From contig NZ_AUJQ01000004.1 of the NCBI RefSeq assembly GCF_000424305.1, positions 248,001-312,000 of the forward strand: a DNA stretch of 64,000 nt, written 5' to 3'. This stretch comes from Pseudobutyrivibrio ruminis AD2017. GTDB taxonomy: Bacteria > Bacillota > Clostridia > Lachnospirales > Lachnospiraceae. Shown piece after piece: positions 1 through 64,000 of this stretch; within the stretch, counting starts at the first letter, position 1, and the number at the start of each line of letters is the position of its first letter. The notes under the pieces were generated by a model. The model saw nothing but the letters and a program-made list of their open reading frames with translations, was not told the origin of the DNA and searched no databases. The position numbers and the translations under genes were made by a program.

Positions 1-1936
1 CCTCTTTGTAAGAGATTTCTATAGTAGCTGTTTCTTCCTTTACGCCTGTTGAAGCGTTTACTGCGATAATTCTTCTAATCTTAGCGGCAATAAGCTTATC
101 CTTTATTCTGAATGAAGCTGCTACCGCACCATGTGCACGATAACCTGTAGGATTCTCTGGCTGAGGTTCGTCAACTACTGGCTCTTGAGCTTTTTCAATC
201 TTTTTATAATTAAATACTACTTCAGAATCAGCAGTTCCTATTGTTACTTTCTGAGAACTATCTGAATCAAGTTTGTATTCATCATCACCTGATTTATAAG
301 TAGAATCAGCAGTAATTGTTACCTCTTCGCCTTCTTCCTTAGTAACTTCTTTAGAACTGATTTCAGTCTTAGATTCACCTAATTTATAATATACCTTTAC
401 AGTATGCTTAGGCTTTGCAACGGGCGTAGTCTCTTCTGCCTTGTACACAAATGTGTAAGTAGCATCCTTTGTAACCTTTTCGAATGCTGGAGATGGTCCT
501 GAAACCTTCTTGTATGTTACATCGCCATCCTTGTATGTGTCTGGTGCTGTGTATGAAATAGCTGAATCCTTTGCGTATTCCTTAGCCTTTTCAATTGTTA
601 CTGTCTTTACATCCTTATCATCTGCTGTCTTTAGCTCGAAGTTGATAGTGATTTTGAACTTAGCAGCTTCGGCAGCCTTTAATGTGTGCTTTCTTGTAAG
701 TAAGCCCTTGTCAGTCTTAAGAGTTGCCTTGCTGGCCTTTGCTGTCATCTTTGGTGCTACTACATCTGTAGTACCCTTAGCTGAATGGCCGTTCTCAACT
801 TTTCTTGATTCAACAAATTCAACTGTATCTTTAAGTGTTTCTTCTACAGGAACCTTTTCCTTCTTCTGTCCATCTTCAGCAGCATTATCTTTCTTAATCT
901 GCTTTGTGATTTCCTTCTGAACCTTAAATTCTACCTTATCCTTTACCTCAGCCTCAGTAGCATATTCTGTTGGCTCGTAGCTTACTTCTGAATCTGTATC
1001 ATTCAAAAGGGCAAGCACGTAATCGCCTGGTTCCATGTCCTTTTCTGAGATAACACCATCTTCGTCATCATCTGTATAAACAGTTCCTTCAGCTTCCTTA
1101 AGGGCTACAGCGTAAGATTGAAGAGCTGTCTCCTTATCAAGATATAGCATGTATAAAGGATCTGAACTGATATCACCATGCTGTGTTTCAATTACATTTC
1201 CATCCTTATCAGTAACAGTAACATCAACGTTTCTATCCTGAAGGATTCTTGTAATCTTTGCAGAATCACTAGGTAGTTCAGATGCATCTATTGAAGGATG
1301 TTCAGCTGATTCATCACCCTCTGAGCTTTCTGATTCCTCAGTTTTTGCTTCTTCCTTCTCACCTGACTTTGCCTTATCTTCAGCTTCTGCGGCAGCACGC
1401 TTCTTTGCCTGCTGTTCCTTAAGCTTTTCAAAATCGATTCCATTTCCATCTACTGGAAGTGCATCGCTATCATTGCTTTCAACACTTTCGGCCGAAGAAT
1501 CATCAGCTGCCTGTGTATCTGCAGAAACATCTAAATCAGCATAGTCTTTTGTGTATTCTGCAATCTGAGCATCTAAGTCCTTGATTGCATCTACATAAGA
1601 CTGAAGTCCCTCAGCTGCTTCCTTTGTAAGAAGCTTTACCTGGAATGGAACTCCTGAAATAGGATTGTCATTCTCATCCGAAATATAAACGGTCAAATCC
1701 TTTTCCAATGATTCGCTGGTGATAACTACATTTTTAAATTCTGGGATATAGACGTCCTCGGCTTGATAATCGTCTTCGACATCTACCACTTCTGCCACGT
1801 CATCGGCTGTAATAAGATTATAGACTCCATATCCACCAGCTCCGACAGCTGTTGCACCTAACACACTGGCCACTGCAATGCTAGCGACCTTATGGCTGGC
1901 AATGAAGAATCTTATTGTCTCCCAAATTTCGTTCAT
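1..1936 (-). CDS. Large secreted or surface-anchored protein, C-terminus cut by window edge
   Basis: The frame is open from the ATG at 1936 to the left edge (645 codons, no stop seen). The start is preceded by a GGGAGA-type ribosome binding site. Residues 1-45 hold one hydrophobic segment (about residues 17-42), likely an uncleaved signal or membrane anchor. A long acidic, Ala/Glu/Ser-rich, partly coiled-coil stretch follows. Near the visible end are two similar beta-type repeats with a TYKxGDxxYK pattern that resemble MucBP-like surface repeats. It lies directly downstream of rfbC, 31 bp away, so it may be co-transcribed with the rhamnose genes. A cell-surface role is inferred; no enzymatic domain is visible and the family is not recognised. 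Confidence 0.75.
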   Translation of the reverse strand, partial: MNEIWETIRFFIASHKVASIAVASVLGATAVGAGGYGVYNLITADDVAEVVDVEDDYQAEDVYIPEFKNVVITSESLEKDLTVYISDENDNPISGVPFQVKLLTKEAAEGLQSYVDAIKDLDAQIAEYTKDYADLDVSADTQAADDSSAESVESNDSDALPVDGNGIDFEKLKEQQAKKRAAAEAEDKAKSGEKEEAKTEESESSEGDESAEHPSIDASELPSDSAKITRILQDRNVDVTVTDKDGNVIETQHGDISSDPLYMLYLDKETALQSYAVALKEAEGTVYTDDDEDGVISEKDMEPGDYVLALLNDTDSEVSYEPTEYATEAEVKDKVEFKVQKEITKQIKKDNAAEDGQKKEKVPVEETLKDTVEFVESRKVENGHSAKGTTDVVAPKMTAKASKATLKTDKGLLTRKHTLKAAEAAKFKITINFELKTADDKDVKTVTIEKAKEYAKDSAISYTAPDTYKDGDVTYKKVSGPSPAFEKVTKDATYTFVYKAEETTPVAKPKHTVKVYYKLGESKTEISSKEVTKEEGEEVTITADSTYKSGDDEYKLDSDSSQKVTIGTADSEVVFNYKKIEKAQEPVVDEPQPENPTGYRAHGAVAASFRIKDKLIAAKIRRIIAVNASTGVKEETATIEISYKE

Positions 1937-1967
1937 TTTAATTACATCTCCCTTAACAAGCTAAAAA

Positions 1968-2549
1968 TTATACTGTCATGTTATGTTCTTTACAGTAATC
2001 CTTGAAAGAAGCATTAACCTTATCCTTGTCTGAAAGGATTAAATCTGCCTCAGTCATTCCCTCTGGAATAGGCCACTGTACATTGATATCAGGGTCGTTG
2101 AACATAAGACCGCCCTCATCATTTGGATGATAGAAATCTGTTACCTTGTAGCAGAATTCTGCATAATCAGAAACAACTAAGAAACCATGTGCAAATCCCT
2201 TTGGAATCATGAACTGCTTCTTGTTTTCTGCTGAAAGAAGGATTCCGTAATGCTGACCAAATGTCTTTGAGCCCTCACGTAAATCTACAGCTACGTCATA
2301 AACCTCACCTGAGATTACACGAACGAGCTTATCCTGTGGGAAGTTCTTCTGGAAGTGTAATCCACGAAGTACACCCTTCTTTGAAGCTGACTGATTATCC
2401 TGTACAAATTCATAGTCAAGGCCTTCTGCCTTCATATCGTTTTCGTTATAAGTTTCCATGAAGTAGCCTCTGTCATCGCCAAAAACCTTTGGAGTGATGA
2501 CGCAAAGTCCTTCAATACCGTTTACATTTTTTTCAACTGTAATTGCCAT
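1968..2549 (-). CDS. rfbC: dTDP-4-dehydrorhamnose 3,5-epimerase
   Basis: Cytoplasmic enzyme of the dTDP-L-rhamnose pathway; it epimerises dTDP-4-keto-6-deoxyglucose at C3 and C5. The 193-aa length is normal for RmlC. Visible motifs are GDDRGYF (24-30), RGLHFQ with the catalytic-type His at 65, and GFAHGF (119-124), which fit a cupin-fold RmlC. The start has an AAGGAAG ribosome binding site. It is the last pathway gene of the cluster, separated from rfbA by a family C repeat. The substrate is inferred from the family and from the rfbA, rfbB and rfbD neighbours. Confidence 0.95.
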   Translation of the reverse strand: MAITVEKNVNGIEGLCVITPKVFGDDRGYFMETYNENDMKAEGLDYEFVQDNQSASKKGVLRGLHFQKNFPQDKLVRVISGEVYDVAVDLREGSKTFGQHYGILLSAENKKQFMIPKGFAHGFLVVSDYAEFCYKVTDFYHPNDEGGLMFNDPDINVQWPIPEGMTEADLILSDKDKVNASFKDYCKEHNMTV

Positions 2550-2576
2550 TTTAATTACTTCCTTACTTTAATTTTC

Positions 2577-2673
2577 CACCTCATCAGTCACCTGCGGTGA
2601 CAGCTTGTCTCGCCTCACAGCTCGGTCGTTGCTAAACAGGCTCCACTGGAGCCTAGCAACCCTCAAGGGGAAG
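2577..2673. repeat. Family C intergenic repeat, copy 1
   Basis: The element fills the rfbA-rfbC spacer. It begins CCACCTCATCAGTCACC with a CACCTGCGGTG palindrome, has a second hairpin around a CAGGCTCCACTGGAGCCT palindrome, and ends GGGGAAGCC. The same opening recurs at 4712 and 18464, and a diverged form at 22289. Confidence 0.75.
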
Positions 2674-2676
2674 CCT

Positions 2677-3555
2677 TTATAGTCCATTTGCTACGTCTAC
2701 GAGATATTTGCCGTAGTCAGTTTTCATGAGTGGCTCGGCGAGCTTTAAAAGCTGGTCCTTGTCGATGAAGCCACGCTTGTAGGCGATTTCCTCGATGCAT
2801 GATACGTACATGCCCTGGCGCTTCTGGAATGTGCTGACGAATTCGGCAGCTGCAAGAAGCATGTCGTGGTTTCCTGTATCAAGCCATGCGAATCCACGGC
2901 CAAGTGTTTCAACGTGAAGGTTGCCCTTCTCTAAATATGCGTTGTTAACAGCTGTGATTTCAAGCTCACCACGTGCTGATGGCTTGATTGTCTTTGCGAT
3001 TTCTACAACTGAGTTGTCATAGAAGTAAAGACCTGGAACAGCGTAATTGCTCTTTGGCTGAGCTGGCTTTTCTTCGATAGAAATAGCTACGCCGTTTTCA
3101 TCGAATTCTACTACTCCATACTCTCTTGGGTCACGTACATAGTAACCGAAGATTGTAGCGCCTGGCTCGTTTTCAGTGCGGTTTGCAGCTGAAAGAAGAA
3201 CCTTTGAGAATGACTGGCCATAGAAAATGTTATCGCCAAGTACGAGTGCTACAGCATCGTTTCCGATGAAATCTGCACCGATGATAAATGCCTCAGCAAG
3301 TCCGTTTGGAGCTTCCTGAACTGCATACTGAATGTCCATGCCAAGCTGGCTTCCGTCTCCAAGAAGCTCCTTAAATACTGGAAGATCTCTTGGTGTAGAA
3401 ATGATAAGTACTTCGCGGATACCTGCAAGCATAAGTGTAGACAATGGATAATAAATCATTGGCTTATCATATACTGGCATGATCTGCTTGCTTATTGCCT
3501 TTGTAAGTGGGTAAAGTCTTGTACCTGAACCACCTGCTAAAATAATACCTTTCAT
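2677..3555 (-). CDS. rfbA: Glucose-1-phosphate thymidylyltransferase
   Basis: First step of dTDP-rhamnose synthesis: dTTP plus glucose-1-phosphate gives dTDP-glucose. The protein has 292 aa, the usual RmlA length. The nucleotide-binding signature [11 protein letters not shown] is at 8-18, and conserved RmlA motifs such as EEKP and [11 protein letters not shown] are present. The start follows AGGAGG. It lies between glf and rfbC in the same direction and is most likely part of one cell-envelope polysaccharide operon. Confidence 0.96.
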
Positions 3556-3589
3556 ATTTTCCTCCTGATTTGGTTGTGTAGCTGCTTAA

Positions 3590-4708
3590 TTATAATTCTT
3601 CATTAACGCAGTCGAGTGCTGCCATTACGACTTTGTCCATGTCGTAGTATTTGTATTGGCCTAGGCGGCCTCCGAAGATTACGTTCTTTTCTTCTGATGC
3701 ACGTTTTGCGTACTGCTCATAAACAGCGTTATTCTTGTCGTTGTTTACTGGGTAGTAAGGTTCAACGCCTGGCTGCCATTCAGATGAATATTCCTTTGAA
3801 ATAATTGTTGTAGGCTGTGTGCCAAATTCAAAGTGCTTGTGCTCGATGATACGAGTGTAAGGCACATCTGCTGCAGTGTAGTTAACAACTGCGTTACCCT
3901 GATAGTTATCGCAGTCAAGCTTTTCTGTTTCAAAGCGAACTGAACGATATTCTAGTGGGCCGTAGCAGCTATCGTAATACTCATCAATCTGACCTGTAAA
4001 TACAAGCTTATTCCAAGCAACCTCTGTTCCATCAGAAAGCTTTCCTGATTTTGCAAGCTCGAAATAATCCTGATTAAGTACAACATCTGCTCCCTTAAGC
4101 ATCTTTTCAACAATCTGAGTATAACCACCCATTGGGATGCCCTGAAATCTATCGTTAAAGTAGTTGTTGTCGTATGTAAATCTAAGTGGCAATCTCTTGA
4201 TGATGAATGCTGGAAGCTCATCACATGGGCGGCCCCACTGCTTCTGTGTGTAGCCCTTGATAAGCTTTTCGTAAACATCAGTACCAACTAATGAAAGAGC
4301 CTGCTCTTCCAAATTCTTTGGCTCTGTGATGTTAAGCTCTTTAATCTGGTCTGCAATCTTAGCCTTAGCCTCTGCAGGTGTTTTGATACCCCACATTTTT
4401 GAGAAGGTATTCATGTTGAATGGAAGATTGTAGAGCTCATCGCCATATACTGCAACTGGTGAGTTGATGTAGTTGTTGAATTCAGCGAACTGATTCATGT
4501 ACTCCCAGATTTTCTTGTCACTTGTGTGGAAGATGTGGGCACCGTATACGTGTACGTTTATTCCATCTTCTTCTTTTGTATAAATATTTCCTGCAATGTG
4601 GTCGCGACGGTCGATTACAAGAACGGATTTACCACGCTTCATTGCTTCGTAGGTAAATACTGCGCCGAAAAGGCCGGAGCCTACCACTAAGTAGTCATAG
4701 TTTTTCAT
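3590..4708 (-). CDS. glf: UDP-galactopyranose mutase
   Basis: FAD-dependent isomerisation of UDP-galactopyranose to UDP-galactofuranose, the donor for galactofuranose-containing glycans. Its 372 aa match the bacterial Glf family. The FAD-binding GSGLFGA motif lies near residue 11, and the RRDHIAGN and RPCDELP motifs are visible. It sits inside the dTDP-rhamnose cluster, which suggests a surface polysaccharide containing both rhamnose and galactofuranose (inference). The likely ribosome binding site, GAGGG four bases before the ATG, is supplied by the edge of the family C repeat at 4712-4760. Confidence 0.95.
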   Translation of the reverse strand: MKNYDYLVVGSGLFGAVFTYEAMKRGKSVLVIDRRDHIAGNIYTKEEDGINVHVYGAHIFHTSDKKIWEYMNQFAEFNNYINSPVAVYGDELYNLPFNMNTFSKMWGIKTPAEAKAKIADQIKELNITEPKNLEEQALSLVGTDVYEKLIKGYTQKQWGRPCDELPAFIIKRLPLRFTYDNNYFNDRFQGIPMGGYTQIVEKMLKGADVVLNQDYFELAKSGKLSDGTEVAWNKLVFTGQIDEYYDSCYGPLEYRSVRFETEKLDCDNYQGNAVVNYTAADVPYTRIIEHKHFEFGTQPTTIISKEYSSEWQPGVEPYYPVNNDKNNAVYEQYAKRASEEKNVIFGGRLGQYKYYDMDKVVMAALDCVNEEL

Positions 4709-4711
4709 TTT

Positions 4712-4760
4712 ACCCTCATCAGTCAGCTACGCTGACAGCTTCTCCCAGAGGGAGAAGCCT
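4712..4760. repeat. Family C intergenic repeat, copy 2
   Basis: Compact copy: CCTCATCAGTCAGC, then a CAGCTACGCTG hairpin, then GCTTCTCCC-agag-GGGAGAAGC and a T-run on the plus strand. It fills the rfbB-glf spacer almost completely and abuts the glf start codon. Confidence 0.8.
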
Positions 4761-4763
4761 TTT

Positions 4764-5849
4764 TTATTTATCTTTGTACATGTCGTTGTAGTATTTCTGG
4801 TAGTCGCCAGATGTTACGTTATTCATCCAGTCTTCGTGCTCGAAGAACCACTCGATTGTCTTCTTGATACCTTCCTCGAAGCATGTCTCTGGCTCCCAGC
4901 CTACCTCGGCCTTAATCTTATCTGGAGCGATAGCATAGCGACGGTCATGTCCCTTTCTATCTGCTACATACTTAATAAGGTCCTCTGATACAAGCTTCTG
5001 ACGCTCGTCATCCTCAGGAAGCATATCCTGAAGTGTATCAAGGATGATGTGGATGATTTCGATGTTCTGCTTTTCGTTGTGTCCACCGATGTTGTATGTC
5101 TCGAAAAGACGTCCCTTTTCCTGAACCATATCGATTCCCTTAGCGTGATCTTCTACGAATAACCAGTCACGAACATTCTTACCATCTCCGTATACAGGAA
5201 GATCCTTGCCGTGAAGTGCGTTGTTGATGATAAGTGGAATAAGCTTCTCAGGGAACTGGTAAGGTCCATAGTTGTTAGAGCAGTTTGTAATGTTTGCAGG
5301 GAACTTATAAGTATCCATGTAAGCCTTTACAAGCATGTCTGAACTAGCCTTTGAAGCTGAGTATGGTGAATGTGGATCGTATGGAGTTGTCTCATAGAAG
5401 AAGGCATTCTCATCATCTGGAAGAGAACCGTAAACTTCGTCTGTAGATACGTGAAGGAACTTCTTGCCTTCCTTGAATGTACCGTCTGGAAGCTCCCATG
5501 CTTCCTTAGCACAGTTAAGCATTACAGCTGTACCAAGTACGTTTGTCTGAACGAAAACCTCAGGATCCTTAATAGAACGGTCAACGTGAGACTCCGCTGC
5601 GAAATGAACAACTCTATCAATATCGTTCTCAGCAAAAATCTTGCGGATGGCTTCCTTATCGCAGATGTCTGCCTTTACAAATGTATAGTTATCGCGGTTC
5701 TCGATATCCTTAAGGTTCTCAAGATTTCCGGCATATGTAAGCTTATCTACGTTGATAATTCTGATTTCGTTGTCATACTTCTTAAACATGTAGTGGATGT
5801 AGTTACTTCCGATGAAGCCTGCTCCACCAGTTACTAAATATGTTCTCAT
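4764..5849 (-). CDS. rfbB: dTDP-glucose 4,6-dehydratase
   Basis: NAD-dependent short-chain dehydrogenase/reductase that converts dTDP-glucose to dTDP-4-keto-6-deoxyglucose. It has 361 aa. The Rossmann motif GGAGFIGS is at 8-15, the RmlB signature STDEVYG at 135-141, and the catalytic YSASK at 163-167. It is transcribed with rfbD upstream and glf downstream. The 259-bp gap to rfbD holds a long family A palindrome that ends about 20 bp before the start codon. Confidence 0.97.
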   Translation of the reverse strand: MRTYLVTGGAGFIGSNYIHYMFKKYDNEIRIINVDKLTYAGNLENLKDIENRDNYTFVKADICDKEAIRKIFAENDIDRVVHFAAESHVDRSIKDPEVFVQTNVLGTAVMLNCAKEAWELPDGTFKEGKKFLHVSTDEVYGSLPDDENAFFYETTPYDPHSPYSASKASSDMLVKAYMDTYKFPANITNCSNNYGPYQFPEKLIPLIINNALHGKDLPVYGDGKNVRDWLFVEDHAKGIDMVQEKGRLFETYNIGGHNEKQNIEIIHIILDTLQDMLPEDDERQKLVSEDLIKYVADRKGHDRRYAIAPDKIKAEVGWEPETCFEEGIKKTIEWFFEHEDWMNNVTSGDYQKYYNDMYKDK

Positions 5850-5868
5850 ATTTTTCTCCTTTATGTGA

Positions 5869-6005
5869 GGACTTTTCTAATTTACTTTTTCTCTCGGTTG
5901 TTACGCTCTCAAGCATAAATAATGCTTTCGTCGACTGGATGTCTCCTTCAGCAATATTTATGCTTGATAGCTACAACCTATTTTAAGTTCTTCTAAGAAA
6001 AGTCC
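5869..6005. repeat. Family A long nested palindrome, copy 1
   Basis: Outer arms GGACTTTTCT (5869-5878) and AGAAAAGTCC (5996-6005) pair perfectly. Inside is a second stem, GGTTGTTACGCTCTCAAGCA against TGCTTGATAGCTACAACC, with a central loop carrying CGTCGACTGGATG. It shares the GGTTGTTACGCT start with copy 2 at 8699 and the same loop style with the other copies. Confidence 0.75.
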
Positions 6006-6108
6006 AATTAATAATATAAACTATTTATTCAATAATAATTCTTAAGAATTATTAAAGTTAACGATGAAAATGATTAAGCCACGGAACTATTACGCGGCTA
6101 TACGCATC

Positions 6109-6969
6109 TTACGCGAGGTATTCGCGAAGGGCGTCGTGCCAGTCGGCCATGCGGTAGTCTGTTGTGAGACGAAGCATGTAGTTATCAAGGATGCTGTAGT
6201 GTGGTCTGTCAGCGCTGGCAGGATTCATACGCTTGTATTCCTCGCTGGTTACGTGATTAACCTTTACATTGATTCCCTTAATGCGGAAGATTTCTTCTGT
6301 GAAATCTGCCCAGTTTGTATCACCTTCACATGTGCCATGGAAGATTCCATAGTTTTCTGTAGGCTCAAGATGGTGAATCATTCTTGCAAGCTCAGCTGCT
6401 GATGTAGGTGAACCAAGCTGGTCACATACTACAGAAAGCTCATCATGAGTTTCTGCAAGGCTAAGCATTGTCTTAACAAAGTTCTTGCCATCTCCGTAAA
6501 GCCATGCTGTACGAACGATAAACCACTTGTCAGCAAACTGCTGAACGAATTTCTCGCCTTCGTATTTTGTTTTGCCATAAGCACTGATTGGTGCTGGCTG
6601 ATCAAATTCTGTGATAGGCTTTGATGCGTTGCCAGGGAAAACGTAATCTGTGCTGACGTGAACTAGCTTTGCACCAACCTTTGTCGCTGCAATAGCCAAG
6701 TTTCTAGGACCAAGTGCGTTAAGCTTATAAGCAAAATCCCAGTCCTTTTCACAGCCGTCTACGTTTGTAGCTGCTGCGCAGTTGATGATTACATCTGGCT
6801 TTTTGTCCTCAACGAACTTCAAAACCTCATCCAAATCCATAATGTTAAGAGGTGAAATCTTTTCGCCCTCTACAACATCAGTCAGAATAAATTCTACTTC
6901 ATTGCCATATTCCTTCTGGATGGCTCTGCCAAGCTGACCGTTGCAGCCTGTAACTAAAATTTTTCTCAT
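6109..6969 (-). CDS. rfbD: dTDP-4-dehydrorhamnose reductase
   Basis: Final step of dTDP-L-rhamnose synthesis, an NAD(P)H-dependent reduction. The 286-aa length is normal. The cofactor motif GCNGQLG is at 8-14, STDYVF at 106-111, and the catalytic Y131xxxK135 of the SDR fold is present. The start follows an AGAAGGAAG ribosome binding site only 14 bp after the leuA stop. The two genes are therefore probably on one transcript, although their pathways are unrelated. Confidence 0.96.
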   Translation of the reverse strand: MRKILVTGCNGQLGRAIQKEYGNEVEFILTDVVEGEKISPLNIMDLDEVLKFVEDKKPDVIINCAAATNVDGCEKDWDFAYKLNALGPRNLAIAATKVGAKLVHVSTDYVFPGNASKPITEFDQPAPISAYGKTKYEGEKFVQQFADKWFIVRTAWLYGDGKNFVKTMLSLAETHDELSVVCDQLGSPTSAAELARMIHHLEPTENYGIFHGTCEGDTNWADFTEEIFRIKGINVKVNHVTSEEYKRMNPASADRPHYSILDNYMLRLTTDYRMADWHDALREYLA

Positions 6970-6983
6970 TTTGATACTTCCTT

Positions 6984-8672
6984 CTATATATAATCCTTAG
7001 CTTTTGCAATCAGACGATTGTATGCGCTAAACATACCGCGGATAGAAGCTCTTGTAATACTTGAGCTTACGCCAACGCCGAAGGTTGTGTTACCATGGCG
7101 CTCATCACGCATTTCGATATATGCGGCAGCCTTTGCACCTGAACCCTGACTTTGTGCAAGTGTGTGCTCACTGTAATCGATAAGTGTAAAGTCAAGACAT
7201 GGAACACACTGCTTGATAGCAAGCTTAACAGCGTCGATAGGTCCATTACCTTCAGCCTCTGAATGGAAGTGTTCTCCATTGTAGCTGAAATCAAGAACTG
7301 CAACTGTATCATCAGTTTCCTTATCATCCTTGATAACCACGTACTCAAGAGTAAGTGGCTGCTTATTCTCAAGATATGCGTTCTTGAAGGCTTCCATAAT
7401 GCGCTGTGGAGTAACCTCGCCGCCGTCCTTTTCTGATATACGCTGAATAATATCAGCAAATTCACGCTGCATCTTCTTTGGAAGCTTGTATCCATATACA
7501 GAATCCATAACGAATGCAACGCCGCCCTTTCCAGACTGGCTGTTGATACGAACCACTGGCTCGTACTTTCTACCAATATCTGCTGGGTCGATTGGGAGAT
7601 ATGGAACCTCCCAATAGATGTTCTGGCGATCCTTCATAGCCGCCACACCCTTATTTATAGCATCCTGGTGTGAACCAGAGAATGCAGTAAACACAAGCTC
7701 TCCTGCATAAGGATGTCTTGCGTCTGTTGGCATTTTTGTAACTCTTTCGCAGACTTCAACGATTTCCTTGATGTCCTCTAAGTTAAGCTCAGGATTAACA
7801 CCCTGTGAGAACATGTTGTATGCGATTGTAAGGATATCAACATTACCTGTACGCTCACCGTTACCAAGAAGTGTTCCCTCAACACGGTCTGCGCCAGCAA
7901 GAAGTCCAAGCTCTGTGATAGCTACGCCTGTTCCTCTATCGTTATGTGGATGAATTGAAAGGATGATGTTATCTCTATCCTTGAAATGTGTGCTCATCCA
8001 TTCTATCTGGTCTGCGTAAACATTAGGTGTATTCATTTCAACAGTTGCAGGAAGATTAAATATAATTGGGGCATCTGTTGCATGGTCCCATGTATCCTGC
8101 ACTGCTGTACAAATATCTAAAGCAAATTCTACTTCTGTTCCTGTAAAGGATTCTGGCGAATATTCAAGCTGAAGATTGCCATCATATTTATCTAATCTAT
8201 CCTTTACCATCTGTGTGCCGGCCTTGGCGATCTCAATGATTTCGTCCTTGTCGGCGTTAAATACTACATCACGCTGTAATGTAGACGTTGAATTGTAAAT
8301 ATGAAAAATGACATTTGGAATGCCCTGGATTGCTTCAAATGTGCGGTCGATTAATTCCTCACGGCACTGTGAAAGTACCTGAACCTTTACATCTGAAGGA
8401 ATCTTATTTTCTTTGACAAGCTTTCTTAAGAAGTCGTACTCAATCTGACTTGCTGCTGGAAATCCAATTTCGATTTCCTTGAATCCTAATTTTAGTAGGA
8501 GGTCGAATAGTTCCATTTTCTCGTCGACATTCATTGGCTCGACGAGGGCTTGATTACCATCGCGTAGGTCTACTGAACACCACAATGGAGCTTTGGTGAT
8601 CGTCTTGTTAGGCCAAGTACGCTCGGGAAACTGTAACACTGGGTTCGCTTTGTAACGCTTGTAGTTCAACAT
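6984..8672 (-). CDS. leuA: 2-isopropylmalate synthase, long (type 2) form
   Basis: First committed step of leucine synthesis: acetyl-CoA plus 2-oxoisovalerate. I place the start at the ATG at 8672 (562 aa), preceded by AGGAGG. A longer frame to 8768 exists but runs into the family A palindrome and has no ribosome binding site. Visible are the DLRDGNQAL metal-binding motif (35-43), HPHNDRGTG, GNGERTGN, and a C-terminal LeuA dimerisation/allosteric region ending in YNRLIAKAKDYI. The length fits the yeast/Corynebacterium-type subfamily. No other leucine gene is next to it; its neighbours are an HPr gene and rfbD. Confidence 0.95.
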   Translation of the reverse strand: MLNYKRYKANPVLQFPERTWPNKTITKAPLWCSVDLRDGNQALVEPMNVDEKMELFDLLLKLGFKEIEIGFPAASQIEYDFLRKLVKENKIPSDVKVQVLSQCREELIDRTFEAIQGIPNVIFHIYNSTSTLQRDVVFNADKDEIIEIAKAGTQMVKDRLDKYDGNLQLEYSPESFTGTEVEFALDICTAVQDTWDHATDAPIIFNLPATVEMNTPNVYADQIEWMSTHFKDRDNIILSIHPHNDRGTGVAITELGLLAGADRVEGTLLGNGERTGNVDILTIAYNMFSQGVNPELNLEDIKEIVEVCERVTKMPTDARHPYAGELVFTAFSGSHQDAINKGVAAMKDRQNIYWEVPYLPIDPADIGRKYEPVVRINSQSGKGGVAFVMDSVYGYKLPKKMQREFADIIQRISEKDGGEVTPQRIMEAFKNAYLENKQPLTLEYVVIKDDKETDDTVAVLDFSYNGEHFHSEAEGNGPIDAVKLAIKQCVPCLDFTLIDYSEHTLAQSQGSGAKAAAYIEMRDERHGNTTFGVGVSSSITRASIRGMFSAYNRLIAKAKDYI

Positions 8673-8698
8673 TATTCTTCCTCCTAGTCTTGTATCTC

Positions 8699-8831
8699 GC
8701 TTAAATCCCGAAGTTGTTCTCTCGGTTGTTACGCTAACAAGCATTATGAATTCTACGCTCGACAACACGTCTCGCTTAAGAATTATAATAGCTTGTTAAC
8801 TACAACCTACTTATCATCTCCGTGATTAAGC
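8699..8831. repeat. Family A long nested palindrome, copy 2
   Basis: GCTTAAATC at the left pairs with GATTAAGC at the right. The inner stem is GGTTGTTACGCTAACAAGC against GCTTGTTAACTACAACC, with a loop TACGCTCGACA...CTCGCTTA. It fills the spacer between the HPr gene and leuA and ends about 26 bp before the leuA start. Confidence 0.8.
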
Positions 8832-8885
8832 TAATTGTAGTCTATGAATTAACCTAGAAACTAGGTTTATCCCTATAACATTTAG

Positions 8886-9152
8886 CTACTCACCTAAGCC
8901 TGATTCTATTGTCTCTACCAACTTAGCAAGAGCTTCCTCTTCGTCGTCGCCTTCGCAGGTGATGACTATTTCTTCACCAGACTTTACACATGCACCAAGG
9001 ACGCTTAATACTGACTTCGCATTGGCCTCATAGTTGTTGTCTGTGTTAAAGCAAATCTTACTTTTGTATTTCATGGCTGTCTCGCATAAAACCCCTGCAG
9101 GTCTTAGATGCAAGCCAGTTGCATTTACTATTTTAACTTTCTTTGAAACCAT
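8886..9152 (-). CDS. HPr-family phosphocarrier protein (paralogue 1)
   Basis: 88-aa PTS phosphocarrier-like protein. The active-site His15 lies in GLHLRPAG. The regulatory serine motif AKSVLSVLG places Ser at 47, one residue later than the usual Ser46. Both phosphorylation sites are therefore present, which argues for an HPr rather than a Crh. It follows glmM and precedes leuA instead of sitting beside ptsI. A second HPr is encoded in the fructose PTS operon at 49748. The paralogue may serve regulation rather than bulk sugar transport (inference). Confidence 0.9.
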   Translation of the reverse strand: MVSKKVKIVNATGLHLRPAGVLCETAMKYKSKICFNTDNNYEANAKSVLSVLGACVKSGEEIVITCEGDDEEEALAKLVETIESGLGE

Positions 9153-9172
9153 AACCTATCCTAGTCTGAGAC

Positions 9173-9253
9173 AAATCCTACGTTCACAATCTATTTTGTT
9201 CTTTCAGTCACTAGATGTTCCTTACAGAACAAAAAAGATTGTTAACTGGATTT
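9173..9253. repeat. Family A palindrome, copy 3
   Basis: AAATCC and GGATTT flank a near-perfect stem, GTTCACAATCTATTTTGTTC against GAACAAAAAAGATTGTTAAC, with loop TTTCAGTCACTAGATGTTCC. It fills the glmM-HPr spacer and lies about 20 bp before the HPr start codon. Confidence 0.75.
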
Positions 9254-9262
9254 GAATATACT

Positions 9263-10612
9263 TTATAAAATTGTCTTAGTAATCAAGTCGGCGAGTGCGT
9301 GGGCGTCGGCCTCGATTTCCTCCTGGTTCTTGCCTTCAATCATGACACGAACAAGTGGCTCTGTTCCTGATGGGCGGATAAGTACACGACCTTCGCCAGC
9401 GAACTTCTCGCCAAGAGCTTCGATAGCCTTTGCGATTTCTGGGTATTCCATGTAGCTTTCCTTCTTGTGATTTGGAACCTTTGCGTTCACAAGTGCCTGT
9501 GGTAATACTTCCATGATAGATGCAAGCTCTGAAAGTGACTTGCCAGTTTCTACCATTACGCGAAGAAGGTGGAGTGCTGATAAAAGTCCATCACCAGTAG
9601 TGTTATCATCAAGGAAGATAACGTGTCCACTCTGCTCACCACCGATATTGTAACCATGCTCAAGCATGTTCTCTAAAACGTATCTATCGCCAACCTTTGT
9701 TGACTCAACATTGATACCCTGTTCCTTAGCCATAAGTGTGAAGCCAAGGTTTGTCATTACTGTAACAACGCATGTGTTCTTCTTAAGTGTACCCTTGTCC
9801 TTCATGTGCTTAGCACAGATGGCCATAACCTGATCACCATCGACAAGATGTCCCTTTTCATCTACAGCAAGCATTCTGTCGGCATCGCCATCGAAAGCAA
9901 GACCAACCTGAGCGTTCTCAGCGACTACACGTGCCTTAAGCTCATCCATATGTGTGCTTCCGCAGTTTGCATTGATGTTTGTTCCATCAGGATTGTTGTG
10001 GATTGTGATAAGCTCAGCACCCATCTCTGAAAGGCAAGCTACAGAAGTTCTGTAAGATGCGCCCTCAGCGCAATCGATAACAATCTTAAGTCCTGATAAA
10101 TCCATAGGTACTGTATTCTTAAGGAAGTCTACATACTCTCTTCCAAGGTCAAATCTATATTCAATCTTACCGATTTCTGCACCTGTTGGAAGGTTAACAC
10201 CTGCCATGTTGCTTTCGATAAGAGCCTGAATCTCATCCTCTAAAGCATCTGAAAGCTTGAAACCTTCGCCATTGAAGAATTTGATTCCGTTAAATTCCAT
10301 TGGGTTGTGGCTGGCTGAAATAACAACACCAGCATCTACCTTATGCTTGCGAGTAAGGTAAGCAATTGCAGGTGTAGGAAGTACTCCTACGTAGACTGCG
10401 TTAGCACCAACTGAGCAGATACCACTCATAAGCGCAGAAGCAAGCATTGTTCCTGAAATTCTTGTATCACATCCAACGATGATTGTTGGCTGGTGGCTTG
10501 CCTCCTTAGTAAGAACGTAAGCGCCTGCCTGTCCTAATTGCTTAGCAAGTTCAATTGTAAGTTCTGAGCCAGCAACTCCTCTGACTCCGTCTGTTCCAAA
10601 TAATCTTCCCAT
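9263..10612 (-). CDS. glmM: Phosphoglucosamine mutase
   Basis: Converts glucosamine-6-phosphate to glucosamine-1-phosphate for UDP-GlcNAc and peptidoglycan. Its 449 aa are typical. Visible are the N-terminal [11 protein letters not shown], the phosphoserine loop SASHNP with Ser101, the metal-binding DGDADR, and the C-terminal phosphate-binding RPSGTEP. It is third in the cdaA-cdaR-glmM order conserved across Firmicutes, where GlmM is known to bind and restrain CdaA. The cdaR stop is 27 bp upstream. Confidence 0.97.
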
Positions 10613-10639
10613 ATTACTCCTTATTTCCTTTGCGAAGAT

Positions 10640-11881
10640 TTAGTTATCTTCTACAACATTAACTGTCACCGAAGTATTTTGAATGGTGACTCCTTCAATA
10701 TTTTCAAACTGCAAAACAGCATTTTGTGCTTCACCAGCAGTAAGCCCTGAACAATCTACAAATCCCTTGAGATTCTTAGCACTGATTCCACTCAAGGCCG
10801 TCTCTGTTCCAAAGACGTTAACCTTGACATCACTACTATTCAGTGTAACCTTCATGCCCGGTGGGACATTTTTAAATTCTATGTTATCAGCCGCAACATC
10901 CACTGTTGAAGATGTTTCACCTGCCATAAGCACCGTGATAGTAACCTTAGAGCTAGATGTATCCGCAAGAGATACTCCCTCTGGCAAGTATGAGCTGATA
11001 TCAACTGTTGTAATAAATGAGCCTGTTAAATCTGAAAGGTTGATAACTGACTCTGGAATGGTGATGCTAGTAACATCGTTAAGTGCGCTGGCCTCGCCAA
11101 TAATCATTACTGACGATGGGTCAGTCTTTATGGATTCAAGTGTTAAATCTGATGAAAGAGTTCCACTTGTTTTAACCACTACGTCAACTGCCTTTGTATT
11201 AGAGAAGGTAACGCTGACTGAAACCGTCGACACTGAAAGAGTAAGCTCTTTAGCGTCCACTTCTTCTCCTCGTTCTGTGTAGAACTTAGGTATTACGCTT
11301 TCAGTGAAGTTGCTGGTAACACCTGTGATGTTAGCTGTTGCAACTACTGAGCTGATACTAGATACCACTTCTTCTGGTCCTGTAACTGTAAGGACTGTAG
11401 GGCTACAGGTAACTGTGCCTACCGCTAATCCCTCTTCTACCTGTCCAGTAGTCTGAGCACTAATAACAAATCTTTGTGTCTTCTCATCTTCCAATACCAC
11501 ATACAAGTAATTCTGCTTGCTTGATATTGTTATATAGTTAGCATAGGATTTAGCCGCTATGGTAACTGGAATTCGCTCTTCATTTTCCAGATTGTTCATA
11601 TCAGCAACAGCTGAAAAATCTGAAGGCGAGAGCTTTTCAATGATGGAACGCTTCGCTGTAACCCTGAAGCTTACAGTGTTGATGCCATCCTTTATTTCGT
11701 ATAGCTTACCAGAGCTTTTAAGAACATCACCATTTGTAACTGTAACTACTGCGGTGAAGGTTCTGGTCTGGGTTGGATCATCAATGTTGACCACAACAAG
11801 CCATAGCAAAAATGCAAATATAAAAGCAAGTATCTTTAATCCGACGTCCTTTGTGAGGGCTGCAATAATCTTCTGTTTCAT
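10640..11881 (-). CDS. cdaR: YbbR-domain regulator of diadenylate cyclase
   Basis: 413 aa with one N-terminal membrane anchor (about residues 15-33) followed by an extracytoplasmic, Val/Thr/Ser-rich region with tandem YbbR-like beta repeats. CdaR proteins bind CdaA and tune c-di-AMP synthesis. The start codon immediately follows the cdaA stop (adjacent at 11881/11882), indicating tight translational coupling. Sequence conservation within the family is low, so the call rests on the anchor-plus-repeat architecture and the invariant cdaA-cdaR-glmM order. Confidence 0.9.
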   Translation of the reverse strand: MKQKIIAALTKDVGLKILAFIFAFLLWLVVVNIDDPTQTRTFTAVVTVTNGDVLKSSGKLYEIKDGINTVSFRVTAKRSIIEKLSPSDFSAVADMNNLENEERIPVTIAAKSYANYITISSKQNYLYVVLEDEKTQRFVISAQTTGQVEEGLAVGTVTCSPTVLTVTGPEEVVSSISSVVATANITGVTSNFTESVIPKFYTERGEEVDAKELTLSVSTVSVSVTFSNTKAVDVVVKTSGTLSSDLTLESIKTDPSSVMIIGEASALNDVTSITIPESVINLSDLTGSFITTVDISSYLPEGVSLADTSSSKVTITVLMAGETSSTVDVAADNIEFKNVPPGMKVTLNSSDVKVNVFGTETALSGISAKNLKGFVDCSGLTAGEAQNAVLQFENIEGVTIQNTSVTVNVVEDN

Positions 11882-12745
11882 TTAACCCTCCTTTCCTGTC
11901 GCATTAACACCGTCAACTTCTATATCAGAATTTTGGATTCGTTTAAGCTCTGCAATCAGCTCGTCTTCCTTGACGTCTCTGACTATTCGACCTTCTCTTG
12001 CGTAGGAAACAGTACCTGTTTCCTCGGAAACTACGATAGTGAGAGAATCAGAAACCTCGCTGATACCAACAGCAGCTCTGTGTCTTGTTCCCAAATCCTT
12101 TGAAAGTGCCATGTTATCAGAAAGAGGTAAATAGCAGGTAGCCGAAACTACTCGGTCTCCTCGCACGATAACTGCGCCATCATGTAATGGAGTGTTTTTC
12201 TCGAATATGTTAATTAACAGCTGTCTTGTAACAAGTGCATCCAGGCTAATACCAGTTCTTTCGAATTCAGTCAGCTGCATGTCGTTTTCAACAACAATAA
12301 GTGCGCCAGTTTTAACTGCACCCATTTCGTAGCAGGCTGTTACCATGCCAGTGATGGTGGAATCATCGAATCTTTTGGCGCCAGTTTTAAGAATGTTCCA
12401 TGAGAACATTGATGTGATTTTTCTACGACCGATTTGCTCAAGGGCACGTCTTAATTCGGGCTGGAATACAACGATTAAAACTGTGACGCCGACGGAAATC
12501 AGTCTCTCGCCTAACCACAGGATTGTGTTCATTTGGAAGATTGCCGCAATCACAAAAAACAGCATGATGATAAGGACGCCTCGAATAAGCATCCAAACTC
12601 TGCTGTTTTTCACCCATATCAACAGGTGATACATAAAATATGTAATTATGATAATCTCAATAATATCTGTGATGGAAACATCTGGAATATTTACGTTGAA
12701 ATAATCATCGATGAAGGCATCAACAGCATTCACGAAATCAACCAC
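11882..12745 (-). CDS. cdaA: Membrane diadenylate cyclase
   Basis: Makes the second messenger c-di-AMP from two ATP. The 287-aa protein has three predicted membrane helices (about 28-45, 52-70, 79-95) and a DAC domain with the catalytic DGA at 189-191 and GTRHRAA at 219-225. I take the GTG at 12745 as the start because AGGAAG lies seven bases upstream; no better ATG is available. It heads the cdaA-cdaR-glmM block, and the unrecognised 303-aa membrane gene ends 31 bp upstream. Confidence 0.96.
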   Translation of the reverse strand: MVDFVNAVDAFIDDYFNVNIPDVSITDIIEIIIITYFMYHLLIWVKNSRVWMLIRGVLIIMLFFVIAAIFQMNTILWLGERLISVGVTVLIVVFQPELRRALEQIGRRKITSMFSWNILKTGAKRFDDSTITGMVTACYEMGAVKTGALIVVENDMQLTEFERTGISLDALVTRQLLINIFEKNTPLHDGAVIVRGDRVVSATCYLPLSDNMALSKDLGTRHRAAVGISEVSDSLTIVVSEETGTVSYAREGRIVRDVKEDELIAELKRIQNSDIEVDGVNATGKEG

Positions 12746-12776
12746 AGATTCACTTCCTAACTACCCTGCCTGGGGG

Positions 12777-13688
12777 TTATATTTTCTTTACTTCTTTTTC
12801 TTCTTCTACAATTCTTATTTTAGGAACTGCAGTTACATAGTAGTAATAATCATCATCCTCAAACTGCACCTTTTCGATACGGGAATAATCCAAATCTAAG
12901 ATGAAATAATTAAGAATGATACCAACTACAATTACTAATATATTTCCAAAAATAAGTCCTAAGATTTCAGTCTTTTGACTGGTGAGCAAAAAGCCTGTGA
13001 GCATGATGATGAATTCCACAGCAACACCGGCCAGGTTTGCGATAATCCAAGACATATTGATATTGGACTGACGTAACATATATACAATAAGAAACATTGC
13101 AATCATTGCAACAAGATAAAAATAAAACATTCTGCCCTTAAGCATCTGTTCGTTTAGAAGGGATACTACTGAAACAGCTGATGTTTCATCTATGATTGCG
13201 GCAGCGTTATCTTTAACAATGTGAAGGTAGTAAGCTGTAACGGAACCACAGACAACACTGCAAAGCTCGTTAATATTGGAAAGGAGACCTGCTCCTAATG
13301 AAATCACGTATGGTGAATGGAATGAATAACAGATTGGAACTGTCGCTATATTATAAGTGTTCTTGCTTCTAAAATAAGCGCATACTAAGTAAGATGCCAC
13401 TACAAAACCGAGAGCAACAACAGCTGCTTCGGTGCTCAATGACAATAAATCTACTAAAAGTACAATTGTCAAGACAATGGATACACCCTGGATTGGAAAA
13501 AATCCACAGACGATTGCCATTATGATAAGAAGCCATGTCTGGCTAATTGTTTTGTTGTATCCAAAATTGTTCTTAATGCATATTAAACCTACAAGTGCAA
13601 TAAGTCCGTTCCATATTTTAATAAAAAGCATCTCTCTCGAGAGAATGTATTTACGTATGTCGTCTCTTATTCTTATAAATGCGTTCAT
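12777..13688 (-). CDS. Polytopic membrane protein of unknown function
   Basis: 303 aa with about eight to ten hydrophobic segments filling residues 25-270. The cytoplasmic-looking tail has an acidic, tyrosine-rich stretch (EDDDYYYYV) and ends in charged residues. I do not recognise the family. The start has an AGAGG ribosome binding site. It is 3 bp from the next upstream gene and 31 bp from cdaA, so it is likely co-transcribed with c-di-AMP synthesis. A link to envelope growth or c-di-AMP signalling is only a guess from position. Confidence 0.8.
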   Translation of the reverse strand: MNAFIRIRDDIRKYILSREMLFIKIWNGLIALVGLICIKNNFGYNKTISQTWLLIIMAIVCGFFPIQGVSIVLTIVLLVDLLSLSTEAAVVALGFVVASYLVCAYFRSKNTYNIATVPICYSFHSPYVISLGAGLLSNINELCSVVCGSVTAYYLHIVKDNAAAIIDETSAVSVVSLLNEQMLKGRMFYFYLVAMIAMFLIVYMLRQSNINMSWIIANLAGVAVEFIIMLTGFLLTSQKTEILGLIFGNILVIVVGIILNYFILDLDYSRIEKVQFEDDDYYYYVTAVPKIRIVEEEKEVKKI

Positions 13689-13691
13689 TAA

Positions 13692-14135
13692 TTAATCCTC
13701 TAGTATATCTTCACTATTTCTAGCAAGTAACGGTCTGGTTTGTTGTGCCTCATCCTCGTACATAAGGTTCAGCTTTGAATATTTACTGGCAAGCTCTTTG
13801 ATGAGCCTTTTGCCTCGGCGATACTGTTTTGCAGCTCTAAGCCTGGTGTTGTGTACATGTACGATGATGTACAAAGCGTAAGCTAAAAGCCCGGCCAATA
13901 TCATCAGAAGTATGTACATGGTGGTGATATTATCAAGGATATTTCCTGCAATGTACAAAACAATTGCAACATATATAAGCCCAAAGAAGATTGTACCAGC
14001 TATAAAGCCACCCCATCCATGAAGCGCAATGTACTCCTTTTTAGAATAGCGAAGCATAGGCTGATAATCAGGGCCAAATTCTTTTTCAAATATAGCCATG
14101 GACGTCATGTGTTTGACGCGTTCTTCGTTTATCAT
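13692..14135 (-). CDS. Small two-helix membrane protein, unknown
   Basis: 147 aa: a soluble N-terminal segment, two adjacent hydrophobic helices (about 43-65 and 70-92), then a basic and finally acidic cytoplasmic tail. No known family was recognised. The ATG at 14135 has an AGAGG ribosome binding site. Three bases separate it from the 303-aa membrane gene, so the two probably act together. A terminator at 14236-14267 lies upstream, so this gene probably begins the transcript that runs into cdaA. Confidence 0.75.
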   Translation of the reverse strand: MINEERVKHMTSMAIFEKEFGPDYQPMLRYSKKEYIALHGWGGFIAGTIFFGLIYVAIVLYIAGNILDNITTMYILLMILAGLLAYALYIIVHVHNTRLRAAKQYRRGKRLIKELASKYSKLNLMYEDEAQQTRPLLARNSEDILED

Positions 14136-14235
14136 CTATTGACCTCTTTAATAGGTATTTGTGTATAGTTAGAGCTATTATTTAAAATCTACCTAATCAT
14201 ACAGAATGAGTATAGCATAAAATAACTATAAAAAG

Positions 14236-14267
14236 AAATACCTACTAGCTTTTGCTAGCAGGTATTT
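14236..14267 (-). terminator. Intrinsic terminator after yvyF
   Basis: AAATACCT...AGGTATTT hairpin with an inner ACTAGC/GCTAGC-type stem, followed by a T-rich stretch on the minus strand. It lies 15 bp after the stop codon of the YvyF gene. Confidence 0.75.
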
Positions 14268-14281
14268 GAATTTGTACATTT

Positions 14282-14692
14282 TTATTTTTCTAAGAAACGC
14301 ATCTTATTCTTGTTCTCAGGCTTCTTCTTTGGTGGTTCTGGTTCCTTTGGTTTTTCTATAGCTGAGCTCAAATTGCTAGCCATAGTATTCTTACAGTTCT
14401 CGCAGAAACGGCCTGTTTTTATAGTCGCACCACAATTTTCGCACTCGATTCCAATGTCAGAATCATCTGTAAACTGTAGCCTTTCCTCTCTAATCCACTG
14501 ACGAATCTGATTTGTTGTTACTTCATTATCATCAGCAATCTGCTGTATAGAAGCTTTAGGATTCTCTCTGATATATTCCTTTACCTTTTGGAATTTCTTT
14601 TCCAATTCATCTCGGCAAGCTGGACACATATTAGGCGGTCCACCAATATAGTTGAATAATCTACCACAAGTTCTGCAATTGCGCACATCCAT
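14282..14692 (-). CDS. yvyF: YvyF-like flagellar-operon zinc-ribbon protein
   Basis: 136 aa. An N-terminal zinc-ribbon-like set (CRTCGRLF, then CPAC) is followed by a helix-turn-helix-like middle (about 45-70), a second CxxC pair set (CENCGA, CENC) and a proline/lysine-rich tail. This matches the YvyF family, usually found between comF and flgM in Firmicutes. Here it follows comF, but flgM is about 22 kb away. Function is unknown beyond the association with motility genes. The start has an AGGAGG ribosome binding site. Confidence 0.8.
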   Translation of the reverse strand: MDVRNCRTCGRLFNYIGGPPNMCPACRDELEKKFQKVKEYIRENPKASIQQIADDNEVTTNQIRQWIREERLQFTDDSDIGIECENCGATIKTGRFCENCKNTMASNLSSAIEKPKEPEPPKKKPENKNKMRFLEK

Positions 14693-14712
14693 AGGTAATA
14701 CCTCCTGACTAG

Positions 14713-15444
14713 CTATTTAAGCTGTCCTGTGCAGATACACAGGCCATAAACTTCTTTAACTCCCCCGTCCTTTAAAACTCTGGCCACCTCATCTAAAGTT
14801 GAACCAGTTGTATAAATATCATCAACTATAAGTACTTTTCTAAATTGTACATCATTTTTTACCATTGTGAAAGCTTTTAACAGATTTTTCTTTCTTTTCA
14901 GCCTATTTAACTGTTTCATAGCCACAGTATCTATTTTTCGTCTAACAACTTCATTATCTACTGGAATACCGCTGACCTCACTCAGTCTTTTTGCAAAAAC
15001 TTCCGCCTGATTATAACCACGTTTTCTTTTCTTCTTTTCGTACATTGGAACAGGTATGATTACATCAAAATCCATACCCTTAATCCAATTACCGTATATC
15101 TTCATGGCGTGCCATGCAAAGGTCTTTCCGTAGCAGCGCCTATTGGCATACTTGAATCGATACATTGCGTCCTTCATATCACCAGTGTATCTGAAGATGG
15201 CCTTCGTCTGATCAAAATAATGTTTCGTGTTTTGGCAGGTACTGCAATATTCCTCATTCTCGTTCACGGGAACGCCACAGGTCATACAGTAATTGGGGCC
15301 TACCAGCTTGATTTTCTTGGCGCAAGCCTTACAAAACCCCATTTCTTTTTCTATTTTTAATAAAACTTTATCACAAGACACGCAATGTTTTGGATATAAT
15401 AAATCTATGGAAGAGTCTATAATACCTTTTATAATATGGTTCAT
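14713..15444 (-). CDS. comF: ComF-family phosphoribosyltransferase-like protein
   Basis: 243 aa from the ATG at 15444, which has AGGAG upstream. A longer frame to 15684 would read into the divergent gene and is rejected. An N-terminal four-cysteine zinc finger (CVSCD, CKAC) and a further CxxC...CxxC set precede a PRTase fold with the PRPP-binding signature VLIVDDIYTTGST. ComF proteins act in natural transformation or DNA processing in some Firmicutes; the role here is inferred. yvyF starts 21 bp downstream. Confidence 0.9.
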   Translation of the reverse strand: MNHIIKGIIDSSIDLLYPKHCVSCDKVLLKIEKEMGFCKACAKKIKLVGPNYCMTCGVPVNENEEYCSTCQNTKHYFDQTKAIFRYTGDMKDAMYRFKYANRRCYGKTFAWHAMKIYGNWIKGMDFDVIIPVPMYEKKKRKRGYNQAEVFAKRLSEVSGIPVDNEVVRRKIDTVAMKQLNRLKRKKNLLKAFTMVKNDVQFRKVLIVDDIYTTGSTLDEVARVLKDGGVKEVYGLCICTGQLK

Positions 15445-15459
15445 TATTAATACTCCTAA

Positions 15460-15488
15460 TTGACTAATTTGGGATAACAAACTATTAT
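15460..15488 (+). promoter_or_regulatory. Sigma-A-type promoter of the substrate-binding protein gene
   Basis: TTGACT at 15460-15465 and TATTAT at 15483-15488 are separated by exactly 17 bp, and the ATG is 30 bp downstream. It lies back to back with the comF start. Confidence 0.7.
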
Positions 15489-15517
15489 TTAGTAATTGAA
15501 TCTTGAAAGGAACACCT

Positions 15518-16882
15518 ATGAAAAAAAGATTATTAAGTATATTAATGATTGCATCGATGTGCTTATCTCTTAGCGCATGTGGTGGCAAGGACAAGTCTGA
15601 ACCAGCAAACGATGTAACCGACGAATCTAACGAAGATTCATTTTCATATAATATATCAGCACTTTTATCCAAAGACAATAGCATGGATGAAATTCTTCTT
15701 AAGGGCTTTTCTGATGCACTTAGTGATTATATCGGCGATGACCATTTCACCATCACCACATCCTATGCATCAGAGGAAACTCCTAGTGATACCATCGCTT
15801 CAGAGGCCGTTAAGAATTCTTCTGATATGATTTTTACCACTGGTAAATCAACCTTAGTAGCTGCTGCAGATGCTACAGAAACAATCCCTATCATTGCCAC
15901 TGACATTGTGGATTTCAAGGGAACACTTCGCATCGCAAGCTTGGGTGGTAAATCCTGGGACAAAACTACAGGCCGCAACATCACTGGTGTCAGCAGCAAG
16001 CCTAGCATCGTTGACCAGGTTTCGCTCATGATCGAATCTACCAAGGATTTACAGACAGTGGGCATCCTCTTCTCACCTGAAGATACAGATGCCATCTACC
16101 AGAACGAAATCTTCGAAGCTTATTTGGATCAGGCTGGTATTCCTTGGAAGGAATATTTGATTCCTGCCACTAGCACTAAACTAAGCGATGATAAGGAAAA
16201 GGATTCTACAGCTTTAACACCTAGCAAATACGTTGCCTTCTCCGCAAAGGACGGCATGGATAACGATGTTATAAGCCTTGGAGATAATCCTTTATTTGGA
16301 CTTAACTCACCTTCATCTACACGAGTTGCTCTTGTTTCAGATTTCTGGACAGGACCTAAGGTTGTTGCAAAGCCAACACCTGCTGAGGAAGCTGATGAAG
16401 ATTCAAAGACAGATTCAGATGAAAAATCTGATTCAGGCAAATCAGATGCTAACGATATCGAATCAGAGATTTCTCTTGAGGACAGAATTACCGAAGCCTG
16501 CAGCGAATGCTCAGCCATCTATGTTCCATTTGAAAGCATGCTTACAGATCAGATGGATGTTATCGGTTCTGTTGCCCAGGAGCAGGATGTTGTAGTAGTT
16601 GCCGGTGATACAAATATCGGTCAGAACTCACTTGTAACTCTTTTCATGGATCCATATTCTTTAGGATATGCTGCTGGAAAGAAGGCCGTTAGAGTATTCA
16701 ACGGCGATGACATAACCACAATCAAAATCGGTTATGGTGATACAGATGAATGCGTTAAGCTCTACAACGGCGAAATCGCTGAAAAGTTTGACATGACATT
16801 CCCTAAATCATTTAGTGAATTCACGGAATTCTTATCAAGCTACACATACGGAAGTAATACAACAAGATTTTCATTTAATTAA
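15518..16882 (+). CDS. ABC-type substrate-binding lipoprotein (TrpX/YgvL-like)
   Basis: 454 aa from the ATG at 15518, preceded by AAAGG; an upstream TTG at 15503 is less likely. The N-terminus is a lipoprotein signal with lipobox LSAC and the modified Cys21. The mature part resembles the ABC_sub_bind family: two alpha/beta lobes, VVVVAGDTNIGQ near the C-terminus, and SLGYAAGKKA. An acidic Ser/Asp/Lys-rich linker is inserted between the lobes. No permease or ATPase gene is adjacent, so it is an orphan binding protein here. The ligand is unknown. Confidence 0.85.
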   Translation: MKKRLLSILMIASMCLSLSACGGKDKSEPANDVTDESNEDSFSYNISALLSKDNSMDEILLKGFSDALSDYIGDDHFTITTSYASEETPSDTIASEAVKNSSDMIFTTGKSTLVAAADATETIPIIATDIVDFKGTLRIASLGGKSWDKTTGRNITGVSSKPSIVDQVSLMIESTKDLQTVGILFSPEDTDAIYQNEIFEAYLDQAGIPWKEYLIPATSTKLSDDKEKDSTALTPSKYVAFSAKDGMDNDVISLGDNPLFGLNSPSSTRVALVSDFWTGPKVVAKPTPAEEADEDSKTDSDEKSDSGKSDANDIESEISLEDRITEACSECSAIYVPFESMLTDQMDVIGSVAQEQDVVVVAGDTNIGQNSLVTLFMDPYSLGYAAGKKAVRVFNGDDITTIKIGYGDTDECVKLYNGEIAEKFDMTFPKSFSEFTEFLSSYTYGSNTTRFSFN

Positions 16883-16885
16883 AAT

Positions 16886-16938
16886 AACCCCCTAGATTTT
16901 GGCAAGTTGTCTGACAACGTCACTAAATCTAGGGGGTT
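16886..16938 (+). terminator. Strong nested terminator
   Basis: A perfect 14-bp stem, AACCCCCTAGATTT against AAATCTAGGGGGTT, encloses a smaller GTTGT/ACAAC hairpin and is followed by TTTT. It ends the binding-protein transcript. Confidence 0.85.
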
Positions 16939-17004
16939 TTCAAAATACTTGACTTATGGTATTATGATAGTAACTATAAGTATAGATATCTAGGCCCTGG
17001 CATA

Positions 17005-17018
17005 GACAAAGGATTGTC
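17005..17018 (+). promoter_or_regulatory. Possible CsrA-binding hairpin in the FliD-like leader
   Basis: GACAA-AGGA-TTGTC forms a 5-bp stem presenting GGA in a four-base loop, about 40 nt before the start. A second GGA lies in the AAAGGAGG ribosome binding site. This spacing is typical of CsrA-repressed leaders; it is a prediction only. Confidence 0.4.
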
Positions 17019-17057
17019 GAAGGCTCAAAATTTCAAGGAAGAAAGGAGGGGCGTCTG

Positions 17058-18335
17058 ATGGCACGCATAGATGCTGCGTATAATTATTTCATGACTACCT
17101 ATGGCGATAACATAGGCAATCGTTACGAATCTCACAAAAAGAGCGAATTACGCGACACATACAACAGAATAGTCAAAGCCAACAAAGATTCTCCTCTGTA
17201 TAAGATTAAGGACACCGAGGACATGGGTCAGTTTGCCATCGATATTAAAGAGCATGCTAATTCTATGGCTCTTTCAGTATCCAATCTTTCTTCCGCTGGT
17301 GAGGATATTTCCTCTATCATGGATAAACGTATTGCATCATCTTCTCAACAGGATTCAGTTGATGCTATCTACGTAGGAGATGCCAATTCTGAGGCTGAAC
17401 CATTTACTATCGAAGTGGATTCACTGGCAACACCTCAGGTTAACACTGGTAACTTCCTGCTGAGCGACGGCCATGATTTTGCAGAGGGTCAGTATTCATT
17501 TGATTTGGATATTAAGAATCACTCTTACGAATTCCAGTTTAACGTAAACAAGGGCGAGACCAATCTTAACGTACAAAACAAGATTGTTCGTCTTCTTAAT
17601 ACGTCAGATGTAGGCCTTAGTGCATCACTTATATCTGAAGATAAAACAGGTTCAAAGGCTATTCAGGTTGTTTCCAAATCCACCGGCCATGAAAGTGATG
17701 AAAACCTTTTGTTTGGCATCTCATCTACTATTTCTTGGCGAGAGCTTAACACACTTGGAATTAACAGAGTTACTCAGCAGCCAGCTAATTCTAGCTTTAA
17801 GCTAAATGGCACTGAGCACCAGTCATTATCAAACACCTTCACGGTTAACAAGATCTACGAATTAGTTCTGAAGGCACCTTCTGATGGGGAAGTTAACATC
17901 GGTTTGATGAACGACACGGAAGCTCTTTCAAACGGAATTAATCAGCTGCTCGATAGCTACAACGGCATGATTGATATCGGACTTAAATACAACGGTGCTC
18001 ACCAGAACCGCACCTTATTTAACGAGATTTCTTCCATTGCGAGAAACCAGGCTGAGGTTCTTGAGGCAGTTGGTATCACGGCAGATTCTTTGGGACACCT
18101 TAGTTTGGACAGAGATACGTTAGCTGAATCAATTAATAATGGAGACAGCCGCAGCGCTTTTGATACCCTTAACGAGCTTAAGAACTCTATCGGAAAGGCT
18201 GCATCTAAGGCTTCAATTAACCCGATGGCTTATGTGGACAAGGCCATTGTGGAATACAAGAATCCGGGGAAGTCACTGTCGGCACCTTATGCGACCAGTG
18301 CGTACTCCGGAATGATGGTGAATTATGGCTTGTAA
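17058..18335 (+). CDS. FliD-like (filament-cap-related) protein lacking the usual N-terminus
   Basis: 425 aa with a strong AAAGGAGG ribosome binding site. The central and C-terminal parts resemble FliD: FTIEVDSLATPQ is like the FliD_N domain, SNTFTVN...VNIGLMNDTEALSNGINQ is like the FliD core (compare VNVSNDTDALYDKI in the fliD product here), and VGITADSLGHLSLDRDTL is like the FliD C-terminus. The conserved start of true FliD (SGLASGLDTEAIV) is absent and is replaced by a soluble helical segment. It is convergent with the glycosyltransferases beside flagellin. A secreted flagellar accessory or cap-like role is inferred. Confidence 0.6.
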   Translation: MARIDAAYNYFMTTYGDNIGNRYESHKKSELRDTYNRIVKANKDSPLYKIKDTEDMGQFAIDIKEHANSMALSVSNLSSAGEDISSIMDKRIASSSQQDSVDAIYVGDANSEAEPFTIEVDSLATPQVNTGNFLLSDGHDFAEGQYSFDLDIKNHSYEFQFNVNKGETNLNVQNKIVRLLNTSDVGLSASLISEDKTGSKAIQVVSKSTGHESDENLLFGISSTISWRELNTLGINRVTQQPANSSFKLNGTEHQSLSNTFTVNKIYELVLKAPSDGEVNIGLMNDTEALSNGINQLLDSYNGMIDIGLKYNGAHQNRTLFNEISSIARNQAEVLEAVGITADSLGHLSLDRDTLAESINNGDSRSAFDTLNELKNSIGKAASKASINPMAYVDKAIVEYKNPGKSLSAPYATSAYSGMMVNYGL

Positions 18336-18351
18336 ATAAAATAACTTAGCC

Positions 18352-18514
18352 TTCCCCCTATGGGGCTCAAGAGGTCCAGTGGACCTCTGCTCTGAGCCGA
18401 CCGGAGCGGCAGCGGAGAAGAAGGTGGCTGCGCAGCAGACGGATGAGGGCTACTCATGTTAATACCCTCATCAGTCACCTGCGGTGACAGCTTCTCCCTA
18501 GAATGGAGAAGCCT
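18352..18514. repeat. Family C repeat, copies 3a (minus) and 3b (plus), between convergent genes
   Basis: Block 18352-18449 reads, on the minus strand, CCTCATCCGTC...GGGGAAGGC with internal hairpins (AGGTCC-agt-GGACCT). Block 18464-18514 reads, on the plus strand, CCTCATCAGTCACC, CACCTGCGGTG, GCTTCTCCC and GGAGAAGCC followed by a T-run. The pair fills the gap between two convergent genes and may also act as a bidirectional terminator. Confidence 0.7.
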
Positions 18515-19664
18515 TTTTTATTATTTCCTCCAATCTACGTTCATAGGTACACTGTGTAGCTACGTATTCCCTTCCAGCAGCAGCGATAGCAGCGCGCTCG
18601 CTGTCATGCTTTAGGTAATAAGCAGCCTTTTCGTACAGATCCTCGTTGGAATAGTACCAGACTAGGTGGTTTGCGTTTTCGAATTGCATTGGGAGTTCGG
18701 CCTGGAAGTTGGTGAGGCAGAAGCCGCCTGCTCCTAAGATATCGTAAACACGAAGTGGGACTCCGCTTTTTATATTTGGGATGGTTATGTTTAGATTGAT
18801 TTTGGAGTTTTTGAATACCAGGGGCATCTCGCTCCAATAATCTACGCTTCCCTTTGCATTAACTCTTATTAAATCTGATGTTCTGGAATTGGTGTAAACG
18901 CTTACATCATGGTGCTTTGAAAGGTCTATCAGTATGCGCCTTCTTTGCTTTTCTGCAATCTTAAATCCCAGTGTTGTTACTGAAAATATTAAATTTAAAT
19001 CGGACAGGGAATCCTCGGATTTTTCCAGATTAAAATAGTTTTCTAGCTCCATTAATATCTCTGGAGTCAGCATTCTATCTATGATGTTAACGCCCTGCAG
19101 GTCTCGCTGGGCTTCCATCAGGGCTTCGAAATATCCTCGCAAATAATCTGGTAAAGTGTACTCCATTTTGTCGTATGAATTTTTCTCATATAGTGAGCCT
19201 ACGAAGCTAATGTCGTTATGATATAGCTCTTCGTCTTTGGAATTTGCAAACAGATAATCTAATCTTTCGCAATTGACAGCCAGGGGCAGGTGATACACAT
19301 GCTCCACTCCCATGCCCTTGAACTCCTCCACATTTGTAAGATCAAACAGGAATATACGATTTACATCATTAAACACCGACTGATGATACATGGAAATAAG
19401 TGGATTATCGCAGCTCCAGCATACATACAAAATGCCGCACTCCTGGCACACATTGGAAATCAGCGGAAAATAATTTACCGTAAATACGAAGTCAAAAGTC
19501 TCCGCTTTTATCAGAGCCTTCAGCCTGCCAGCGAACTGTTCATCCACATCATAATTAAGAAGGTCCTGATAGACCTCCTTAACCTCATAGCCTAGCTTCT
19601 CAAAGCTATACTTTATATCCTTGTAGTTGTACGCCTTCCAGCGATACATTAAAATCTTTCTCAT
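18498..19664 (-). CDS. CgeB/DUF3880-type glycosyltransferase
   Basis: 388 aa, soluble. The N-terminal half looks like DUF3880 (KILMYRWKAYN, SYCW-like region, LPLAVNCERL), and the C-terminal half matches the CgeB-type glycosyltransferase region (GVPLRVYDILGAGGFCLTNFQAEL, then a helical tail with YVATQCTYERRL). Such proteins often sit in flagellin- or spore-coat-glycosylation loci. Its position, two genes from flagellin with a second glycosyltransferase between, suggests flagellin glycosylation. That role is inferred; donor and acceptor are unknown. The stop codon overlaps the family C repeat. Confidence 0.75.
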   Translation of the reverse strand: MRKILMYRWKAYNYKDIKYSFEKLGYEVKEVYQDLLNYDVDEQFAGRLKALIKAETFDFVFTVNYFPLISNVCQECGILYVCWSCDNPLISMYHQSVFNDVNRIFLFDLTNVEEFKGMGVEHVYHLPLAVNCERLDYLFANSKDEELYHNDISFVGSLYEKNSYDKMEYTLPDYLRGYFEALMEAQRDLQGVNIIDRMLTPEILMELENYFNLEKSEDSLSDLNLIFSVTTLGFKIAEKQRRRILIDLSKHHDVSVYTNSRTSDLIRVNAKGSVDYWSEMPLVFKNSKINLNITIPNIKSGVPLRVYDILGAGGFCLTNFQAELPMQFENANHLVWYYSNEDLYEKAAYYLKHDSERAAIAAAGREYVATQCTYERRLEEIIKKASPF

Positions 19665-19680
19665 AGCGTTACTCCGCTTT

Positions 19681-19815
19681 CATAACAGTAGCCAAGTACT
19701 CCGTGCTCCCGCAGGCCACCTCCCATTGCAGTCAAGGGAACCTCCCCTTCGGGGTCCCTCCTTAACTACATGGGGCCCTCCTGCTCGCGCTTACCAAGGA
19801 TATGATGCTGTTATG
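19681..19815. repeat. Family B GC-rich palindromic repeat, copy 1
   Basis: Outer arms CATAACAG (19681-19688) and CTGTTATG (19808-19815). Inside are the family hallmarks CCGTGCTCCCGCAGG on the left and CCTGCTCGCGCTT on the right, with a CCCCTTCGGGG hairpin in the middle. It fills the spacer between the two glycosyltransferase genes. Confidence 0.75.
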
Positions 19816-19824
19816 CAAGCTCAT

Positions 19825-21690
19825 CTAAATGTGTAATGTGTCGACACCGAAAGTTCCTTGTAGTACGTCCACCAGTTGGCGGTAGGTGGAGATGGCCTCT
19901 TCGGTGTGGCCGGTGGAATCCAGGTCGGCGATTTGTTTTAGGAGGGCTTCCTCCAGATTATACATTTCGTTGAATTTTTCTGGATTTTGTTTGCGGGCTG
20001 TGATTACTTTAGCCCTCTCTCCGTATAAGCGAGACAGTTCACTTAGGGCTGTTGTCATGGCAGGGCGAATTCCAAAAAGATTTTTCAGTGTCTTTAGGCT
20101 TGTGGCAACATCCTTATCTGCGAATTCAAAGAACTCCTGCAAACCTTGTCCTAGCATGGCTGTTCGCTCCATGTGCTTTTCATCTTCTTTTCCTATCAAC
20201 CACGAATCATGCACCTTTTGCCAGTTAAGTGCTGTAGTTGCGTAATCCTGCAAGGCTGCAGAAAGCTCAGCGTAATCTTCCCATGCTTCCTGCTGCATGA
20301 ACTTACGCTCCATAATCAACACATCTATGTAAAGCTTAATTTCCTTACCACCGGGTGTTTTTTTGAAAGCCTCAGACAGCTTTTGCAGCTCTTCGATAGT
20401 CAAATCCTCAGCAATTTTATCAATCTGGTACTCTATCATATCTCTAAATCCAGCTGTAATAAAAAACTTGCTCAACACATCGTTGATTTCTCGCTTGTAC
20501 CCAAACTCTGAAGATTTTTTCAAAAGCGTATATACGAAGCCACGGTTCAATCTTACTATCTGCGAATTCCAGTTGATGCGTCTGTAATAATGGGTCAGTG
20601 GGCCATAATCATCTTCCTCCATGCCGATGGCCATGATGAAGCAATATATTAGATTTGCCTTGGTTTCATCAAAGGTATCATTTGAAAACAGGCCGCCTTG
20701 AATAAACATGGCCCCCTGGTCGCCTTTGTATTTCTCGTACATCTTCAGGTAATAATTGCAGCTGTCCTTACACTTTTGATTTTCGTGTGTTTTGAAATAA
20801 ACGGTTGATACGTAAAATGCCAGGCATGTAAGAGGAATCTCCATAATATCTGGCTTTTTGGCTTCTCTTTCATAGAGGGCAATCAGCTCATCATTCCTTG
20901 ACATCTGATGATAGGCGACGGCGATTCCACAAACAAAGCTGCCTCTATAACGCAAAATTTCATTGTCATCCACATTTAACGTCTTCTCGTATGCGTCGTT
21001 GCACACCTGAAGCATCTCCTCGAATTTCTTGATAGATTTCCACTCCTGGGCAAGCTGATAAGGCCAACGCAAATTGTCAGGCTCCTCAGCCATCATCTCC
21101 TCTAATAGAGGGATATTTCGCATAGAATGTTTGATATTTTCTTCGTCAGATACATGAACATACCCGAAATGCCCCGCTCTGGCATCCATGAACATAGCAT
21201 TACCGTAAGCTGGTTCAATATACTCATGAATCTTTCCCATAAATCTGGTTTCCGGAGTAACAGCACACATTCTACAAACCTCAATATCCTGATACTCTCT
21301 ACCATCAAAATCCAAGTAATTGCGCTGGAAATAGCCGCCGATATTGTAGCTGGTGCAATCTGGCTCCTTAAAAAATTCGATAATATATTTACAATCCAAA
21401 AACCACTCGTCATCATCTATGTACAAAAACATCTTACCGTTGGCTTGATCAAGCTGGAAGTTTCTAGCCTTTCCAAAATCGTTACACCAGGTAAATTCAA
21501 AAACTTCATCGGCATATTTTTCGATAATAGCCCTGGTTTCCTTAGAGCATCCAGTATCAACAACCTGAATCTCCGAATCGATTGCCTCGCGAATTGGCAT
21601 CAGCGATTTTAAGCATCGTTCCGTTGTGTCAGGTCGTCCGCAGCAAAGAAGTGAAATTGTAAGTAGCTTTGTTTTTGGCTTGTTATTCAT
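19825..21690 (-). CDS. Family 2 glycosyltransferase with helical-repeat C-terminus
   Basis: 621 aa from the ATG at 21690, which has GGGGAAGA upstream; the in-frame extension to 21732 lacks a ribosome binding site. The N-terminal GT-A domain (about 5-230) shows LLTISLLCCGRPDTTERCL, VVDTGCS, NDFGKARNF and the metal-binding DDDEW. The remainder is helical with TPR-like spacing. Paralogues of this architecture occur in clostridial flagellin-modification loci. It is transcribed toward the CgeB-like enzyme and away from flagellin. The sugar is unknown. Confidence 0.8.
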   Translation of the reverse strand: MNNKPKTKLLTISLLCCGRPDTTERCLKSLMPIREAIDSEIQVVDTGCSKETRAIIEKYADEVFEFTWCNDFGKARNFQLDQANGKMFLYIDDDEWFLDCKYIIEFFKEPDCTSYNIGGYFQRNYLDFDGREYQDIEVCRMCAVTPETRFMGKIHEYIEPAYGNAMFMDARAGHFGYVHVSDEENIKHSMRNIPLLEEMMAEEPDNLRWPYQLAQEWKSIKKFEEMLQVCNDAYEKTLNVDDNEILRYRGSFVCGIAVAYHQMSRNDELIALYEREAKKPDIMEIPLTCLAFYVSTVYFKTHENQKCKDSCNYYLKMYEKYKGDQGAMFIQGGLFSNDTFDETKANLIYCFIMAIGMEEDDYGPLTHYYRRINWNSQIVRLNRGFVYTLLKKSSEFGYKREINDVLSKFFITAGFRDMIEYQIDKIAEDLTIEELQKLSEAFKKTPGGKEIKLYIDVLIMERKFMQQEAWEDYAELSAALQDYATTALNWQKVHDSWLIGKEDEKHMERTAMLGQGLQEFFEFADKDVATSLKTLKNLFGIRPAMTTALSELSRLYGERAKVITARKQNPEKFNEMYNLEEALLKQIADLDSTGHTEEAISTYRQLVDVLQGTFGVDTLHI

Positions 21691-21720
21691 GCTCTTCCCC
21701 CATAACCCCATAATCTGAAG

Positions 21721-21744
21721 AAGGCTCGTCATCTGACGAGCCTT
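21721..21744 (-). terminator. Intrinsic hairpin terminator
   Basis: AAGGCTCGTC-atct-GACGAGCCTT is a perfect 10-bp stem just after the 165-aa gene. The flanking T-tract is short, so efficiency is uncertain. Confidence 0.65.
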
Positions 21745-21756
21745 GCAATTCTAATA

Positions 21757-22254
21757 TTAATATGTTCCAACAACTAGTGGTCTGTACATCTCTTCTCCTT
21801 CTGTGAGACCTTCCACCTTTCCTAAGCAGCTATCAATCAATCGGTTGATTTCGTTTGCTACAATGGCCTTCTCACCAGGTGCATCAACTAGTCCTCTAAA
21901 GTCGTAAATATCAATACTCTTTATTTCTATTATTCTATTTTCAATCTCTCTTAAGATATCACTTAAGACCATTTCGATTGAAACCTTATGATCCATTATC
22001 ATTTTTGTGTCTCTTAAGTTCTCACTTATATCGTAAATCAAATTGCAGTAATTTTCAAACTTTTCTACGATGTCCGAATAATCCATTCCCATGGATTCTA
22101 AGTATTCTCCTAATACTAAGGCTTTCTGCTGACATCCGATTAGGACTTGAAGGTCAGCTGCATCATCACCCGTTCCTCCCTGAGCGAATCTGTGGTTGGC
22201 TGTGTAGAGCTCTAAAACCATTGTCAACATCTTGTTTCTTGTAAAATATGCCAT
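21757..22254 (-). CDS. Small helical protein of unknown function next to flagellin
   Basis: 165 aa, almost wholly helical and acidic, with no signal peptide or membrane segment. The N-terminus MAYFTRNKMLTMVLELYTANHRF and the C-terminus MYRPLVVGTY show no family I recognise. The start has an AGAGG ribosome binding site. It has its own terminator and lies between flagellin and a glycosyltransferase. A role as chaperone, adaptor or assembly factor for the filament is only a guess from size and position. Confidence 0.7.
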   Translation of the reverse strand: MAYFTRNKMLTMVLELYTANHRFAQGGTGDDAADLQVLIGCQQKALVLGEYLESMGMDYSDIVEKFENYCNLIYDISENLRDTKMIMDHKVSIEMVLSDILREIENRIIEIKSIDIYDFRGLVDAPGEKAIVANEINRLIDSCLGKVEGLTEGEEMYRPLVVGTY

Positions 22255-22288
22255 AAGCCTTACCTCTCTATCTTATATGAATCTTACC

Positions 22289-22334
22289 ACCTCATCCACC
22301 ACTTCGTGGTCCCCCTTCTCCTCAAAGAGAAGGC
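22289..22334. repeat. Family C repeat, diverged copy 4
   Basis: ACCTCATCCACC, then an ACCACTTCGTGGT hairpin, then CCTTCTC...GAGAAGGCT. It is downstream of flagellin. Confidence 0.6.
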
Positions 22335-22395
22335 TAGGTATGTAAGCATTGTTTTCATTGTTAATTATTTAATTATTAGTTCTCTTTAGTAATTT

Positions 22396-22419
22396 CCCCA
22401 CCTCTTGGTTGAGGTGGGG
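22396..22419 (-). terminator. Flagellin terminator
   Basis: CCCCACCTC-ttggtt-GAGGTGGGG is a 9-bp GC-rich stem starting 28 bp after the flagellin stop. Confidence 0.8.
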
Positions 22420-22446
22420 AGATTAATTTATGGTATCAATCTTAGG

Positions 22447-23964
22447 TTACTGGAGTAAGTTCATAACACCCTGTGTAGCCTGATTTGCCTGAGCAAGCAT
22501 TGACTGACCTGCCTGCTGGAGGATGTTATTCTTAGAGTACTCAACCATTGTGTCTGCCATATCTGTATCACGGATACGAGACTCAGCTGATTCTGTGTTC
22601 TCAACTACGTTGTCGAGGTTTCTAATAGAGTGCTCTAATCTGTTCTGGATAGCACCAAGTTCCGCACGCTGTGCTGAAACTCTCTGGATTGCATCTGCGA
22701 TAGCATCGATTGCGTATGTAGCTGCCTTACCAGTTGCATCGGATACGTTGATACCGTTAATACCGATTGACTTAGAGTTCATAGCTTCGATTGCTACGTT
22801 AATCTTATTTGACATTGCTGCGTCAGCACCAACATGAAGGTTAAGTGTAAGTGCATTCTGTACATTTACATGGCCTTTGTCGATTGAGAAGCTAATTGTA
22901 GTTGTCTTCTGTGTTTCACCACCAACTGTCTGCTCAATCTCTGTTGTCTTCCATGCATAATTTCCTTTGATAACACCTTTCTTAGTAGCATCTGTCTCTT
23001 CAAATTTATCAACATCTGCTGCACCGTCTGTTGCACCTACTGAAGATGCTGCCTTAAGTTCGATTGCAACCATGTTGTATGCTGCTGTTGCTGTAATAAG
23101 TGTTGCATTAGACTTATCAATACCAGTTGTGTGATCAAGCTTAGCAAATCTTGTTACTTCGTTACCATTGTATTTAAGAGTTGAACCTTCAACGATAAGA
23201 TTATGAAGATAACCATTTGTAACTTTAGCATTTGCAACATCACTTGCTTTACCTGAGATGATTGTGTATGTCTTTCCATCGATAGAAATTGTATCACCAG
23301 CTGTAAGATTCCAACCATCTTCTACTGTATTGGCCTTTGTCTTATCATACATTCCCTCAGAGAACTTAAGGGCTCTTGCTACTTCTTCGTTTGTCTGAGC
23401 ACCGATAGTATACTGAGTTCCACCGATTCTATATCTCTCACCAGCTTCTAGAGACTCCATTGTAAATGTTGCTCTTGTAGAGTTCTGTACCAATGTTCCC
23501 TCAAGACCTGCATCGTGAGCTGCGATATACATCTTCTTTAATCCGATGTCGCCTTTAAGTAAGAATGTCTCATTGAACTTTGTTGTTGAAGCGATTCTGT
23601 CGATTTCCTGTGAAAGCTGATCAATTTCGTTCTGGATATCATCACGATCTGATTCTGAGTTTGTACCGTTAGCTGCCTGTACTGCTAACTCGTTCATTCT
23701 CTGAAGCATGTCGTGAACTTCTGTGAGGGCACCTTCAGCTGTCTGTACTGAAGAAACACCGTCAGATGCGTTTGTAGAAGCCTGGGTCAAACCACGAATC
23801 TGTCTTCTCATCTTCTCAGAAATTGAAAGTCCAGCTGCATCATCTGCTGCTCTGTTGATTTTATATCCAGATGAAAGCTTCTCTGTAGACTTAGACTGAG
23901 AATCAGTTGTAATGTTCAATGTTCTTGAAGCATTAGCTGCCTGCATGTTATGTTGTACTACCAT
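22447..23964 (-). CDS. Flagellin
   Basis: Structural subunit of the flagellar filament, secreted by the type III flagellar apparatus. 505 aa from the ATG at 23964, placed by GGAGG eight bases upstream. The conserved N-terminal D0/D1 region (MVVQHNMQAANASRTL, KLSSGYKINRAADDAAGL) and C-terminal D1/D0 (AELGAIQNRLEHSIRNL, QSMLAQANQATQGVMNLL) are intact. About 200 residues of variable Thr/Ala-rich D2/D3-like sequence lie between and would be surface-exposed. It has its own sigma-28-type promoter, a 155-nt leader with candidate CsrA sites, and its own terminator. Confidence 0.97.
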   Translation of the reverse strand: MVVQHNMQAANASRTLNITTDSQSKSTEKLSSGYKINRAADDAAGLSISEKMRRQIRGLTQASTNASDGVSSVQTAEGALTEVHDMLQRMNELAVQAANGTNSESDRDDIQNEIDQLSQEIDRIASTTKFNETFLLKGDIGLKKMYIAAHDAGLEGTLVQNSTRATFTMESLEAGERYRIGGTQYTIGAQTNEEVARALKFSEGMYDKTKANTVEDGWNLTAGDTISIDGKTYTIISGKASDVANAKVTNGYLHNLIVEGSTLKYNGNEVTRFAKLDHTTGIDKSNATLITATAAYNMVAIELKAASSVGATDGAADVDKFEETDATKKGVIKGNYAWKTTEIEQTVGGETQKTTTISFSIDKGHVNVQNALTLNLHVGADAAMSNKINVAIEAMNSKSIGINGINVSDATGKAATYAIDAIADAIQRVSAQRAELGAIQNRLEHSIRNLDNVVENTESAESRIRDTDMADTMVEYSKNNILQQAGQSMLAQANQATQGVMNLLQ

Positions 23965-23986
23965 AGTTAATTCCTCCATGAGATTC

Positions 23987-24004
23987 TGCTAATTCCTTTT
24001 AGCA
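23987..24004 (-). promoter_or_regulatory. Candidate CsrA hairpin in the flagellin leader
   Basis: On the minus strand TGCTAA-AAGGAA-TTAGCA forms a perfect 6-bp stem with GGA in the loop. It lies just upstream of the GGAGG ribosome binding site (23972-23976), itself a second GGA site. With csrA and fliW encoded about 6 kb away, CsrA repression of flagellin translation is expected. Binding is predicted, not shown. Confidence 0.6.
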
Positions 24005-24032
24005 TTTAAATCCGTTTTTGTTTGATAGCCCA

Positions 24033-24044
24033 ACATCCGTGTCT
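24033..24044 (-). promoter_or_regulatory. Second upstream CsrA-type site in the flagellin leader
   Basis: Minus-strand AGACACGGATGT matches 10 of 12 positions of the published CsrA SELEX consensus RUACARGGAUGU. It lies about 30 nt upstream of the GGA-loop hairpin. Confidence 0.45.
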
Positions 24045-24127
24045 GGCCTGGTTATTAAATTTAAAATAAGATTCGAATTCGATTTGTAAGGTGCTGCTGA
24101 TTAGTTCAATTGTTCCTTACACCTTAT

Positions 24128-24154
24128 TTATCGAGACGCATTCTGAAAACTTTA
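24128..24154 (-). promoter_or_regulatory. Sigma-28 (SigD-type) promoter of flagellin
   Basis: Minus-strand TAAA (24154-24151), a 15-bp spacer, then CTCGATAA (24135-24128), against the consensus TAAA-N15-GCCGATAA. It gives a transcript start near 24120 and a leader of about 155 nt. Confidence 0.75.
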
Positions 24155-24727
24155 GCCTTTTTTAGAAAATTTTTTATTTTTATTCCATTTTGGCCACTTT
24201 TGGGGCATAAGCAAAAAGCTGCTAAAGCCCTGATTTTACTGGCTTTTCGCGACTTTAATTTTTGTTAAAATTTATAACAATTTTTTTGTTAAATATGCTA
24301 TTTTTAGGACTAAATTGCTCTATTTTAGGGGGACTTAAGTGAAATTTCGCCTTCTGTAAAATACACTTAACTTAAAATCCAGGGACAGTTAAGTGGATTT
24401 CGCAAAAATCATTTTTCACTTAAAAAGCGAAATTGCTGTTAAGTGTGGCAGCGATATTTTTGAAAAAACTTAACTTTTTCCTTTTAATCTTTTAGATTGT
24501 TAAGTTTTTTCAACATAACTTCAGATAAACTTACCTGTTCTTTAGCATCTGTTAAGTGACAAATGAATTCTTCCATATCCACTTAACTTAACCTAAATAT
24601 CTTTAAGCTTTTTTAAGTGAAAAAATTTTTTTCTTATATAAACTTAACAGCATTCCGGAATTTTAAGTGAGAATAGAAATTCTTGATATAAACTTAACTT
24701 ATTCAGTTAAAATACCCCTAAATAAAA
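24155..24727. other. Non-coding gap upstream of the flagellin promoter
   Basis: No credible reading frame lies here. The part nearest flagellin (24155-24332) is AT-rich with runs of A and T. The distal part carries the TTAAGT/ACTTAA array described separately. The gap is bounded by the flagellin promoter and by the terminator of the FliT-like gene. Confidence 0.7.
24333..24698. repeat. Array of seven inverted TTAAGT...ACTTAA units
   Basis: TTAAGT starts at 24335, 24389, 24439, 24500, 24552, 24613 and 24663. The matching inverted half ACTTAA starts at 24365, 24418, 24468, 24529 (as ACTTAC), 24581, 24642 and 24692. The offset is 30 bp in the first unit and exactly 29 bp in the other six. The consensus half-site is about GTTAAGTG and its complement. 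The 23 bp between halves are not conserved except between the last two units. Unit periods are 54, 50, 61, 52, 61 and 50 bp. Extra overlapping ACTTAA copies lie at 24370 and 24586. The function is unknown. Confidence 0.85.
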
Positions 24728-24753
24728 CAGGCCTTGCGAACACGCAAGGCCTG
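24728..24753 (-). terminator. Terminator of the FliT-like gene
   Basis: CAGGCCTTGCG-aaca-CGCAAGGCCTG is a perfect 11-bp stem followed on the minus strand by TTTTA. Confidence 0.85.
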
Positions 24754-24764
24754 AAGGTACTATA

Positions 24765-25247
24765 TCATTTCTTTTTATCTAGGAAAGCTGGGTCCGCGGT
24801 TGTCTGTGGGCTCATCATGTGCTTGTAATATGTAGAAACTACATCTGATGATTTTTTGATTTCGCGGGCTTCCTTTTTAACGTTGGCGAATCTGGTTTTG
24901 GCATATTCTTTATTGCGATATTCTCCAGCTTCAACATCTGCTGTAAGTGCTGTGACTTTTTTAATAAGCTCCTGCATTAGCTTGATTTCATCTGCATAGG
25001 AATCCCGGTCTGCTTCGATAATAGCTTTTACTCTTTTGAATAGCTGTTCAAAGCCATCATCTAACATTACAATTCTCTCAATCAGCTCTGACTTCAAGTT
25101 CATGTTCTTCTCCAGATCATCTGGAGTAGAATTAGGGTCTTTAAGAATGGCTTCCTGCTCCTTGTTTCTTATATCAAGGATTCTAAGTACATCAGCCTTT
25201 TTCTCTAACGACTCCCTAAGCATAACAACATAATCCATATTTTCCAT
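24765..25247 (-). CDS. FliT/FlgN-like flagellar export chaperone (probable)
   Basis: 160 aa from the ATG at 25247, with GGAGG upstream. The protein is almost entirely helical with heptad-like spacing (YVVMLRESLEKKADVLRIL, LMQELIKKV) and ends in a lysine-rich tail. There is no signal peptide. Size, composition and position directly downstream of fliS fit a type III export chaperone of the FliT kind, which often follows fliS in fliD-fliS-fliT order. Sequence similarity in this family is weak, so the assignment is from context. Confidence 0.6.
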   Translation of the reverse strand: MENMDYVVMLRESLEKKADVLRILDIRNKEQEAILKDPNSTPDDLEKNMNLKSELIERIVMLDDGFEQLFKRVKAIIEADRDSYADEIKLMQELIKKVTALTADVEAGEYRNKEYAKTRFANVKKEAREIKKSSDVVSTYYKHMMSPQTTADPAFLDKKK

Positions 25248-25272
25248 ACCTGTCTCCTCCATTACCTAGTCC

Positions 25273-25360
25273 GTATTCGTTATGCAGACAATAATTATTT
25301 CATTACGCTCAGCTAGAAATGCTTCGCTTAAATAAAACAATTATTGTCTACTACGAATAC
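25273..25360. repeat. Family A palindrome, copy 4
   Basis: GTATTCGT...ACGAATAC outer arms, an inner AGACAATAATTATTT against AACAATTATTGTCT stem, and the loop TTACGCTCAGCTAGAAATGC, closely matching the complement of copy 6 at 39718. Confidence 0.8.
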
Positions 25361-25390
25361 TCATTGTCAGCAACCTTAGTATGCTCCGAA

Positions 25391-25472
25391 CGCTGGTAGG
25401 TAACAATTATTTATATACACAAGGAGCCAATCTCGCGACGGTGTATATAAATGATTGTTACCGTAACCAGCG
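25391..25472. repeat. Family A palindrome, copy 5
   Basis: CGCTGGT...ACCAGCG outer arms, then GGTAACAATTATTTATATAC against GTATATAAATGATTGTTACC. It shares GTAGGTAACAA and CCGTAACC with copy 6. It lies 30 bp from copy 4, in tandem. Confidence 0.8.
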
Positions 25473-25490
25473 CACACAGCCTACATAACT

Positions 25491-25514
25491 GTAGCCCCTC
25501 GGATGAGGGGCTAC
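25491..25514 (-). terminator. Hairpin after fliS
   Basis: GTAGCCCCTC-ggat-GAGGGGCTAC is a perfect 10-bp stem directly after the fliS stop. The T-tract is weak. Confidence 0.6.
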
Positions 25515-25517
25515 GAT

Positions 25518-25928
25518 TTAACCTGCTATGTTTGTTTGCCCATCCACCTTTTTGCCGTTGGCGGTGAGCTTCATTACGTCCTTCCAAGTGTCCCTCATGG
25601 TGCGCAAGTGCTTTAGCACTTCCTCAAGCTCATCAGGTTCCTTAGTTATCATGGCATGTCTTAAGCAGCTCCTAAGATAACTATACACTGCATGGAAGTC
25701 TTTTGCCACTGGATATTTATCATCAAGAGTAATTTCAAACTCTTCTATTATTCTGTCAGTCTTGCGAATATTGTTGTGTGCCTTTTCAATATCATGATTT
25801 TCACATGCCACAATTGCAATATTACAAAACTTGATGGCTCCTTCATACAGCATCAATGTCAACTCTGCTGGACTAGCTGTTAAAATTCTGTTTTTTGCGT
25901 AAGCATCGTAACCATTCATTGGTGTCAT
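25518..25928 (-). CDS. fliS: Flagellin export chaperone FliS
   Basis: Binds the flagellin C-terminus in the cytoplasm and prevents premature polymerisation. 136 aa from the ATG at 25928, with AAGGGGGCGG upstream; an in-frame ATG at 25964 lacks a ribosome binding site. Family motifs are visible: YAKNRILTASPAELTLMLYEGAIKFC near the N-terminus and a helical RKTDRIIEEFEITLD region. It follows fliD by about 50 bp. Length is typical for FliS plus a short C-terminal tail. Confidence 0.95.
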   Translation of the reverse strand: MTPMNGYDAYAKNRILTASPAELTLMLYEGAIKFCNIAIVACENHDIEKAHNNIRKTDRIIEEFEITLDDKYPVAKDFHAVYSYLRSCLRHAMITKEPDELEEVLKHLRTMRDTWKDVMKLTANGKKVDGQTNIAG

Positions 25929-25978
25929 AGTACCGCCCCCTTGTAAATCCTTTTCGTTTCGCATTTAATACTTACTTA

Positions 25979-28534
25979 TCAACCGCCCAGTAGCGATGAT
26001 ATTGACGAAGAATTGCCTTGTAATGTAGCCAAGGCTTTTTCCATTGCTGCAAATTTCTTATAGTATGCATCCTCCATGTCTGTTACTCTGTCAGTCCATG
26101 TTTTAATGGTTCTGCTGTAATCAGAATATTCAGATGCCATTTCCTTGTCATTGTATACCGTATATACGGATTTGATTGCAGATGACTTCATCTTTCCATC
26201 TAATGCTGTGTAAAGACCACTTGTCACCTTCTTCAAAAATTCAATAACAACCTCTGGGTCCTCTGCTAAAGCTGCACGTAATTTTTCTTTATTATTAGCT
26301 GTGTAGTTATCTTCAGCATCCCCATCAATATGATAAGCATATCCTTCGTTCTTTTCTGCATTAAGTGAGCCTAGAGTGTGGACACCAAATGTAGACCAGG
26401 AATATGTTTTACCATTTATTTCGTAGGTGCTCATCATAGACATGGTCATTGAGGAAATGATGCTTGATAAGGTTCCATCTCTTCTAAGGAGAGAATCCTT
26501 AATCTTCTGTTCCCATTTCTCAATTTCTGACTCTGACATTTCTGCCTTTTCATCATCTGTAAGAGGCTCATAGTCCTTGGCTGAATCTGCATTGTATAAT
26601 TTTTGCATTTCATTCATAAGACTATTGTAGGTTGTCAGATAGTCTTTAATCTTGTCATAAAGAGCATCTGTATCATTTGATACGTTTACAGTGATTGCAT
26701 CTGTAGTTACTGCCAGCGCCTCAATAGTAAGGCCATTAACTGTAACAGCATTTGAACCGTTTGAATATTCAACACCATTAAGATTAATAATTGCATCCTG
26801 GCCATCGATTTTGATTGCTCGGTCTGTGTTTTCGATAGTGATGTTGCCTGAAGCTACGTTAGCAGCCAAATCAATTCTATAAAATACGCTGTTTGCAAGC
26901 TCGATGTTATCTGACTGAATCCAGAAATTGCTGTAGCTCTTGTCGTATTCAGAATTCTGTGCGCCAAAATTCTGCTCGATATAATCTGCCCACTTTTTAT
27001 TAGTAGGATCATCTAAGGCTTCCTTAAGCTTTGCTTCTGCATCTGCTATTGCTTGTGCTCTAATAGCGATTTCCTCAGATGTTTTCTGTGGAAGAGCCTT
27101 AGCAGATGCAATCGCAACATATCCATCACGAACTGCATTCAATGCTTTAGACATTTCTTTGTAGGTTTCATCAGATGCCATATCATAAGTAGCATTTGAA
27201 TATATCTTAGCTGCTAAAGCATTCAGCTTGTCCTCGTCAGCAACTAGCGCATCCCAATCGATGTTTCCATCTGTACCATATTTTTCTACCGTGATTCCAT
27301 CGTTAGTTGTTGTGGTTTTGTATACTTCACCTGCATAGGTCTTGTTAAGATAATCCTTGAGAGCAACAATGTTCTCATCTGTTGAACCAGATTGGATTTG
27401 TTTAATCAAATTTGCAAAGCCTTCTGCATTTTCGGCGAAGGAATAGTTCTTTGCGTCGTCGCCCTCTCCTACTGTGAAGTAAAGTGAGCGGCTCATGACT
27501 GTAGATTTTGTACCTGTAGTATCGTATACAGAATCCTTGTAGGCTAAGGCCGCAAGATTATCCAGAGCGTCATCGCTGATTGTGGTCCAGTCGATGGCTC
27601 CATCTGTTCCGTACTTATAGGTGTTTACTACATCCTTGCCATCCTCGCCCTTTGTTGTAACTGTATATTCCTTGTCAGCATACTTATTTAGATATGTTTC
27701 CAAATCTGTAAGCTGTGCAACCTTTTCATCATCGAATGTAGCTGTTCCTTGTTTATAATTCTTAAGGTCTGTAAGAAGCTGCTTCATTTCAACGGAATCA
27801 AGCAGATAATCATATCCGCCTTCTCCAGTAGAAAATAGCTTCTTTGCAAGGCTTCCACCTGTTGCATTGTTGATATTACTAACTTCTGAATCTGACAATA
27901 GACCCATATTCTTAAGGGCATTCAAGCCCTGGGCACTATTTGCAGATATAGTAAAATCACCAGCTGCGCCAGATGTTTTTGAGCTGATGTAGAATCTTTG
28001 GTTCTTTTCATCAAAATTAGCATCGACTCCTGCTTCTGCCAGCTTATTGACAAACTGGTTAACTGTCATATCGCTATCAAGCTCGATGTTTGTAGCCTTT
28101 GTACCAGTTCTGATAGAGATGCTAGCCTTTTCCATTGCACTTGTGCTTTTGATTCCAAGTGTGCCAAGTGTTGTTGAGCCAGTAATGCTTCCGTTAAGCT
28201 TTGCACCTGTAATATAAGCTGTCTTTGCAAGCTGCTTAATTTCAAGAGTTTGTGTACCAGTGATAGCAGAGCCGGTGGCTGTTGCCTTGGCCTTTGTGGT
28301 ATCACTTACAGTTGTCTTTTTAACCTGATAATTTGATGATAGACGCATGGAGCCTACATTTGTGTAGAAGCCATACACCTTACTATTCAAGGTCTTCCAA
28401 GCATCCTGCTTCCAAGATAGCTTAGTCTGAGCCTTGATATATTTATCCTTCTTAAAGCTATAAGCTGATACGAGGGCGCCTACGATGGCCTCTGTATCCA
28501 AGCCTGATGCCAAGCCTGATAATCTAATAGGCAT
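25979..28534 (-). CDS. fliD: Flagellar filament cap protein FliD, enlarged
   Basis: Caps the growing filament and guides flagellin insertion. 851 aa, much longer than the usual 450-650. The conserved N-terminus (LSGLASGLDTEAIVGALV, 5-22) and C-terminal FliD region (YDKIKDYLTTYNSLMNEMQKLY; final coiled segment with MEDAYYKKFAAMEKALATLQ) are intact. Residues about 278-340 and 392-452 are an internal duplication sharing YLNK, KYGTDGxIDW and LxALA motifs, and this partly explains the length. It is 10 bp after flaG in the sigma-28 and possibly CsrA-controlled flaG-fliD-fliS transcript. Confidence 0.96.
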   Translation of the reverse strand: MPIRLSGLASGLDTEAIVGALVSAYSFKKDKYIKAQTKLSWKQDAWKTLNSKVYGFYTNVGSMRLSSNYQVKKTTVSDTTKAKATATGSAITGTQTLEIKQLAKTAYITGAKLNGSITGSTTLGTLGIKSTSAMEKASISIRTGTKATNIELDSDMTVNQFVNKLAEAGVDANFDEKNQRFYISSKTSGAAGDFTISANSAQGLNALKNMGLLSDSEVSNINNATGGSLAKKLFSTGEGGYDYLLDSVEMKQLLTDLKNYKQGTATFDDEKVAQLTDLETYLNKYADKEYTVTTKGEDGKDVVNTYKYGTDGAIDWTTISDDALDNLAALAYKDSVYDTTGTKSTVMSRSLYFTVGEGDDAKNYSFAENAEGFANLIKQIQSGSTDENIVALKDYLNKTYAGEVYKTTTTNDGITVEKYGTDGNIDWDALVADEDKLNALAAKIYSNATYDMASDETYKEMSKALNAVRDGYVAIASAKALPQKTSEEIAIRAQAIADAEAKLKEALDDPTNKKWADYIEQNFGAQNSEYDKSYSNFWIQSDNIELANSVFYRIDLAANVASGNITIENTDRAIKIDGQDAIINLNGVEYSNGSNAVTVNGLTIEALAVTTDAITVNVSNDTDALYDKIKDYLTTYNSLMNEMQKLYNADSAKDYEPLTDDEKAEMSESEIEKWEQKIKDSLLRRDGTLSSIISSMTMSMMSTYEINGKTYSWSTFGVHTLGSLNAEKNEGYAYHIDGDAEDNYTANNKEKLRAALAEDPEVVIEFLKKVTSGLYTALDGKMKSSAIKSVYTVYNDKEMASEYSDYSRTIKTWTDRVTDMEDAYYKKFAAMEKALATLQGNSSSISSLLGG
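27179..27703 (-). repeat. Internal duplication within fliD
   Basis: Coding segments 27515-27703 and 27179-27361 encode similar blocks of about 60 residues (YLNK..., KYGTDGAIDW against KYGTDGNIDW, then LAALAYKDSVYD against LAAKIYSNATYD). The divergence indicates an old duplication in the exposed part of the cap. Confidence 0.7.
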
Positions 28535-28544
28535 AAGCTACCTC

Positions 28545-28967
28545 CTATCGTTTCTCATCTACCATAATTCCTGCAAGCTCCCAAGCCTTTGCAATAAGGT
28601 CGAGGGTTTTATCTGCTGGGAATTCCTTAATAACCTCTTTGGTTTCCTTATCAACCATTTTGATGGTGACACGATTAGTGCCTTCATGGATACCAAAAAC
28701 TGCTTCTGCATTTCCATTTGCAGAATTGATTTTTTCTACAGCTTCCTTTAATGAAGATGTAGCCTGCTGTGCAGGATTCTTTTCAGCTTCTTCTTTCTCA
28801 GGGTTTGCTGAAAAACTTCTATTTTCAGAATCAGCCTTTGCCTCTTTAGCAGCAGCTGTAAAATCAACTATTGCACTATCCTTTTGAACTGCTGGTGCTG
28901 GCGCCGCTTTTACTGAACTTCCCTGTCCCTGGTAGCTAACTGCGCTACTTACTTCGCCTATTTTCAT
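28545..28967 (-). CDS. flaG: FlaG-family protein
   Basis: 140 aa from the ATG at 28967, with AGGAGG eight bases upstream; the frame extends to 29030 without a start signal. A low-complexity Ala/Glu/Lys N-terminus is followed by the FlaG core (about 80-140: FGIHEGTNRVTIKMVDKETK and EVIKEFPADKTLDLIAKAWELAG). FlaG proteins affect filament length in other bacteria; the mechanism is unclear. It is first in a flaG-fliD-fliS transcript. Confidence 0.93.
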   Translation of the reverse strand: MKIGEVSSAVSYQGQGSSVKAAPAPAVQKDSAIVDFTAAAKEAKADSENRSFSANPEKEEAEKNPAQQATSSLKEAVEKINSANGNAEAVFGIHEGTNRVTIKMVDKETKEVIKEFPADKTLDLIAKAWELAGIMVDEKR

Positions 28968-29026
28968 TTCTTTCCTCCTTACGCCTAAACGAATCAGGTC
29001 CCACTCCTCAATCCGTAAGGCAATAT

Positions 29027-29038
29027 ACATCCTTGTAA
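29027..29038 (-). promoter_or_regulatory. Strong CsrA-consensus match in the flaG leader
   Basis: Minus-strand TTACAAGGATGT matches 11 of 12 positions of the CsrA SELEX consensus RUACARGGAUGU. It can fold as TACA-AGGA-TGTA with GGA in the loop. It lies between the sigma-28-type promoter and the flaG start; the AAGGAGG ribosome binding site provides another GGA. Confidence 0.6.
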
Positions 29039-29067
29039 TATGGGAAATTTTTAGTTTTCTAATCTTA

Positions 29068-29095
29068 TTATCGTCACCACGTTATCGAAAGTTTA
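29068..29095 (-). promoter_or_regulatory. Sigma-28-type promoter of flaG-fliD-fliS
   Basis: Minus-strand TAAA (29095-29092), a 16-bp spacer and GACGATAA (29075-29068), seven of eight matches to GCCGATAA. The predicted start is near 29061, about 95 nt before the flaG ATG. Confidence 0.6.
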
Positions 29096-29125
29096 TAGCT
29101 ACAGTGAAATTTTTCTAAATATTAC

Positions 29126-29262
29126 GATACGGCTCGTAGTTTTCCGTGCTCCCGCAGGGTACCCTCCATACCTAACCATGGGAGCCCGCCGGCGTGGGCC
29201 CCCACCCATGGTCAGGCATGGCGCCCCCCTGCTCGCGCTTGCCTAGGTTATGAAGCCGTATC
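29126..29262. repeat. Family B GC-rich palindromic repeat, copy 2
   Basis: GATACGGCT (29126-29134) pairs with AGCCGTATC (29254-29262). The inner CCGTGCTCCCGCAGG and CCTGCTCGCGCTTGC are shared with copies 1 and 3. The central part holds a CCATGGG...CCCATGG hairpin. It is very GC-rich against AT-rich surroundings. Confidence 0.8.
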
Positions 29263-29276
29263 TTGATAACAAAAAA

Positions 29277-29310
29277 AGAAAGCCTACAGCATTTTTACTG
29301 TAAGCTTTCT
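29277..29310 (-). terminator. Intrinsic terminator of the csrA transcript
   Basis: Minus-strand AGAAAGCTTACAG...CTGTAGGCTTTCT hairpin followed by seven T. It lies between two family B repeats. Confidence 0.8.
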
Positions 29311-29335
29311 ATTATATATCGTTCTTATATACCAA

Positions 29336-29466
29336 GCGGCCACACAACCTACGCAAGCGCGAGCAGGGAGGCACCATACCGAGCGAGGGAGGACCTACGC
29401 CGGCGGGAGGACCCTCGCGAAAGTATGGAGGGTGCCCTGCGGGAGCACGGAAACCTCCGAGGCCGC
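29336..29466. repeat. Family B GC-rich palindromic repeat, copy 3 (inverted)
   Basis: GCGGCC and GGCCGC arms enclose GCAAGCGCGAGCAGG on the left and CCTGCGGGAGCACGG on the right, the reverse orientation of copies 1 and 2. It lies 5 bp from the csrA stop, between csrA and its terminator. Confidence 0.8.
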
Positions 29467-29470
29467 GCCA

Positions 29471-29692
29471 CTATAGCAAATTCTTAAGAGCTTCAAGGTC
29501 GTCCATGCTGATTCCCTTGGCTGCTTCGTTTTCTTTCTGGATTTCAAGGTATACTTCTTTGCGGTAGATAGACACTTCCTTTGGAGCCGAAATACCGATT
29601 TTGACCTGATCACCACGAACTTCAAGGACTGTAATCTCGATGTTGTTGTTGATCATAATCGCGTCGCCTGTTTTTCTTGTTAATGCCAACAT
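29471..29692 (-). CDS. csrA: RNA-binding carbon storage regulator CsrA
   Basis: Dimeric RNA-binding translational repressor. In Firmicutes it represses flagellin synthesis and is antagonised by FliW. 73 aa: MLALTRKTGDAIMI at the start, GDQVKIGISAPKEV, and the RNA-contacting Arg44 in VSIYRKEVY. It begins two bases after the fliW stop, so the two are translationally coupled. Likely targets in this window are the flagellin, flaG and FliD-like leaders (prediction). Confidence 0.97.
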   Translation of the reverse strand: MLALTRKTGDAIMINNNIEITVLEVRGDQVKIGISAPKEVSIYRKEVYLEIQKENEAAKGISMDDLEALKNLL

Positions 29693-29694
29693 CG

Positions 29695-30147
29695 CTACTC
29701 ACCATCCTTTCCATGTATTGCATCATGAATAAGGAATCGAACTGGCTCATCCCCATCTATGATTATCTGATCGCCTACGTTTGTGTCGGTATTGATGATA
29801 ATAGGAGCCTTTAAATTGATAGATGCCTCCTTTGGATTCTTTGGAACTCTTACAGTGACAAGTACGTAAGTATTATCTGCTGTAAGCTCACCAAGCTGTG
29901 ATAATGAATCTACATTCAAAGCTGGTGAATAATCCGGTTTAACCACGTGTGGCAACATGACTGGCATAGCAAAATCTGTCTCGTCCAGTGACTGGAGCCA
30001 CATGATATTGCCCTTGTCCTTTTTTTCTTCGTCGAAAATGAGAGTATATCTCTTCATGTCTGGAAAACCTATAAGCCCATGAAGTAAATTGATAATTTTT
30101 TCATCGGAAATCTCAATTTCGCCGAATAATCTAGTTTTTACTTGCAT
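29695..30147 (-). CDS. fliW: Flagellar assembly factor FliW
   Basis: 150 aa. FliW binds either flagellin or CsrA, so it couples the cytoplasmic flagellin pool to its translation. Family features visible are FGEIEISDEKIINLLHGLIGFPDMKRYTLI at the N-terminus, NIMWLQSLDETDFAMPV in the middle, and a C-terminal acidic segment. The start follows AAGGAG. It is transcribed between flgL and csrA. Confidence 0.96.
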   Translation of the reverse strand: MQVKTRLFGEIEISDEKIINLLHGLIGFPDMKRYTLIFDEEKKDKGNIMWLQSLDETDFAMPVMLPHVVKPDYSPALNVDSLSQLGELTADNTYVLVTVRVPKNPKEASINLKAPIIINTDTNVGDQIIIDGDEPVRFLIHDAIHGKDGE

Positions 30148-30208
30148 TATCCCTTCTCCTTTTCTGTTTATAACAATTCAGCTGAAAAACCTAAAAACCA
30201 CTGAAATG

Positions 30209-31798
30209 TTAAATGTAGTTAAGTAACGTTGAATCGCCCAGCTTTCCAGCTGCTGTAAGCGATGCCTGATATGCGGTGTAGGCTGCTGTATAATCAATGA
30301 TGATCTGGGATAAATCTATATCATCATTTAGCGATTGCAAACTTTGAACTGTCTGCTGCTGGTCCCCCACTCTAGTCTCTGTTAAGTTAAGAGACTGCTT
30401 TTTACACCCCAAATCAGTTATTGCTAAACTTATTTTAGCATAATACTTATCAATTCTGCCGATATCTGTGTCAAAAAGTTTGCGCATGTTGTTATTGTAG
30501 AAGTCAAATTCCTTCTGTGCTGCCGCTCTCCAGGTCTTAATCCATTCCTGGTCTTCGTCGGAAGCAAACTGTGTTTCTGTAGCCATATCATCAAGTGCAT
30601 CAAGCTTGTTATAGGCTTCGATGGTTCGTTCAACGGCATCAATCATTTCCGTAACGTCGCGGTAGATTGAGCTATCAAATACATCTGCTGCCTCAGTGTT
30701 GATGTTGATTGTCTGGCTGGCTGCCACAGTATATTCAATATCAAAATGCTTGCGCTCACTGTTCCAACCATCAGCATCTTCTATATACTTAGTGTAAGTT
30801 ACTGGAACGTGAACATCAAGAGAATCTTCGGTTTTCACACAATTATAATAATATTCTGGTCTTAGCTCGCCTTCGCTAAAGCCCGCTCTGCTATATGTGA
30901 TTTTTAGCTTGGCATCAAATTTTTTAAGATTCGCAGCCACATCATTAGCAAGAACCATATCACCAGTACTCTTGATTACCACGATGGTTCCATCTGGAAC
31001 ATTCTTGCCGCCCTGGAGCTTGCTCCAATCTGATTCATTTTTGTAGGTAACAACGCTTGGTGGAGTCATTCCTGTTCCGTTATCATTTAATTTGATATGG
31101 ATTTCATCCTCAAGATTTTCAATCTTATCGTAAGCCAATCTGATTCTATAGTAATCAGTTTGAACCATATCTGAAATAGGTTTATTTACATTAGGGTCGT
31201 ACCCTGGGTCCCCCGCTTTAATGGCAGGAGCTAAAAGCTCGTCCTCTGTTGTAGGAATCTTCAGGTTGCAGTCATAATAGCGCTTTTCTTCCATGTGCTC
31301 TTCAATGGTGAATTCCTGAGTGATATTGTATATTGTTCCTGGCTCATCCTCTGTAAATGTAAGATTGCTGTTTGTTCTGTAGCCAGTGAATACTGTACGG
31401 TTTGCATAATCTGCATTACCCTCGGCAAAGAGCTGTTTTTGAAGCTGCTGCAATTCCTTTAGCATTGTATTTCTATCATCCTGAGAATTAACTGTATCTG
31501 TAGAGCCTTTAACAGCGATTTCCTTACAATCTTTACCAATGGCACGCATGTTTACAAGAGCTGTTTCAGTTACGCTTATCCACTGAGATGCATCAGGAAT
31601 GTTCTTTTCCTTATACTGAGTTACCTGAGCAAGTGTTGTAGAAAGACGAAGTGAACGCACAGCGATAACTGGGTCATCGGATGGCTTGTCAATCTTCTTC
31701 TGTGATGTCATCTGGGTATTTCGTTTGTTAACGAATTCCTTTGTGGTATTAATGTTTGATGACGCGTTGTTCATTATCATTTTGTTTGTAACTCTCAT
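30209..31798 (-). CDS. flgL: Flagellar hook-associated protein 3 (FlgL), enlarged
   Basis: Junction protein between hook and filament, related to flagellin. 529 aa, against the common ~300. The N-terminal D0 (MRVTNKMIMNNASSNI, SSQKKIDKPSDDPV) and C-terminal D0 (LNDDIDLSQIIIDYTAAYTAYQASL) are clear. The extra length is a central Asp/Glu/Tyr-rich domain expected to face outward. GAGG precedes the start. It lies 27 bp after the second flgK. Confidence 0.93.
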   Translation of the reverse strand: MRVTNKMIMNNASSNINTTKEFVNKRNTQMTSQKKIDKPSDDPVIAVRSLRLSTTLAQVTQYKEKNIPDASQWISVTETALVNMRAIGKDCKEIAVKGSTDTVNSQDDRNTMLKELQQLQKQLFAEGNADYANRTVFTGYRTNSNLTFTEDEPGTIYNITQEFTIEEHMEEKRYYDCNLKIPTTEDELLAPAIKAGDPGYDPNVNKPISDMVQTDYYRIRLAYDKIENLEDEIHIKLNDNGTGMTPPSVVTYKNESDWSKLQGGKNVPDGTIVVIKSTGDMVLANDVAANLKKFDAKLKITYSRAGFSEGELRPEYYYNCVKTEDSLDVHVPVTYTKYIEDADGWNSERKHFDIEYTVAASQTININTEAADVFDSSIYRDVTEMIDAVERTIEAYNKLDALDDMATETQFASDEDQEWIKTWRAAAQKEFDFYNNNMRKLFDTDIGRIDKYYAKISLAITDLGCKKQSLNLTETRVGDQQQTVQSLQSLNDDIDLSQIIIDYTAAYTAYQASLTAAGKLGDSTLLNYI

Positions 31799-31825
31799 AG
31801 CTCTACCTCATATCCTTATTGCAAG

Positions 31826-33667
31826 TTAGACTCCAGTATTAAGTATCAATCTATCATATATTTCGGAGAAAACTGAAATACATTTAGATGCCAGGTTGTA
31901 TGCATTTTGGAACTTCATTAAATCCAAAGCCTCTTCATCTTCATCAACACCAGATACGCTCATGCGCTGCTCTGAGATTGATTTTTTGATATTTGTAAAA
32001 TTGTCTTTGAAGATAATGCACTCCTGGGCGTCGATAGTAACATCGGCGTATATACACTGAAGGAATTCATCGCCACCGCCACCTCTAAACAGCTTTACTT
32101 TTCTTTGAAGCTGCTGCAGCTCAACAACCAAATCTGCCGAATCAACACCATCGGTATAATTAGCTTTTGTTGTGGTTGCAAAGATTCTTGAATCCTTATC
32201 AGTCTTTTTTGCGATTGAAACATTTTCTGCTGTAAGCCAGTAATAAGTCTCGCTGTCATAGTTAAGGTCGTCTCTGCCTATAAGCTTCTCTGTCATGCCA
32301 TGTTCTCTCATGGAATCAACCTTATCCTTAGCGATGAAGAATGCTCCCATGTCGTCCCCATTTAAATCTACTCCGCTTTCTTCAATCAGGTTGAAGTGCT
32401 CGCAGAAGTTACGTAAGAAAAGATTCATCTGGTTCTGATAATATGGAATTCCCATGTAATCCACATCATCACCAACCTGGAAGGTCTTGTTCTCCAAAGC
32501 CTTGGCCAAATCCTTGTTGATATTATTTGTAAGATTGAAGGTTACTGTTTCAACCTTTCCATCATCACCTGTTGTGAATGAAAATCCATCATAGGTGAAC
32601 AGCATGTTGTTTGTGCTAATCTGTCCCTTTGTTGGCATGTTGAATTCATTTATATCTGTAATACTAAGGTCTTTGATGGTGATGGTTGTTTCTGTTGCTG
32701 ATGCAACAACAGCGTGCATGTTCTCGTTGTTATTACCATCACGTACCTCAAACATAGACTTAAGCTGGCCACCGCTTGAGCTTGGAACCGCGTTAAATTT
32801 ATCTCCGTCCTTAGCCCATACGATGTCGTAAAGTCCGTCGATATCGGACTGATTGTACATCTGCTCTGTGGCTCTGGATTTTACAGCTAGGGTATTGTAT
32901 TCATAAGTATCAACCAGCTGCTGGCCGTTGATATAAACCATGAAATATGTTGCACCTGTATACATATCAGGGTCGTTAGAGTTAAGAACCTCTGTCTCCT
33001 TTACACTTACATCACAGATTTCTGAAAGGTCATCAATTAGAAGTGCTCGCTGATCTCTAAGCTCGTTAGCATGACCACCACCCTGCTCAATAACATTTAT
33101 CTGCTTTGTAAGAATAGCCACCTTTTCAGATATGGCATTAATATCATCAACAGCTGTTTTAATTTCATCGTTGATAGAATTCTGCAAATCCTTCATCTTT
33201 GTTGATAACTGATTGAAGTATTCTGTCAACTGCTTTGCATTTGAAATAAACTGCTTTCTAACTGTGTCATCACCAGGACTTCCCTGCATTGTACTCATGG
33301 CGTTAAACATCTTTGTGTAGATGGTTGTGAAGCCTGTGTTTGATGTGTTTTCGTTGTAGTAATCCTGAATCTGATTCATGTAATACTGCTTTTTGTCGAA
33401 ATAACCTAAAGCTGTCTGGTTGTTCCAGAATTTCTCATCGTAATACAAATCACGTCTTTGGGTTACAGATTCCGCCTCAACACCAGTTCCTGTTGTGCCC
33501 CATTTCTGGTAGCATCGCAAAGCTGATGACGCAACAGTATTAACCACCTGCTTACTGTAGCCATTGGTATTAACATTGGAAATGTTGTTGGCAGTGGTAT
33601 TAATCTGTGCCTGAGAAGTATTCAGTCCTGAATATGCGATTGTTAAGCCAAAAAATGTAGAAGCCAT
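31826..33667 (-). CDS. flgK: Flagellar hook-associated protein 1 (FlgK), paralogue B
   Basis: 613 aa. The N-terminal rod/hook/HAP signature (FGLTIAYSGLNTSQAQINTT then ANNISNVNTNGYSKQ) and C-terminal D0 (EEALDLMKFQNAYNLASK, FSEIYDRLILNTGV) are intact, so the gene looks functional. The middle differs greatly from the preceding flgK paralogue, which suggests an old duplication with diverged exposed domains. GAGG lies upstream of the ATG. The tandem arrangement implies both copies are expressed from the flgM promoter. Confidence 0.92.
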   Translation of the reverse strand: MASTFFGLTIAYSGLNTSQAQINTTANNISNVNTNGYSKQVVNTVASSALRCYQKWGTTGTGVEAESVTQRRDLYYDEKFWNNQTALGYFDKKQYYMNQIQDYYNENTSNTGFTTIYTKMFNAMSTMQGSPGDDTVRKQFISNAKQLTEYFNQLSTKMKDLQNSINDEIKTAVDDINAISEKVAILTKQINVIEQGGGHANELRDQRALLIDDLSEICDVSVKETEVLNSNDPDMYTGATYFMVYINGQQLVDTYEYNTLAVKSRATEQMYNQSDIDGLYDIVWAKDGDKFNAVPSSSGGQLKSMFEVRDGNNNENMHAVVASATETTITIKDLSITDINEFNMPTKGQISTNNMLFTYDGFSFTTGDDGKVETVTFNLTNNINKDLAKALENKTFQVGDDVDYMGIPYYQNQMNLFLRNFCEHFNLIEESGVDLNGDDMGAFFIAKDKVDSMREHGMTEKLIGRDDLNYDSETYYWLTAENVSIAKKTDKDSRIFATTTKANYTDGVDSADLVVELQQLQRKVKLFRGGGGDEFLQCIYADVTIDAQECIIFKDNFTNIKKSISEQRMSVSGVDEDEEALDLMKFQNAYNLASKCISVFSEIYDRLILNTGV

Positions 33668-33694
33668 AAGCTATTCCTCGTCTTTCAATAACTG

Positions 33695-35518
33695 CTATGA
33701 ACCAAGTGATGTAAGTAAATGCTCAATCATTTCATTTACTACATTTATATATCGGCTAGCTGCGTTATAAGCTGACTGATATTTAATCATTATTGTAAGT
33801 TCTTCATCGGAAGATACACCGATAACGCCTTGGCGGCTGAATTCGATTTCTTCCTTTGTTCCTTCCAATGAACGCTCTGTTGTTTGGTATACGTTACCTG
33901 TGTTGGCAATCTCGCCAATCCATTTTACGTAGAATCCGTTGTAACCACATGGTGTGGTATCGCTTGGATTTAAATTGAAATCCTGCTCATTCCAGATGGC
34001 GCTTAACCTAATTCCTAAGTCGTAATCTACAGCACCACTGTTAACACCGTATTTAAGATGTGGCAGATAAGATTCCTGCTTAATCAAATCTTCGTTTATA
34101 AAGGTAGATTTTAATGTATAGCACACACCCAAATCATCTGGAGTCTCTTCGTTATAAATGTAAAGTGTTTCGGTCTGAGCATTTCCATCCTTATCCACGT
34201 AATTTATAGTAGCTTCAGTATATCTATCACAACCAACTCTGACGAAAAGCTCTCTTGGAGGAAGCTTGCCATCAGAACCAACGGAGCAATTGTTCTTGTC
34301 CAAAACTCTAAGGCTATCTGAAATATCTGCCCCTGAAACAGTTACCTCATTTCCATCCTTATCCAAATATGTATAGGAAGTGATTGTTGAACCAGCGTAT
34401 GCATTATCTATAGTGGTTATTGGACTATAGATGTTATTGATGGTTGTTGCCAGCTGATGAAACAGTGTATCCAGCTCTGCCTCTGAATTCATCATGATTG
34501 AATTTGCTATGCCCTTCTCGTAAACCTCTGATGTAAGGGCTTCACCATTCTCATCATAAAAATCAAAGTATGTTGACCAGCCTGTACCTCTTGCTAAAAG
34601 CAAGGCCTTGATTTCACCAATATCTGTATTTTTATCTGCAGATGCATTGCTTGTATCAAACATTGGATAATATGTATTTAGGGATTCATCATCCTCGCTT
34701 ACGATTTCTGAAAGCTGTGGCCAATATGGTGTTACGAAATGAGTTCTCTTATCTTCCAATGTACCAACTGGGTAGTATCTGATGTCATCAATAAATTCCA
34801 CGCCCTCGATTTCTACCTTAACAACACCTGTATGGTCCTCGCTGTAGGAAATTTTTGCCTTTCCTGCCAGCTCATCCAAAAGCAAATCTCTTTTATCTCT
34901 AAGGTCCATGGCCTTTTCTACGCCTGCTGCTTCGATTGCCTGGATGCGTTTATTGTATTCAACTATCTCTTTTCCAATTTCATTTATTCTGTTTAGGTCT
35001 TCCTTGATTTTGGAATTGATAATAGTCTGATAATCTTCAAATCCTTGCTGAACGGCTTTGCCTCTAGCTAAAAAAAGACTAGCCTTCTGCAATACAAGGT
35101 TCTGCTTAACAGTATCAGATGGCTCCTTGGCAAATTCCTCAAAGGCTACCTCAAAATCCTTGATAGCCTCTTTGAATGCCACGCCCTCTGTTTCCTGCAA
35201 GTGGGTATAAACCTCTTGTACCGCTTCAGAGCTAGCACTATAAAAAGAATATCGCCCATGTTCCTGTCGATATGCTTTGTCTAAAAAGATATCGCGGTTG
35301 TGGACGATTGTTCCTACCTGCACGCCAAGACCAGCATACTGAGTGCTGATCGCTGCGTTACCTATTTTTCTATATGTTCTATCTTCGTAAACAACCTGCT
35401 CACGAACGTAACCTTCTGTATTTACGTTAGTAAGGTTGTTTGCTGTTGTATTTAATCCATGTGATGCTGACTGTAGGCCTGATGCCCCAACGTATAAGCT
35501 TCCAAAACTATTAGCCAT
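33695..35518 (-). CDS. flgK: Flagellar hook-associated protein 1 (FlgK), paralogue A
   Basis: 607 aa from the ATG at 35518, set by TTGGAGGG upstream; the frame opens five codons earlier. N-terminal GSLYVGASGLQSASHGLNTT and ANNLTNVNTEGYVREQ, and C-terminal ELTIMIKYQSAYNAASRYINVV, are standard HAP1 ends. The position right after flgN is the usual place of flgK. A second full-length FlgK follows 27 bp downstream. Which one forms the main hook-filament junction cannot be told from sequence. Confidence 0.93.
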   Translation of the reverse strand: MANSFGSLYVGASGLQSASHGLNTTANNLTNVNTEGYVREQVVYEDRTYRKIGNAAISTQYAGLGVQVGTIVHNRDIFLDKAYRQEHGRYSFYSASSEAVQEVYTHLQETEGVAFKEAIKDFEVAFEEFAKEPSDTVKQNLVLQKASLFLARGKAVQQGFEDYQTIINSKIKEDLNRINEIGKEIVEYNKRIQAIEAAGVEKAMDLRDKRDLLLDELAGKAKISYSEDHTGVVKVEIEGVEFIDDIRYYPVGTLEDKRTHFVTPYWPQLSEIVSEDDESLNTYYPMFDTSNASADKNTDIGEIKALLLARGTGWSTYFDFYDENGEALTSEVYEKGIANSIMMNSEAELDTLFHQLATTINNIYSPITTIDNAYAGSTITSYTYLDKDGNEVTVSGADISDSLRVLDKNNCSVGSDGKLPPRELFVRVGCDRYTEATINYVDKDGNAQTETLYIYNEETPDDLGVCYTLKSTFINEDLIKQESYLPHLKYGVNSGAVDYDLGIRLSAIWNEQDFNLNPSDTTPCGYNGFYVKWIGEIANTGNVYQTTERSLEGTKEEIEFSRQGVIGVSSDEELTIMIKYQSAYNAASRYINVVNEMIEHLLTSLGS

Positions 35519-35564
35519 AAGTCTGCCCTCCAAGTTATACTAAAACTCTAAGGACATCCTTTTC

Positions 35565-36077
35565 CTACTGTTTAGCATCGAATCCTCTATTTCCTAAAAT
35601 ATCTCCTGTAGTTTCAGCATTTCTTCCGTAATTGGAGGTCTGTGGTGCCTGCTTTGCACTTTTGATAAGTGTAATGTCAAACTCCACCATCTCTATAGCC
35701 TGCCTAAGTAGGTTCTGGGTTTGAAAATTCAAAACCTGAACATCATCAGCGGCTTTTACAAGCTTATCCTTTGCTAAGGTAAGCTGTTTTTGCTGTACAG
35801 GTTGGTTCGCCAAGTTATCAATCATCCATGACACAGTAACCTGCTCACCTTCATGGCCCATCACTGCTGCTATACTATTAAGTATGTTCAGTCGTTTCTT
35901 TTCCAGTGAACGCAAGGTGTCAGCAATGGCCTGCTCCCTGACGGTAATATCTTCCAGTACGTCAAGCTTCTTATAGATAATAGAATCCTTCTTCTTATCA
36001 CTAAGACCGATTAACTTTTCATACTGCTCCGTTTCACCATCCATAGTTAAGAGCAATTCATCCATTAAACTAGCCAC
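35565..36077 (-). CDS. flgN: Flagellar export chaperone FlgN
   Basis: 170 aa, strongly helical, no signal peptide. FlgN chaperones FlgK and FlgL before export. The FlgN-type features are an N-terminal LLLTMDGETEQYEKLIGLSDKKKDSIIYKK helix pair and a downstream VLNFQTQNLLRQAIEMVEFDI helix. It lies between flgM and the flgK genes, the conserved Firmicutes order. Confidence 0.9.
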   Translation of the reverse strand: MASLMDELLLTMDGETEQYEKLIGLSDKKKDSIIYKKLDVLEDITVREQAIADTLRSLEKKRLNILNSIAAVMGHEGEQVTVSWMIDNLANQPVQQKQLTLAKDKLVKAADDVQVLNFQTQNLLRQAIEMVEFDITLIKSAKQAPQTSNYGRNAETTGDILGNRGFDAKQ

Positions 36078-36095
36078 GCTTTAACCCTCACAAAA

Positions 36096-36377
36096 CTAAA
36101 GAATTGATCCATACTGAGCCAATAACTTCTCTGCGAAATCATCTGGGCTAACATCATAAGTGCCATCTTTGATTCTGGCTTTGATATCAGCAACTAAATC
36201 TTCTCTGATGTCCGCAGCCTCAGATACAGCGGCCTTTGCAACATGGTAATCACGGCCTGTTGATGAAATCTGAACCTCATCACGACCCATTCCATTTGCC
36301 TTTGATGCCTGTGATACATTTTTAGTGTTTGATGTTTGATAGAGCTGAGCTACCTGATTGTAAGCCTCTATACGCAT
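36096..36377 (-). CDS. flgM: Anti-sigma-28 factor FlgM
   Basis: Binds and inhibits the flagellar sigma factor until it is exported. 93 aa from the ATG at 36377, set by AAAGGAG and by the promoter; the frame extends to 36455, but that lies at the predicted transcript start. N-terminal MRIEAYNQVAQLYQ and C-terminal IKARIKDGTYDVSPDDFAEKLL are typical. It is first in the flgM-flgN-flgK-flgK-flgL-fliW-csrA run, which terminates at 29277-29310. Confidence 0.94.
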   Translation of the reverse strand: MRIEAYNQVAQLYQTSNTKNVSQASKANGMGRDEVQISSTGRDYHVAKAAVSEAADIREDLVADIKARIKDGTYDVSPDDFAEKLLAQYGSIL

Positions 36378-36455
36378 ATCGCCACACTCCTTTCCTCCCT
36401 TATTATGCCGATTTTTGTAATCAAATCTCGAGCTACATTTTTCTTTACACTTCAT

Positions 36456-36482
36456 TTATCGGTACTACTTAAGAAAACTTTA
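36456..36482 (-). promoter_or_regulatory. Sigma-28 promoter of the flgM operon
   Basis: Minus-strand TAAA (36482-36479), a 15-bp spacer and ACCGATAA (36463-36456), a near-perfect match to TAAA-N15-GCCGATAA. The start is expected near 36449, 72 nt before flgM. Confidence 0.85.
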
Positions 36483-36529
36483 TAGTAAATTTGAATTTTT
36501 TTCAAATTTTATTCTTAATCGATTAAGTA

Positions 36530-36558
36530 TTGACAAATTCACCTTATCATGATAACTT
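36530..36558 (+). promoter_or_regulatory. Probable promoter of the PTS permease gene
   Basis: TTGACA at 36530-36535 with a weaker TAACTT at 36553-36558, 17 bp apart. It precedes the attenuator. Confidence 0.5.
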
Positions 36559-36587
36559 AGGCAAGTAAAATTTTAAATTTTGTGAAG

Positions 36588-36658
36588 TATGTAACTTTAA
36601 GTAGGCATAAACGACACAAGACGCTAGAGGCGTTTTTTGTTTTTATGCCTATTTTTTT
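36588..36658 (+). promoter_or_regulatory. RAT antiterminator overlapping an intrinsic terminator
   Basis: RAT-like segment 36588-36612 (TATGTAAC...AGGCATAAAC) overlaps the left arm of a terminator, AGGCATAAA (36603-36611) against TTTATGCCT (36642-36650). An inner ACGC/GCGT stem and a T7 run follow. Binding of the BglG/GlcT-type protein encoded downstream would block the terminator. The logic is known for the family; the match here is by eye. Confidence 0.7.
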
Positions 36659-36705
36659 ATGCATAAAATTCGCCTCTAAGAAATAATTATTAGGAGGTCT
36701 TTATC

Positions 36706-38850
36706 GTGAAAGACAAAATTTTTAATGTTTTACAACGAGTTGGCCGAAGCTTCATGCTTCCAATCGCCATACTCCCAGTAGCAGGTCTTCTCCTTGGTTT
36801 AGGTGCATCCTTCACTAACGAGACTACAATCGCTACTTATCATCTTGAATCAGTTCTCGGACCTGGAACTATTCTCAACATTCTTCTTACAGTAATGAAT
36901 GAAGTTGCAAACATCATTTTTGCAAACCTTCATATTATGTTTGCTGTAGGTGTTGCCATCGGTATGGCAAAGAAGGAAAAGGCTGTTGCAGCCTTAGCAG
37001 CTATGATTTCATTCTTCGTAATGAACTCAGCAATCAGCGCTATGATTAGTATCACAAACTATGAAGCTAGAGCTTTAAGCGGTACTATCACACAGGCTTG
37101 TGGTATCACAACACTTCAGATGGGTGTTTTCGGTGGTATCATCGTAGGTCTTGGTGTTGCAGCTCTTCATAACAAGTTCTACAACATTGAGCTTCCAAGC
37201 GCTATCTCATTCTTTGCAGGTACACGTTTCGTTCCAATCATATCAACAGTTGTTTACTTATTTGTTGGTATCCTACTTTTCTATGTATGGCCAGTTGTTC
37301 AGAACGGTATCTACGCCCTTGGTGATTTAGTTACTGGTTCAGGCTATGCAGGAACACTTATCTTCGGTTTAATTAAGCGTTCACTTATCCCATTTGGTCT
37401 TCACCACGTATTCTACATGCCATTCTGGCAGACAGCAGTTGGTGGTACAGCAGAGGTTGCTGGCCAGGTGGTTGAAGGTGGTCAGAACATCTTCTTCGCA
37501 CAGCTTGCTAATTCTGGCGATATTGCACACTTCAGCGCCGATGCTACAAGATACTTCTCTGGTGAGTTTATCTTCATGATCTTCGGTCTTCCAGGTGCTG
37601 CACTTGCTATGTACCGCACAGCTCGTCCTGAGAAGAAAAAGCAGGTTGGAGGTCTTCTTCTTTCTGCTGCACTTGCTTCAATGTTCACTGGAATCACAGA
37701 GCCAATCGAATTCTCATTCTTATTCGTAGCTCCTATCCTTTTCGGTGTTCAGGTTATCTTAGCTGGTAGTGCATACATGATTGCACATATGCTTAATATC
37801 GCTGTAGGTCTTACATTCTCCGGTGGTTTAATTGACTTCTTCTTATTCGGTATCCTTCAGGGTAACGAAAAGACAAGCTGGATACGTGTAATCCCAGTTG
37901 GTATTATTTATTTCTTCTTATATTATTTCATTTTCACATTCTTAATTAAGAAGCTTGACCTTAAAACCCCTGGGCGTGAAGATGATGATGAAGAAACAAA
38001 GCTTTACACAAAGGCTGATTACAAGGCAAAGCAGGCTGGCGCTTCTAATAAAGATGCTGTTAGCGAGCAGATTGCAAACGGTCTTGGCGGCAAGAAGAAT
38101 ATTTCTGATGTAGATTGCTGTGCAACAAGACTTCGTGTTACAGTAAATGATGGAAACCTTGTAAACAAGGCTATGCTTACATCTACTGGTGCTTCAGGTG
38201 TTGTTCTTCGTGGTAACAGCGTTCAGGTTATTTACGGACCAAACGTTACTGTTGTAAAGGCTCACCTTGAGGATTACCTTGAGACAGCTCCAAACGAGCT
38301 TTATGTTTCTGATAACGCATCTGATGATGCAAACACTACTGCTTCTAATGAAACCCCTGTAGAGGCAGCTCCTAAAAAAGTTGTAAAGACAGTTACAATC
38401 TACAGCCCTGCTGATGGTAAGGCTGATGATTTATCTACTACTCCTGATGAAGCTTTCGCAAGCGGAATGATGGGTAGCGGTGCTGTTGTTACTCCAGTTG
38501 GCGACACAATATATGCACCATTTGATGGTACAATCGGTTTTATATTCGATACAAAGCATGCAATTGGTTTCATTGGCGACGACGGACTTAACCTTCTTGT
38601 TCATGTTGGTATCGATACTGTTAAGCTTGGTGGTCAGGGATTTGAGACTCTTGTAACTATGGGACAGAAGGTTAAGAAGGGTGATCCACTTCTTAAAATC
38701 GACCTTGATTACTTAAAGGCAAATGCACCATCAATTGCAACACCTGTACTTTGCACAGATGTTGATGAAGACAAGATTGACGTGCGTCTTGTAAAGGCTG
38801 GCGATATTAAGGCTGGCGAACCATTGTTTGAAGTTGATTTCTTTGAATAA
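36706..38850 (+). CDS. Glucose-family PTS permease, EIICBA
   Basis: 714 aa, three fused domains. IIC (about 1-425) has roughly ten membrane segments and starts IFNVLQRVGRSFMLPIAILP. IIB (about 445-530) carries the phosphocysteine in DVDCCATRLRV. IIA (about 560-714) has LLVHVGIDTV with the active His and TKHAIGF. It takes up and phosphorylates a hexose, glucose or N-acetylglucosamine; the IIC sequence alone does not settle which. The start is GTG at 36706 behind AGGAGG. Expression is expected to depend on the antiterminator gene that follows 19 bp downstream. Confidence 0.92.
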   Translation: MKDKIFNVLQRVGRSFMLPIAILPVAGLLLGLGASFTNETTIATYHLESVLGPGTILNILLTVMNEVANIIFANLHIMFAVGVAIGMAKKEKAVAALAAMISFFVMNSAISAMISITNYEARALSGTITQACGITTLQMGVFGGIIVGLGVAALHNKFYNIELPSAISFFAGTRFVPIISTVVYLFVGILLFYVWPVVQNGIYALGDLVTGSGYAGTLIFGLIKRSLIPFGLHHVFYMPFWQTAVGGTAEVAGQVVEGGQNIFFAQLANSGDIAHFSADATRYFSGEFIFMIFGLPGAALAMYRTARPEKKKQVGGLLLSAALASMFTGITEPIEFSFLFVAPILFGVQVILAGSAYMIAHMLNIAVGLTFSGGLIDFFLFGILQGNEKTSWIRVIPVGIIYFFLYYFIFTFLIKKLDLKTPGREDDDEETKLYTKADYKAKQAGASNKDAVSEQIANGLGGKKNISDVDCCATRLRVTVNDGNLVNKAMLTSTGASGVVLRGNSVQVIYGPNVTVVKAHLEDYLETAPNELYVSDNASDDANTTASNETPVEAAPKKVVKTVTIYSPADGKADDLSTTPDEAFASGMMGSGAVVTPVGDTIYAPFDGTIGFIFDTKHAIGFIGDDGLNLLVHVGIDTVKLGGQGFETLVTMGQKVKKGDPLLKIDLDYLKANAPSIATPVLCTDVDEDKIDVRLVKAGDIKAGEPLFEVDFFE

Positions 38851-38869
38851 GAAGTTATAATATTTGACT

Positions 38870-39706
38870 ATGTATAAAGTAAAAAAAGTTTTAAATCATA
38901 ATTCGGTTATTGCCGTAGAAACAAATGAATTAGTGGAGTACTTAATTATGGGCAAGGGAGTGGGCTTCGGTATGAAGCCTACTCAGGAGCTCACAGTAGG
39001 CTCAGACTGCAAAGTATTTTCTTTGGCTGAATCTTCAGAGCGTGGCGATGCTAAGGATATCGTCAAGCATGTAGATCCTGTTTACTTAGAAATTGCTGAA
39101 GCAGTTTTGCAGCATGCTGAAGAGTACTTTGATAGTGTTGATCATAATATTGTATTTCCAATGGCTGATCACTTGGAGTACGCAGCTAAGCGAATTCAAA
39201 ACAATGACCAAATCATAAACCCTCTTCTAAATGATATTAAGCTGCTTTTTTATCAAGAGTATAAGGCAGCAGAAATTGTTAGGGATTTGCTAAAAAACAG
39301 CCTTGGTCTAGATATTATGGACGATGAAATCGGATATGTTGCAATGCACATTCACTCCGCTACTTCCCAGGATAAGCTTTCTCAAACACTTGAGACAGCT
39401 CATGCGGTACGTAATTGCATTACAAAGATTGAAGAAATCACCGGTCGTACTATTCCAACCGATTCATTTTCTTATAACCGTATGATGAATCATATTAGAT
39501 ACATGGTTGCTAGAATCCAGAAGCACGAGGATTTGAAAATAAACATGAACGATTATGTTTCAACCCGATTCCCTGAGTCCTTCAGTATAGCATCGGAAAT
39601 ATGCCATGACCTTAGTAAGAGTCTGGGCTCCCCTACAGACGAAATGGAGATTGGATATTTGGCGATGCACATTGAACGTGTAAAGGCTGACGTATTGGAT
39701 TCGTAA
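38870..39706 (+). CDS. BglG/GlcT-family transcription antiterminator
   Basis: 278 aa from the ATG at 38870 (a TTG at 38864 is also in frame; the ribosome binding site is weak). The N-terminal CAT RNA-binding domain (about 1-55: YKVKKVLNHNSVIAV) is followed by PRD1 (MADHLEYAAKR and MHIHSAT histidines) and PRD2 (MMNHIRYMVAR and MHIERVK). PTS-dependent phosphorylation of the PRD histidines controls RNA binding. It immediately follows the permease gene and most likely acts on the attenuator at 36588. Confidence 0.93.
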   Translation: MYKVKKVLNHNSVIAVETNELVEYLIMGKGVGFGMKPTQELTVGSDCKVFSLAESSERGDAKDIVKHVDPVYLEIAEAVLQHAEEYFDSVDHNIVFPMADHLEYAAKRIQNNDQIINPLLNDIKLLFYQEYKAAEIVRDLLKNSLGLDIMDDEIGYVAMHIHSATSQDKLSQTLETAHAVRNCITKIEEITGRTIPTDSFSYNRMMNHIRYMVARIQKHEDLKINMNDYVSTRFPESFSIASEICHDLSKSLGSPTDEMEIGYLAMHIERVKADVLDS

Positions 39707-39717
39707 TCGTAAAAATG

Positions 39718-39815
39718 AGCCCCCCTAGTAGGTAACAAGCTCAAATATTTCTTAAGCGAAGCTTTCTATGCTGAGCGTAGAAATAATTTGGCTTGTGACC
39801 GTAACCAGGGGGGCT
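39718..39815. repeat. Family A palindrome, copy 6, nested in a bidirectional terminator
   Basis: AGCCCCCCT (39718-39726) pairs with AGGGGGGCT (39807-39815), followed by TTTTT on the plus strand. Within is GTAGGTAACAAGC...GCTTGTGACCGTAACC with loop TTAAGCGAAGC...GCTGAGCGTA. It lies between convergent genes, so the element appears to supply or sit inside their terminator. Confidence 0.8.
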
Positions 39816-39827
39816 TTTTATATTTAC

Positions 39828-41813
39828 TTATTCTTCTTCCAAGTAACCCATCGCCTTGTTGTACTCATAGGATGTTATTATTTGAGAGTCGTCTGTGTAG
39901 AATCCCTCATCCTTTAGGGCTTTTAGGGTGTTAGTGCAGTTTGTGGTTAGCTGAGCATAGATGCTTCTATCATATTCTGGAGTTCTATAATAATCGTCAT
40001 CACCATACCAATCCCAGAAAGTCATCTCATCAGAGATATATTCTTTTTTATTATTTGCTACTGTGAAATTGAAATCATTATAAAGTGTGATTTTAGCAAG
40101 TTCATTATTGTTATATCTATCACCGAATGTAGTCACAAACGCATTACCTTCGTCAATATCCTTAAGGAAGGCTTGATATATTTTTTCGTTTTTATCCGTC
40201 AGTTCTTTGTCGGATAAGGTTTCAAAATCGGCATATTCAGGCCAATAATCATCAGCCTCTTCATTATACACATATTGAGTAAAGCTCAACTCAGGGATAG
40301 TGCAATCGTCCCAAATATTACCAATTACGTGTTCCTTGATTCGTGTTGGGTCGTTAAGATAATCAAGGATTGGTTGTGTTGCAGCTAAGTAGTTAGCAGA
40401 AACTTGATCAGATTCAGTATTTACTACTGAGTATGTACGTTCAATGAAATCTCCGTTTTTAAGCTTATACTTGATTGTAAAGTAGCCGCCGTCCACATCA
40501 TTATAAATTCTATTTACATCTCTAAGTTCCTTCTTGTCACTTAAGAAATTCTTATGTAAATCTCTTACGGCTGAAATGTCCTCAGGTGTAGAGAATACCA
40601 TTACATAGTTGGAATCGATTCCTACCCACTGAATATCAGCAGCATCAGGTACCTTGTTTTCAACCTTGAATACATCCAAACGTAGACATATCAACATAGC
40701 AAGTGATGCAAGTGAATAACCGGCCAAGAAGAAGAACTTCTTTGTTGAAAAGACTCTAAATGTCTTTTCGATTAACATCTGTGTGGCATAGAAAACAATA
40801 CAACCTATAACTAGTGCAGATATAATTGCAACAATAAATCTTGTGTTATAGTACATAGGCTTTAGCGCTTCAATCATTCCAGCCACTAAAGCACCTGCAA
40901 CCATTGAAATAAAGAAAGACATTCCAATTGTAAATACAGGCTTTAAGAATGGAATTGCAATGAAATCCTGTACGGTTTCAAGCTTTTTGTATTCATACAG
41001 TATGTAAGAAGCTATCATCAAAGCAATTGCAACAGCGATATAAATAAGTAAATATTTAGTTCCGCCTAAAGTGTAAGTATAGGTTTTTATATTTCCAAGA
41101 CCATCGTACATTTTATATACTTTAATCCTGCAGGCATCATCTACAAATAACACTGGAGTAAGGGCATTAAAACTAATGTTACGGGTTGAATTTGTCATAC
41201 CAAACATCAATATGCCTGCTGTAATTCTAAACGCAACTTCCATCATTAAATATAGGAAATTGAAGATACCATAAAATATAATACTGGTTACAATCTGCCC
41301 TGAAGCCATAAGGGAGATCATTGCAATACCAATAAATAGCAGTGTGGTTGCGATGACGCCAAGTGCCCAAAACCAAATAACGTCGAAGGCGTAAATCTTT
41401 TCAGCGGCTGCAACTATAGTTGTAACAAGTGCTGTAAGTATGACAGGCAAGATAGATACAACAATACTTGAAATTAAGCCAGTAAAATAAAGGCTACGTC
41501 TGCTGACAGGGAAGGAATGCATCATGTAATTATCTCTTTTGAAGAATAAATACCAAAATGTAATTCCTGTTACCGCTATTGCAATAAATATACCCCATAT
41601 GCCTATAGGAACATATGAAACGTCGTCTATTAAGTTGAGCGTTTTTGTGTAGCCCTCTTCATAATTTATTTCATCGAAATTAGCCAAATTAATAATAAAT
41701 TGTATTGGCATAACAATAAGAAGAATGATGAAATATAGCAGTCCAACAATCCATGTTCTACTTATGTTTTTCTTAAACAGTGCTAGATTAAAAAATGATT
41801 TCTTTGACTGCAT
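39828..41813 (-). CDS. ABC-2-type transporter permease
   Basis: 661 aa from the ATG at 41813, with GGGAGG upstream; the earlier frame start at 41870 lies inside the ATPase gene. The N-terminal half has about eight membrane helices, with RRSLYFTGLISSIVVSILPVIL in a typical ABC-2 arrangement. The C-terminal third is a large soluble, acidic, presumably extracytoplasmic domain. It overlaps the ATPase gene by 26 bp. With the GntR/YtrA-type regulator this forms a ytrABC-like operon. The substrate is unknown; such systems often respond to envelope stress or antibiotics. Confidence 0.85.
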   Translation of the reverse strand: MQSKKSFFNLALFKKNISRTWIVGLLYFIILLIVMPIQFIINLANFDEINYEEGYTKTLNLIDDVSYVPIGIWGIFIAIAVTGITFWYLFFKRDNYMMHSFPVSRRSLYFTGLISSIVVSILPVILTALVTTIVAAAEKIYAFDVIWFWALGVIATTLLFIGIAMISLMASGQIVTSIIFYGIFNFLYLMMEVAFRITAGILMFGMTNSTRNISFNALTPVLFVDDACRIKVYKMYDGLGNIKTYTYTLGGTKYLLIYIAVAIALMIASYILYEYKKLETVQDFIAIPFLKPVFTIGMSFFISMVAGALVAGMIEALKPMYYNTRFIVAIISALVIGCIVFYATQMLIEKTFRVFSTKKFFFLAGYSLASLAMLICLRLDVFKVENKVPDAADIQWVGIDSNYVMVFSTPEDISAVRDLHKNFLSDKKELRDVNRIYNDVDGGYFTIKYKLKNGDFIERTYSVVNTESDQVSANYLAATQPILDYLNDPTRIKEHVIGNIWDDCTIPELSFTQYVYNEEADDYWPEYADFETLSDKELTDKNEKIYQAFLKDIDEGNAFVTTFGDRYNNNELAKITLYNDFNFTVANNKKEYISDEMTFWDWYGDDDYYRTPEYDRSIYAQLTTNCTNTLKALKDEGFYTDDSQIITSYEYNKAMGYLEEE

Positions 41814-42687
41814 AATTCTCACCTCCCAACTCGTAAATAAATATTTCTTCAAGTGTAAGAGGAAGCACATCCATAAGCAATGGATTCAGACCTGCAATAA
41901 GCTGCTGTGCCTGACGTGGTTCTCCCTTTACAATAAGTGTATGTACTCTGCCTGTTGATACCCTCTTCAGCACCTGAACCTCAGGTGGAATAGTTGGTAG
42001 TTCATCCTCAAAGGCAAGCTGTATTTTAGTGATTGATGTTTGTAGCTCGTCTAATGAGCGCTCGATAAGAATCTTGCCGTGATTCATGATTCCTACATGG
42101 TCACAAACATCCTCAAGCTCTCTAAGGTTATGTGAGCTTACAAGAACAGTTAAGCCGTGCTCTGCCACATCTGACATGATAAGGCTCCAAATCTGACGGC
42201 GCATAACAGGATCAAGTCCATCTACAGGCTCATCCAAAATCATAAGCTCAGGACGTGCAGCAATAGAAAGCATGAAAGCTACTTGCTTTTGCATACCCTT
42301 TGAAAGTGTTCTAACCATTTTCTTTGGGTTAACTTCTGGGAAGCAGTTTAAAATCTTTTTAAATAAGGCTTCATCAAAGGTAGGATAGAGATTTTTGTAA
42401 AATTTCATCATATCCATTGTGTTGGCCTGAGTGAAGAAGAAAATCTCATCAGGAATTACAGTGAAGCGCTGTTTAAGCTTTTCATTTTCATAAACAGGCT
42501 GTCCGTCTATTCTGATTTCTCCTGCGTCCTGTTTGTACACTCCGCTTAAGTGTCTAATAATGGTAGATTTGCCTGCTCCGTTAGGTCCTACCAGGCCATA
42601 TATAGCTCCGCGCTCAACATGCATGTTTAAACCATCAAGAGCAGTAAAATCGCCAAATTTCTTAGTGACGTTATTTACTTCTATCAT
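41788..42687 (-). CDS. ABC transporter ATP-binding protein
   Basis: 299 aa. Walker A GPNGAGKST near residue 35, signature LSKGMQKQ, Walker B LMILDEPVDGLDP and the switch His in VLVSSHNLREL are all intact, followed by a C-terminal regulatory extension. It overlaps the GntR gene upstream (17 bp) and the permease downstream (26 bp), so translation is coupled. It powers the exporter-like permease at 39828. Confidence 0.95.
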   Translation of the reverse strand: MIEVNNVTKKFGDFTALDGLNMHVERGAIYGLVGPNGAGKSTIIRHLSGVYKQDAGEIRIDGQPVYENEKLKQRFTVIPDEIFFFTQANTMDMMKFYKNLYPTFDEALFKKILNCFPEVNPKKMVRTLSKGMQKQVAFMLSIAARPELMILDEPVDGLDPVMRRQIWSLIMSDVAEHGLTVLVSSHNLRELEDVCDHVGIMNHGKILIERSLDELQTSITKIQLAFEDELPTIPPEVQVLKRVSTGRVHTLIVKGEPRQAQQLIAGLNPLLMDVLPLTLEEIFIYELGGENYAVKEIIF

Positions 42688-43057
42688 CTACAGTCCCTCC
42701 CTTCGCAAGCTCTTCAATTCTTTTGATAAGAATGTCCTTATCCTCGCATAGATACAGAAGTTCCTTTACAATTTCATCGAATTCTTTCATCAATTCTTCA
42801 TTCCTCCCTGTTGCAACGTCGGCTCGCTTAGCAGCATAGCTTCCCTTGCCAGCAATTGTGTAAATGTAACCTTCCTGCTCAAGCTCTCTATAAGCCTTCT
42901 GGATAGTGTTTGGGTTGATAGACAGGCTAGTTGCCAGCTCTCTCACACTAGGCAGCTTCTCGTCGGTTTTAACGGCTCCTGACACCACCAACCGCCTTAG
43001 GCCATCCTTTATCTGCTCATAGATAGGCTTAGAATCTCTGTAGTTCAATTGAATCAT
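42671..43057 (-). CDS. GntR-family regulator, YtrA subfamily
   Basis: 128 aa, short for GntR. The N-terminal winged helix (KPIYEQIKDGLRRLVVSGAVKTDEKLPSVRELA...NPNTIQKAYRELE) is followed by a short two-helix C-terminus, the YtrA form. The start has GGGGAGG. As first gene of the overlapping operon it probably autoregulates the ABC transporter. The ligand is unknown. Confidence 0.92.
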   Translation of the reverse strand: MIQLNYRDSKPIYEQIKDGLRRLVVSGAVKTDEKLPSVRELATSLSINPNTIQKAYRELEQEGYIYTIAGKGSYAAKRADVATGRNEELMKEFDEIVKELLYLCEDKDILIKRIEELAKGGTVDDRSK

Positions 43058-43155
43058 CTAATACCTCCCCTACTAGGTTATATCTTTATGCTGTATTATC
43101 TGTTCTAATACAGTTATAGCACGCATGATTTTTCATGTCAATCTTTTAACAAAAA

Positions 43156-43187
43156 AACACCTGACCTCTAAGTGAGTGTCAGGTGTT
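43156..43187 (-). terminator. Terminator of coaBC, in both orientations
   Basis: AACACCTGAC...GTCAGGTGTT, a perfect 10-bp stem. The A-run to its left becomes a T-run on the minus strand. It lies 19 bp after the coaBC stop. Confidence 0.8.
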
Positions 43188-43205
43188 AAATATGCTTTAA
43201 TTTGC

Positions 43206-44396
43206 TTATTTTCCAAGGATAGTATCAAAGATTGCGTTTGCAACTTCCGCCTTTGACATTATTGGCAGCTGCCAGGTTTCGTCAGCCATTATGATAGTCA
43301 CTACGTTGGTGTCTGTGCCAAATCCTGCTCCTTCGGTGCGGAGGTTGTTAGCTACAATCATATCCACATTTTTCTTTTTAAGCTTTGTCTTGGAGTTTTC
43401 CAACATGTTCTCCGTCTCCATAGAAAAACCGCAGATAAACTGGCCTTCCTTTTTGTTGGCTCCAAGATAAGAAAGTATATCCTCGGTACGCTCTAGCTCG
43501 ATGCTAGAAGCTTCTCCATCCTTTTTCTTTATCTTCTCCTTGGCAACGGTGGCTGGTCTGTAATCAGCTACTGCTGCACTCTTAATAATTATATCGCACT
43601 CATCGGCTCTGGCTTTTACAGCCTCGGCCATCTCCGCCGCGCTTCTAATTTTGACCACATCAACAAACATAGGTGGTTCGATAGCCACTGGACCTGATAC
43701 AAGTGTAACATCGGCGCCTCTTTCCATAGCGGCCTTGGCGATGGCATATCCCATCTTGCCTGTACTGTGGTTCGTAATATATCGAACTGGGTCAATAGCC
43801 TCCTCAGTAGGACCTGCTGTAATCATTACTTTTTTGCCTGTAAGGTCATGCTCATGTGCAAGCTCCCTTAATATGTACTGAAGAAGTACATCTGGTTCAG
43901 GCATCTTCCCCGCTCCTGTGTCCCCGCATGCAAGATACCCACTGGCAGGTTCTATTATCTCATATCCGTATTTACGAAGTATATTAAGGTTGTCCTGAAG
44001 GATAGGATTTTCAAACATGTTAGTGTTCATGGCAGGGCTGATAAGCTTCTTGCATTTAGCTGCCATGATGGTGGTTGTCAGCATATCATCTGCTATGCCA
44101 TGTGCTATCTTTCCAATAACATTAGCACTGGCTGGAGCCACCATGAAAATATCAGCACGCTTAGCAAGAGCCACATGCTCTACATTGAACTGAAAGTTCC
44201 TATCAAAAGTATCTACAAGACATTTATTTGAAGTAAGTGTCTCGAAGGTTATTGGGTTAATGAAATTCGTTGCATTCTTTGTCATGATGACATTAACATC
44301 CGCGTGCAATTTTACAAGCGCTGATGCAAGATTTGCAATTTTGTATGCTGCGATGGAGCCTGTTACTCCAAGAACTACGCATTTACCTTTTAACAT
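43206..44396 (-). CDS. coaBC: Bifunctional phosphopantothenoylcysteine decarboxylase/synthetase
   Basis: Two consecutive coenzyme A steps from 4-phosphopantothenate. 396 aa. The N-terminal CoaC flavoprotein domain shows GVTGSIAAYKIANL and PAMNTNMFENP; the C-terminal CoaB domain begins near KVMITAGPTEEAIDPVR and contains ITNHSTGKMGYAIA. It is full length. The upstream gene on the same strand encodes an ECF S component, so uptake of a CoA precursor and its use may be co-expressed. Confidence 0.96.
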   Translation of the reverse strand: MLKGKCVVLGVTGSIAAYKIANLASALVKLHADVNVIMTKNATNFINPITFETLTSNKCLVDTFDRNFQFNVEHVALAKRADIFMVAPASANVIGKIAHGIADDMLTTTIMAAKCKKLISPAMNTNMFENPILQDNLNILRKYGYEIIEPASGYLACGDTGAGKMPEPDVLLQYILRELAHEHDLTGKKVMITAGPTEEAIDPVRYITNHSTGKMGYAIAKAAMERGADVTLVSGPVAIEPPMFVDVVKIRSAAEMAEAVKARADECDIIIKSAAVADYRPATVAKEKIKKKDGEASSIELERTEDILSYLGANKKEGQFICGFSMETENMLENSKTKLKKKNVDMIVANNLRTEGAGFGTDTNVVTIIMADETWQLPIMSKAEVANAIFDTILGK

Positions 44397-44471
44397 AAAT
44401 ACCTCCGAGTTATATATCCTAAACTAATATTGCTGTTTGTACGCTTACCATTTATTTTAAAACTTTATTCT

Positions 44472-45392
44472 CTATTGTGCCATCTGGCTTTTGTTTGTTT
44501 CAGATGCAACTGCTTTGATTTTAACATCCTTGCCTGCATATACGCCTGCTGGCTTAATCTTGTCAAGTACAACACCTACAAGATAAACGATGATTGCACC
44601 TACAACAGCCTCGATAACACCATTGAAGCTGATTACTCCACCAATCATAGCCATAAGTGCGTCTGGGTCTACTCCAACTGCCTCGGCATATGGATATTTG
44701 TAGAACACGTAAATGCTTCCCATAACAAGAAGTGTGTTTGTCATGGCACCAGCGATACCTGCTGTGATAAAGCCAAGGGCCTTAGCATCCTTGTTCATGA
44801 ATAAGTATTCAATACCTGCAAAAGCTGCGATACCAACAACAATACCGAGTACTCTTGCTACTGTAACTGACATTCCAAGAACTTCCTGTGAAATCATTCT
44901 GTTAAAGAATGCGAAAACACCGAAGCCTAAGATGAATGAGATAACAGCGTTGATGATTGAACCATAAACTGCTTTCTTTTCAGAGCCGATTGCCTTCTTT
45001 ATACCAACGTATACGAAGTAAGGAACGACACCGATAAGAATTCTTGGTACTACTGCGATGAATGTGCTCTTTAAAACTAGTAAGATTGCAGCTGCAACTG
45101 TATCATGTGGAAGCATTGAAACTGCTGCCACTGGTGAGAATACGAATGCTGAAAGCGATGCTGCTCCAAGTGAACTCTTTATTAAGCTAGTAAGACCAAA
45201 CACGCCTCCAAGGAATCCGCCCTTCTTTGGTCCTAAGAATAATGAACCAATGATTACTGGAATATGAAGTGTGGTTGCGTTAATAACTACAAGTGGAATA
45301 AATCCGAGTGGTGTTGATGCCATTACTACAATAATGGCTACGAATAACGCTGTGAGCACAAGCTCATAGGTTTTAGAATTGTTGCTTTGCAT
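44472..45392 (-). CDS. ECF transporter S component, probably for pantothenate
   Basis: 306 aa with about six or more membrane helices; the N-terminus KTYELVLTALFVAIIVVMAS is typical of S components, and it has a long soluble C-terminal tail. It has no ATPase of its own and would use the shared EcfAAT module encoded elsewhere. Adjacency to coaBC points to pantothenate or a related CoA precursor (PanT-like). Substrate is inferred from context. The start follows AGGAGG. Confidence 0.8.
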   Translation of the reverse strand: MQSNNSKTYELVLTALFVAIIVVMASTPLGFIPLVVINATTLHIPVIIGSLFLGPKKGGFLGGVFGLTSLIKSSLGAASLSAFVFSPVAAVSMLPHDTVAAAILLVLKSTFIAVVPRILIGVVPYFVYVGIKKAIGSEKKAVYGSIINAVISFILGFGVFAFFNRMISQEVLGMSVTVARVLGIVVGIAAFAGIEYLFMNKDAKALGFITAGIAGAMTNTLLVMGSIYVFYKYPYAEAVGVDPDALMAMIGGVISFNGVIEAVVGAIIVYLVGVVLDKIKPAGVYAGKDVKIKAVASETNKSQMAQ

Positions 45393-45618
45393 AAATTTCC
45401 TCCTTTTGGTAGAAGCCGTCTAGCGGTCTCCTCCTAGTACACTATGCGTAAGCGTTAAATTTTTAACAGCACTAACATTCTATCATCTATTTTATCGGAT
45501 GGCAATAAAAACCACATTAGAGCCTTTGTTAAGAAAGATTTTATAATTTTTTATTAGTAATAATAAGGTACAAATACTATACTATTATCAAAGGTTATAG
45601 TAATAGGAGGATAAAAAT

Positions 45619-46323
45619 ATGTACTATGGTTACGGTTTTGGATATGACCCAACAATTATCTTAGTGCTAATCGGTGCTCTTATAAGTGGTATTGCTTCTA
45701 TGAATGTTCAGCGCACTTATAACAAGTACAGCAGAATCAGAAATTCCAGAGGAATCACATCTAACCAGGTAGCAGAACATATTCTTCATGCTGCGGGGAT
45801 TTATGATGTTAGAATAGAAAGAATCAGGGGAAATCTTACAGATCATTATTCACCTAATGAAAAGGTGTTACGTTTATCAGATGCAGTTTACGGACAGACT
45901 AGTGTTGCAGCTTTAGGTGTTGCAGCTCACGAATGCGGACATGCTATCCAGCATCAGCAGGGATATGCGCCACTTAAGCTTCGTTCAGCATCAGTTCCAC
46001 TTGCTAATATTGGCTCATGGGTCTCTTGGCCAGTTATCCTTATTGGATTGTTAATTGGTTATACACCACTTGCTCAGATTGGCGTGTTCTTATTCACATT
46101 TGTTGTGGCATTCCAGTTAATAACTCTTCCAGTAGAGTTTGATGCCAGCGCCAGAGCCCTCAGGATTCTTGATCAGGACCACATCCTAGAAGGGGATGAG
46201 CATGTAGGCGCTACAAAGGTACTTAAGGCAGCAGCCATGACCTATGTAGCAGCATTGTTTGCAACTATCCTACAGCTTCTTAGATTAGTGTTGTTAGTTA
46301 GCGGAAATCGTAGAAGAGATTAA
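45619..46323 (+). CDS. YugP-family membrane zinc metallopeptidase
   Basis: 234 aa. An N-terminal membrane helix, the zinc-binding HECGH at 104-108 with a downstream acidic VEFDAS, and two further hydrophobic segments match the YugP family (PF04298). The start has AGGAGG eight bases upstream. It overlaps the convergent dihydrouridine synthase gene by 30 bp at the 3' ends. Substrates of this family are not established; a role in membrane-protein turnover is possible. Confidence 0.92.
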   Translation: MYYGYGFGYDPTIILVLIGALISGIASMNVQRTYNKYSRIRNSRGITSNQVAEHILHAAGIYDVRIERIRGNLTDHYSPNEKVLRLSDAVYGQTSVAALGVAAHECGHAIQHQQGYAPLKLRSASVPLANIGSWVSWPVILIGLLIGYTPLAQIGVFLFTFVVAFQLITLPVEFDASARALRILDQDHILEGDEHVGATKVLKAAAMTYVAALFATILQLLRLVLLVSGNRRRD

Positions 46324-47256
46324 TTGATTCATATAATCACGATATTCGCTGATGCGATTTGATTTTCTTAGCTTTTTGATAAGCTTTTCTTCCGCAGGGA
46401 AGTTAGCTTGCCAGAAGCTTAGAAATTCCTTCATACGATGAAGTACAGGCTTTTCGCCGGAAAGGACTTCAGTATATCTTGAAAGCAAATCATCATGGAA
46501 CTTTTTAAATAAAACAGGGTCTAGCTTGATGTCATCATCGGCTAGGCCTTTTTTGTATCCAGTTGCAAGTCCTGGGTTTGCTATTAAACCTCTGCCTATC
46601 ATCACAGCATTTAGATTATCGTATTTACGATATTTATCTTTGATACCTTCGATAGTAATAACATCTCCGTTAAACACTAGTGGTGCCTTGCTGTGTTCTA
46701 CGGCGTACTCAAAGAATTCTGGCCTGATTGGTTCTTTATAGAAATCAGATTGGATACGTGGATGTATTGTAAGCTCACTTATCTGATATTTATTATAGAT
46801 ATCCAATATCTCATAAAACTCTTCAGGCTCAATTTTTCCAAGTCTTGTTTTAATAGAAATTTCTATGTTAGAAGGCAGGGCTTCAAACACCTCGTACAAT
46901 AGCTTATCTAATTCCTCTGGGTAATATAAAAGGCCAGAGCCCTTCTTCTTAGCCACTACTGTTCCACTAGGACAGCCTAGATTATAATTAATCTCCTTAT
47001 AGCCTAATGCAGCAATTTCCTTTACTGCCCATAGGAAGTGCTCACTTTTGTTTGTGAGAATCTGTGGAACAGTTGTAGTCACATCATTCTTTTCAGGGTC
47101 AATATCCTTAAACTCTCTAGTTGTAAATTTAAAAGTAGAGTTTGGCGAAATAAAGGGCGTGAAATATTTATCCACGCCCCCGTAATATCTTTCAAATGTA
47201 TTTCTATATATGCTATCTGTCACGCCTTCAAGTGGCGCCAGGTAAATTTTATTCAT
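46294..47256 (-). CDS. dus: tRNA-dihydrouridine synthase
   Basis: FMN-dependent reduction of specific uridines in tRNA. 320 aa from the ATG at 47256, with AAGGAG upstream; a longer frame to 47292 overlaps the HEPN gene more. Visible are IYLAPLEGVTDSIYRN at the start, the catalytic Cys in NLGCPSG, KTRLG, and VFNGDV. It follows the MNT/HEPN pair with an 8-bp overlap, probably on one transcript. Confidence 0.93.
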   Translation of the reverse strand: MNKIYLAPLEGVTDSIYRNTFERYYGGVDKYFTPFISPNSTFKFTTREFKDIDPEKNDVTTTVPQILTNKSEHFLWAVKEIAALGYKEINYNLGCPSGTVVAKKKGSGLLYYPEELDKLLYEVFEALPSNIEISIKTRLGKIEPEEFYEILDIYNKYQISELTIHPRIQSDFYKEPIRPEFFEYAVEHSKAPLVFNGDVITIEGIKDKYRKYDNLNAVMIGRGLIANPGLATGYKKGLADDDIKLDPVLFKKFHDDLLSRYTEVLSGEKPVLHRMKEFLSFWQANFPAEEKLIKKLRKSNRISEYRDYMNQLISSTISAN

Positions 47257-47263
47257 TAATGCT

Positions 47264-47671
47264 TTACTCCTTGGTGTAATACTGCTCCACATCGCGAACC
47301 ATGGTTTCTAATAGAACGTAATAATCTCCAACTATATCTTTAAAATATCTTAGAGCAACCTGACCATCATAATCATGTGCAAGAGTATTTCTTACTCTAA
47401 GCATATCCATCCATCTATCATCTTTAATAAGCCCCACAGAATATGCTGATTTTAAAGTTTCTCTTGGGGAACCTGCAGCAAAATCTGTCAAACCGAATTC
47501 ATTTGTCACTAATTCTTTTAAAACCTTCCATGCAAGATCGAAAGTTAAATTGTAATTTTGAACTGTTGCAGGAAGTACAAATTTATCATCAATATTTGCA
47601 TCTCTTGATTCTTTAAGATTTGCAAGACTCTTACATAAGCTTTTATATCTATTAAAATATTTGCTTTCCAT
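47264..47671 (-). CDS. HEPN-domain protein of an MNT/HEPN pair (HepT-like)
   Basis: 135 aa, all helical, HI0074/NTase_sub_bind-like. Residues 94-101 read RNTLAHDY, an exact RX4HXY motif, the RNase active site of HepT toxins and also the site AMPylated by MntA. It overlaps the upstream nucleotidyltransferase gene by 20 bp. The motif suggests a type VII toxin-antitoxin unit, but HI0074 members may also serve as a binding partner only, so toxicity is an inference. Confidence 0.85.
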   Translation of the reverse strand: MESKYFNRYKSLCKSLANLKESRDANIDDKFVLPATVQNYNLTFDLAWKVLKELVTNEFGLTDFAAGSPRETLKSAYSVGLIKDDRWMDMLRVRNTLAHDYDGQVALRYFKDIVGDYYVLLETMVRDVEQYYTKE

Positions 47672-47939
47672 ATTTATCCATATCCTCTCTTAGTTCTTCG
47701 CTACATACCTCGTCATAATTAAAAATATCTATTTTGCGTAATGTAGGAATACTTTGTACCTCTTCTTCAAATGAATCGATATCGTCACAGCCATGTATTA
47801 TGAAATCAATATCGCTATATTCAGTTGCTGTGCCATTTGCAAATGAGCCAAATAAATCAAGTCTTTTTACGTTGTACTTATGTGCAATCTTTGTGACTTG
47901 CTCTATTATATCTTCAATAGGCATAGTCTGTATTTCCAT
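47652..47939 (-). CDS. MNT-type minimal nucleotidyltransferase (MntA-like)
   Basis: 95 aa. The catalytic pattern GSX10DXD is intact: G31-S32, then D43-I44-D45 in YSDIDFI. GGAGGG lies six bases before the ATG. It precedes and overlaps the HEPN gene, the HI0073-HI0074 order. By family analogy it would neutralise HepT by AMPylating its RX4HXY tyrosine. It sits between ptsI (terminated) and dus. Confidence 0.88.
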   Translation of the reverse strand: MEIQTMPIEDIIEQVTKIAHKYNVKRLDLFGSFANGTATEYSDIDFIIHGCDDIDSFEEEVQSIPTLRKIDIFNYDEVCSEELREDMDKYGKQIF

Positions 47940-47980
47940 GAATATCCCTCCGTAATATGGATATTATACCATTAAAAATA

Positions 47981-48004
47981 GGGACTGCAACAACTGGCAG
48001 TCCC
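47981..48004 (-). terminator. Terminator of ptsI
   Basis: GGGACTGC...GCAGTCCC 8-bp stem followed on the minus strand by TATTTTTAA, located 26 bp after the ptsI stop. Confidence 0.85.
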
Positions 48005-48029
48005 ATAAAAATGACAAATCACTATATAT

Positions 48030-49733
48030 TTATTTAGCCTCAGCCTTTAAAAGCTCAACGATTTCCTTTTCAGTAGTAAGGCTAAGTACCTTTGCTGCAA
48101 GAGCATCAGCCTCTTCCTTAGACCACTTAGAAATGATTGAACGAGCTGTAAGAACAAGTACTGGGTTAACGCTGTATTCGTTAAGACCGAAAGAAATCAA
48201 AAGTGGGATCATAAGTGGATCTGCTGCTGCCTCACCACACATACCAACTGGGATTCCTGCCTTGTTTCCAGCTTCGATAATGTTCTTAATAGAACGAAGA
48301 ACTGCTGGCTGGAATGCTGAATAAAGGTAAGCAACGTTTGCATTTCCTCTATCAACACTCATTGTATACTGAGTTAAATCATTAGTTCCAATTGAGAAGA
48401 AATCAGCCTCTGTAGCAAGAATATCTGCAATAAGAGATGCTGCTGCAGTCTCAACCATGCAACCAACTTCAATGTTTTCATCAAATGCTACGCCCTCAGC
48501 CTTAAGCTCTGACTTGCATTCTTCAACAAGTGCCTTTACACTGCGTACCTCTTCTACACATGTAACGAGTGGTACCATGATTTTAACCTTACCAAATGCG
48601 CTGGCTCTTAAGATACCTCTAAGCTGCATCTTGTATGTATCTGTATTGCTTAAGCAATATCTAACAGCTCTGTATCCTAAGAATGGGTTTTCTTCCTTCT
48701 CAAGGCCAAGATATGGGATGTCCTTATCGCCACCGATATCAAGTGTACGAATAATGACTGTTCTACCACCCATAGTCTCAACAGCCTCTTTGTATGCTTC
48801 GAACTGTTCATCTTCTGTTGGAAGATGTGGTCTATCCATGAATAAGAATTCTGAACGGAAAAGGCCAATACCTTCACCGTCGCATTCTACTGCCTTTTTT
48901 GCATCCTTTGGTGTACCGATGTTACAGAAAAGCTCTACCTCTGTACCATCAGCTGTAAGTGTCTTCTTACCAAGGAAGTTCTTAAGCTCAGCCTGAGCCT
49001 TGATGAACTCCTCACGCTTAATAATATACTGAGAAATTACTTCTCCATCAGGATTGATGTGAACATCACCCTCAGTACCATCTACGATTGCTGTATCCTT
49101 ATCCTTAACGAGTTCTGTAATGTTAGGAACAGAAAGAACTGCTGGAATTTCAAGGGCACGTGCTAAGATTGCAGAGTGAGATGTCTTTCCACCTACCTCT
49201 GTAATGATACCTACAACATTATCCTTCACAATCTGTGAAGTCATTGATGGTGTAAGGTCGTGTGCTACGATAACTGTTCCAGGAGCAACCTTGCTAATAT
49301 CAACATCTTCGATGCCAAGTAAAAGCTTAAGTAAGCTGATTTTGATATCAGAAATATCTGATGCACGCTGACGCATCATGTCGTCCTCCATCTTAGAGAA
49401 CATACCAATGAACATGTCGCAAACTGCTGTAACTGCAGCTTCTGCGCACTGACCAGCCTCGATCATCTTTGTCATTTCTCCAGCCATTGTTGGGTCAGAA
49501 ATCATTGCAAGATGACCTTCCATGATTTCAGCTTCCTTAGGACCGATGTTCTTTCTGATGTTTTCAGCCATAGCAGCTGTCTCGGTTTTGAACTTATCGA
49601 TTGCTGAATTAAATCTAGCCTTTTCAGCCTCAGTGTCTTCAATATGCTTTGACTCAAATGAAAGGTCGTGCTCTACTATTAAACAGATACTACCTATTCC
49701 TATTCCCCTAGATGCTTCTATGCCTTTATACAT
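48030..49733 (-). CDS. ptsI: PTS Enzyme I
   Basis: Phosphoenolpyruvate-protein phosphotransferase, the first step of all PTS uptake. 567 aa, full length. The phosphorylated His186 lies in GGKTSHSAILARA, followed by the PEP-binding regions LFRSEFLFMDR, GTNDLTQY and the active Cys in GMCGEAAADP. It lies 14 bp after the HPr gene and is the last gene of the fructose operon. It would supply phosphate to both HPr paralogues, FruA and the glucose-type permease. Confidence 0.97.
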   Translation of the reverse strand: MYKGIEASRGIGIGSICLIVEHDLSFESKHIEDTEAEKARFNSAIDKFKTETAAMAENIRKNIGPKEAEIMEGHLAMISDPTMAGEMTKMIEAGQCAEAAVTAVCDMFIGMFSKMEDDMMRQRASDISDIKISLLKLLLGIEDVDISKVAPGTVIVAHDLTPSMTSQIVKDNVVGIITEVGGKTSHSAILARALEIPAVLSVPNITELVKDKDTAIVDGTEGDVHINPDGEVISQYIIKREEFIKAQAELKNFLGKKTLTADGTEVELFCNIGTPKDAKKAVECDGEGIGLFRSEFLFMDRPHLPTEDEQFEAYKEAVETMGGRTVIIRTLDIGGDKDIPYLGLEKEENPFLGYRAVRYCLSNTDTYKMQLRGILRASAFGKVKIMVPLVTCVEEVRSVKALVEECKSELKAEGVAFDENIEVGCMVETAAASLIADILATEADFFSIGTNDLTQYTMSVDRGNANVAYLYSAFQPAVLRSIKNIIEAGNKAGIPVGMCGEAAADPLMIPLLISFGLNEYSVNPVLVLTARSIISKWSKEEADALAAKVLSLTTEKEIVELLKAEAK

Positions 49734-49747
49734 ATTCCTACTCCTTC

Positions 49748-50011
49748 TTAGTCTCCAAGTCCGCTCTCAACAAGTTCAACAGCCTTTGCAAGTGCAGCCT
49801 CTTCATCAGCACCATCACAAACGATTTCGATTTCAGCTCCGCACTTAATGCAAGCTGCCATAAGCATCATAACGCTCTTTCCATCGTATGAATTGCCGTT
49901 GAAATTAATCTTTACATCAGCATCAAATGGAGTAACTGCAGCTGAAAAAACTGTAGCTGGACGCATGTGCATACCCTGCTCATTTGTAACTTTAACCATC
50001 TTTGAAACCAT
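49748..50011 (-). CDS. ptsH: HPr phosphocarrier protein (paralogue 2)
   Basis: 87 aa. His15 lies in GMHMRPAT and Ser46 in GKSVMMLMAACIKCG, the standard PEP-dependent and HPrK-dependent sites. Directly before ptsI, this is the likely principal HPr. It is closely similar to the paralogue at 8886, especially at the C-terminus (ESGLG ending). A terminator lies upstream between it and fruA, so ptsHI may also have its own promoter. Confidence 0.95.
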   Translation of the reverse strand: MVSKMVKVTNEQGMHMRPATVFSAAVTPFDADVKINFNGNSYDGKSVMMLMAACIKCGAEIEIVCDGADEEAALAKAVELVESGLGD

Positions 50012-50119
50012 AAAAATAACTCCTTTCGTTTCAACAAATTAACTAATTAATAAAAAAAAGATTTTATATCTCTATACTCCATAGCTTCCCAGTTCTACAG
50101 AGTACAAAAACATAAAAAC

Positions 50120-50149
50120 CCATTCCGAGAGATAAACCTCTCGGAATGG
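50120..50149 (-). terminator. Terminator between fruA and ptsH
   Basis: CCATTCCGAGAG...CTCTCGGAATGG, a perfect 12-bp stem with GTTTTTATG following on the minus strand. It should separate fruRKA from ptsHI, or give partial read-through. Confidence 0.85.
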
Positions 50150-50168
50150 AATTATATAATATTCTGAA

Positions 50169-52079
50169 CTATTCTTCCACTGTTTTTTTGAGCAATCCTA
50201 AAAGTAAGCAGCTAACTACTGAACCAATAGCAAGTGCAACAAGGTAAAGTGCCCAGTTTCCAACTACAGGGAATACGAAGATACCACCGTGTGGAGCCAT
50301 AAGTGTACATCTAAATGCCATTGAAAGAGCACCAGCAACACCTGAACCAACCATAAGTGATGGAATTACGTGAAGTGGATCTGCTGCTGCATAAGGGATA
50401 GCACCCTCTGTGATGAAGCAGAAGCCCATGATAAAGTTAACTGGACCAGCCTTTCTCTCAGCAACTGTAAACTTCTTAGGGAATACAAGTGTTGCAAGAG
50501 CGATTGCGATTGGAGGAACCATACCACCAACCATAACAGCTGCCATAATCATCCAACCTACTTCATTCTGCTCTGCAAGTGCTGCAGTACCAAATACGTA
50601 TGCGGCCTTGTTAAGAGGACCACCCATATCTGTAGCCATCATAGCACCAAGGATAATTCCAAGTGGTACAAGTGATGTTGTTCCCATGCTAGAAAGTACA
50701 CCAGAAATCCAAGCATTAAGTGCACCAACGATTGGGTTGATTGCGCACATAACGATACCAATTACTGTGATACCAACAAGTGGATAAATAAGTACTGGCT
50801 TGATACCCTCAAGTGACTGTGGAAGTTTGTCGCAAACCTTCTCGAGCCACTTCATAAAGTAACCAGCTGCGAAACCAGCAACTAAAGCGCCAAGGAATGC
50901 CGATGGAATAGCTCCACCTGGGTTAGCAAATGTAGCACCACTAGCTGCAAGTGCACCACCTACGAAACCAACTGCAAGACCAGGTCTGTCAGCGATTGAC
51001 TGTGCAATGAATCCGGCTAAGATTGGAAGCATGAATCCAAATGCTGCACCACCAATTGTCTTGAACCAAGCAGCTACAGGTGTGTTAGAACCGAAGTTGC
51101 TAGGATCGATTGAATAATCATCAAGCAAGAATGCGATAGCGATAAGGATACCACCACCAATAACGAATGGAAGCATGTGTGATACACCATTCATCAAATG
51201 CTTGTAAAGCTGTCTTCCGATAGATTCATTTGCATCATCAGACTTCTTTGAAACAGCGCCTGTGTGATGATAAACAGAAGCTGTCTTTGCCTTTTCAAAT
51301 AACTTCTCTGGCTCGTGGATAGCTTCCTTTGTAGAAGCAAGTACTACCTTCTTGCCATCGAACTGTCCCATATCAATGTTCTTATCTACAGCAACGATAA
51401 CTGCGTCAGCCTCTTCAATTTCCTTTGCTGTAAGTGGATCCTTAGCTCCGCCAGAACCGTCTTTTTCTACTCTAAATGCAATGCCAAGCTCCTTTGCCTT
51501 CTGCTCAAGAGACTCTGCTGCCATAAATGTATGAGCAATACCTGTAGGGCATGCTGTAACTGCAACAATCTTTGTAGTGCCGGCTGCAACAGGAGCATCA
51601 TTCTTAGATGCTGCATCCTTCTCTGCTTCCTTAGCATCGATAAGAGCTAGGAACTCATCAACTGTTTTAGCTTCTACAAGAGTCTTGCAAAATGCAGGAT
51701 CCATAAGAAGCTGCATAAGCTTTGATAAAACCTCAAGATGTGTATCGGCTCCACCATCTGGAGCAGCGATCATAAATAATAAGTTAGATGGCTTACCATC
51801 CATTGCCTTGTAATCAACACCCTGTGGACATGTGATTGCTACAAGACCTGCCTTAGCAACTGCTGAAGACTTTCCATGAGGAACTGCAATACCATTTCCG
51901 ATAGCTGTGCTACCCTTTGCTTCACGTGCAAGGATTGCCTCCTTAAATGTAGCTGCGTCTTTTAAATTGCCTACTTCTTCATGAAGAGCAATAAGTTTGT
52001 CGATTGCTTCATCCTGAGATGATAACGCAACCTGAAGCTTGATCCCTCTAGGATCAATAAACTCTGAGATTCTCATCAT
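50169..52079 (-). CDS. fruA: Fructose PTS permease EIIABC
   Basis: Uptake and phosphorylation of fructose to fructose-1-phosphate. 636 aa. The IIA domain has active His68 in GIAVPHGKS. The IIB domain starts near 170 with Cys177 in VTACPTGIAHTFMAAE. The IIC domain, from about 290, has roughly nine membrane segments. AGGAGGG precedes two adjacent ATGs, either of which may be used. It follows fruK by 8 bp. No EIIA-HPr fusion is present. Confidence 0.96.
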   Translation of the reverse strand: MMRISEFIDPRGIKLQVALSSQDEAIDKLIALHEEVGNLKDAATFKEAILAREAKGSTAIGNGIAVPHGKSSAVAKAGLVAITCPQGVDYKAMDGKPSNLLFMIAAPDGGADTHLEVLSKLMQLLMDPAFCKTLVEAKTVDEFLALIDAKEAEKDAASKNDAPVAAGTTKIVAVTACPTGIAHTFMAAESLEQKAKELGIAFRVEKDGSGGAKDPLTAKEIEEADAVIVAVDKNIDMGQFDGKKVVLASTKEAIHEPEKLFEKAKTASVYHHTGAVSKKSDDANESIGRQLYKHLMNGVSHMLPFVIGGGILIAIAFLLDDYSIDPSNFGSNTPVAAWFKTIGGAAFGFMLPILAGFIAQSIADRPGLAVGFVGGALAASGATFANPGGAIPSAFLGALVAGFAAGYFMKWLEKVCDKLPQSLEGIKPVLIYPLVGITVIGIVMCAINPIVGALNAWISGVLSSMGTTSLVPLGIILGAMMATDMGGPLNKAAYVFGTAALAEQNEVGWMIMAAVMVGGMVPPIAIALATLVFPKKFTVAERKAGPVNFIMGFCFITEGAIPYAAADPLHVIPSLMVGSGVAGALSMAFRCTLMAPHGGIFVFPVVGNWALYLVALAIGSVVSCLLLGLLKKTVEE

Positions 52080-52087
52080 ATTCCCTC

Positions 52088-52993
52088 CTACAATGTTTTA
52101 TATAATTCTTCTATATCAGCGGCTTTTGCTAAACCGTCTGAGAAAGCTGTTGCAGATCCGGCTGCTGTCCCCATTTTAAGAGCCGTATCATAATTCTTGG
52201 ATTTCATGTAACCTGCTACAAAGCCTGCTACCATGGAATCACCTGCTCCAACTGAATTTCTTACCTTACCCTTTGGTACGCCGATGCGGTAACGCTCGCC
52301 GTTTTCATCAACAAGCATTGCACCATTGCCGGCCATTGAAATAAGCACGTTTCTTGCGCCCATTTCCTGGAGCTTCTTAGCTCCTTCATATATTTCATCG
52401 TCAGTGGTTAAAACCTTTCCAACGATTTCACCAAGTTCAAAATTGTTTGGCTTGATTAAGAATGGATGATATTTTAATACGTTTGTAAGAAGATCCTTAG
52501 TTGCATCAACTACAAATTCGATTCCCTTTCCATCAAGCATTGAAAGGATTTTCTCGTAAACATCATCTGGTAATGTCTTTGGAATAGAACCTGCAAGGAT
52601 AAGTACATCTCCTGCAACCAGCTTTGAAAGCTTGTTGTAAAGAGCAATCTGCGATTCCTCGTCAATCTTAGGTCCCTGCGCATTGATTTCTGTTTCCTCT
52701 GTTGCTTTGAGCTTAACATTGATTCTGGAAATTCCATCCTTTAATTCGATGAAATCTGTCTCAATACCAGCTGCTTTAACGCCTTCATCAATAGCATGCC
52801 CTGTAAATCCGGCGATAAATCCTAATGCTGTACTTTTTAAACCAAGTTCCGAAAGAACCATTGAAACATTGATTCCCTTTCCTCCGAAATAGTATTCTTC
52901 ACTTGAGGAACGATTTGTCATGCCAGGGAGCAAATCTCCATCCATTCGCACAACATAATCAAGTGCTGGGTTAAAAGTAACTGTGTAAATCAT
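52088..52993 (-). CDS. fruK: 1-phosphofructokinase
   Basis: Phosphorylates fructose-1-phosphate to fructose-1,6-bisphosphate. 301 aa, PfkB family. Visible are the N-terminal NPALDYVV, GGKGINVS, and the C-terminal anion-hole/catalytic-base motif VGAGDSMVAGF. The start follows AGGAGG. It sits between fruR and fruA in the classical fruRKA order, 18 bp after fruR. Confidence 0.97.
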   Translation of the reverse strand: MIYTVTFNPALDYVVRMDGDLLPGMTNRSSSEEYYFGGKGINVSMVLSELGLKSTALGFIAGFTGHAIDEGVKAAGIETDFIELKDGISRINVKLKATEETEINAQGPKIDEESQIALYNKLSKLVAGDVLILAGSIPKTLPDDVYEKILSMLDGKGIEFVVDATKDLLTNVLKYHPFLIKPNNFELGEIVGKVLTTDDEIYEGAKKLQEMGARNVLISMAGNGAMLVDENGERYRIGVPKGKVRNSVGAGDSMVAGFVAGYMKSKNYDTALKMGTAAGSATAFSDGLAKAADIEELYKTL

Positions 52994-53011
52994 TAGCTTT
53001 CCTCCTAAATA

Positions 53012-53764
53012 TTACTCTTCGCATACCTTCACAACAGTGTGATTCATATAATCTTTAGCAGCAGATTTGTCTGTGATAATGATACATTCGTTAATCGCTG
53101 CGAAAGTAACGGAATTTATTTGGTCGAATTTACTATGGTCTGCCAGGATGTAAGACTTGTATGTGTGCCTGATGGCTTCTGTCTTAATCATGGCCTCATC
53201 AACATCCGGTGTAGTATAGCCAGCCATAATGGAGATTCCATTGGTTCCCATAAAGGCCTTTGTGAAATGATACTTTCGTATGAATTCCACACAGTCGGGT
53301 CCAACCACTGCTTCAGTGGAGCCCTTTAGGCGACCGCCTATCATGATTGTTTCCAATCCCTTGTCCATAAGCTTTTTAGCATGGACGATACCGTTTGTGA
53401 TGTATTTAGCATTTCGATTGTCGATATAATCTATCAAACTGAGTGTTGTGGTACCTGCATCGATGTAGACAAAATCGTTGTCCTGAATGAGGCTAGCGGC
53501 ATAACGACTGATTAAGTCCTTTTCAGCTACATGCTTTTTAGCCTTCTGACCAACTGCATCCTCTTTGGTGTTAACATCCAAGGATGATTTAGCAGTGGCG
53601 CCACCGAAAACCTTAACTAGTAGCTGTGCCCTGTTAAGCTCGTTAATATCCCTACGAATAGTAGCTGCTGATGTGTCTAGCAAATCAACAAGTTCATTAA
53701 CAGAAACTGCCTTTCTTTCATTCACTATTTCAACTATTCTAGTTCTACGCTCTTCTGTAAGCAT
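53012..53764 (-). CDS. fruR: DeoR-family repressor of fructose use
   Basis: 250 aa from the ATG at 53764, with AGGGGTGG upstream; the frame opens at 53842 but the extra segment includes the inverted-repeat region. The N-terminal DeoR helix-turn-helix (ERRTRIVEIVNERKAVSVNEL) is followed by the DeoR sensor domain with YIDAGTTTLSL and TNGI. The expected effector is fructose-1-phosphate. As first gene of the operon it should autoregulate fruRKA. Confidence 0.93.
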   Translation of the reverse strand: MLTEERRTRIVEIVNERKAVSVNELVDLLDTSAATIRRDINELNRAQLLVKVFGGATAKSSLDVNTKEDAVGQKAKKHVAEKDLISRYAASLIQDNDFVYIDAGTTTLSLIDYIDNRNAKYITNGIVHAKKLMDKGLETIMIGGRLKGSTEAVVGPDCVEFIRKYHFTKAFMGTNGISIMAGYTTPDVDEAMIKTEAIRHTYKSYILADHSKFDQINSVTFAAINECIIITDKSAAKDYMNHTVVKVCEE

Positions 53765-53778
53765 CCCATCCACCCCTT

Positions 53779-53903
53779 GAACAATTTCGATTACTTTTGA
53801 TTGTTCTAAAAAGAGAATAACATCATTCGATTTATTATGCAATCAAACTCAATCACAAACACTCACAAGTAATCAAATTTTGTCATTTTAACCAAGGTTG
53901 GGG
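53779..53903 (-). promoter_or_regulatory. fruR control region with inverted and direct repeats
   Basis: GAACAAT (53779-53785) and ATTGTTC (53800-53806) form an inverted repeat. Further up, minus-strand copies of TTTGATT or TGTGATT recur between about 53843 and 53880, as in DeoR-type operators. The promoter and repressor site are inferred. The exact start site is not resolved. Confidence 0.45.
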
Positions 53904-53920
53904 TGATTTTTTTGTTAGAT

Positions 53921-56900
53921 TTACTTATGCTTATTTTTATCTTTGTACATTCGCTTATCAGCTAGGTTGAACAGCTTGTGAATATCATTCACTTCAGAAT
54001 ACTCAGCAGAACCAATGGATACCCTCACTTTAATATCCATTCCGTTAATTCTGGTTATTTCTGAAAACTTGATTATAAGCTCCTGAATTATGCTCTTTAC
54101 TTCTGCATCTGACTTATGTTGATGCAATATTGCAAATTCATCACCGCCTATTCTAAAGGCCACACTATTATTTGCCGTCACATTCCTGATAATTTCACTT
54201 GAAGTTCTTAGCACTTCATCGCCATAATCATGACCATACATGTCGTTGATTGTCTTGAACTTATCAATATCAATCAAAAACAGTACAAAGTCTGTGTTAT
54301 CCCGCTCATATTGCTGTATATATTTTGCAGCAATATCATCAAAAGCTCTTCGGTTACTCATTCCTGTCAGCTGGTCGGTATTAGATAGATACTTAAGCTG
54401 CTTATTTTCCTCGTATTGAGCAGTAATATCATTAAAGAAGCCTATAAGTCCAATGATTTCACCATCTACCAAAAATGGCTGCTTACTTACAACGATCTTT
54501 CTTATTTCACCCTTTACGATACATTCGCCTTGCACGTCTTTGATTATCTTTCCCTCATTTATTACAGCTAACTCATCCTTCTTAAATGGTTCTGGATTGA
54601 TATGCCATCCCATATCCTCATCAGTCCTTCCGATGATGCTGTCAGCACTAGCTAATCCGTAATAGTCCAAAAACATTTGGTTAGCACCTAGGAACTTTCT
54701 TTCTCTATCCTTCCAAAAAACACCTGCTGGTACCAGCTTTATAATATTCTCAAAGGCATGCTCGCTAACTACAGGATTCCTATGCTCTAGTAAATTAAGT
54801 ATCTTTTCATTTCCGCCTTCCACACATTTATCCATGAAGTACTTAATCTCTTTTGTAGCCTCAGAAACACAGGCCATCATGACTTCTCTATCTATAAAAT
54901 ATAGAACGCTTATGGTCACTGACTTCCAAACATAATTATTGTTTTTATCCAGTATTCTAAAGAAATTTAGCTTCGTTTTATTCTTCTCTGCAGATAGTCT
55001 TTCCTTTGCTGTATCTATATCCATGATTTTTAGGAATATATCCCTATCATCTGGATGCACGATTTCCTCTGCTATTGCTTTAATGATTTCCTTTGGTCTT
55101 TTGTTTTTGGTATCAACATGAAGTCTGCTATTAGTCAAATACAGGTTTTCATAATACTTATCCTGTATGCCAAATAAATCGATGCACTCGTAAAATGTGA
55201 ATAAATAATTACTGATAATTGAGCTTTTATTATCGTAGCTTTCATGTATATGTTTAGACAAGGTTCTTAATGAAATCAGGAACGCTTCATCATTGGTAAG
55301 CTTGTTAGTTACCAAGTGACGAACGCTTATATTTATAATTCGTCCTAATTCTACAAACTCCATGCTTTCAGCATTTTTGCTTGCCTTACTAGCTTCACAC
55401 AACTCAAAAAAACCGTCTCGCAGAACCCAATTCCAAGACTCATCATTAACCATTTCTTCAAGTACGGTCATAGACTCTACACCATATATTTTAAGCTCGC
55501 GCTTGAGTGCCTCGTTGTAATATAAGAAGCTCCACTCACCTTCTCTTACGATTGCAAGAACCAATGGAAGATCATGACTATCATCTGTAATCTTTCCTTC
55601 ACCCTCCAGTGGGTTTTGCTTTAACAAATCTACTCGGCCAACTTGATTTAGGAATTCTCTATCAATCATCGGTTCATATTTTTGTCCTACCTTCTGCAAG
55701 GATTTTATTCCCTCTTCAAAAGGCATTGGTCTGCCGATGTAATAGCCTTGCATCATTTCGCAACCAAGTCCTCTTAAGAAGTCCATCTGTTCTTTGGTTT
55801 CTACACCTTCAGCCAGTGTATGGAAGCCTAGATTCTTAAGCATGGAAACCATATGTTTGATAATGATTTTTCCATCGTCCGATGAATCAATACCTCGTAA
55901 GAATTCCATGTCGATTTTTACAAGGTCAAAATCAAAATTCTTAAGGACATTAAGAGATGAATAGCCGCTACCAAAATCATCCATCCAAACGCTATAGCCT
56001 TTATCTCTTAGCCTTTTAATCTGCTCCTGGATAAATCTTGGGTTTTCCATTAAAACGCTTTCTGTAATTTCAAATTTAAATAAGCTTTTATCAGCCTCGT
56101 ACCTTTCTGATAGCTCATCGATTAATGGGATAATTTCCAGTGCCTCGAAATCCAATCTGGACAGATTGATAGAAACAGGGACTGCCTCTCGTCTTCCCTG
56201 CTTTGTAATTGTAGAAATGTTAGAAAAAACCTGCTCCATAACGAAGCTATCCAGTTTGTGAATCAATCTGTATTCTTCAAGTACAGGTATGAATTCGTTT
56301 GGATATACTACGCCTCGTTCTGGATCAACCCAGCGAACCAGAGCTTCCCAGCCGCACACTTCTCCTGTGAGAGAACGAACTATTGGCTGGTAATAAACCT
56401 GAATGAAACCTTTTTTCATGGCATCATCCAAGTTATCCAATATAAACTGTTTACGGATTAATGCGCCGCCTAACTCCTCATCATAGAACTTATAATCAAC
56501 ATCATATTTTTTCTTGATGCTGACACAGGCCATTCTGGCTCTGTCTGCGCATCGTCCTACATCAATGGTTTCACCGTCTAAAACATAAACGCCTGCCTTA
56601 ATCTCTAGATTTATGTTTTGCTGAATGCATTTAACTCTATTTTTTATTTCGGAAATCGCTGGGATGAGCTGGCTAGTATTTGCGCACACAACAAAATGGT
56701 CGCCAGAAAATCTTGCGACCAACTGTCCATCAAATACCTCACGTATTATATTCGCGATTTTGACTAATAGCTCATCACCCTTTTCAAAGCCATAATTTGC
56801 ATTATATAGCTTGAAATTATTTACGTCGAAAAATATAAAGGCATATTTTTCTGGTTCATCGGTGGTGTCTATCAGTTCCTGGGACCATACGTAGAAGGCC

Positions 56901-56962
56901 TGTTTTTCCAAAAGGCCTGTCAGTTCATCCTTATGATCCTTCAACAACTCCGTTTTATCCAT
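53921..56962 (-). CDS. c-di-GMP turnover protein: degenerate GGDEF, EAL, PAS, GGDEF
   Basis: 1013 aa, no membrane segment seen. Residues 1-165: GGDEF domain whose signature is SGDHF at 86-90, so probably inactive. Residues 170-420: EAL domain with all key residues (EAL 206-208, Glu in FEITES, MDDFGSGYSS 327-336, VKID, AEGVE, QGYYIGRP). A spacer of unknown fold follows, then a PAS domain around GVFWKDRERKFLGANQ, and a C-terminal GGDEF domain with intact GGDEF at 939-943 and no RxxD inhibitory site. It may both make and break c-di-GMP. The motility link is inferred. Confidence 0.93.
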   Translation of the reverse strand: MDKTELLKDHKDELTGLLEKQAFYVWSQELIDTTDEPEKYAFIFFDVNNFKLYNANYGFEKGDELLVKIANIIREVFDGQLVARFSGDHFVVCANTSQLIPAISEIKNRVKCIQQNINLEIKAGVYVLDGETIDVGRCADRARMACVSIKKKYDVDYKFYDEELGGALIRKQFILDNLDDAMKKGFIQVYYQPIVRSLTGEVCGWEALVRWVDPERGVVYPNEFIPVLEEYRLIHKLDSFVMEQVFSNISTITKQGRREAVPVSINLSRLDFEALEIIPLIDELSERYEADKSLFKFEITESVLMENPRFIQEQIKRLRDKGYSVWMDDFGSGYSSLNVLKNFDFDLVKIDMEFLRGIDSSDDGKIIIKHMVSMLKNLGFHTLAEGVETKEQMDFLRGLGCEMMQGYYIGRPMPFEEGIKSLQKVGQKYEPMIDREFLNQVGRVDLLKQNPLEGEGKITDDSHDLPLVLAIVREGEWSFLYYNEALKRELKIYGVESMTVLEEMVNDESWNWVLRDGFFELCEASKASKNAESMEFVELGRIINISVRHLVTNKLTNDEAFLISLRTLSKHIHESYDNKSSIISNYLFTFYECIDLFGIQDKYYENLYLTNSRLHVDTKNKRPKEIIKAIAEEIVHPDDRDIFLKIMDIDTAKERLSAEKNKTKLNFFRILDKNNNYVWKSVTISVLYFIDREVMMACVSEATKEIKYFMDKCVEGGNEKILNLLEHRNPVVSEHAFENIIKLVPAGVFWKDRERKFLGANQMFLDYYGLASADSIIGRTDEDMGWHINPEPFKKDELAVINEGKIIKDVQGECIVKGEIRKIVVSKQPFLVDGEIIGLIGFFNDITAQYEENKQLKYLSNTDQLTGMSNRRAFDDIAAKYIQQYERDNTDFVLFLIDIDKFKTINDMYGHDYGDEVLRTSSEIIRNVTANNSVAFRIGGDEFAILHQHKSDAEVKSIIQELIIKFSEITRINGMDIKVRVSIGSAEYSEVNDIHKLFNLADKRMYKDKNKHK

Positions 56963-57069
56963 GTCCCACTCCCCGTGGATGTAATCTAGATACTAATATG
57001 TACATGATAACACTCAATTGTGAACAATTTTTAGATAAACTATGTTGCTTATTAGTCATTTTCTCAAAT

Positions 57070-58263
57070 TTATTTAATATTGCACTCCTCCGCCAATCTT
57101 TCAAAGGCCGCAATGGAGCGCTTAATCATTTCATAGTCTACGCAATAGGCTATTCTTACATAACCCGGACAGCCAAAGGTTGTTGTAGAAACCATGATAA
57201 TATGCTGCTTTTTGCCTAAATCAACAAATTTGTTTTCATCCTCAAATGGAGATTTTACCAAAAGATAAAAGGCTCCCTCTGGTTTAACCACCTCAAAGCC
57301 TAATTCTGTAAGCTTTTCATATAATAATCTTCTATTTCTGTCATAAAATTCCAAATCTACCCCAACATCCTGACATCTTCCGATTACCAGCTGGAAAAGT
57401 GATGGAGCGTTAACATAGCCTAAGCATCTGTTGGCAACAACAAGTGCGCCGATTAATTCGCTGTAGCCATCTGCCTTGCTTGAAAGTGCAAGATAGCCAA
57501 TACGCTCACCTGGCAGGGACAGCGTCTTGCTGTAGGAATAGATATAAATACTGTTTTTGATGATTGATGGTATATATGGAACCTGTGTATTATCGTAGGC
57601 CAGCTCTCTATATGGCTCATCGCACAGAACGTAAATTGGATGACCTATTTTCTGCTCTGCCTTAATGAGGATTTCATTTAACTTTTCTATGGTCTCTTTT
57701 GGATAGATTCGACCCGATGGATTGTTAGGATTGTTTACGATGATGCACTTTGTACGCTCGGTAATTCTTGATTCTAATTCATCTAAATTAAGATTGAATT
57801 CTGGCAGCTTAGCTGGCACAACAACAAGCTTTCCAGCGTAGTTTGCTGCATAGTTTTTGTATTCACCAAAAAATGGAGCAAATGCAATCACCTCATCCTC
57901 TGGATTTAGCATGGCGCGGAATATGCAGTTCATGGCGCCTGCTGCACCAACTGTCATTATGATATCTTCCTTTGTGTAATCCATAGCAAAGGATTTGTTA
58001 AGATGATTTGCCACAGCTTCTCTGGTTTCGTCAAAGCCTGCGTTTTTCATATATCCGTGAACATAGGAATCAGGTTCTTCTGATAATATATCCTGAATTG
58101 CCTTTGTAACCTGTAAAGGTACTGGTGAGGCTGGATTTCCCAAGCTGAAATCATACACGTTTTCCTTTCCTACCACCTGGGCCATCTGAAGCCCTTCCTC
58201 GAAAAGCTTTCTAATTACAGAACTTCCTGCTACTAGTCCTTCCATGTTCTTTGAAATAACCAT
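57070..58263 (-). CDS. PLP-dependent aminotransferase, class I (AspC-like)
   Basis: 397 aa from the ATG at 58263, which best fits the AGAGAGG ribosome binding site; ATGs a few codons earlier are possible. Fold-type I features are VGAAGAMNCIFRAML, NNPNNPSGRIYP, and the PLP lysine in YSYSKTLSLPGERIGY. The N-terminus (SSVIRKLFEEGLQMA) fits the pyridoxal-dependent aspartate or aromatic aminotransferase group of clostridia. Substrate cannot be fixed from sequence alone. It is monocistronic, between terminators. Confidence 0.92.
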   Translation of the reverse strand: MVISKNMEGLVAGSSVIRKLFEEGLQMAQVVGKENVYDFSLGNPASPVPLQVTKAIQDILSEEPDSYVHGYMKNAGFDETREAVANHLNKSFAMDYTKEDIIMTVGAAGAMNCIFRAMLNPEDEVIAFAPFFGEYKNYAANYAGKLVVVPAKLPEFNLNLDELESRITERTKCIIVNNPNNPSGRIYPKETIEKLNEILIKAEQKIGHPIYVLCDEPYRELAYDNTQVPYIPSIIKNSIYIYSYSKTLSLPGERIGYLALSSKADGYSELIGALVVANRCLGYVNAPSLFQLVIGRCQDVGVDLEFYDRNRRLLYEKLTELGFEVVKPEGAFYLLVKSPFEDENKFVDLGKKQHIIMVSTTTFGCPGYVRIAYCVDYEMIKRSIAAFERLAEECNIK

Positions 58264-58318
58264 AATCATCATCCTCTCTGTCGCTTTAAATCATTAAACT
58301 GATTATATCAAAAAATGA

Positions 58319-58351
58319 GCTGCCTTCCAATTATTAAAATCAGAAAGCAGC
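58319..58351 (-). terminator. Terminator region after the chemoreceptor gene
   Basis: Minus-strand GCTGC...GCAGC stem, then TCATTTTTTG. It lies about 180 bp after the stop, which is a long way. Confidence 0.55.
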
Positions 58352-58531
58352 CCCTATCCAATGACTGTTATTTTCATGTTCAAGTTTCCTTCCTGAATCA
58401 TCCTTCCGTTACTTCCCTTCGCATCAAACGGTAAGGCCTGTGCCAAATCGTATGATGGAGAATTGGTCCGAAAGCGTATGGACAATTCTTTTTGTTTTAT
58501 ATCTTAGTTATCGGATGATTCGCCGGAAACT

Positions 58532-60007
58532 TTATATTTTGCTTATGCTTTTTCTTGAAATCTGTAGTATCTCATGGAGAATATTTTTGGTAATCTCCAT
58601 ATCATTTTCGCATTCCTTATTAATGTTAATGCTTGATTCAGATGATGCTGCAACCTCCTCAGATGTAGCCGAAAGATTGCTGATGGCATCCATAACCTTA
58701 CTATTTGCATCTACGCAGCCTTCTACATTATCAGAAATAGCTGCAACACGGCGTCCAAGGTCTGTAACCTTTTCCAAAATAATTTCGAACTTTTCACCTG
58801 TTTCAACAATCATTTCACCCTGCTTAGTTGCAGAGTCAACACTTCGCTGCATGTTGGTAGATGCTGTATTTACACGGTTGATAAGCTCATCAATTGTGGA
58901 TTCGATTTCCTCTGCAGATTCCTTTGTGTGCTCAGAAAGAGCTCTGATTTCATCAGCAACAACAGCAAAGCCTTTACCTGCCTCACCAGCTCTGGCCGCT
59001 TCTATTGAAGCATTTAATGCAAGCAGATTGGTCTGGCCTGAAATATCAAGGATGGTCCCTACAATATCCTTAACGGTGGCGGCAGAACCCTGAAGCTCCT
59101 CTGTCATGGTAGCTGTCTCAGCATTGATTGTGGATGCTTCGTTTGATTTTTCTCTAAGCTCTTTAATGAGGGCATTACCCTCGCTGATATTTTCTGTAAC
59201 CTCTTCCGAATTCTTGCGCATTGCTCTGGTTTGATGAGCAATCTGATCCAGGGATTCAGTAATGTTTGAATTCATTTCAGTCTGAGTCTGAATAGCCTCT
59301 GCTGTCAAAGTGATAGACTGACTAATCTGTTCAGCGGATTCAGCACTGGAATTAACCTTTTCAGCCAAAGCCTCCATTGCATCATTAGCATCTTCCAACT
59401 TAGCTGCGATCTGATTTCCAGTGGAAGTCATAATCTTAGCACTTTCCTCCTGCTTTTCTGCTGCGGCCTCTATCTCTTCTATTGTCTCATGATTTTGTCT
59501 TTCATTAAGTCTCACGTACACGATACTCATGAAAGAAACTAAAATCATAAATACAGCATCTGTAAGAACTGCCCAGTGGCGGTCTGCCACTTCTACTGAA
59601 TATCTATAAAAAAGTGGGACGTACAAAATATTAATAACTATTGTTGCCACTGACGCAATGATAGTTACTGTAGTATCTGTAAACAATAGAGAATTCATAA
59701 GAATTACTGGACCAAAGGCCCACATATAAGTGATATGAACAGAGCCTATCATGGTAACAAAATAGCTACACACCAGGCATCCCATCAATATATATCTGCC
59801 CCTAGTCCTTCGTCTATATCGGGCAAATCCGTAAATACTGATGACAAAAACAATCGCCTGGCATGTAGCCATAAATGCAGTGTTAACGAATCCAACTCTT
59901 TGATCCGCATAAAGGATTGTTGCCATCAGTTGAAATACTTGGACAATTACCGCGAACCAAAAGGCTAATTTGTTACTTTCAAAAATATGTTTATCTTTTA
60001 AACTCAT
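58532..60007 (-). CDS. Methyl-accepting chemotaxis protein without an extracellular sensor
   Basis: 491 aa. About six membrane helices occupy residues 12-170 with only short loops and no large outer ligand-binding domain. The cytoplasmic signalling domain runs from 185 to the end; the hairpin tip [31 protein letters not shown] is perfectly conserved. Such receptors often sense membrane-borne, cytoplasmic or energy-related cues. No HAMP domain is obvious. It would feed the flagellar machinery encoded in this window. Confidence 0.93.
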
Positions 60008-60056
60008 ATTCCGCCTCCTGTGTCCCTTTGAAGACAGAATATAATCATTCTAAATT

Positions 60057-61583
60057 TTACGCAACGGATTTCACAGAATCTTTAGACTTTGCAGCCTGCT
60101 TTTTCTCGTAGCGTGTGTAAATAATATATGCAACTAAACCAAAGATTACAGGACCACTAAGTGACCAGATTGTAGTCTTGATATCGCCATCTAATGCTGG
60201 CTGAATAATTGCAAATGCGTTAGCAAAGATGAGAAGTAATGTGACGATTACACTCCAGATATTTGCTGACTTCTGAGTCTTGAATACTACGAAGCTTCTA
60301 TCAACATTCTCCATCTTCTTAAACTTAGGGAATGCCATTGATATGAATGTGTAAGGTACTGTCATACCAACGTTAACCATTGCAGTAAGGATTAAGAAGA
60401 ACTGCTGCATTGTATCTCCACCAAATGAAACGAGGAAAATCATAATACAAACAATTGCACACTGAATCCACATAGCGTTCTTTGGCATACCGTCCTTTTC
60501 TATTACGCCCATCTTACCTGGCCATAATTCAGCTGGTGTACCATCGATAATCTGCTTAAGTGGTGAATATACTAATGTAAACATAGCTCCCATAAGTGCA
60601 AGAAGCATGATAAGAGCGTAAACTCTAGCGAAGCCGTGAGCAAGTGCAATCTGAGTAGCCTCTGTAGCACCGAATGCTCTACCGAATGCTGCAGCAAAGT
60701 TTGACATGATTACGTATGAAACATTGCCAAGTGTGATGTTATCTGCACCAAGAATCTGATTATAGTTTGTGAATGAACCTACAAGCATGATAAGGAATGC
60801 ATAACCGATAACGATAACAAATGCTGCCATAACGATTCCCTTAGGGAAGTTCTTCTTAGGATTCTCTGTCTTATCAACAAGACCACCAACAGCTTCGATT
60901 CCGCCGTAAGCGAAAAGTGCATATACGATGAATGAGAGAATCATAATTGGGCTGCCTTGGTATGCCACATTAAGTGGAACTGTAAGAGATTCCATTCCTG
61001 CGAATGGCTGCTCTAATCTACCGTGACGAGCAATAATCATAACGATTGAACCAATAACAACCATGATGTTGATAGCAAGTACTGCTGTACCACCGATTGA
61101 TGTTACCTTACTGATTTTATCGATACCCTTTGAATCAAAGTATGTGATAAAAATAAAGAATACGATGGCCATAAGACCAAGTAATCTGGAGCCTGATAAA
61201 AGCTCTGATCCAAAGAATGACCAGTTTGCTGTACAATCCTCACCGAAGATAAGGTTTGATACAGGAACCCAAATACCTGATGAAACATTTACCATCCAAA
61301 GTACATAAGATGTGTACCACATAAATGTTCCGATAAATGCGTACTTAGGACCAACTGATTTTTCCATCCATGAGTACATACCGCCTGTTTCCTCACGGAA
61401 TGCAGAACCAAATTCTGCTACCATAAATGCAAATGGTATAAAGAATAATATTCCTGAAATTACAAACCATGGAATAGCTGCATATCCCATAAGATAATAA
61501 GAACGAGGAATATTATTAAATCCATAAACTGATGTGAATATCATCAGTATGAGGGACATAAGTCCAAGTTTCTTTTCTTTCAT
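60057..61583 (-). CDS. APC-superfamily amino-acid permease (YjeM-like)
   Basis: 508 aa with about twelve membrane helices. The N-terminus MSLILMIFTSVYGFNNIPRSYY, EETGGMYSWMEKSVG and the FAYGGIEAVGGLVDKTENPKKNFPKGI motif are typical of the APC family. The closest recollection is YjeM or glutamate/GABA-antiporter-like proteins. Substrate unknown. It has no operon partner in view and ends 49 bp before the chemoreceptor gene on the same strand. Confidence 0.9.
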   Translation of the reverse strand: MKEKKLGLMSLILMIFTSVYGFNNIPRSYYLMGYAAIPWFVISGILFFIPFAFMVAEFGSAFREETGGMYSWMEKSVGPKYAFIGTFMWYTSYVLWMVNVSSGIWVPVSNLIFGEDCTANWSFFGSELLSGSRLLGLMAIVFFIFITYFDSKGIDKISKVTSIGGTAVLAINIMVVIGSIVMIIARHGRLEQPFAGMESLTVPLNVAYQGSPIMILSFIVYALFAYGGIEAVGGLVDKTENPKKNFPKGIVMAAFVIVIGYAFLIMLVGSFTNYNQILGADNITLGNVSYVIMSNFAAAFGRAFGATEATQIALAHGFARVYALIMLLALMGAMFTLVYSPLKQIIDGTPAELWPGKMGVIEKDGMPKNAMWIQCAIVCIMIFLVSFGGDTMQQFFLILTAMVNVGMTVPYTFISMAFPKFKKMENVDRSFVVFKTQKSANIWSVIVTLLLIFANAFAIIQPALDGDIKTTIWSLSGPVIFGLVAYIIYTRYEKKQAAKSKDSVKSVA

Positions 61584-61751
61584 TACTAAATTCCTTACCT
61601 TAATAATTTATTCTACGTTTAATTTAATAAGCGCAATGTAAAGAATTATATCATGATTATGTTATAAATAGGCGGTATTATCCAAAGAAAATACAATGTG
61701 TTAGCACTTTAAACTTTTAAACTATAAAGCGTGAAAGATTAATACACTGAT
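61584..61751. other. Intergenic region, nothing firm
   Basis: AT-rich 168-bp gap between the permease start and the FtsX-type gene stop. No convincing promoter boxes, hairpin or small gene were seen. Confidence 0.5.
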
Positions 61752-64000
61752 TTACTCATTTGCCTTTAAGCTTGCAACCATATCTATCTTTTTAAGATTG
61801 CGAGACAATGCAATACTTGTTACAAACATAATTATAAGGGTACCTATTATGGCAATTAAGTAAGATGATAAATCTATGTTTGCAAAGAAGTCATAATTAT
61901 CGCCTATAGCATATTTAAACATGATATCTGTAAATTCAAACCCCAAAGGAAGACCGAATATGATTCCCACTATGGTAAGCCATAGATTCTGCTGCGTATA
62001 AACAAGTGCCAGCTTTTTAAACTTAAAGCCTAATACCTTCAATGTGGCAAACTGGTACATCTTCTCTGTAAGAGCAAGGATACCCATGTTGTAGATGATG
62101 ATAAATCCAAGTAAGGCTGATATAGCAATTAACAGTACTATCATGCTGCTTATCATTTCAAGCATTACATTCATCTGCTCCTTCAAAGATTCGATAGATG
62201 AAATGGTAGATACGCCATCTATATCTGAATCTGTCAGCTCACTTAGATCCTCATTGGTGTATATGGTATCGCAGACGTAATCCTCTCCTAATGCCTCAAA
62301 GGCTTTCCTTGTCATGGCAAACTGTTGGCTTTGAGGGTCTCTGTATGAAACTACAATCTTAGTTTCATACCAATCATTCTCTCCCATGATTCGCCATTTA
62401 ACTGTATCTCCTAATGAAAATCCATTATTCTTTAGAAGCTTTTCTGTTGCAAATAAGGCGCCTTCCTTATTTATATCTCCATCTGTGCTTCCTGGAATTC
62501 CATTGTTTATATCGTAGGTATTTGTATCATGATCAGAAACTCTTAAATACCCATCTGAATCATTTACTATGATAGCAGATGTGATAATGTCCCCATCCAA
62601 ATTCTTGTATTCAATGGCAACAGACTGACTGGTTGCGTCTCCATAGGCATCAAACAATTCATCTAATCTTTCATCTGATACATTTTCAGACAGTGTAAGC
62701 TTGTAGTTATATGCATTTATCTTGTCAAACTCCCATTCAAGATAATGATTCAAAGAATCCTGCATACCAAATGCCATTACTATAAGAAGTGTAGAGCCCA
62801 TGATACCAACTATAGCCATGATGCTTCTTGATTTACTTCTAAGAATATCACGTAGATTCCACTTTACAGAAAATGGAAGCTTTGCGCTAATTCCTTTACC
62901 GCCTTCTTTAGCCTTTATCTTTATATGAGGCACCTCAAGTCTAAGTGTCTGTGCTGGTGATTCTTTTAAAATGCTCTTAATTGATAGATAAGTAATTATC
63001 GTAATTACGATAATAATTACTACTGCAAGAATATAGTTTTTACTGAGAATACTTTTATGAGCATTTGGCAAATCAAACATGGATAATTCCATATTTAAAA
63101 ATGGCTGTCCAAGCAGTGGTCCCCCTATTACCAGTCCTAAAACTGCTGCTATAACACTTACCCAAAAGCCATAAGCAATGTAATGAAATGTTACTCTTCT
63201 ATTTCTAAATCCTAAAGCTTTTAGCGTACCAATCTGTACTCGCTGCTTCTTTACAAATCGGCTCATTGTGGTTACTACTGAAAGCCCTGCAATAAACACA
63301 AACAATACTGTAAACATTCCAGAATATGTGTCACCTTCTTCTGACTCAGATTTCAAGGTTGCATAAGATGTCCACACATCTCTGGCTGTAATTGCACTTA
63401 TTGATGCGCCCTCACTTTCATATAATTCGTTTTTAACTGTCTTTACTTTATTTTCAAATTCATCAAGCTCTTTTGAATTAATATATGGATTTGGTGCCAC
63501 ACCCTCTACATCCACTATAGCATTTGGATAGATGAAGCATTCCTCTAAATCAAAGTCTGAATCTAAGGCTTTTATAAATTCTTCTTTATCGGATACAGTA
63601 GCTTTTTTATCCTTTATCAGTCTGGCTTTTTCCAAAGCTGTCTCAAGGTCCACATCCTCATCAATTTCTAGCTGCTGCTTGATAAAATCTATATCAGCTC
63701 CCATGGCTGTGTATGCCTCTACAGCCTTCTCTATATCATCTACTGAATCAAGATATTCTACAATTTCATCTTCCTTAAGAATCTCGTCATAAAGATATTC
63801 CACAGGGAATTCATTCATGGACAAGTATGCCCAGCCATAATCTGCTGCATCCTGAAAGATAACAGTAGAATCAGATACTGTATATACGTGATCAGGTACA
63901 GATACAATACCTCTGACTGGCTCTGTAAACCCATAGCCTTCCACATAAAATGTGAGTTCATCTCCAACCTGGATATCTCTGGCCTTTGCAAAATAATTTC
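61752..64000 (-). CDS. FtsX-type ABC transporter permease, N-terminus cut by window edge
   Basis: The frame is open to the right edge; the internal GTG at 63944 is not a convincing start because coding continues upstream (FAKARDIQVGDELTFYVEG). About 749 residues are visible. Two FtsX/MacB-like permease cores each have three or four helices (around residues 215-330 and 620-745), separated by extracytoplasmic regions, the first acidic and coiled-coil-like. The end SLKANE is typical of this group. The partner ATPase should lie beyond the window. Substrate unknown; lipoprotein or peptide export is possible. Confidence 0.88.
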   Translation of the reverse strand, partial: NYFAKARDIQVGDELTFYVEGYGFTEPVRGIVSVPDHVYTVSDSTVIFQDAADYGWAYLSMNEFPVEYLYDEILKEDEIVEYLDSVDDIEKAVEAYTAMGADIDFIKQQLEIDEDVDLETALEKARLIKDKKATVSDKEEFIKALDSDFDLEECFIYPNAIVDVEGVAPNPYINSKELDEFENKVKTVKNELYESEGASISAITARDVWTSYATLKSESEEGDTYSGMFTVLFVFIAGLSVVTTMSRFVKKQRVQIGTLKALGFRNRRVTFHYIAYGFWVSVIAAVLGLVIGGPLLGQPFLNMELSMFDLPNAHKSILSKNYILAVVIIIVITIITYLSIKSILKESPAQTLRLEVPHIKIKAKEGGKGISAKLPFSVKWNLRDILRSKSRSIMAIVGIMGSTLLIVMAFGMQDSLNHYLEWEFDKINAYNYKLTLSENVSDERLDELFDAYGDATSQSVAIEYKNLDGDIITSAIIVNDSDGYLRVSDHDTNTYDINNGIPGSTDGDINKEGALFATEKLLKNNGFSLGDTVKWRIMGENDWYETKIVVSYRDPQSQQFAMTRKAFEALGEDYVCDTIYTNEDLSELTDSDIDGVSTISSIESLKEQMNVMLEMISSMIVLLIAISALLGFIIIYNMGILALTEKMYQFATLKVLGFKFKKLALVYTQQNLWLTIVGIIFGLPLGFEFTDIMFKYAIGDNYDFFANIDLSSYLIAIIGTLIIMFVTSIALSRNLKKIDMVASLKANE

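Follow-up and report, generated by a model that had tools for sequence, protein, structure and literature searches.

Between a flgN-like flagellar chaperone gene and a flagellin gene of Pseudobutyrivibrio ruminis AD2017 lie seven inverted units of the form TTAAGT..ACTTAA, repeated at regular distances. What is such an array for, and which protein would read it? In this study we address this question starting from the window, i.e. the whole stretch of 64,000 nucleotides that was analysed, and extending the comparison to the whole genome, to the genus and to other Clostridia.

Results

Structure of the array upstream of flagellin

The seven units, six of which are exact, span positions 24335-24697 (Table 1). 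Rereading the DNA confirmed the description given in an earlier sequence-only reading: TTAAGT starts at the seven positions that had been listed, the inverted half follows at an offset of 29 bp (30 bp in the first unit), and the ACTTAC half of the fourth unit keeps its position. Unit starts are spaced 54, 50, 61, 52, 61 and 50 bp, units 2 to 7 forming a mirror-symmetric block (50-61-52-61-50) and unit 1 outlying by 54 bp. The array is intergenic, occupying the space from the flgN-like terminator to the flagellin promoter region. It holds all six exact units of the window, while 100 dinucleotide shuffles gave a mean of 0.04 and never six. The minus strand of the array folds better than shuffled sequences (z=-6.28); within positions 20000-30000 no Rfam family reached its gathering score, and a match to CRISPR-DR51 in this region scored 26.4 bits against a gathering score of 45.

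Table 1 Features of the flgN-flagellin region, in window positions
Feature	Positions	Strand	Remark
Flagellin gene	22447..23979	minus	context
Sigma-28-like flagellin promoter	24128..24154	minus	TAAA-N15-CTCGATAA, by eye
Unit 1	24335..24370		TTAAGT-N24-ACTTAA, outlying
Unit 2	24389..24423		TTAAGT-N23-ACTTAA
Unit 3	24439..24473		TTAAGT-N23-ACTTAA
Unit 4	24500..24534		second half degenerate, ACTTAC at 24529-24534
Unit 5	24552..24586		TTAAGT-N23-ACTTAA
Unit 6	24613..24647		TTAAGT-N23-ACTTAA
Unit 7	24663..24697		TTAAGT-N23-ACTTAA
Intrinsic terminator hairpin of upstream flgN-like gene	24728..24753	minus	borders window array
flgN-like flagellar chaperone gene	24765..25262	minus	FlgN E=4.7e-5, below Pfam cut-off

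Distribution of TTAAGT arrays

The genome contains 75 exact TTAAGT units, 73 of them in 14 clusters and the remaining two isolated; one of the clusters, the remnant at C1:86 kb, contains a single exact unit. The reversed pattern occurs 3-4 times. All 14 clusters are located between larger genes; four touch or overlap the ends of mechanically called ORFs, three of which are small. Their neighbours share no common theme and comprise an ABC-transporter operon, a P-type ATPase, thiC, an alpha-amylase, HSP20 and patatin genes, a class II (D/K/N) tRNA synthetase, uvrB, a peptidase S41, a CstA-like carrier and others. Judged by eye and without a control, about half of the arrays adjoin terminators.

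The sequence-only reading had proposed, among other possibilities, a cooperative operator upstream of flagellin, and would have taken the array for chance repetition if the pattern stayed at genome background or was lacking from orthologous flagellin loci. The pattern is well above background (75 units against 3-4 for the reversed one), but it is not tied to flagellin: the same arrays adjoin thiC, uvrB, the HSP20 gene, the ABC-transporter operon and the alpha-amylase gene, and 20 flagellin upstream regions of the genus are short and carry no array. With 73 exact units in 14 clusters beside unrelated genes, the link to flagellin is incidental. We thus reject a flagellin-specific operator, although a local effect of the window array on flagellin is conceivable.

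Across 29 genomes of the genus the unit count ranges from 0 to 75, and across 32 genomes outside it from 0 to 5. Among the matches listed, clear arrays are found at six Pseudobutyrivibrio loci (L098, L123, L131, L138, L145 and L149). Outside the genus, a looser pattern gave several-pair matches at at least three genome loci and at least nine viral ones, such as L194; L158, L160 and L190, found in the loose scan, resemble short-period repeats.

Helical phasing and conservation of the half-sites

Spacings between neighbouring units were collected from 28 TTAAGT arrays of several species. Of these 175 spacings, 13 are at 40-43 bp, 107 at 50-54 bp, 41 at 61-64 bp and 5 at 71-72 bp; the rest are eight at 30-31 bp, which we think come from overlapping calls at ACTTAAGT, and one gap of 144 bp, with none falling between the classes. 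For a period near 10.5 bp the vector strength is about 0.8 (0.81 at the best period, 10.2), and 2,000 random sets all remained below the observed value (99.9% quantile 0.28), the spacings not being independent draws since the arrays are related to each other. In some arrays, with spacings of 50-61-42-72-50, one unit is displaced by a single helical turn and the total length is kept.

The half-site consensus in 170 sites is approximately WGTTAAGTKWAWW, its six core letters being fixed by the search. In 24 aligned orthologous array pairs, which were found via exact half-sites and are not independent, several sharing one genome, half-site columns changed in 51 of 1916 cases (2.7%) and the other columns in 1105 of 7558 (14.6%); after removal of the 18 fixed columns per pair, half-site change is 51/1484 (3.4%). 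For the window array itself, comparison with G019 gives 6 of 90 half-site positions changed versus 155 of 314 in the rest, and comparison with G011 gives 16 of 104 versus 144 of 301. Both the earlier proposal that selection acts on half-sites and spacing and the suggestion that the unit periods are compatible with helical steps are therefore upheld: half-sites persist in arrays that otherwise diverge, and the 175 spacings advance in steps of about 10.5 bp.

Presence or absence of arrays in different species

Empty and filled array sites are both present across the genus, and many arrays occupy corresponding positions in several species. Arrays at the flagellin site occur in G000, G011, G019, G023 and G025, and arrays at the uvrB site in G000, G004, G014, G018, G019, G023 and G025. 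The gap between flgN and flagellin, which was measurable in genomes other than G017 and G023, is 782-1122 bp in G000, G006, G019 and G025 (in G011 the flagellin start is not reached), and 205-435 bp in 20 array-less genomes, including the close relatives G014 and G015; in G016 and G021 it is 931 bp with no units. Similarly, the gap from thiC to the cytidylate-kinase gene is long (532-561 bp) in G000, G014 and G023 and short (65-71 bp) in G006, G018 and G025, the kinase not being found next to thiC in 19 of 25 thiC regions. A target-site duplication was sought by eye at the thiC and flgN sites and none could be defined; the flanks differ too much between species for the array borders to be placed to the base.

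The flgN-flagellin gap of G006 (L285) holds a degenerate array of TAAGTG type with one exact unit; in that of G025 (L286) a degenerate array of similar kind is fused to a piece of an array. In G017 (C101:4475-7849) there are three successive matches to the flgN-like protein, two of which consist of the C-terminal 36 residues alone.

A candidate binding protein encoded beside uvrB

One of the arrays lies upstream of a gene that adjoins uvrB and encodes P0001, a divergent PD-(D/E)XK protein of 264 residues. Among the 26 uvrB regions examined (of 28 found), the P0001 gene is present in nine, and all nine contain TTAAGT half-sites. In the regions of G006, G011 and G027 the gene is accompanied by one or no exact unit, and that of G021 has three units and no P0001 gene; in G018 the uvrB-bearing region has neither gene nor array, both being located on another contig.

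Ten of the 29 genus genomes, holding 75, 61, 42, 38, 37, 37, 36, 20, 10 and 2 units, encode a near-full-length protein whose identity to P0001 is 46% or more; the 19 genomes without this type of gene hold 0-12. Units thus concentrate in gene-bearing genomes (Mann-Whitney p=3.9e-5), and 10 or more units are found in 9 of the 10 gene-bearing genomes versus 1 of the 19 others (Fisher p=9.5e-6), with thresholds set after the data had been seen and with p-values that overstate independence because the genomes are related. The exceptions are G006 (10 units) and G027 (2 units), which have the gene, and G021, which has 12 units and no gene at uvrB. The P0001 genes of G006, G027 and G011 are diverged (46-55% identity) and go with degenerate arrays of TAAGTG type. 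The dimeric regulator that the sequence-only reading had left without identity can be replaced by a concrete candidate, the PD-(D/E)XK protein beside uvrB; the role it had been given at a flagellin operator is not supported.

Protein domains and half-site specificity

The C-terminal domain of P0001 was modelled with confidence (pLDDT mostly >90). In a structural comparison covering the families on the VIA list, its best match is the homing endonuclease I-Bth0305I (3r3p; Z 8.9 over 89 residues, rmsd 2.9), followed by Bax1 (Z 8.6) and TnsA (Z 6.9, values under 8 possibly meaning little); Foldseek returned one match under E 0.001. All 25 aligned members have E162, D192, E207 and K224 without variation. 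The modelled fold together with these putative catalytic residues places the domain in the PD-(D/E)XK superfamily. The PADLOC models PDC-S68 and HEAT_CxxC_PDDEXK match 25/25 and 18/25 aligned members, respectively, with E up to 1. Pfam and NCBIfam gave no family match better than E 0.003, no HUH or transposase family appears among the best 25 of 33 weak Pfam matches, a sequence search of solved structures returned no credible relative, and a protein search of plasmid, phage and viral contigs returned partial, domain-level relatives alone.

The model of the N-terminal domain is poor (mean pLDDT 41.7). A resemblance by eye to integrase arm-binding or AP2 domains has weak support: Pfam Arm-DNA-bind_1 matches 1 of 25 proteins (E=0.072), a PHROG integrase matches 1 of 10 N-terminal pieces (E=3.2e-4), and a Pfam search with N-terminal pieces gave nothing integrase arm-binding or AP2-like.

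Half-site identity tracks this N-terminal domain better than it tracks the nuclease domain. Among 35 proteins labelled with a half-site (36 pairs sharing one, 559 not), N-domain identity averages 51% for the same versus 25% for different half-sites (AUC 0.95), and C-domain identity 68% versus 48% (AUC 0.90); in a joint model of half-site sharing the N domain predicts (coefficient +2.2) and the C domain does not (-0.5). The proteins of L424 and L452, for example, are 95% identical in the C domain and 36% in the N domain, and their half-sites differ, the label of L452 resting on two pairs. As the array adjoins the N-terminal coding part, array and N domain could swap as one cassette.

A family of nuclease genes with their own arrays

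Matches to P0001 number up to 11 per genome and, close relatives aside, are mostly 24-44% identical among the matches listed. Upstream regions were searched blindly for repeated inverted hexamers, taking the best gene per genome and some others, i.e. 42 genus genes (41 distinct), one more having too short an upstream region. We found 3-8 pairs upstream of 30 of the 42, two in 6 and one in 6, where shuffles reach 1-2; downstream there is at most one pair, except in L438, which has a real second array. Outside the genus, 26 loci from few genera (13 of them from two) gave 3-7 pairs in 14, two in 7 and fewer in 5, one of these last with only 75 bp upstream, the best shuffle reaching 1-2. Fewer than three upstream pairs were thus found in 12/42 genus and 12/26 other genes, in 6 and 5 of which the count is no better than chance. 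A draw of 293 Clostridia genomes yielded matches at E 1e-20 or better in 25, representing 14 of 180 genera; some of these matches are to the nuclease domain alone.

The half-sites of the family include TTAAGT, GCATCC, TACAGT, TACGG, GCAGTAC, ACTATC, ACCACTA, TGTCAC and TACGTG, among others. For the classes other than TTAAGT, 125 spacings from 25 of 26 arrays (five of the 26 being second or solo arrays) are likewise phased, falling at 51-54 bp (88), 61-64 bp (21), 73-74 bp (13), 94 bp (1) and 104-105 bp (2). In the background of 608 kb of fetched DNA, arrays of other classes occur away from a nuclease gene at three places (L273, L368 and L375), two of which are orthologous; second arrays near the nuclease gene are found in L438, L441 and L443.

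In this genome the pattern of a second class, TACTAY..RTAGTA, is matched 91 times, against zero matches for the reversed control. These matches fall at 12 places; at two of them the arrays lie on either side of the nuclease gene of this class, as direct repeats 87% identical over 329 bp. Over 274 bp, two solo TACTAY arrays 238 kb apart are 96% identical, and a third copy shows 80% identity over 197 bp. The near-identity of solo arrays at such a distance suggests that array DNA was recently copied to a new location. In the G009 locus L451, the array is built from 52-bp tandem units that are almost identical, so that tandem amplification may renew arrays.

Several individual loci deserve description. 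In L438:2538-4090 and L443:12100-14450 a nuclease gene stands between direct-repeat arrays of the same class (87% and 73% identical, respectively), an arrangement like that of LTR-like repeats. L451:3860-4300 (G009) and L436 (G000) have the same upstream gene and related proteins, with GCAGTAC in the former and TACAGT in the latter (by eye). Solo-looking arrays of further classes are seen in other species, at L375:5777-5980, G019:C15:246310-246624 and G011:C1:642344-642439 (TTACCACTGTAA; ACTATATA..TATATAGT). In L439:3780-4530 (G000 C7:168.98-169.73 kb) a CCACTA(G) array lies beside a tRNA-Leu gene (ARAGORN, L439:4376-4455, minus strand); the array is bordered by an inverted piece of the tRNA-Leu 3' half, and the tRNA itself contains the half-site word too (by eye). 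From this tRNA case, new half-sites may be captured from neighbouring DNA.

Discussion

The window array is, on sequence grounds, very probably a solo copy, in trans, of the cognate array of the PD-(D/E)XK protein. The complete explanation, in which a nuclease-plus-array module beside uvrB has this array as one of its solo cognate sites, we consider likely. The N domains of a dimer would sit on two inverted half-sites 29-30 bp apart, about three turns, and six or seven such dimers, stacked along the same side of the DNA, would form a single cooperative nucleoprotein complex; a large ordered protein-DNA assembly is also what the strict helical phasing, kept up for hundreds of base pairs, predicts. 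The array adjoining the gene may control expression of the nuclease gene, and solo arrays may hold, store or recruit the same protein around the chromosome.

Other readings of the arrays account for part of these data. If they were operators of an ordinary global regulator or nucleoid protein, with the nuclease gene as one target, their location between unrelated genes, often directly upstream of one, and the conservation of half-sites in place would be expected; yet this leaves unexplained that most of the paralogous nucleases tested carry a different half-site in the same geometry, that half-site type follows the nuclease N domain, and that units concentrate in genomes with the uvrB-linked gene, and we regard it as improbable. 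Non-functional transposon remnants, or MITE-like debris, would agree with presence or absence at the thiC and flgN sites and with near-identical copies at distant places. Half-sites and helical spacing, however, have survived where the rest is about 50% different at the same place, as in G019, and we regard this reading as very unlikely.

A cooperative operator specific to flagellin is hardly credible: the array does lie 5' of the flagellin promoter, at a site filled in the five genomes given above, but 13 other arrays in the genome are beside unrelated genes, and the flagellin gap is short and array-less in G014, G015 and 18 others. The folding of the minus strand could point to a structured RNA with repeated hairpins, and we grant this just as little credit, the stem words being constant between units with no paired changes (by eye), no Rfam family attaining its threshold around the array, and the phasing in 10.5 bp steps favouring DNA. 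As for repetition by chance, the region is AT-rich, but 0.04 units expected against six in the window, and 3-4 for the reversed pattern against 75 in the genome, make it negligible.

Returning to the nuclease-plus-array module, its biological role can be framed in more than one way. We lean, with considerable doubt, towards a selfish or defensive module, spreading and retuning its own arrays in the manner of REP/RAYT with another enzyme. Equally tentative is the proposal of a new class of Clostridia element, a nuclease with an exchangeable recognition domain and a phased array, self-copied, cassette-swapped and present as several modules per genome. Driven by the nuclease, copies of its array would reach intergenic sites, the recognition domain would be exchanged jointly with the array as a cassette, and several modules of different specificity would coexist in one genome, as in an arms race. 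Half-sites kept for long in solo arrays would be accounted for by host use, by titration of a harmful nuclease or by continued dispersal, each of which would do; usefulness to the host explains this conservation no less well than selfishness does.

An unannotated multi-copy family with no credible Pfam or NCBIfam match is now tied to a readable DNA code. Since most of the genes tested show their likely target in the upstream array, protein-DNA specificity should be learnable from genomes alone, and natural swaps of the recognition domain offer ready-made tests. If the protein spreads or polices its arrays, gut and rumen bacteria would possess a selfish or defence module of a new kind.

The earlier statement that no element of this form had been described agrees with the libraries and literature searched, in which we found no description of a phased-array element or of a nuclease-plus-array module; the nuclease-plus-array modules across Clostridia apparently constitute an undescribed family. 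Several known systems resemble them in part. The array is not a CRISPR array: there, unique spacers separate direct repeats of about 24-37 bp that are nearly identical, and the repeated words here are inverted pairs of 6-8 bp. The PADLOC candidate defence systems PDC-S68 and HEAT_CxxC_PDDEXK have in common with this family, in the member shown, the terminal nuclease domain: the first member matches the PDC-S68 profiles at positions 1091-1226 alone, roughly the last 120 of these profiles, which have 1202-1273 positions against about 265 residues here. The architecture is thus a different one, a protein of 264 residues being combined with an N domain and an array of its own.

In homing endonucleases a specificity part is joined to a nuclease, and I-Bth0305I, one of the PD-(D/E)XK type, is the best structural match of the catalytic domain. 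These enzymes reside in introns or similar places and cleave a single long site; the sites described here, in contrast, form arrays of about 4-11 paired half-sites, many of them solo copies. The mycobacteriophage repressor is a DNA-binding protein with many dispersed intergenic stoperators and diverging specificity classes, and the arrays are likewise dispersed intergenic sites with diverging classes, but they belong to a bacterial chromosome, go with a nuclease domain and are phased instead of single.

Finally, in its supposed mode of action the module comes closest to REP/RAYT (REPtrons), in which REP repeats are found beside the RAYT gene and between genes. RAYTs are HUH proteins related to the IS200/IS605 transposases that process single-stranded REP; the repeats are thought to be spread by the protein, with which they co-evolve (PMC8266576). 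The C domain described here is PD-(D/E)XK and not HUH, and its sites are phased pairs of half-sites, so that with an enzyme of another superfamily the module is not a member of REP/RAYT. Like REP/RAYT, it combines a chromosomal nuclease-type protein with cognate short repeats, which lie both beside the gene and dispersed, here in two classes (TTAAGT and TACTAY).
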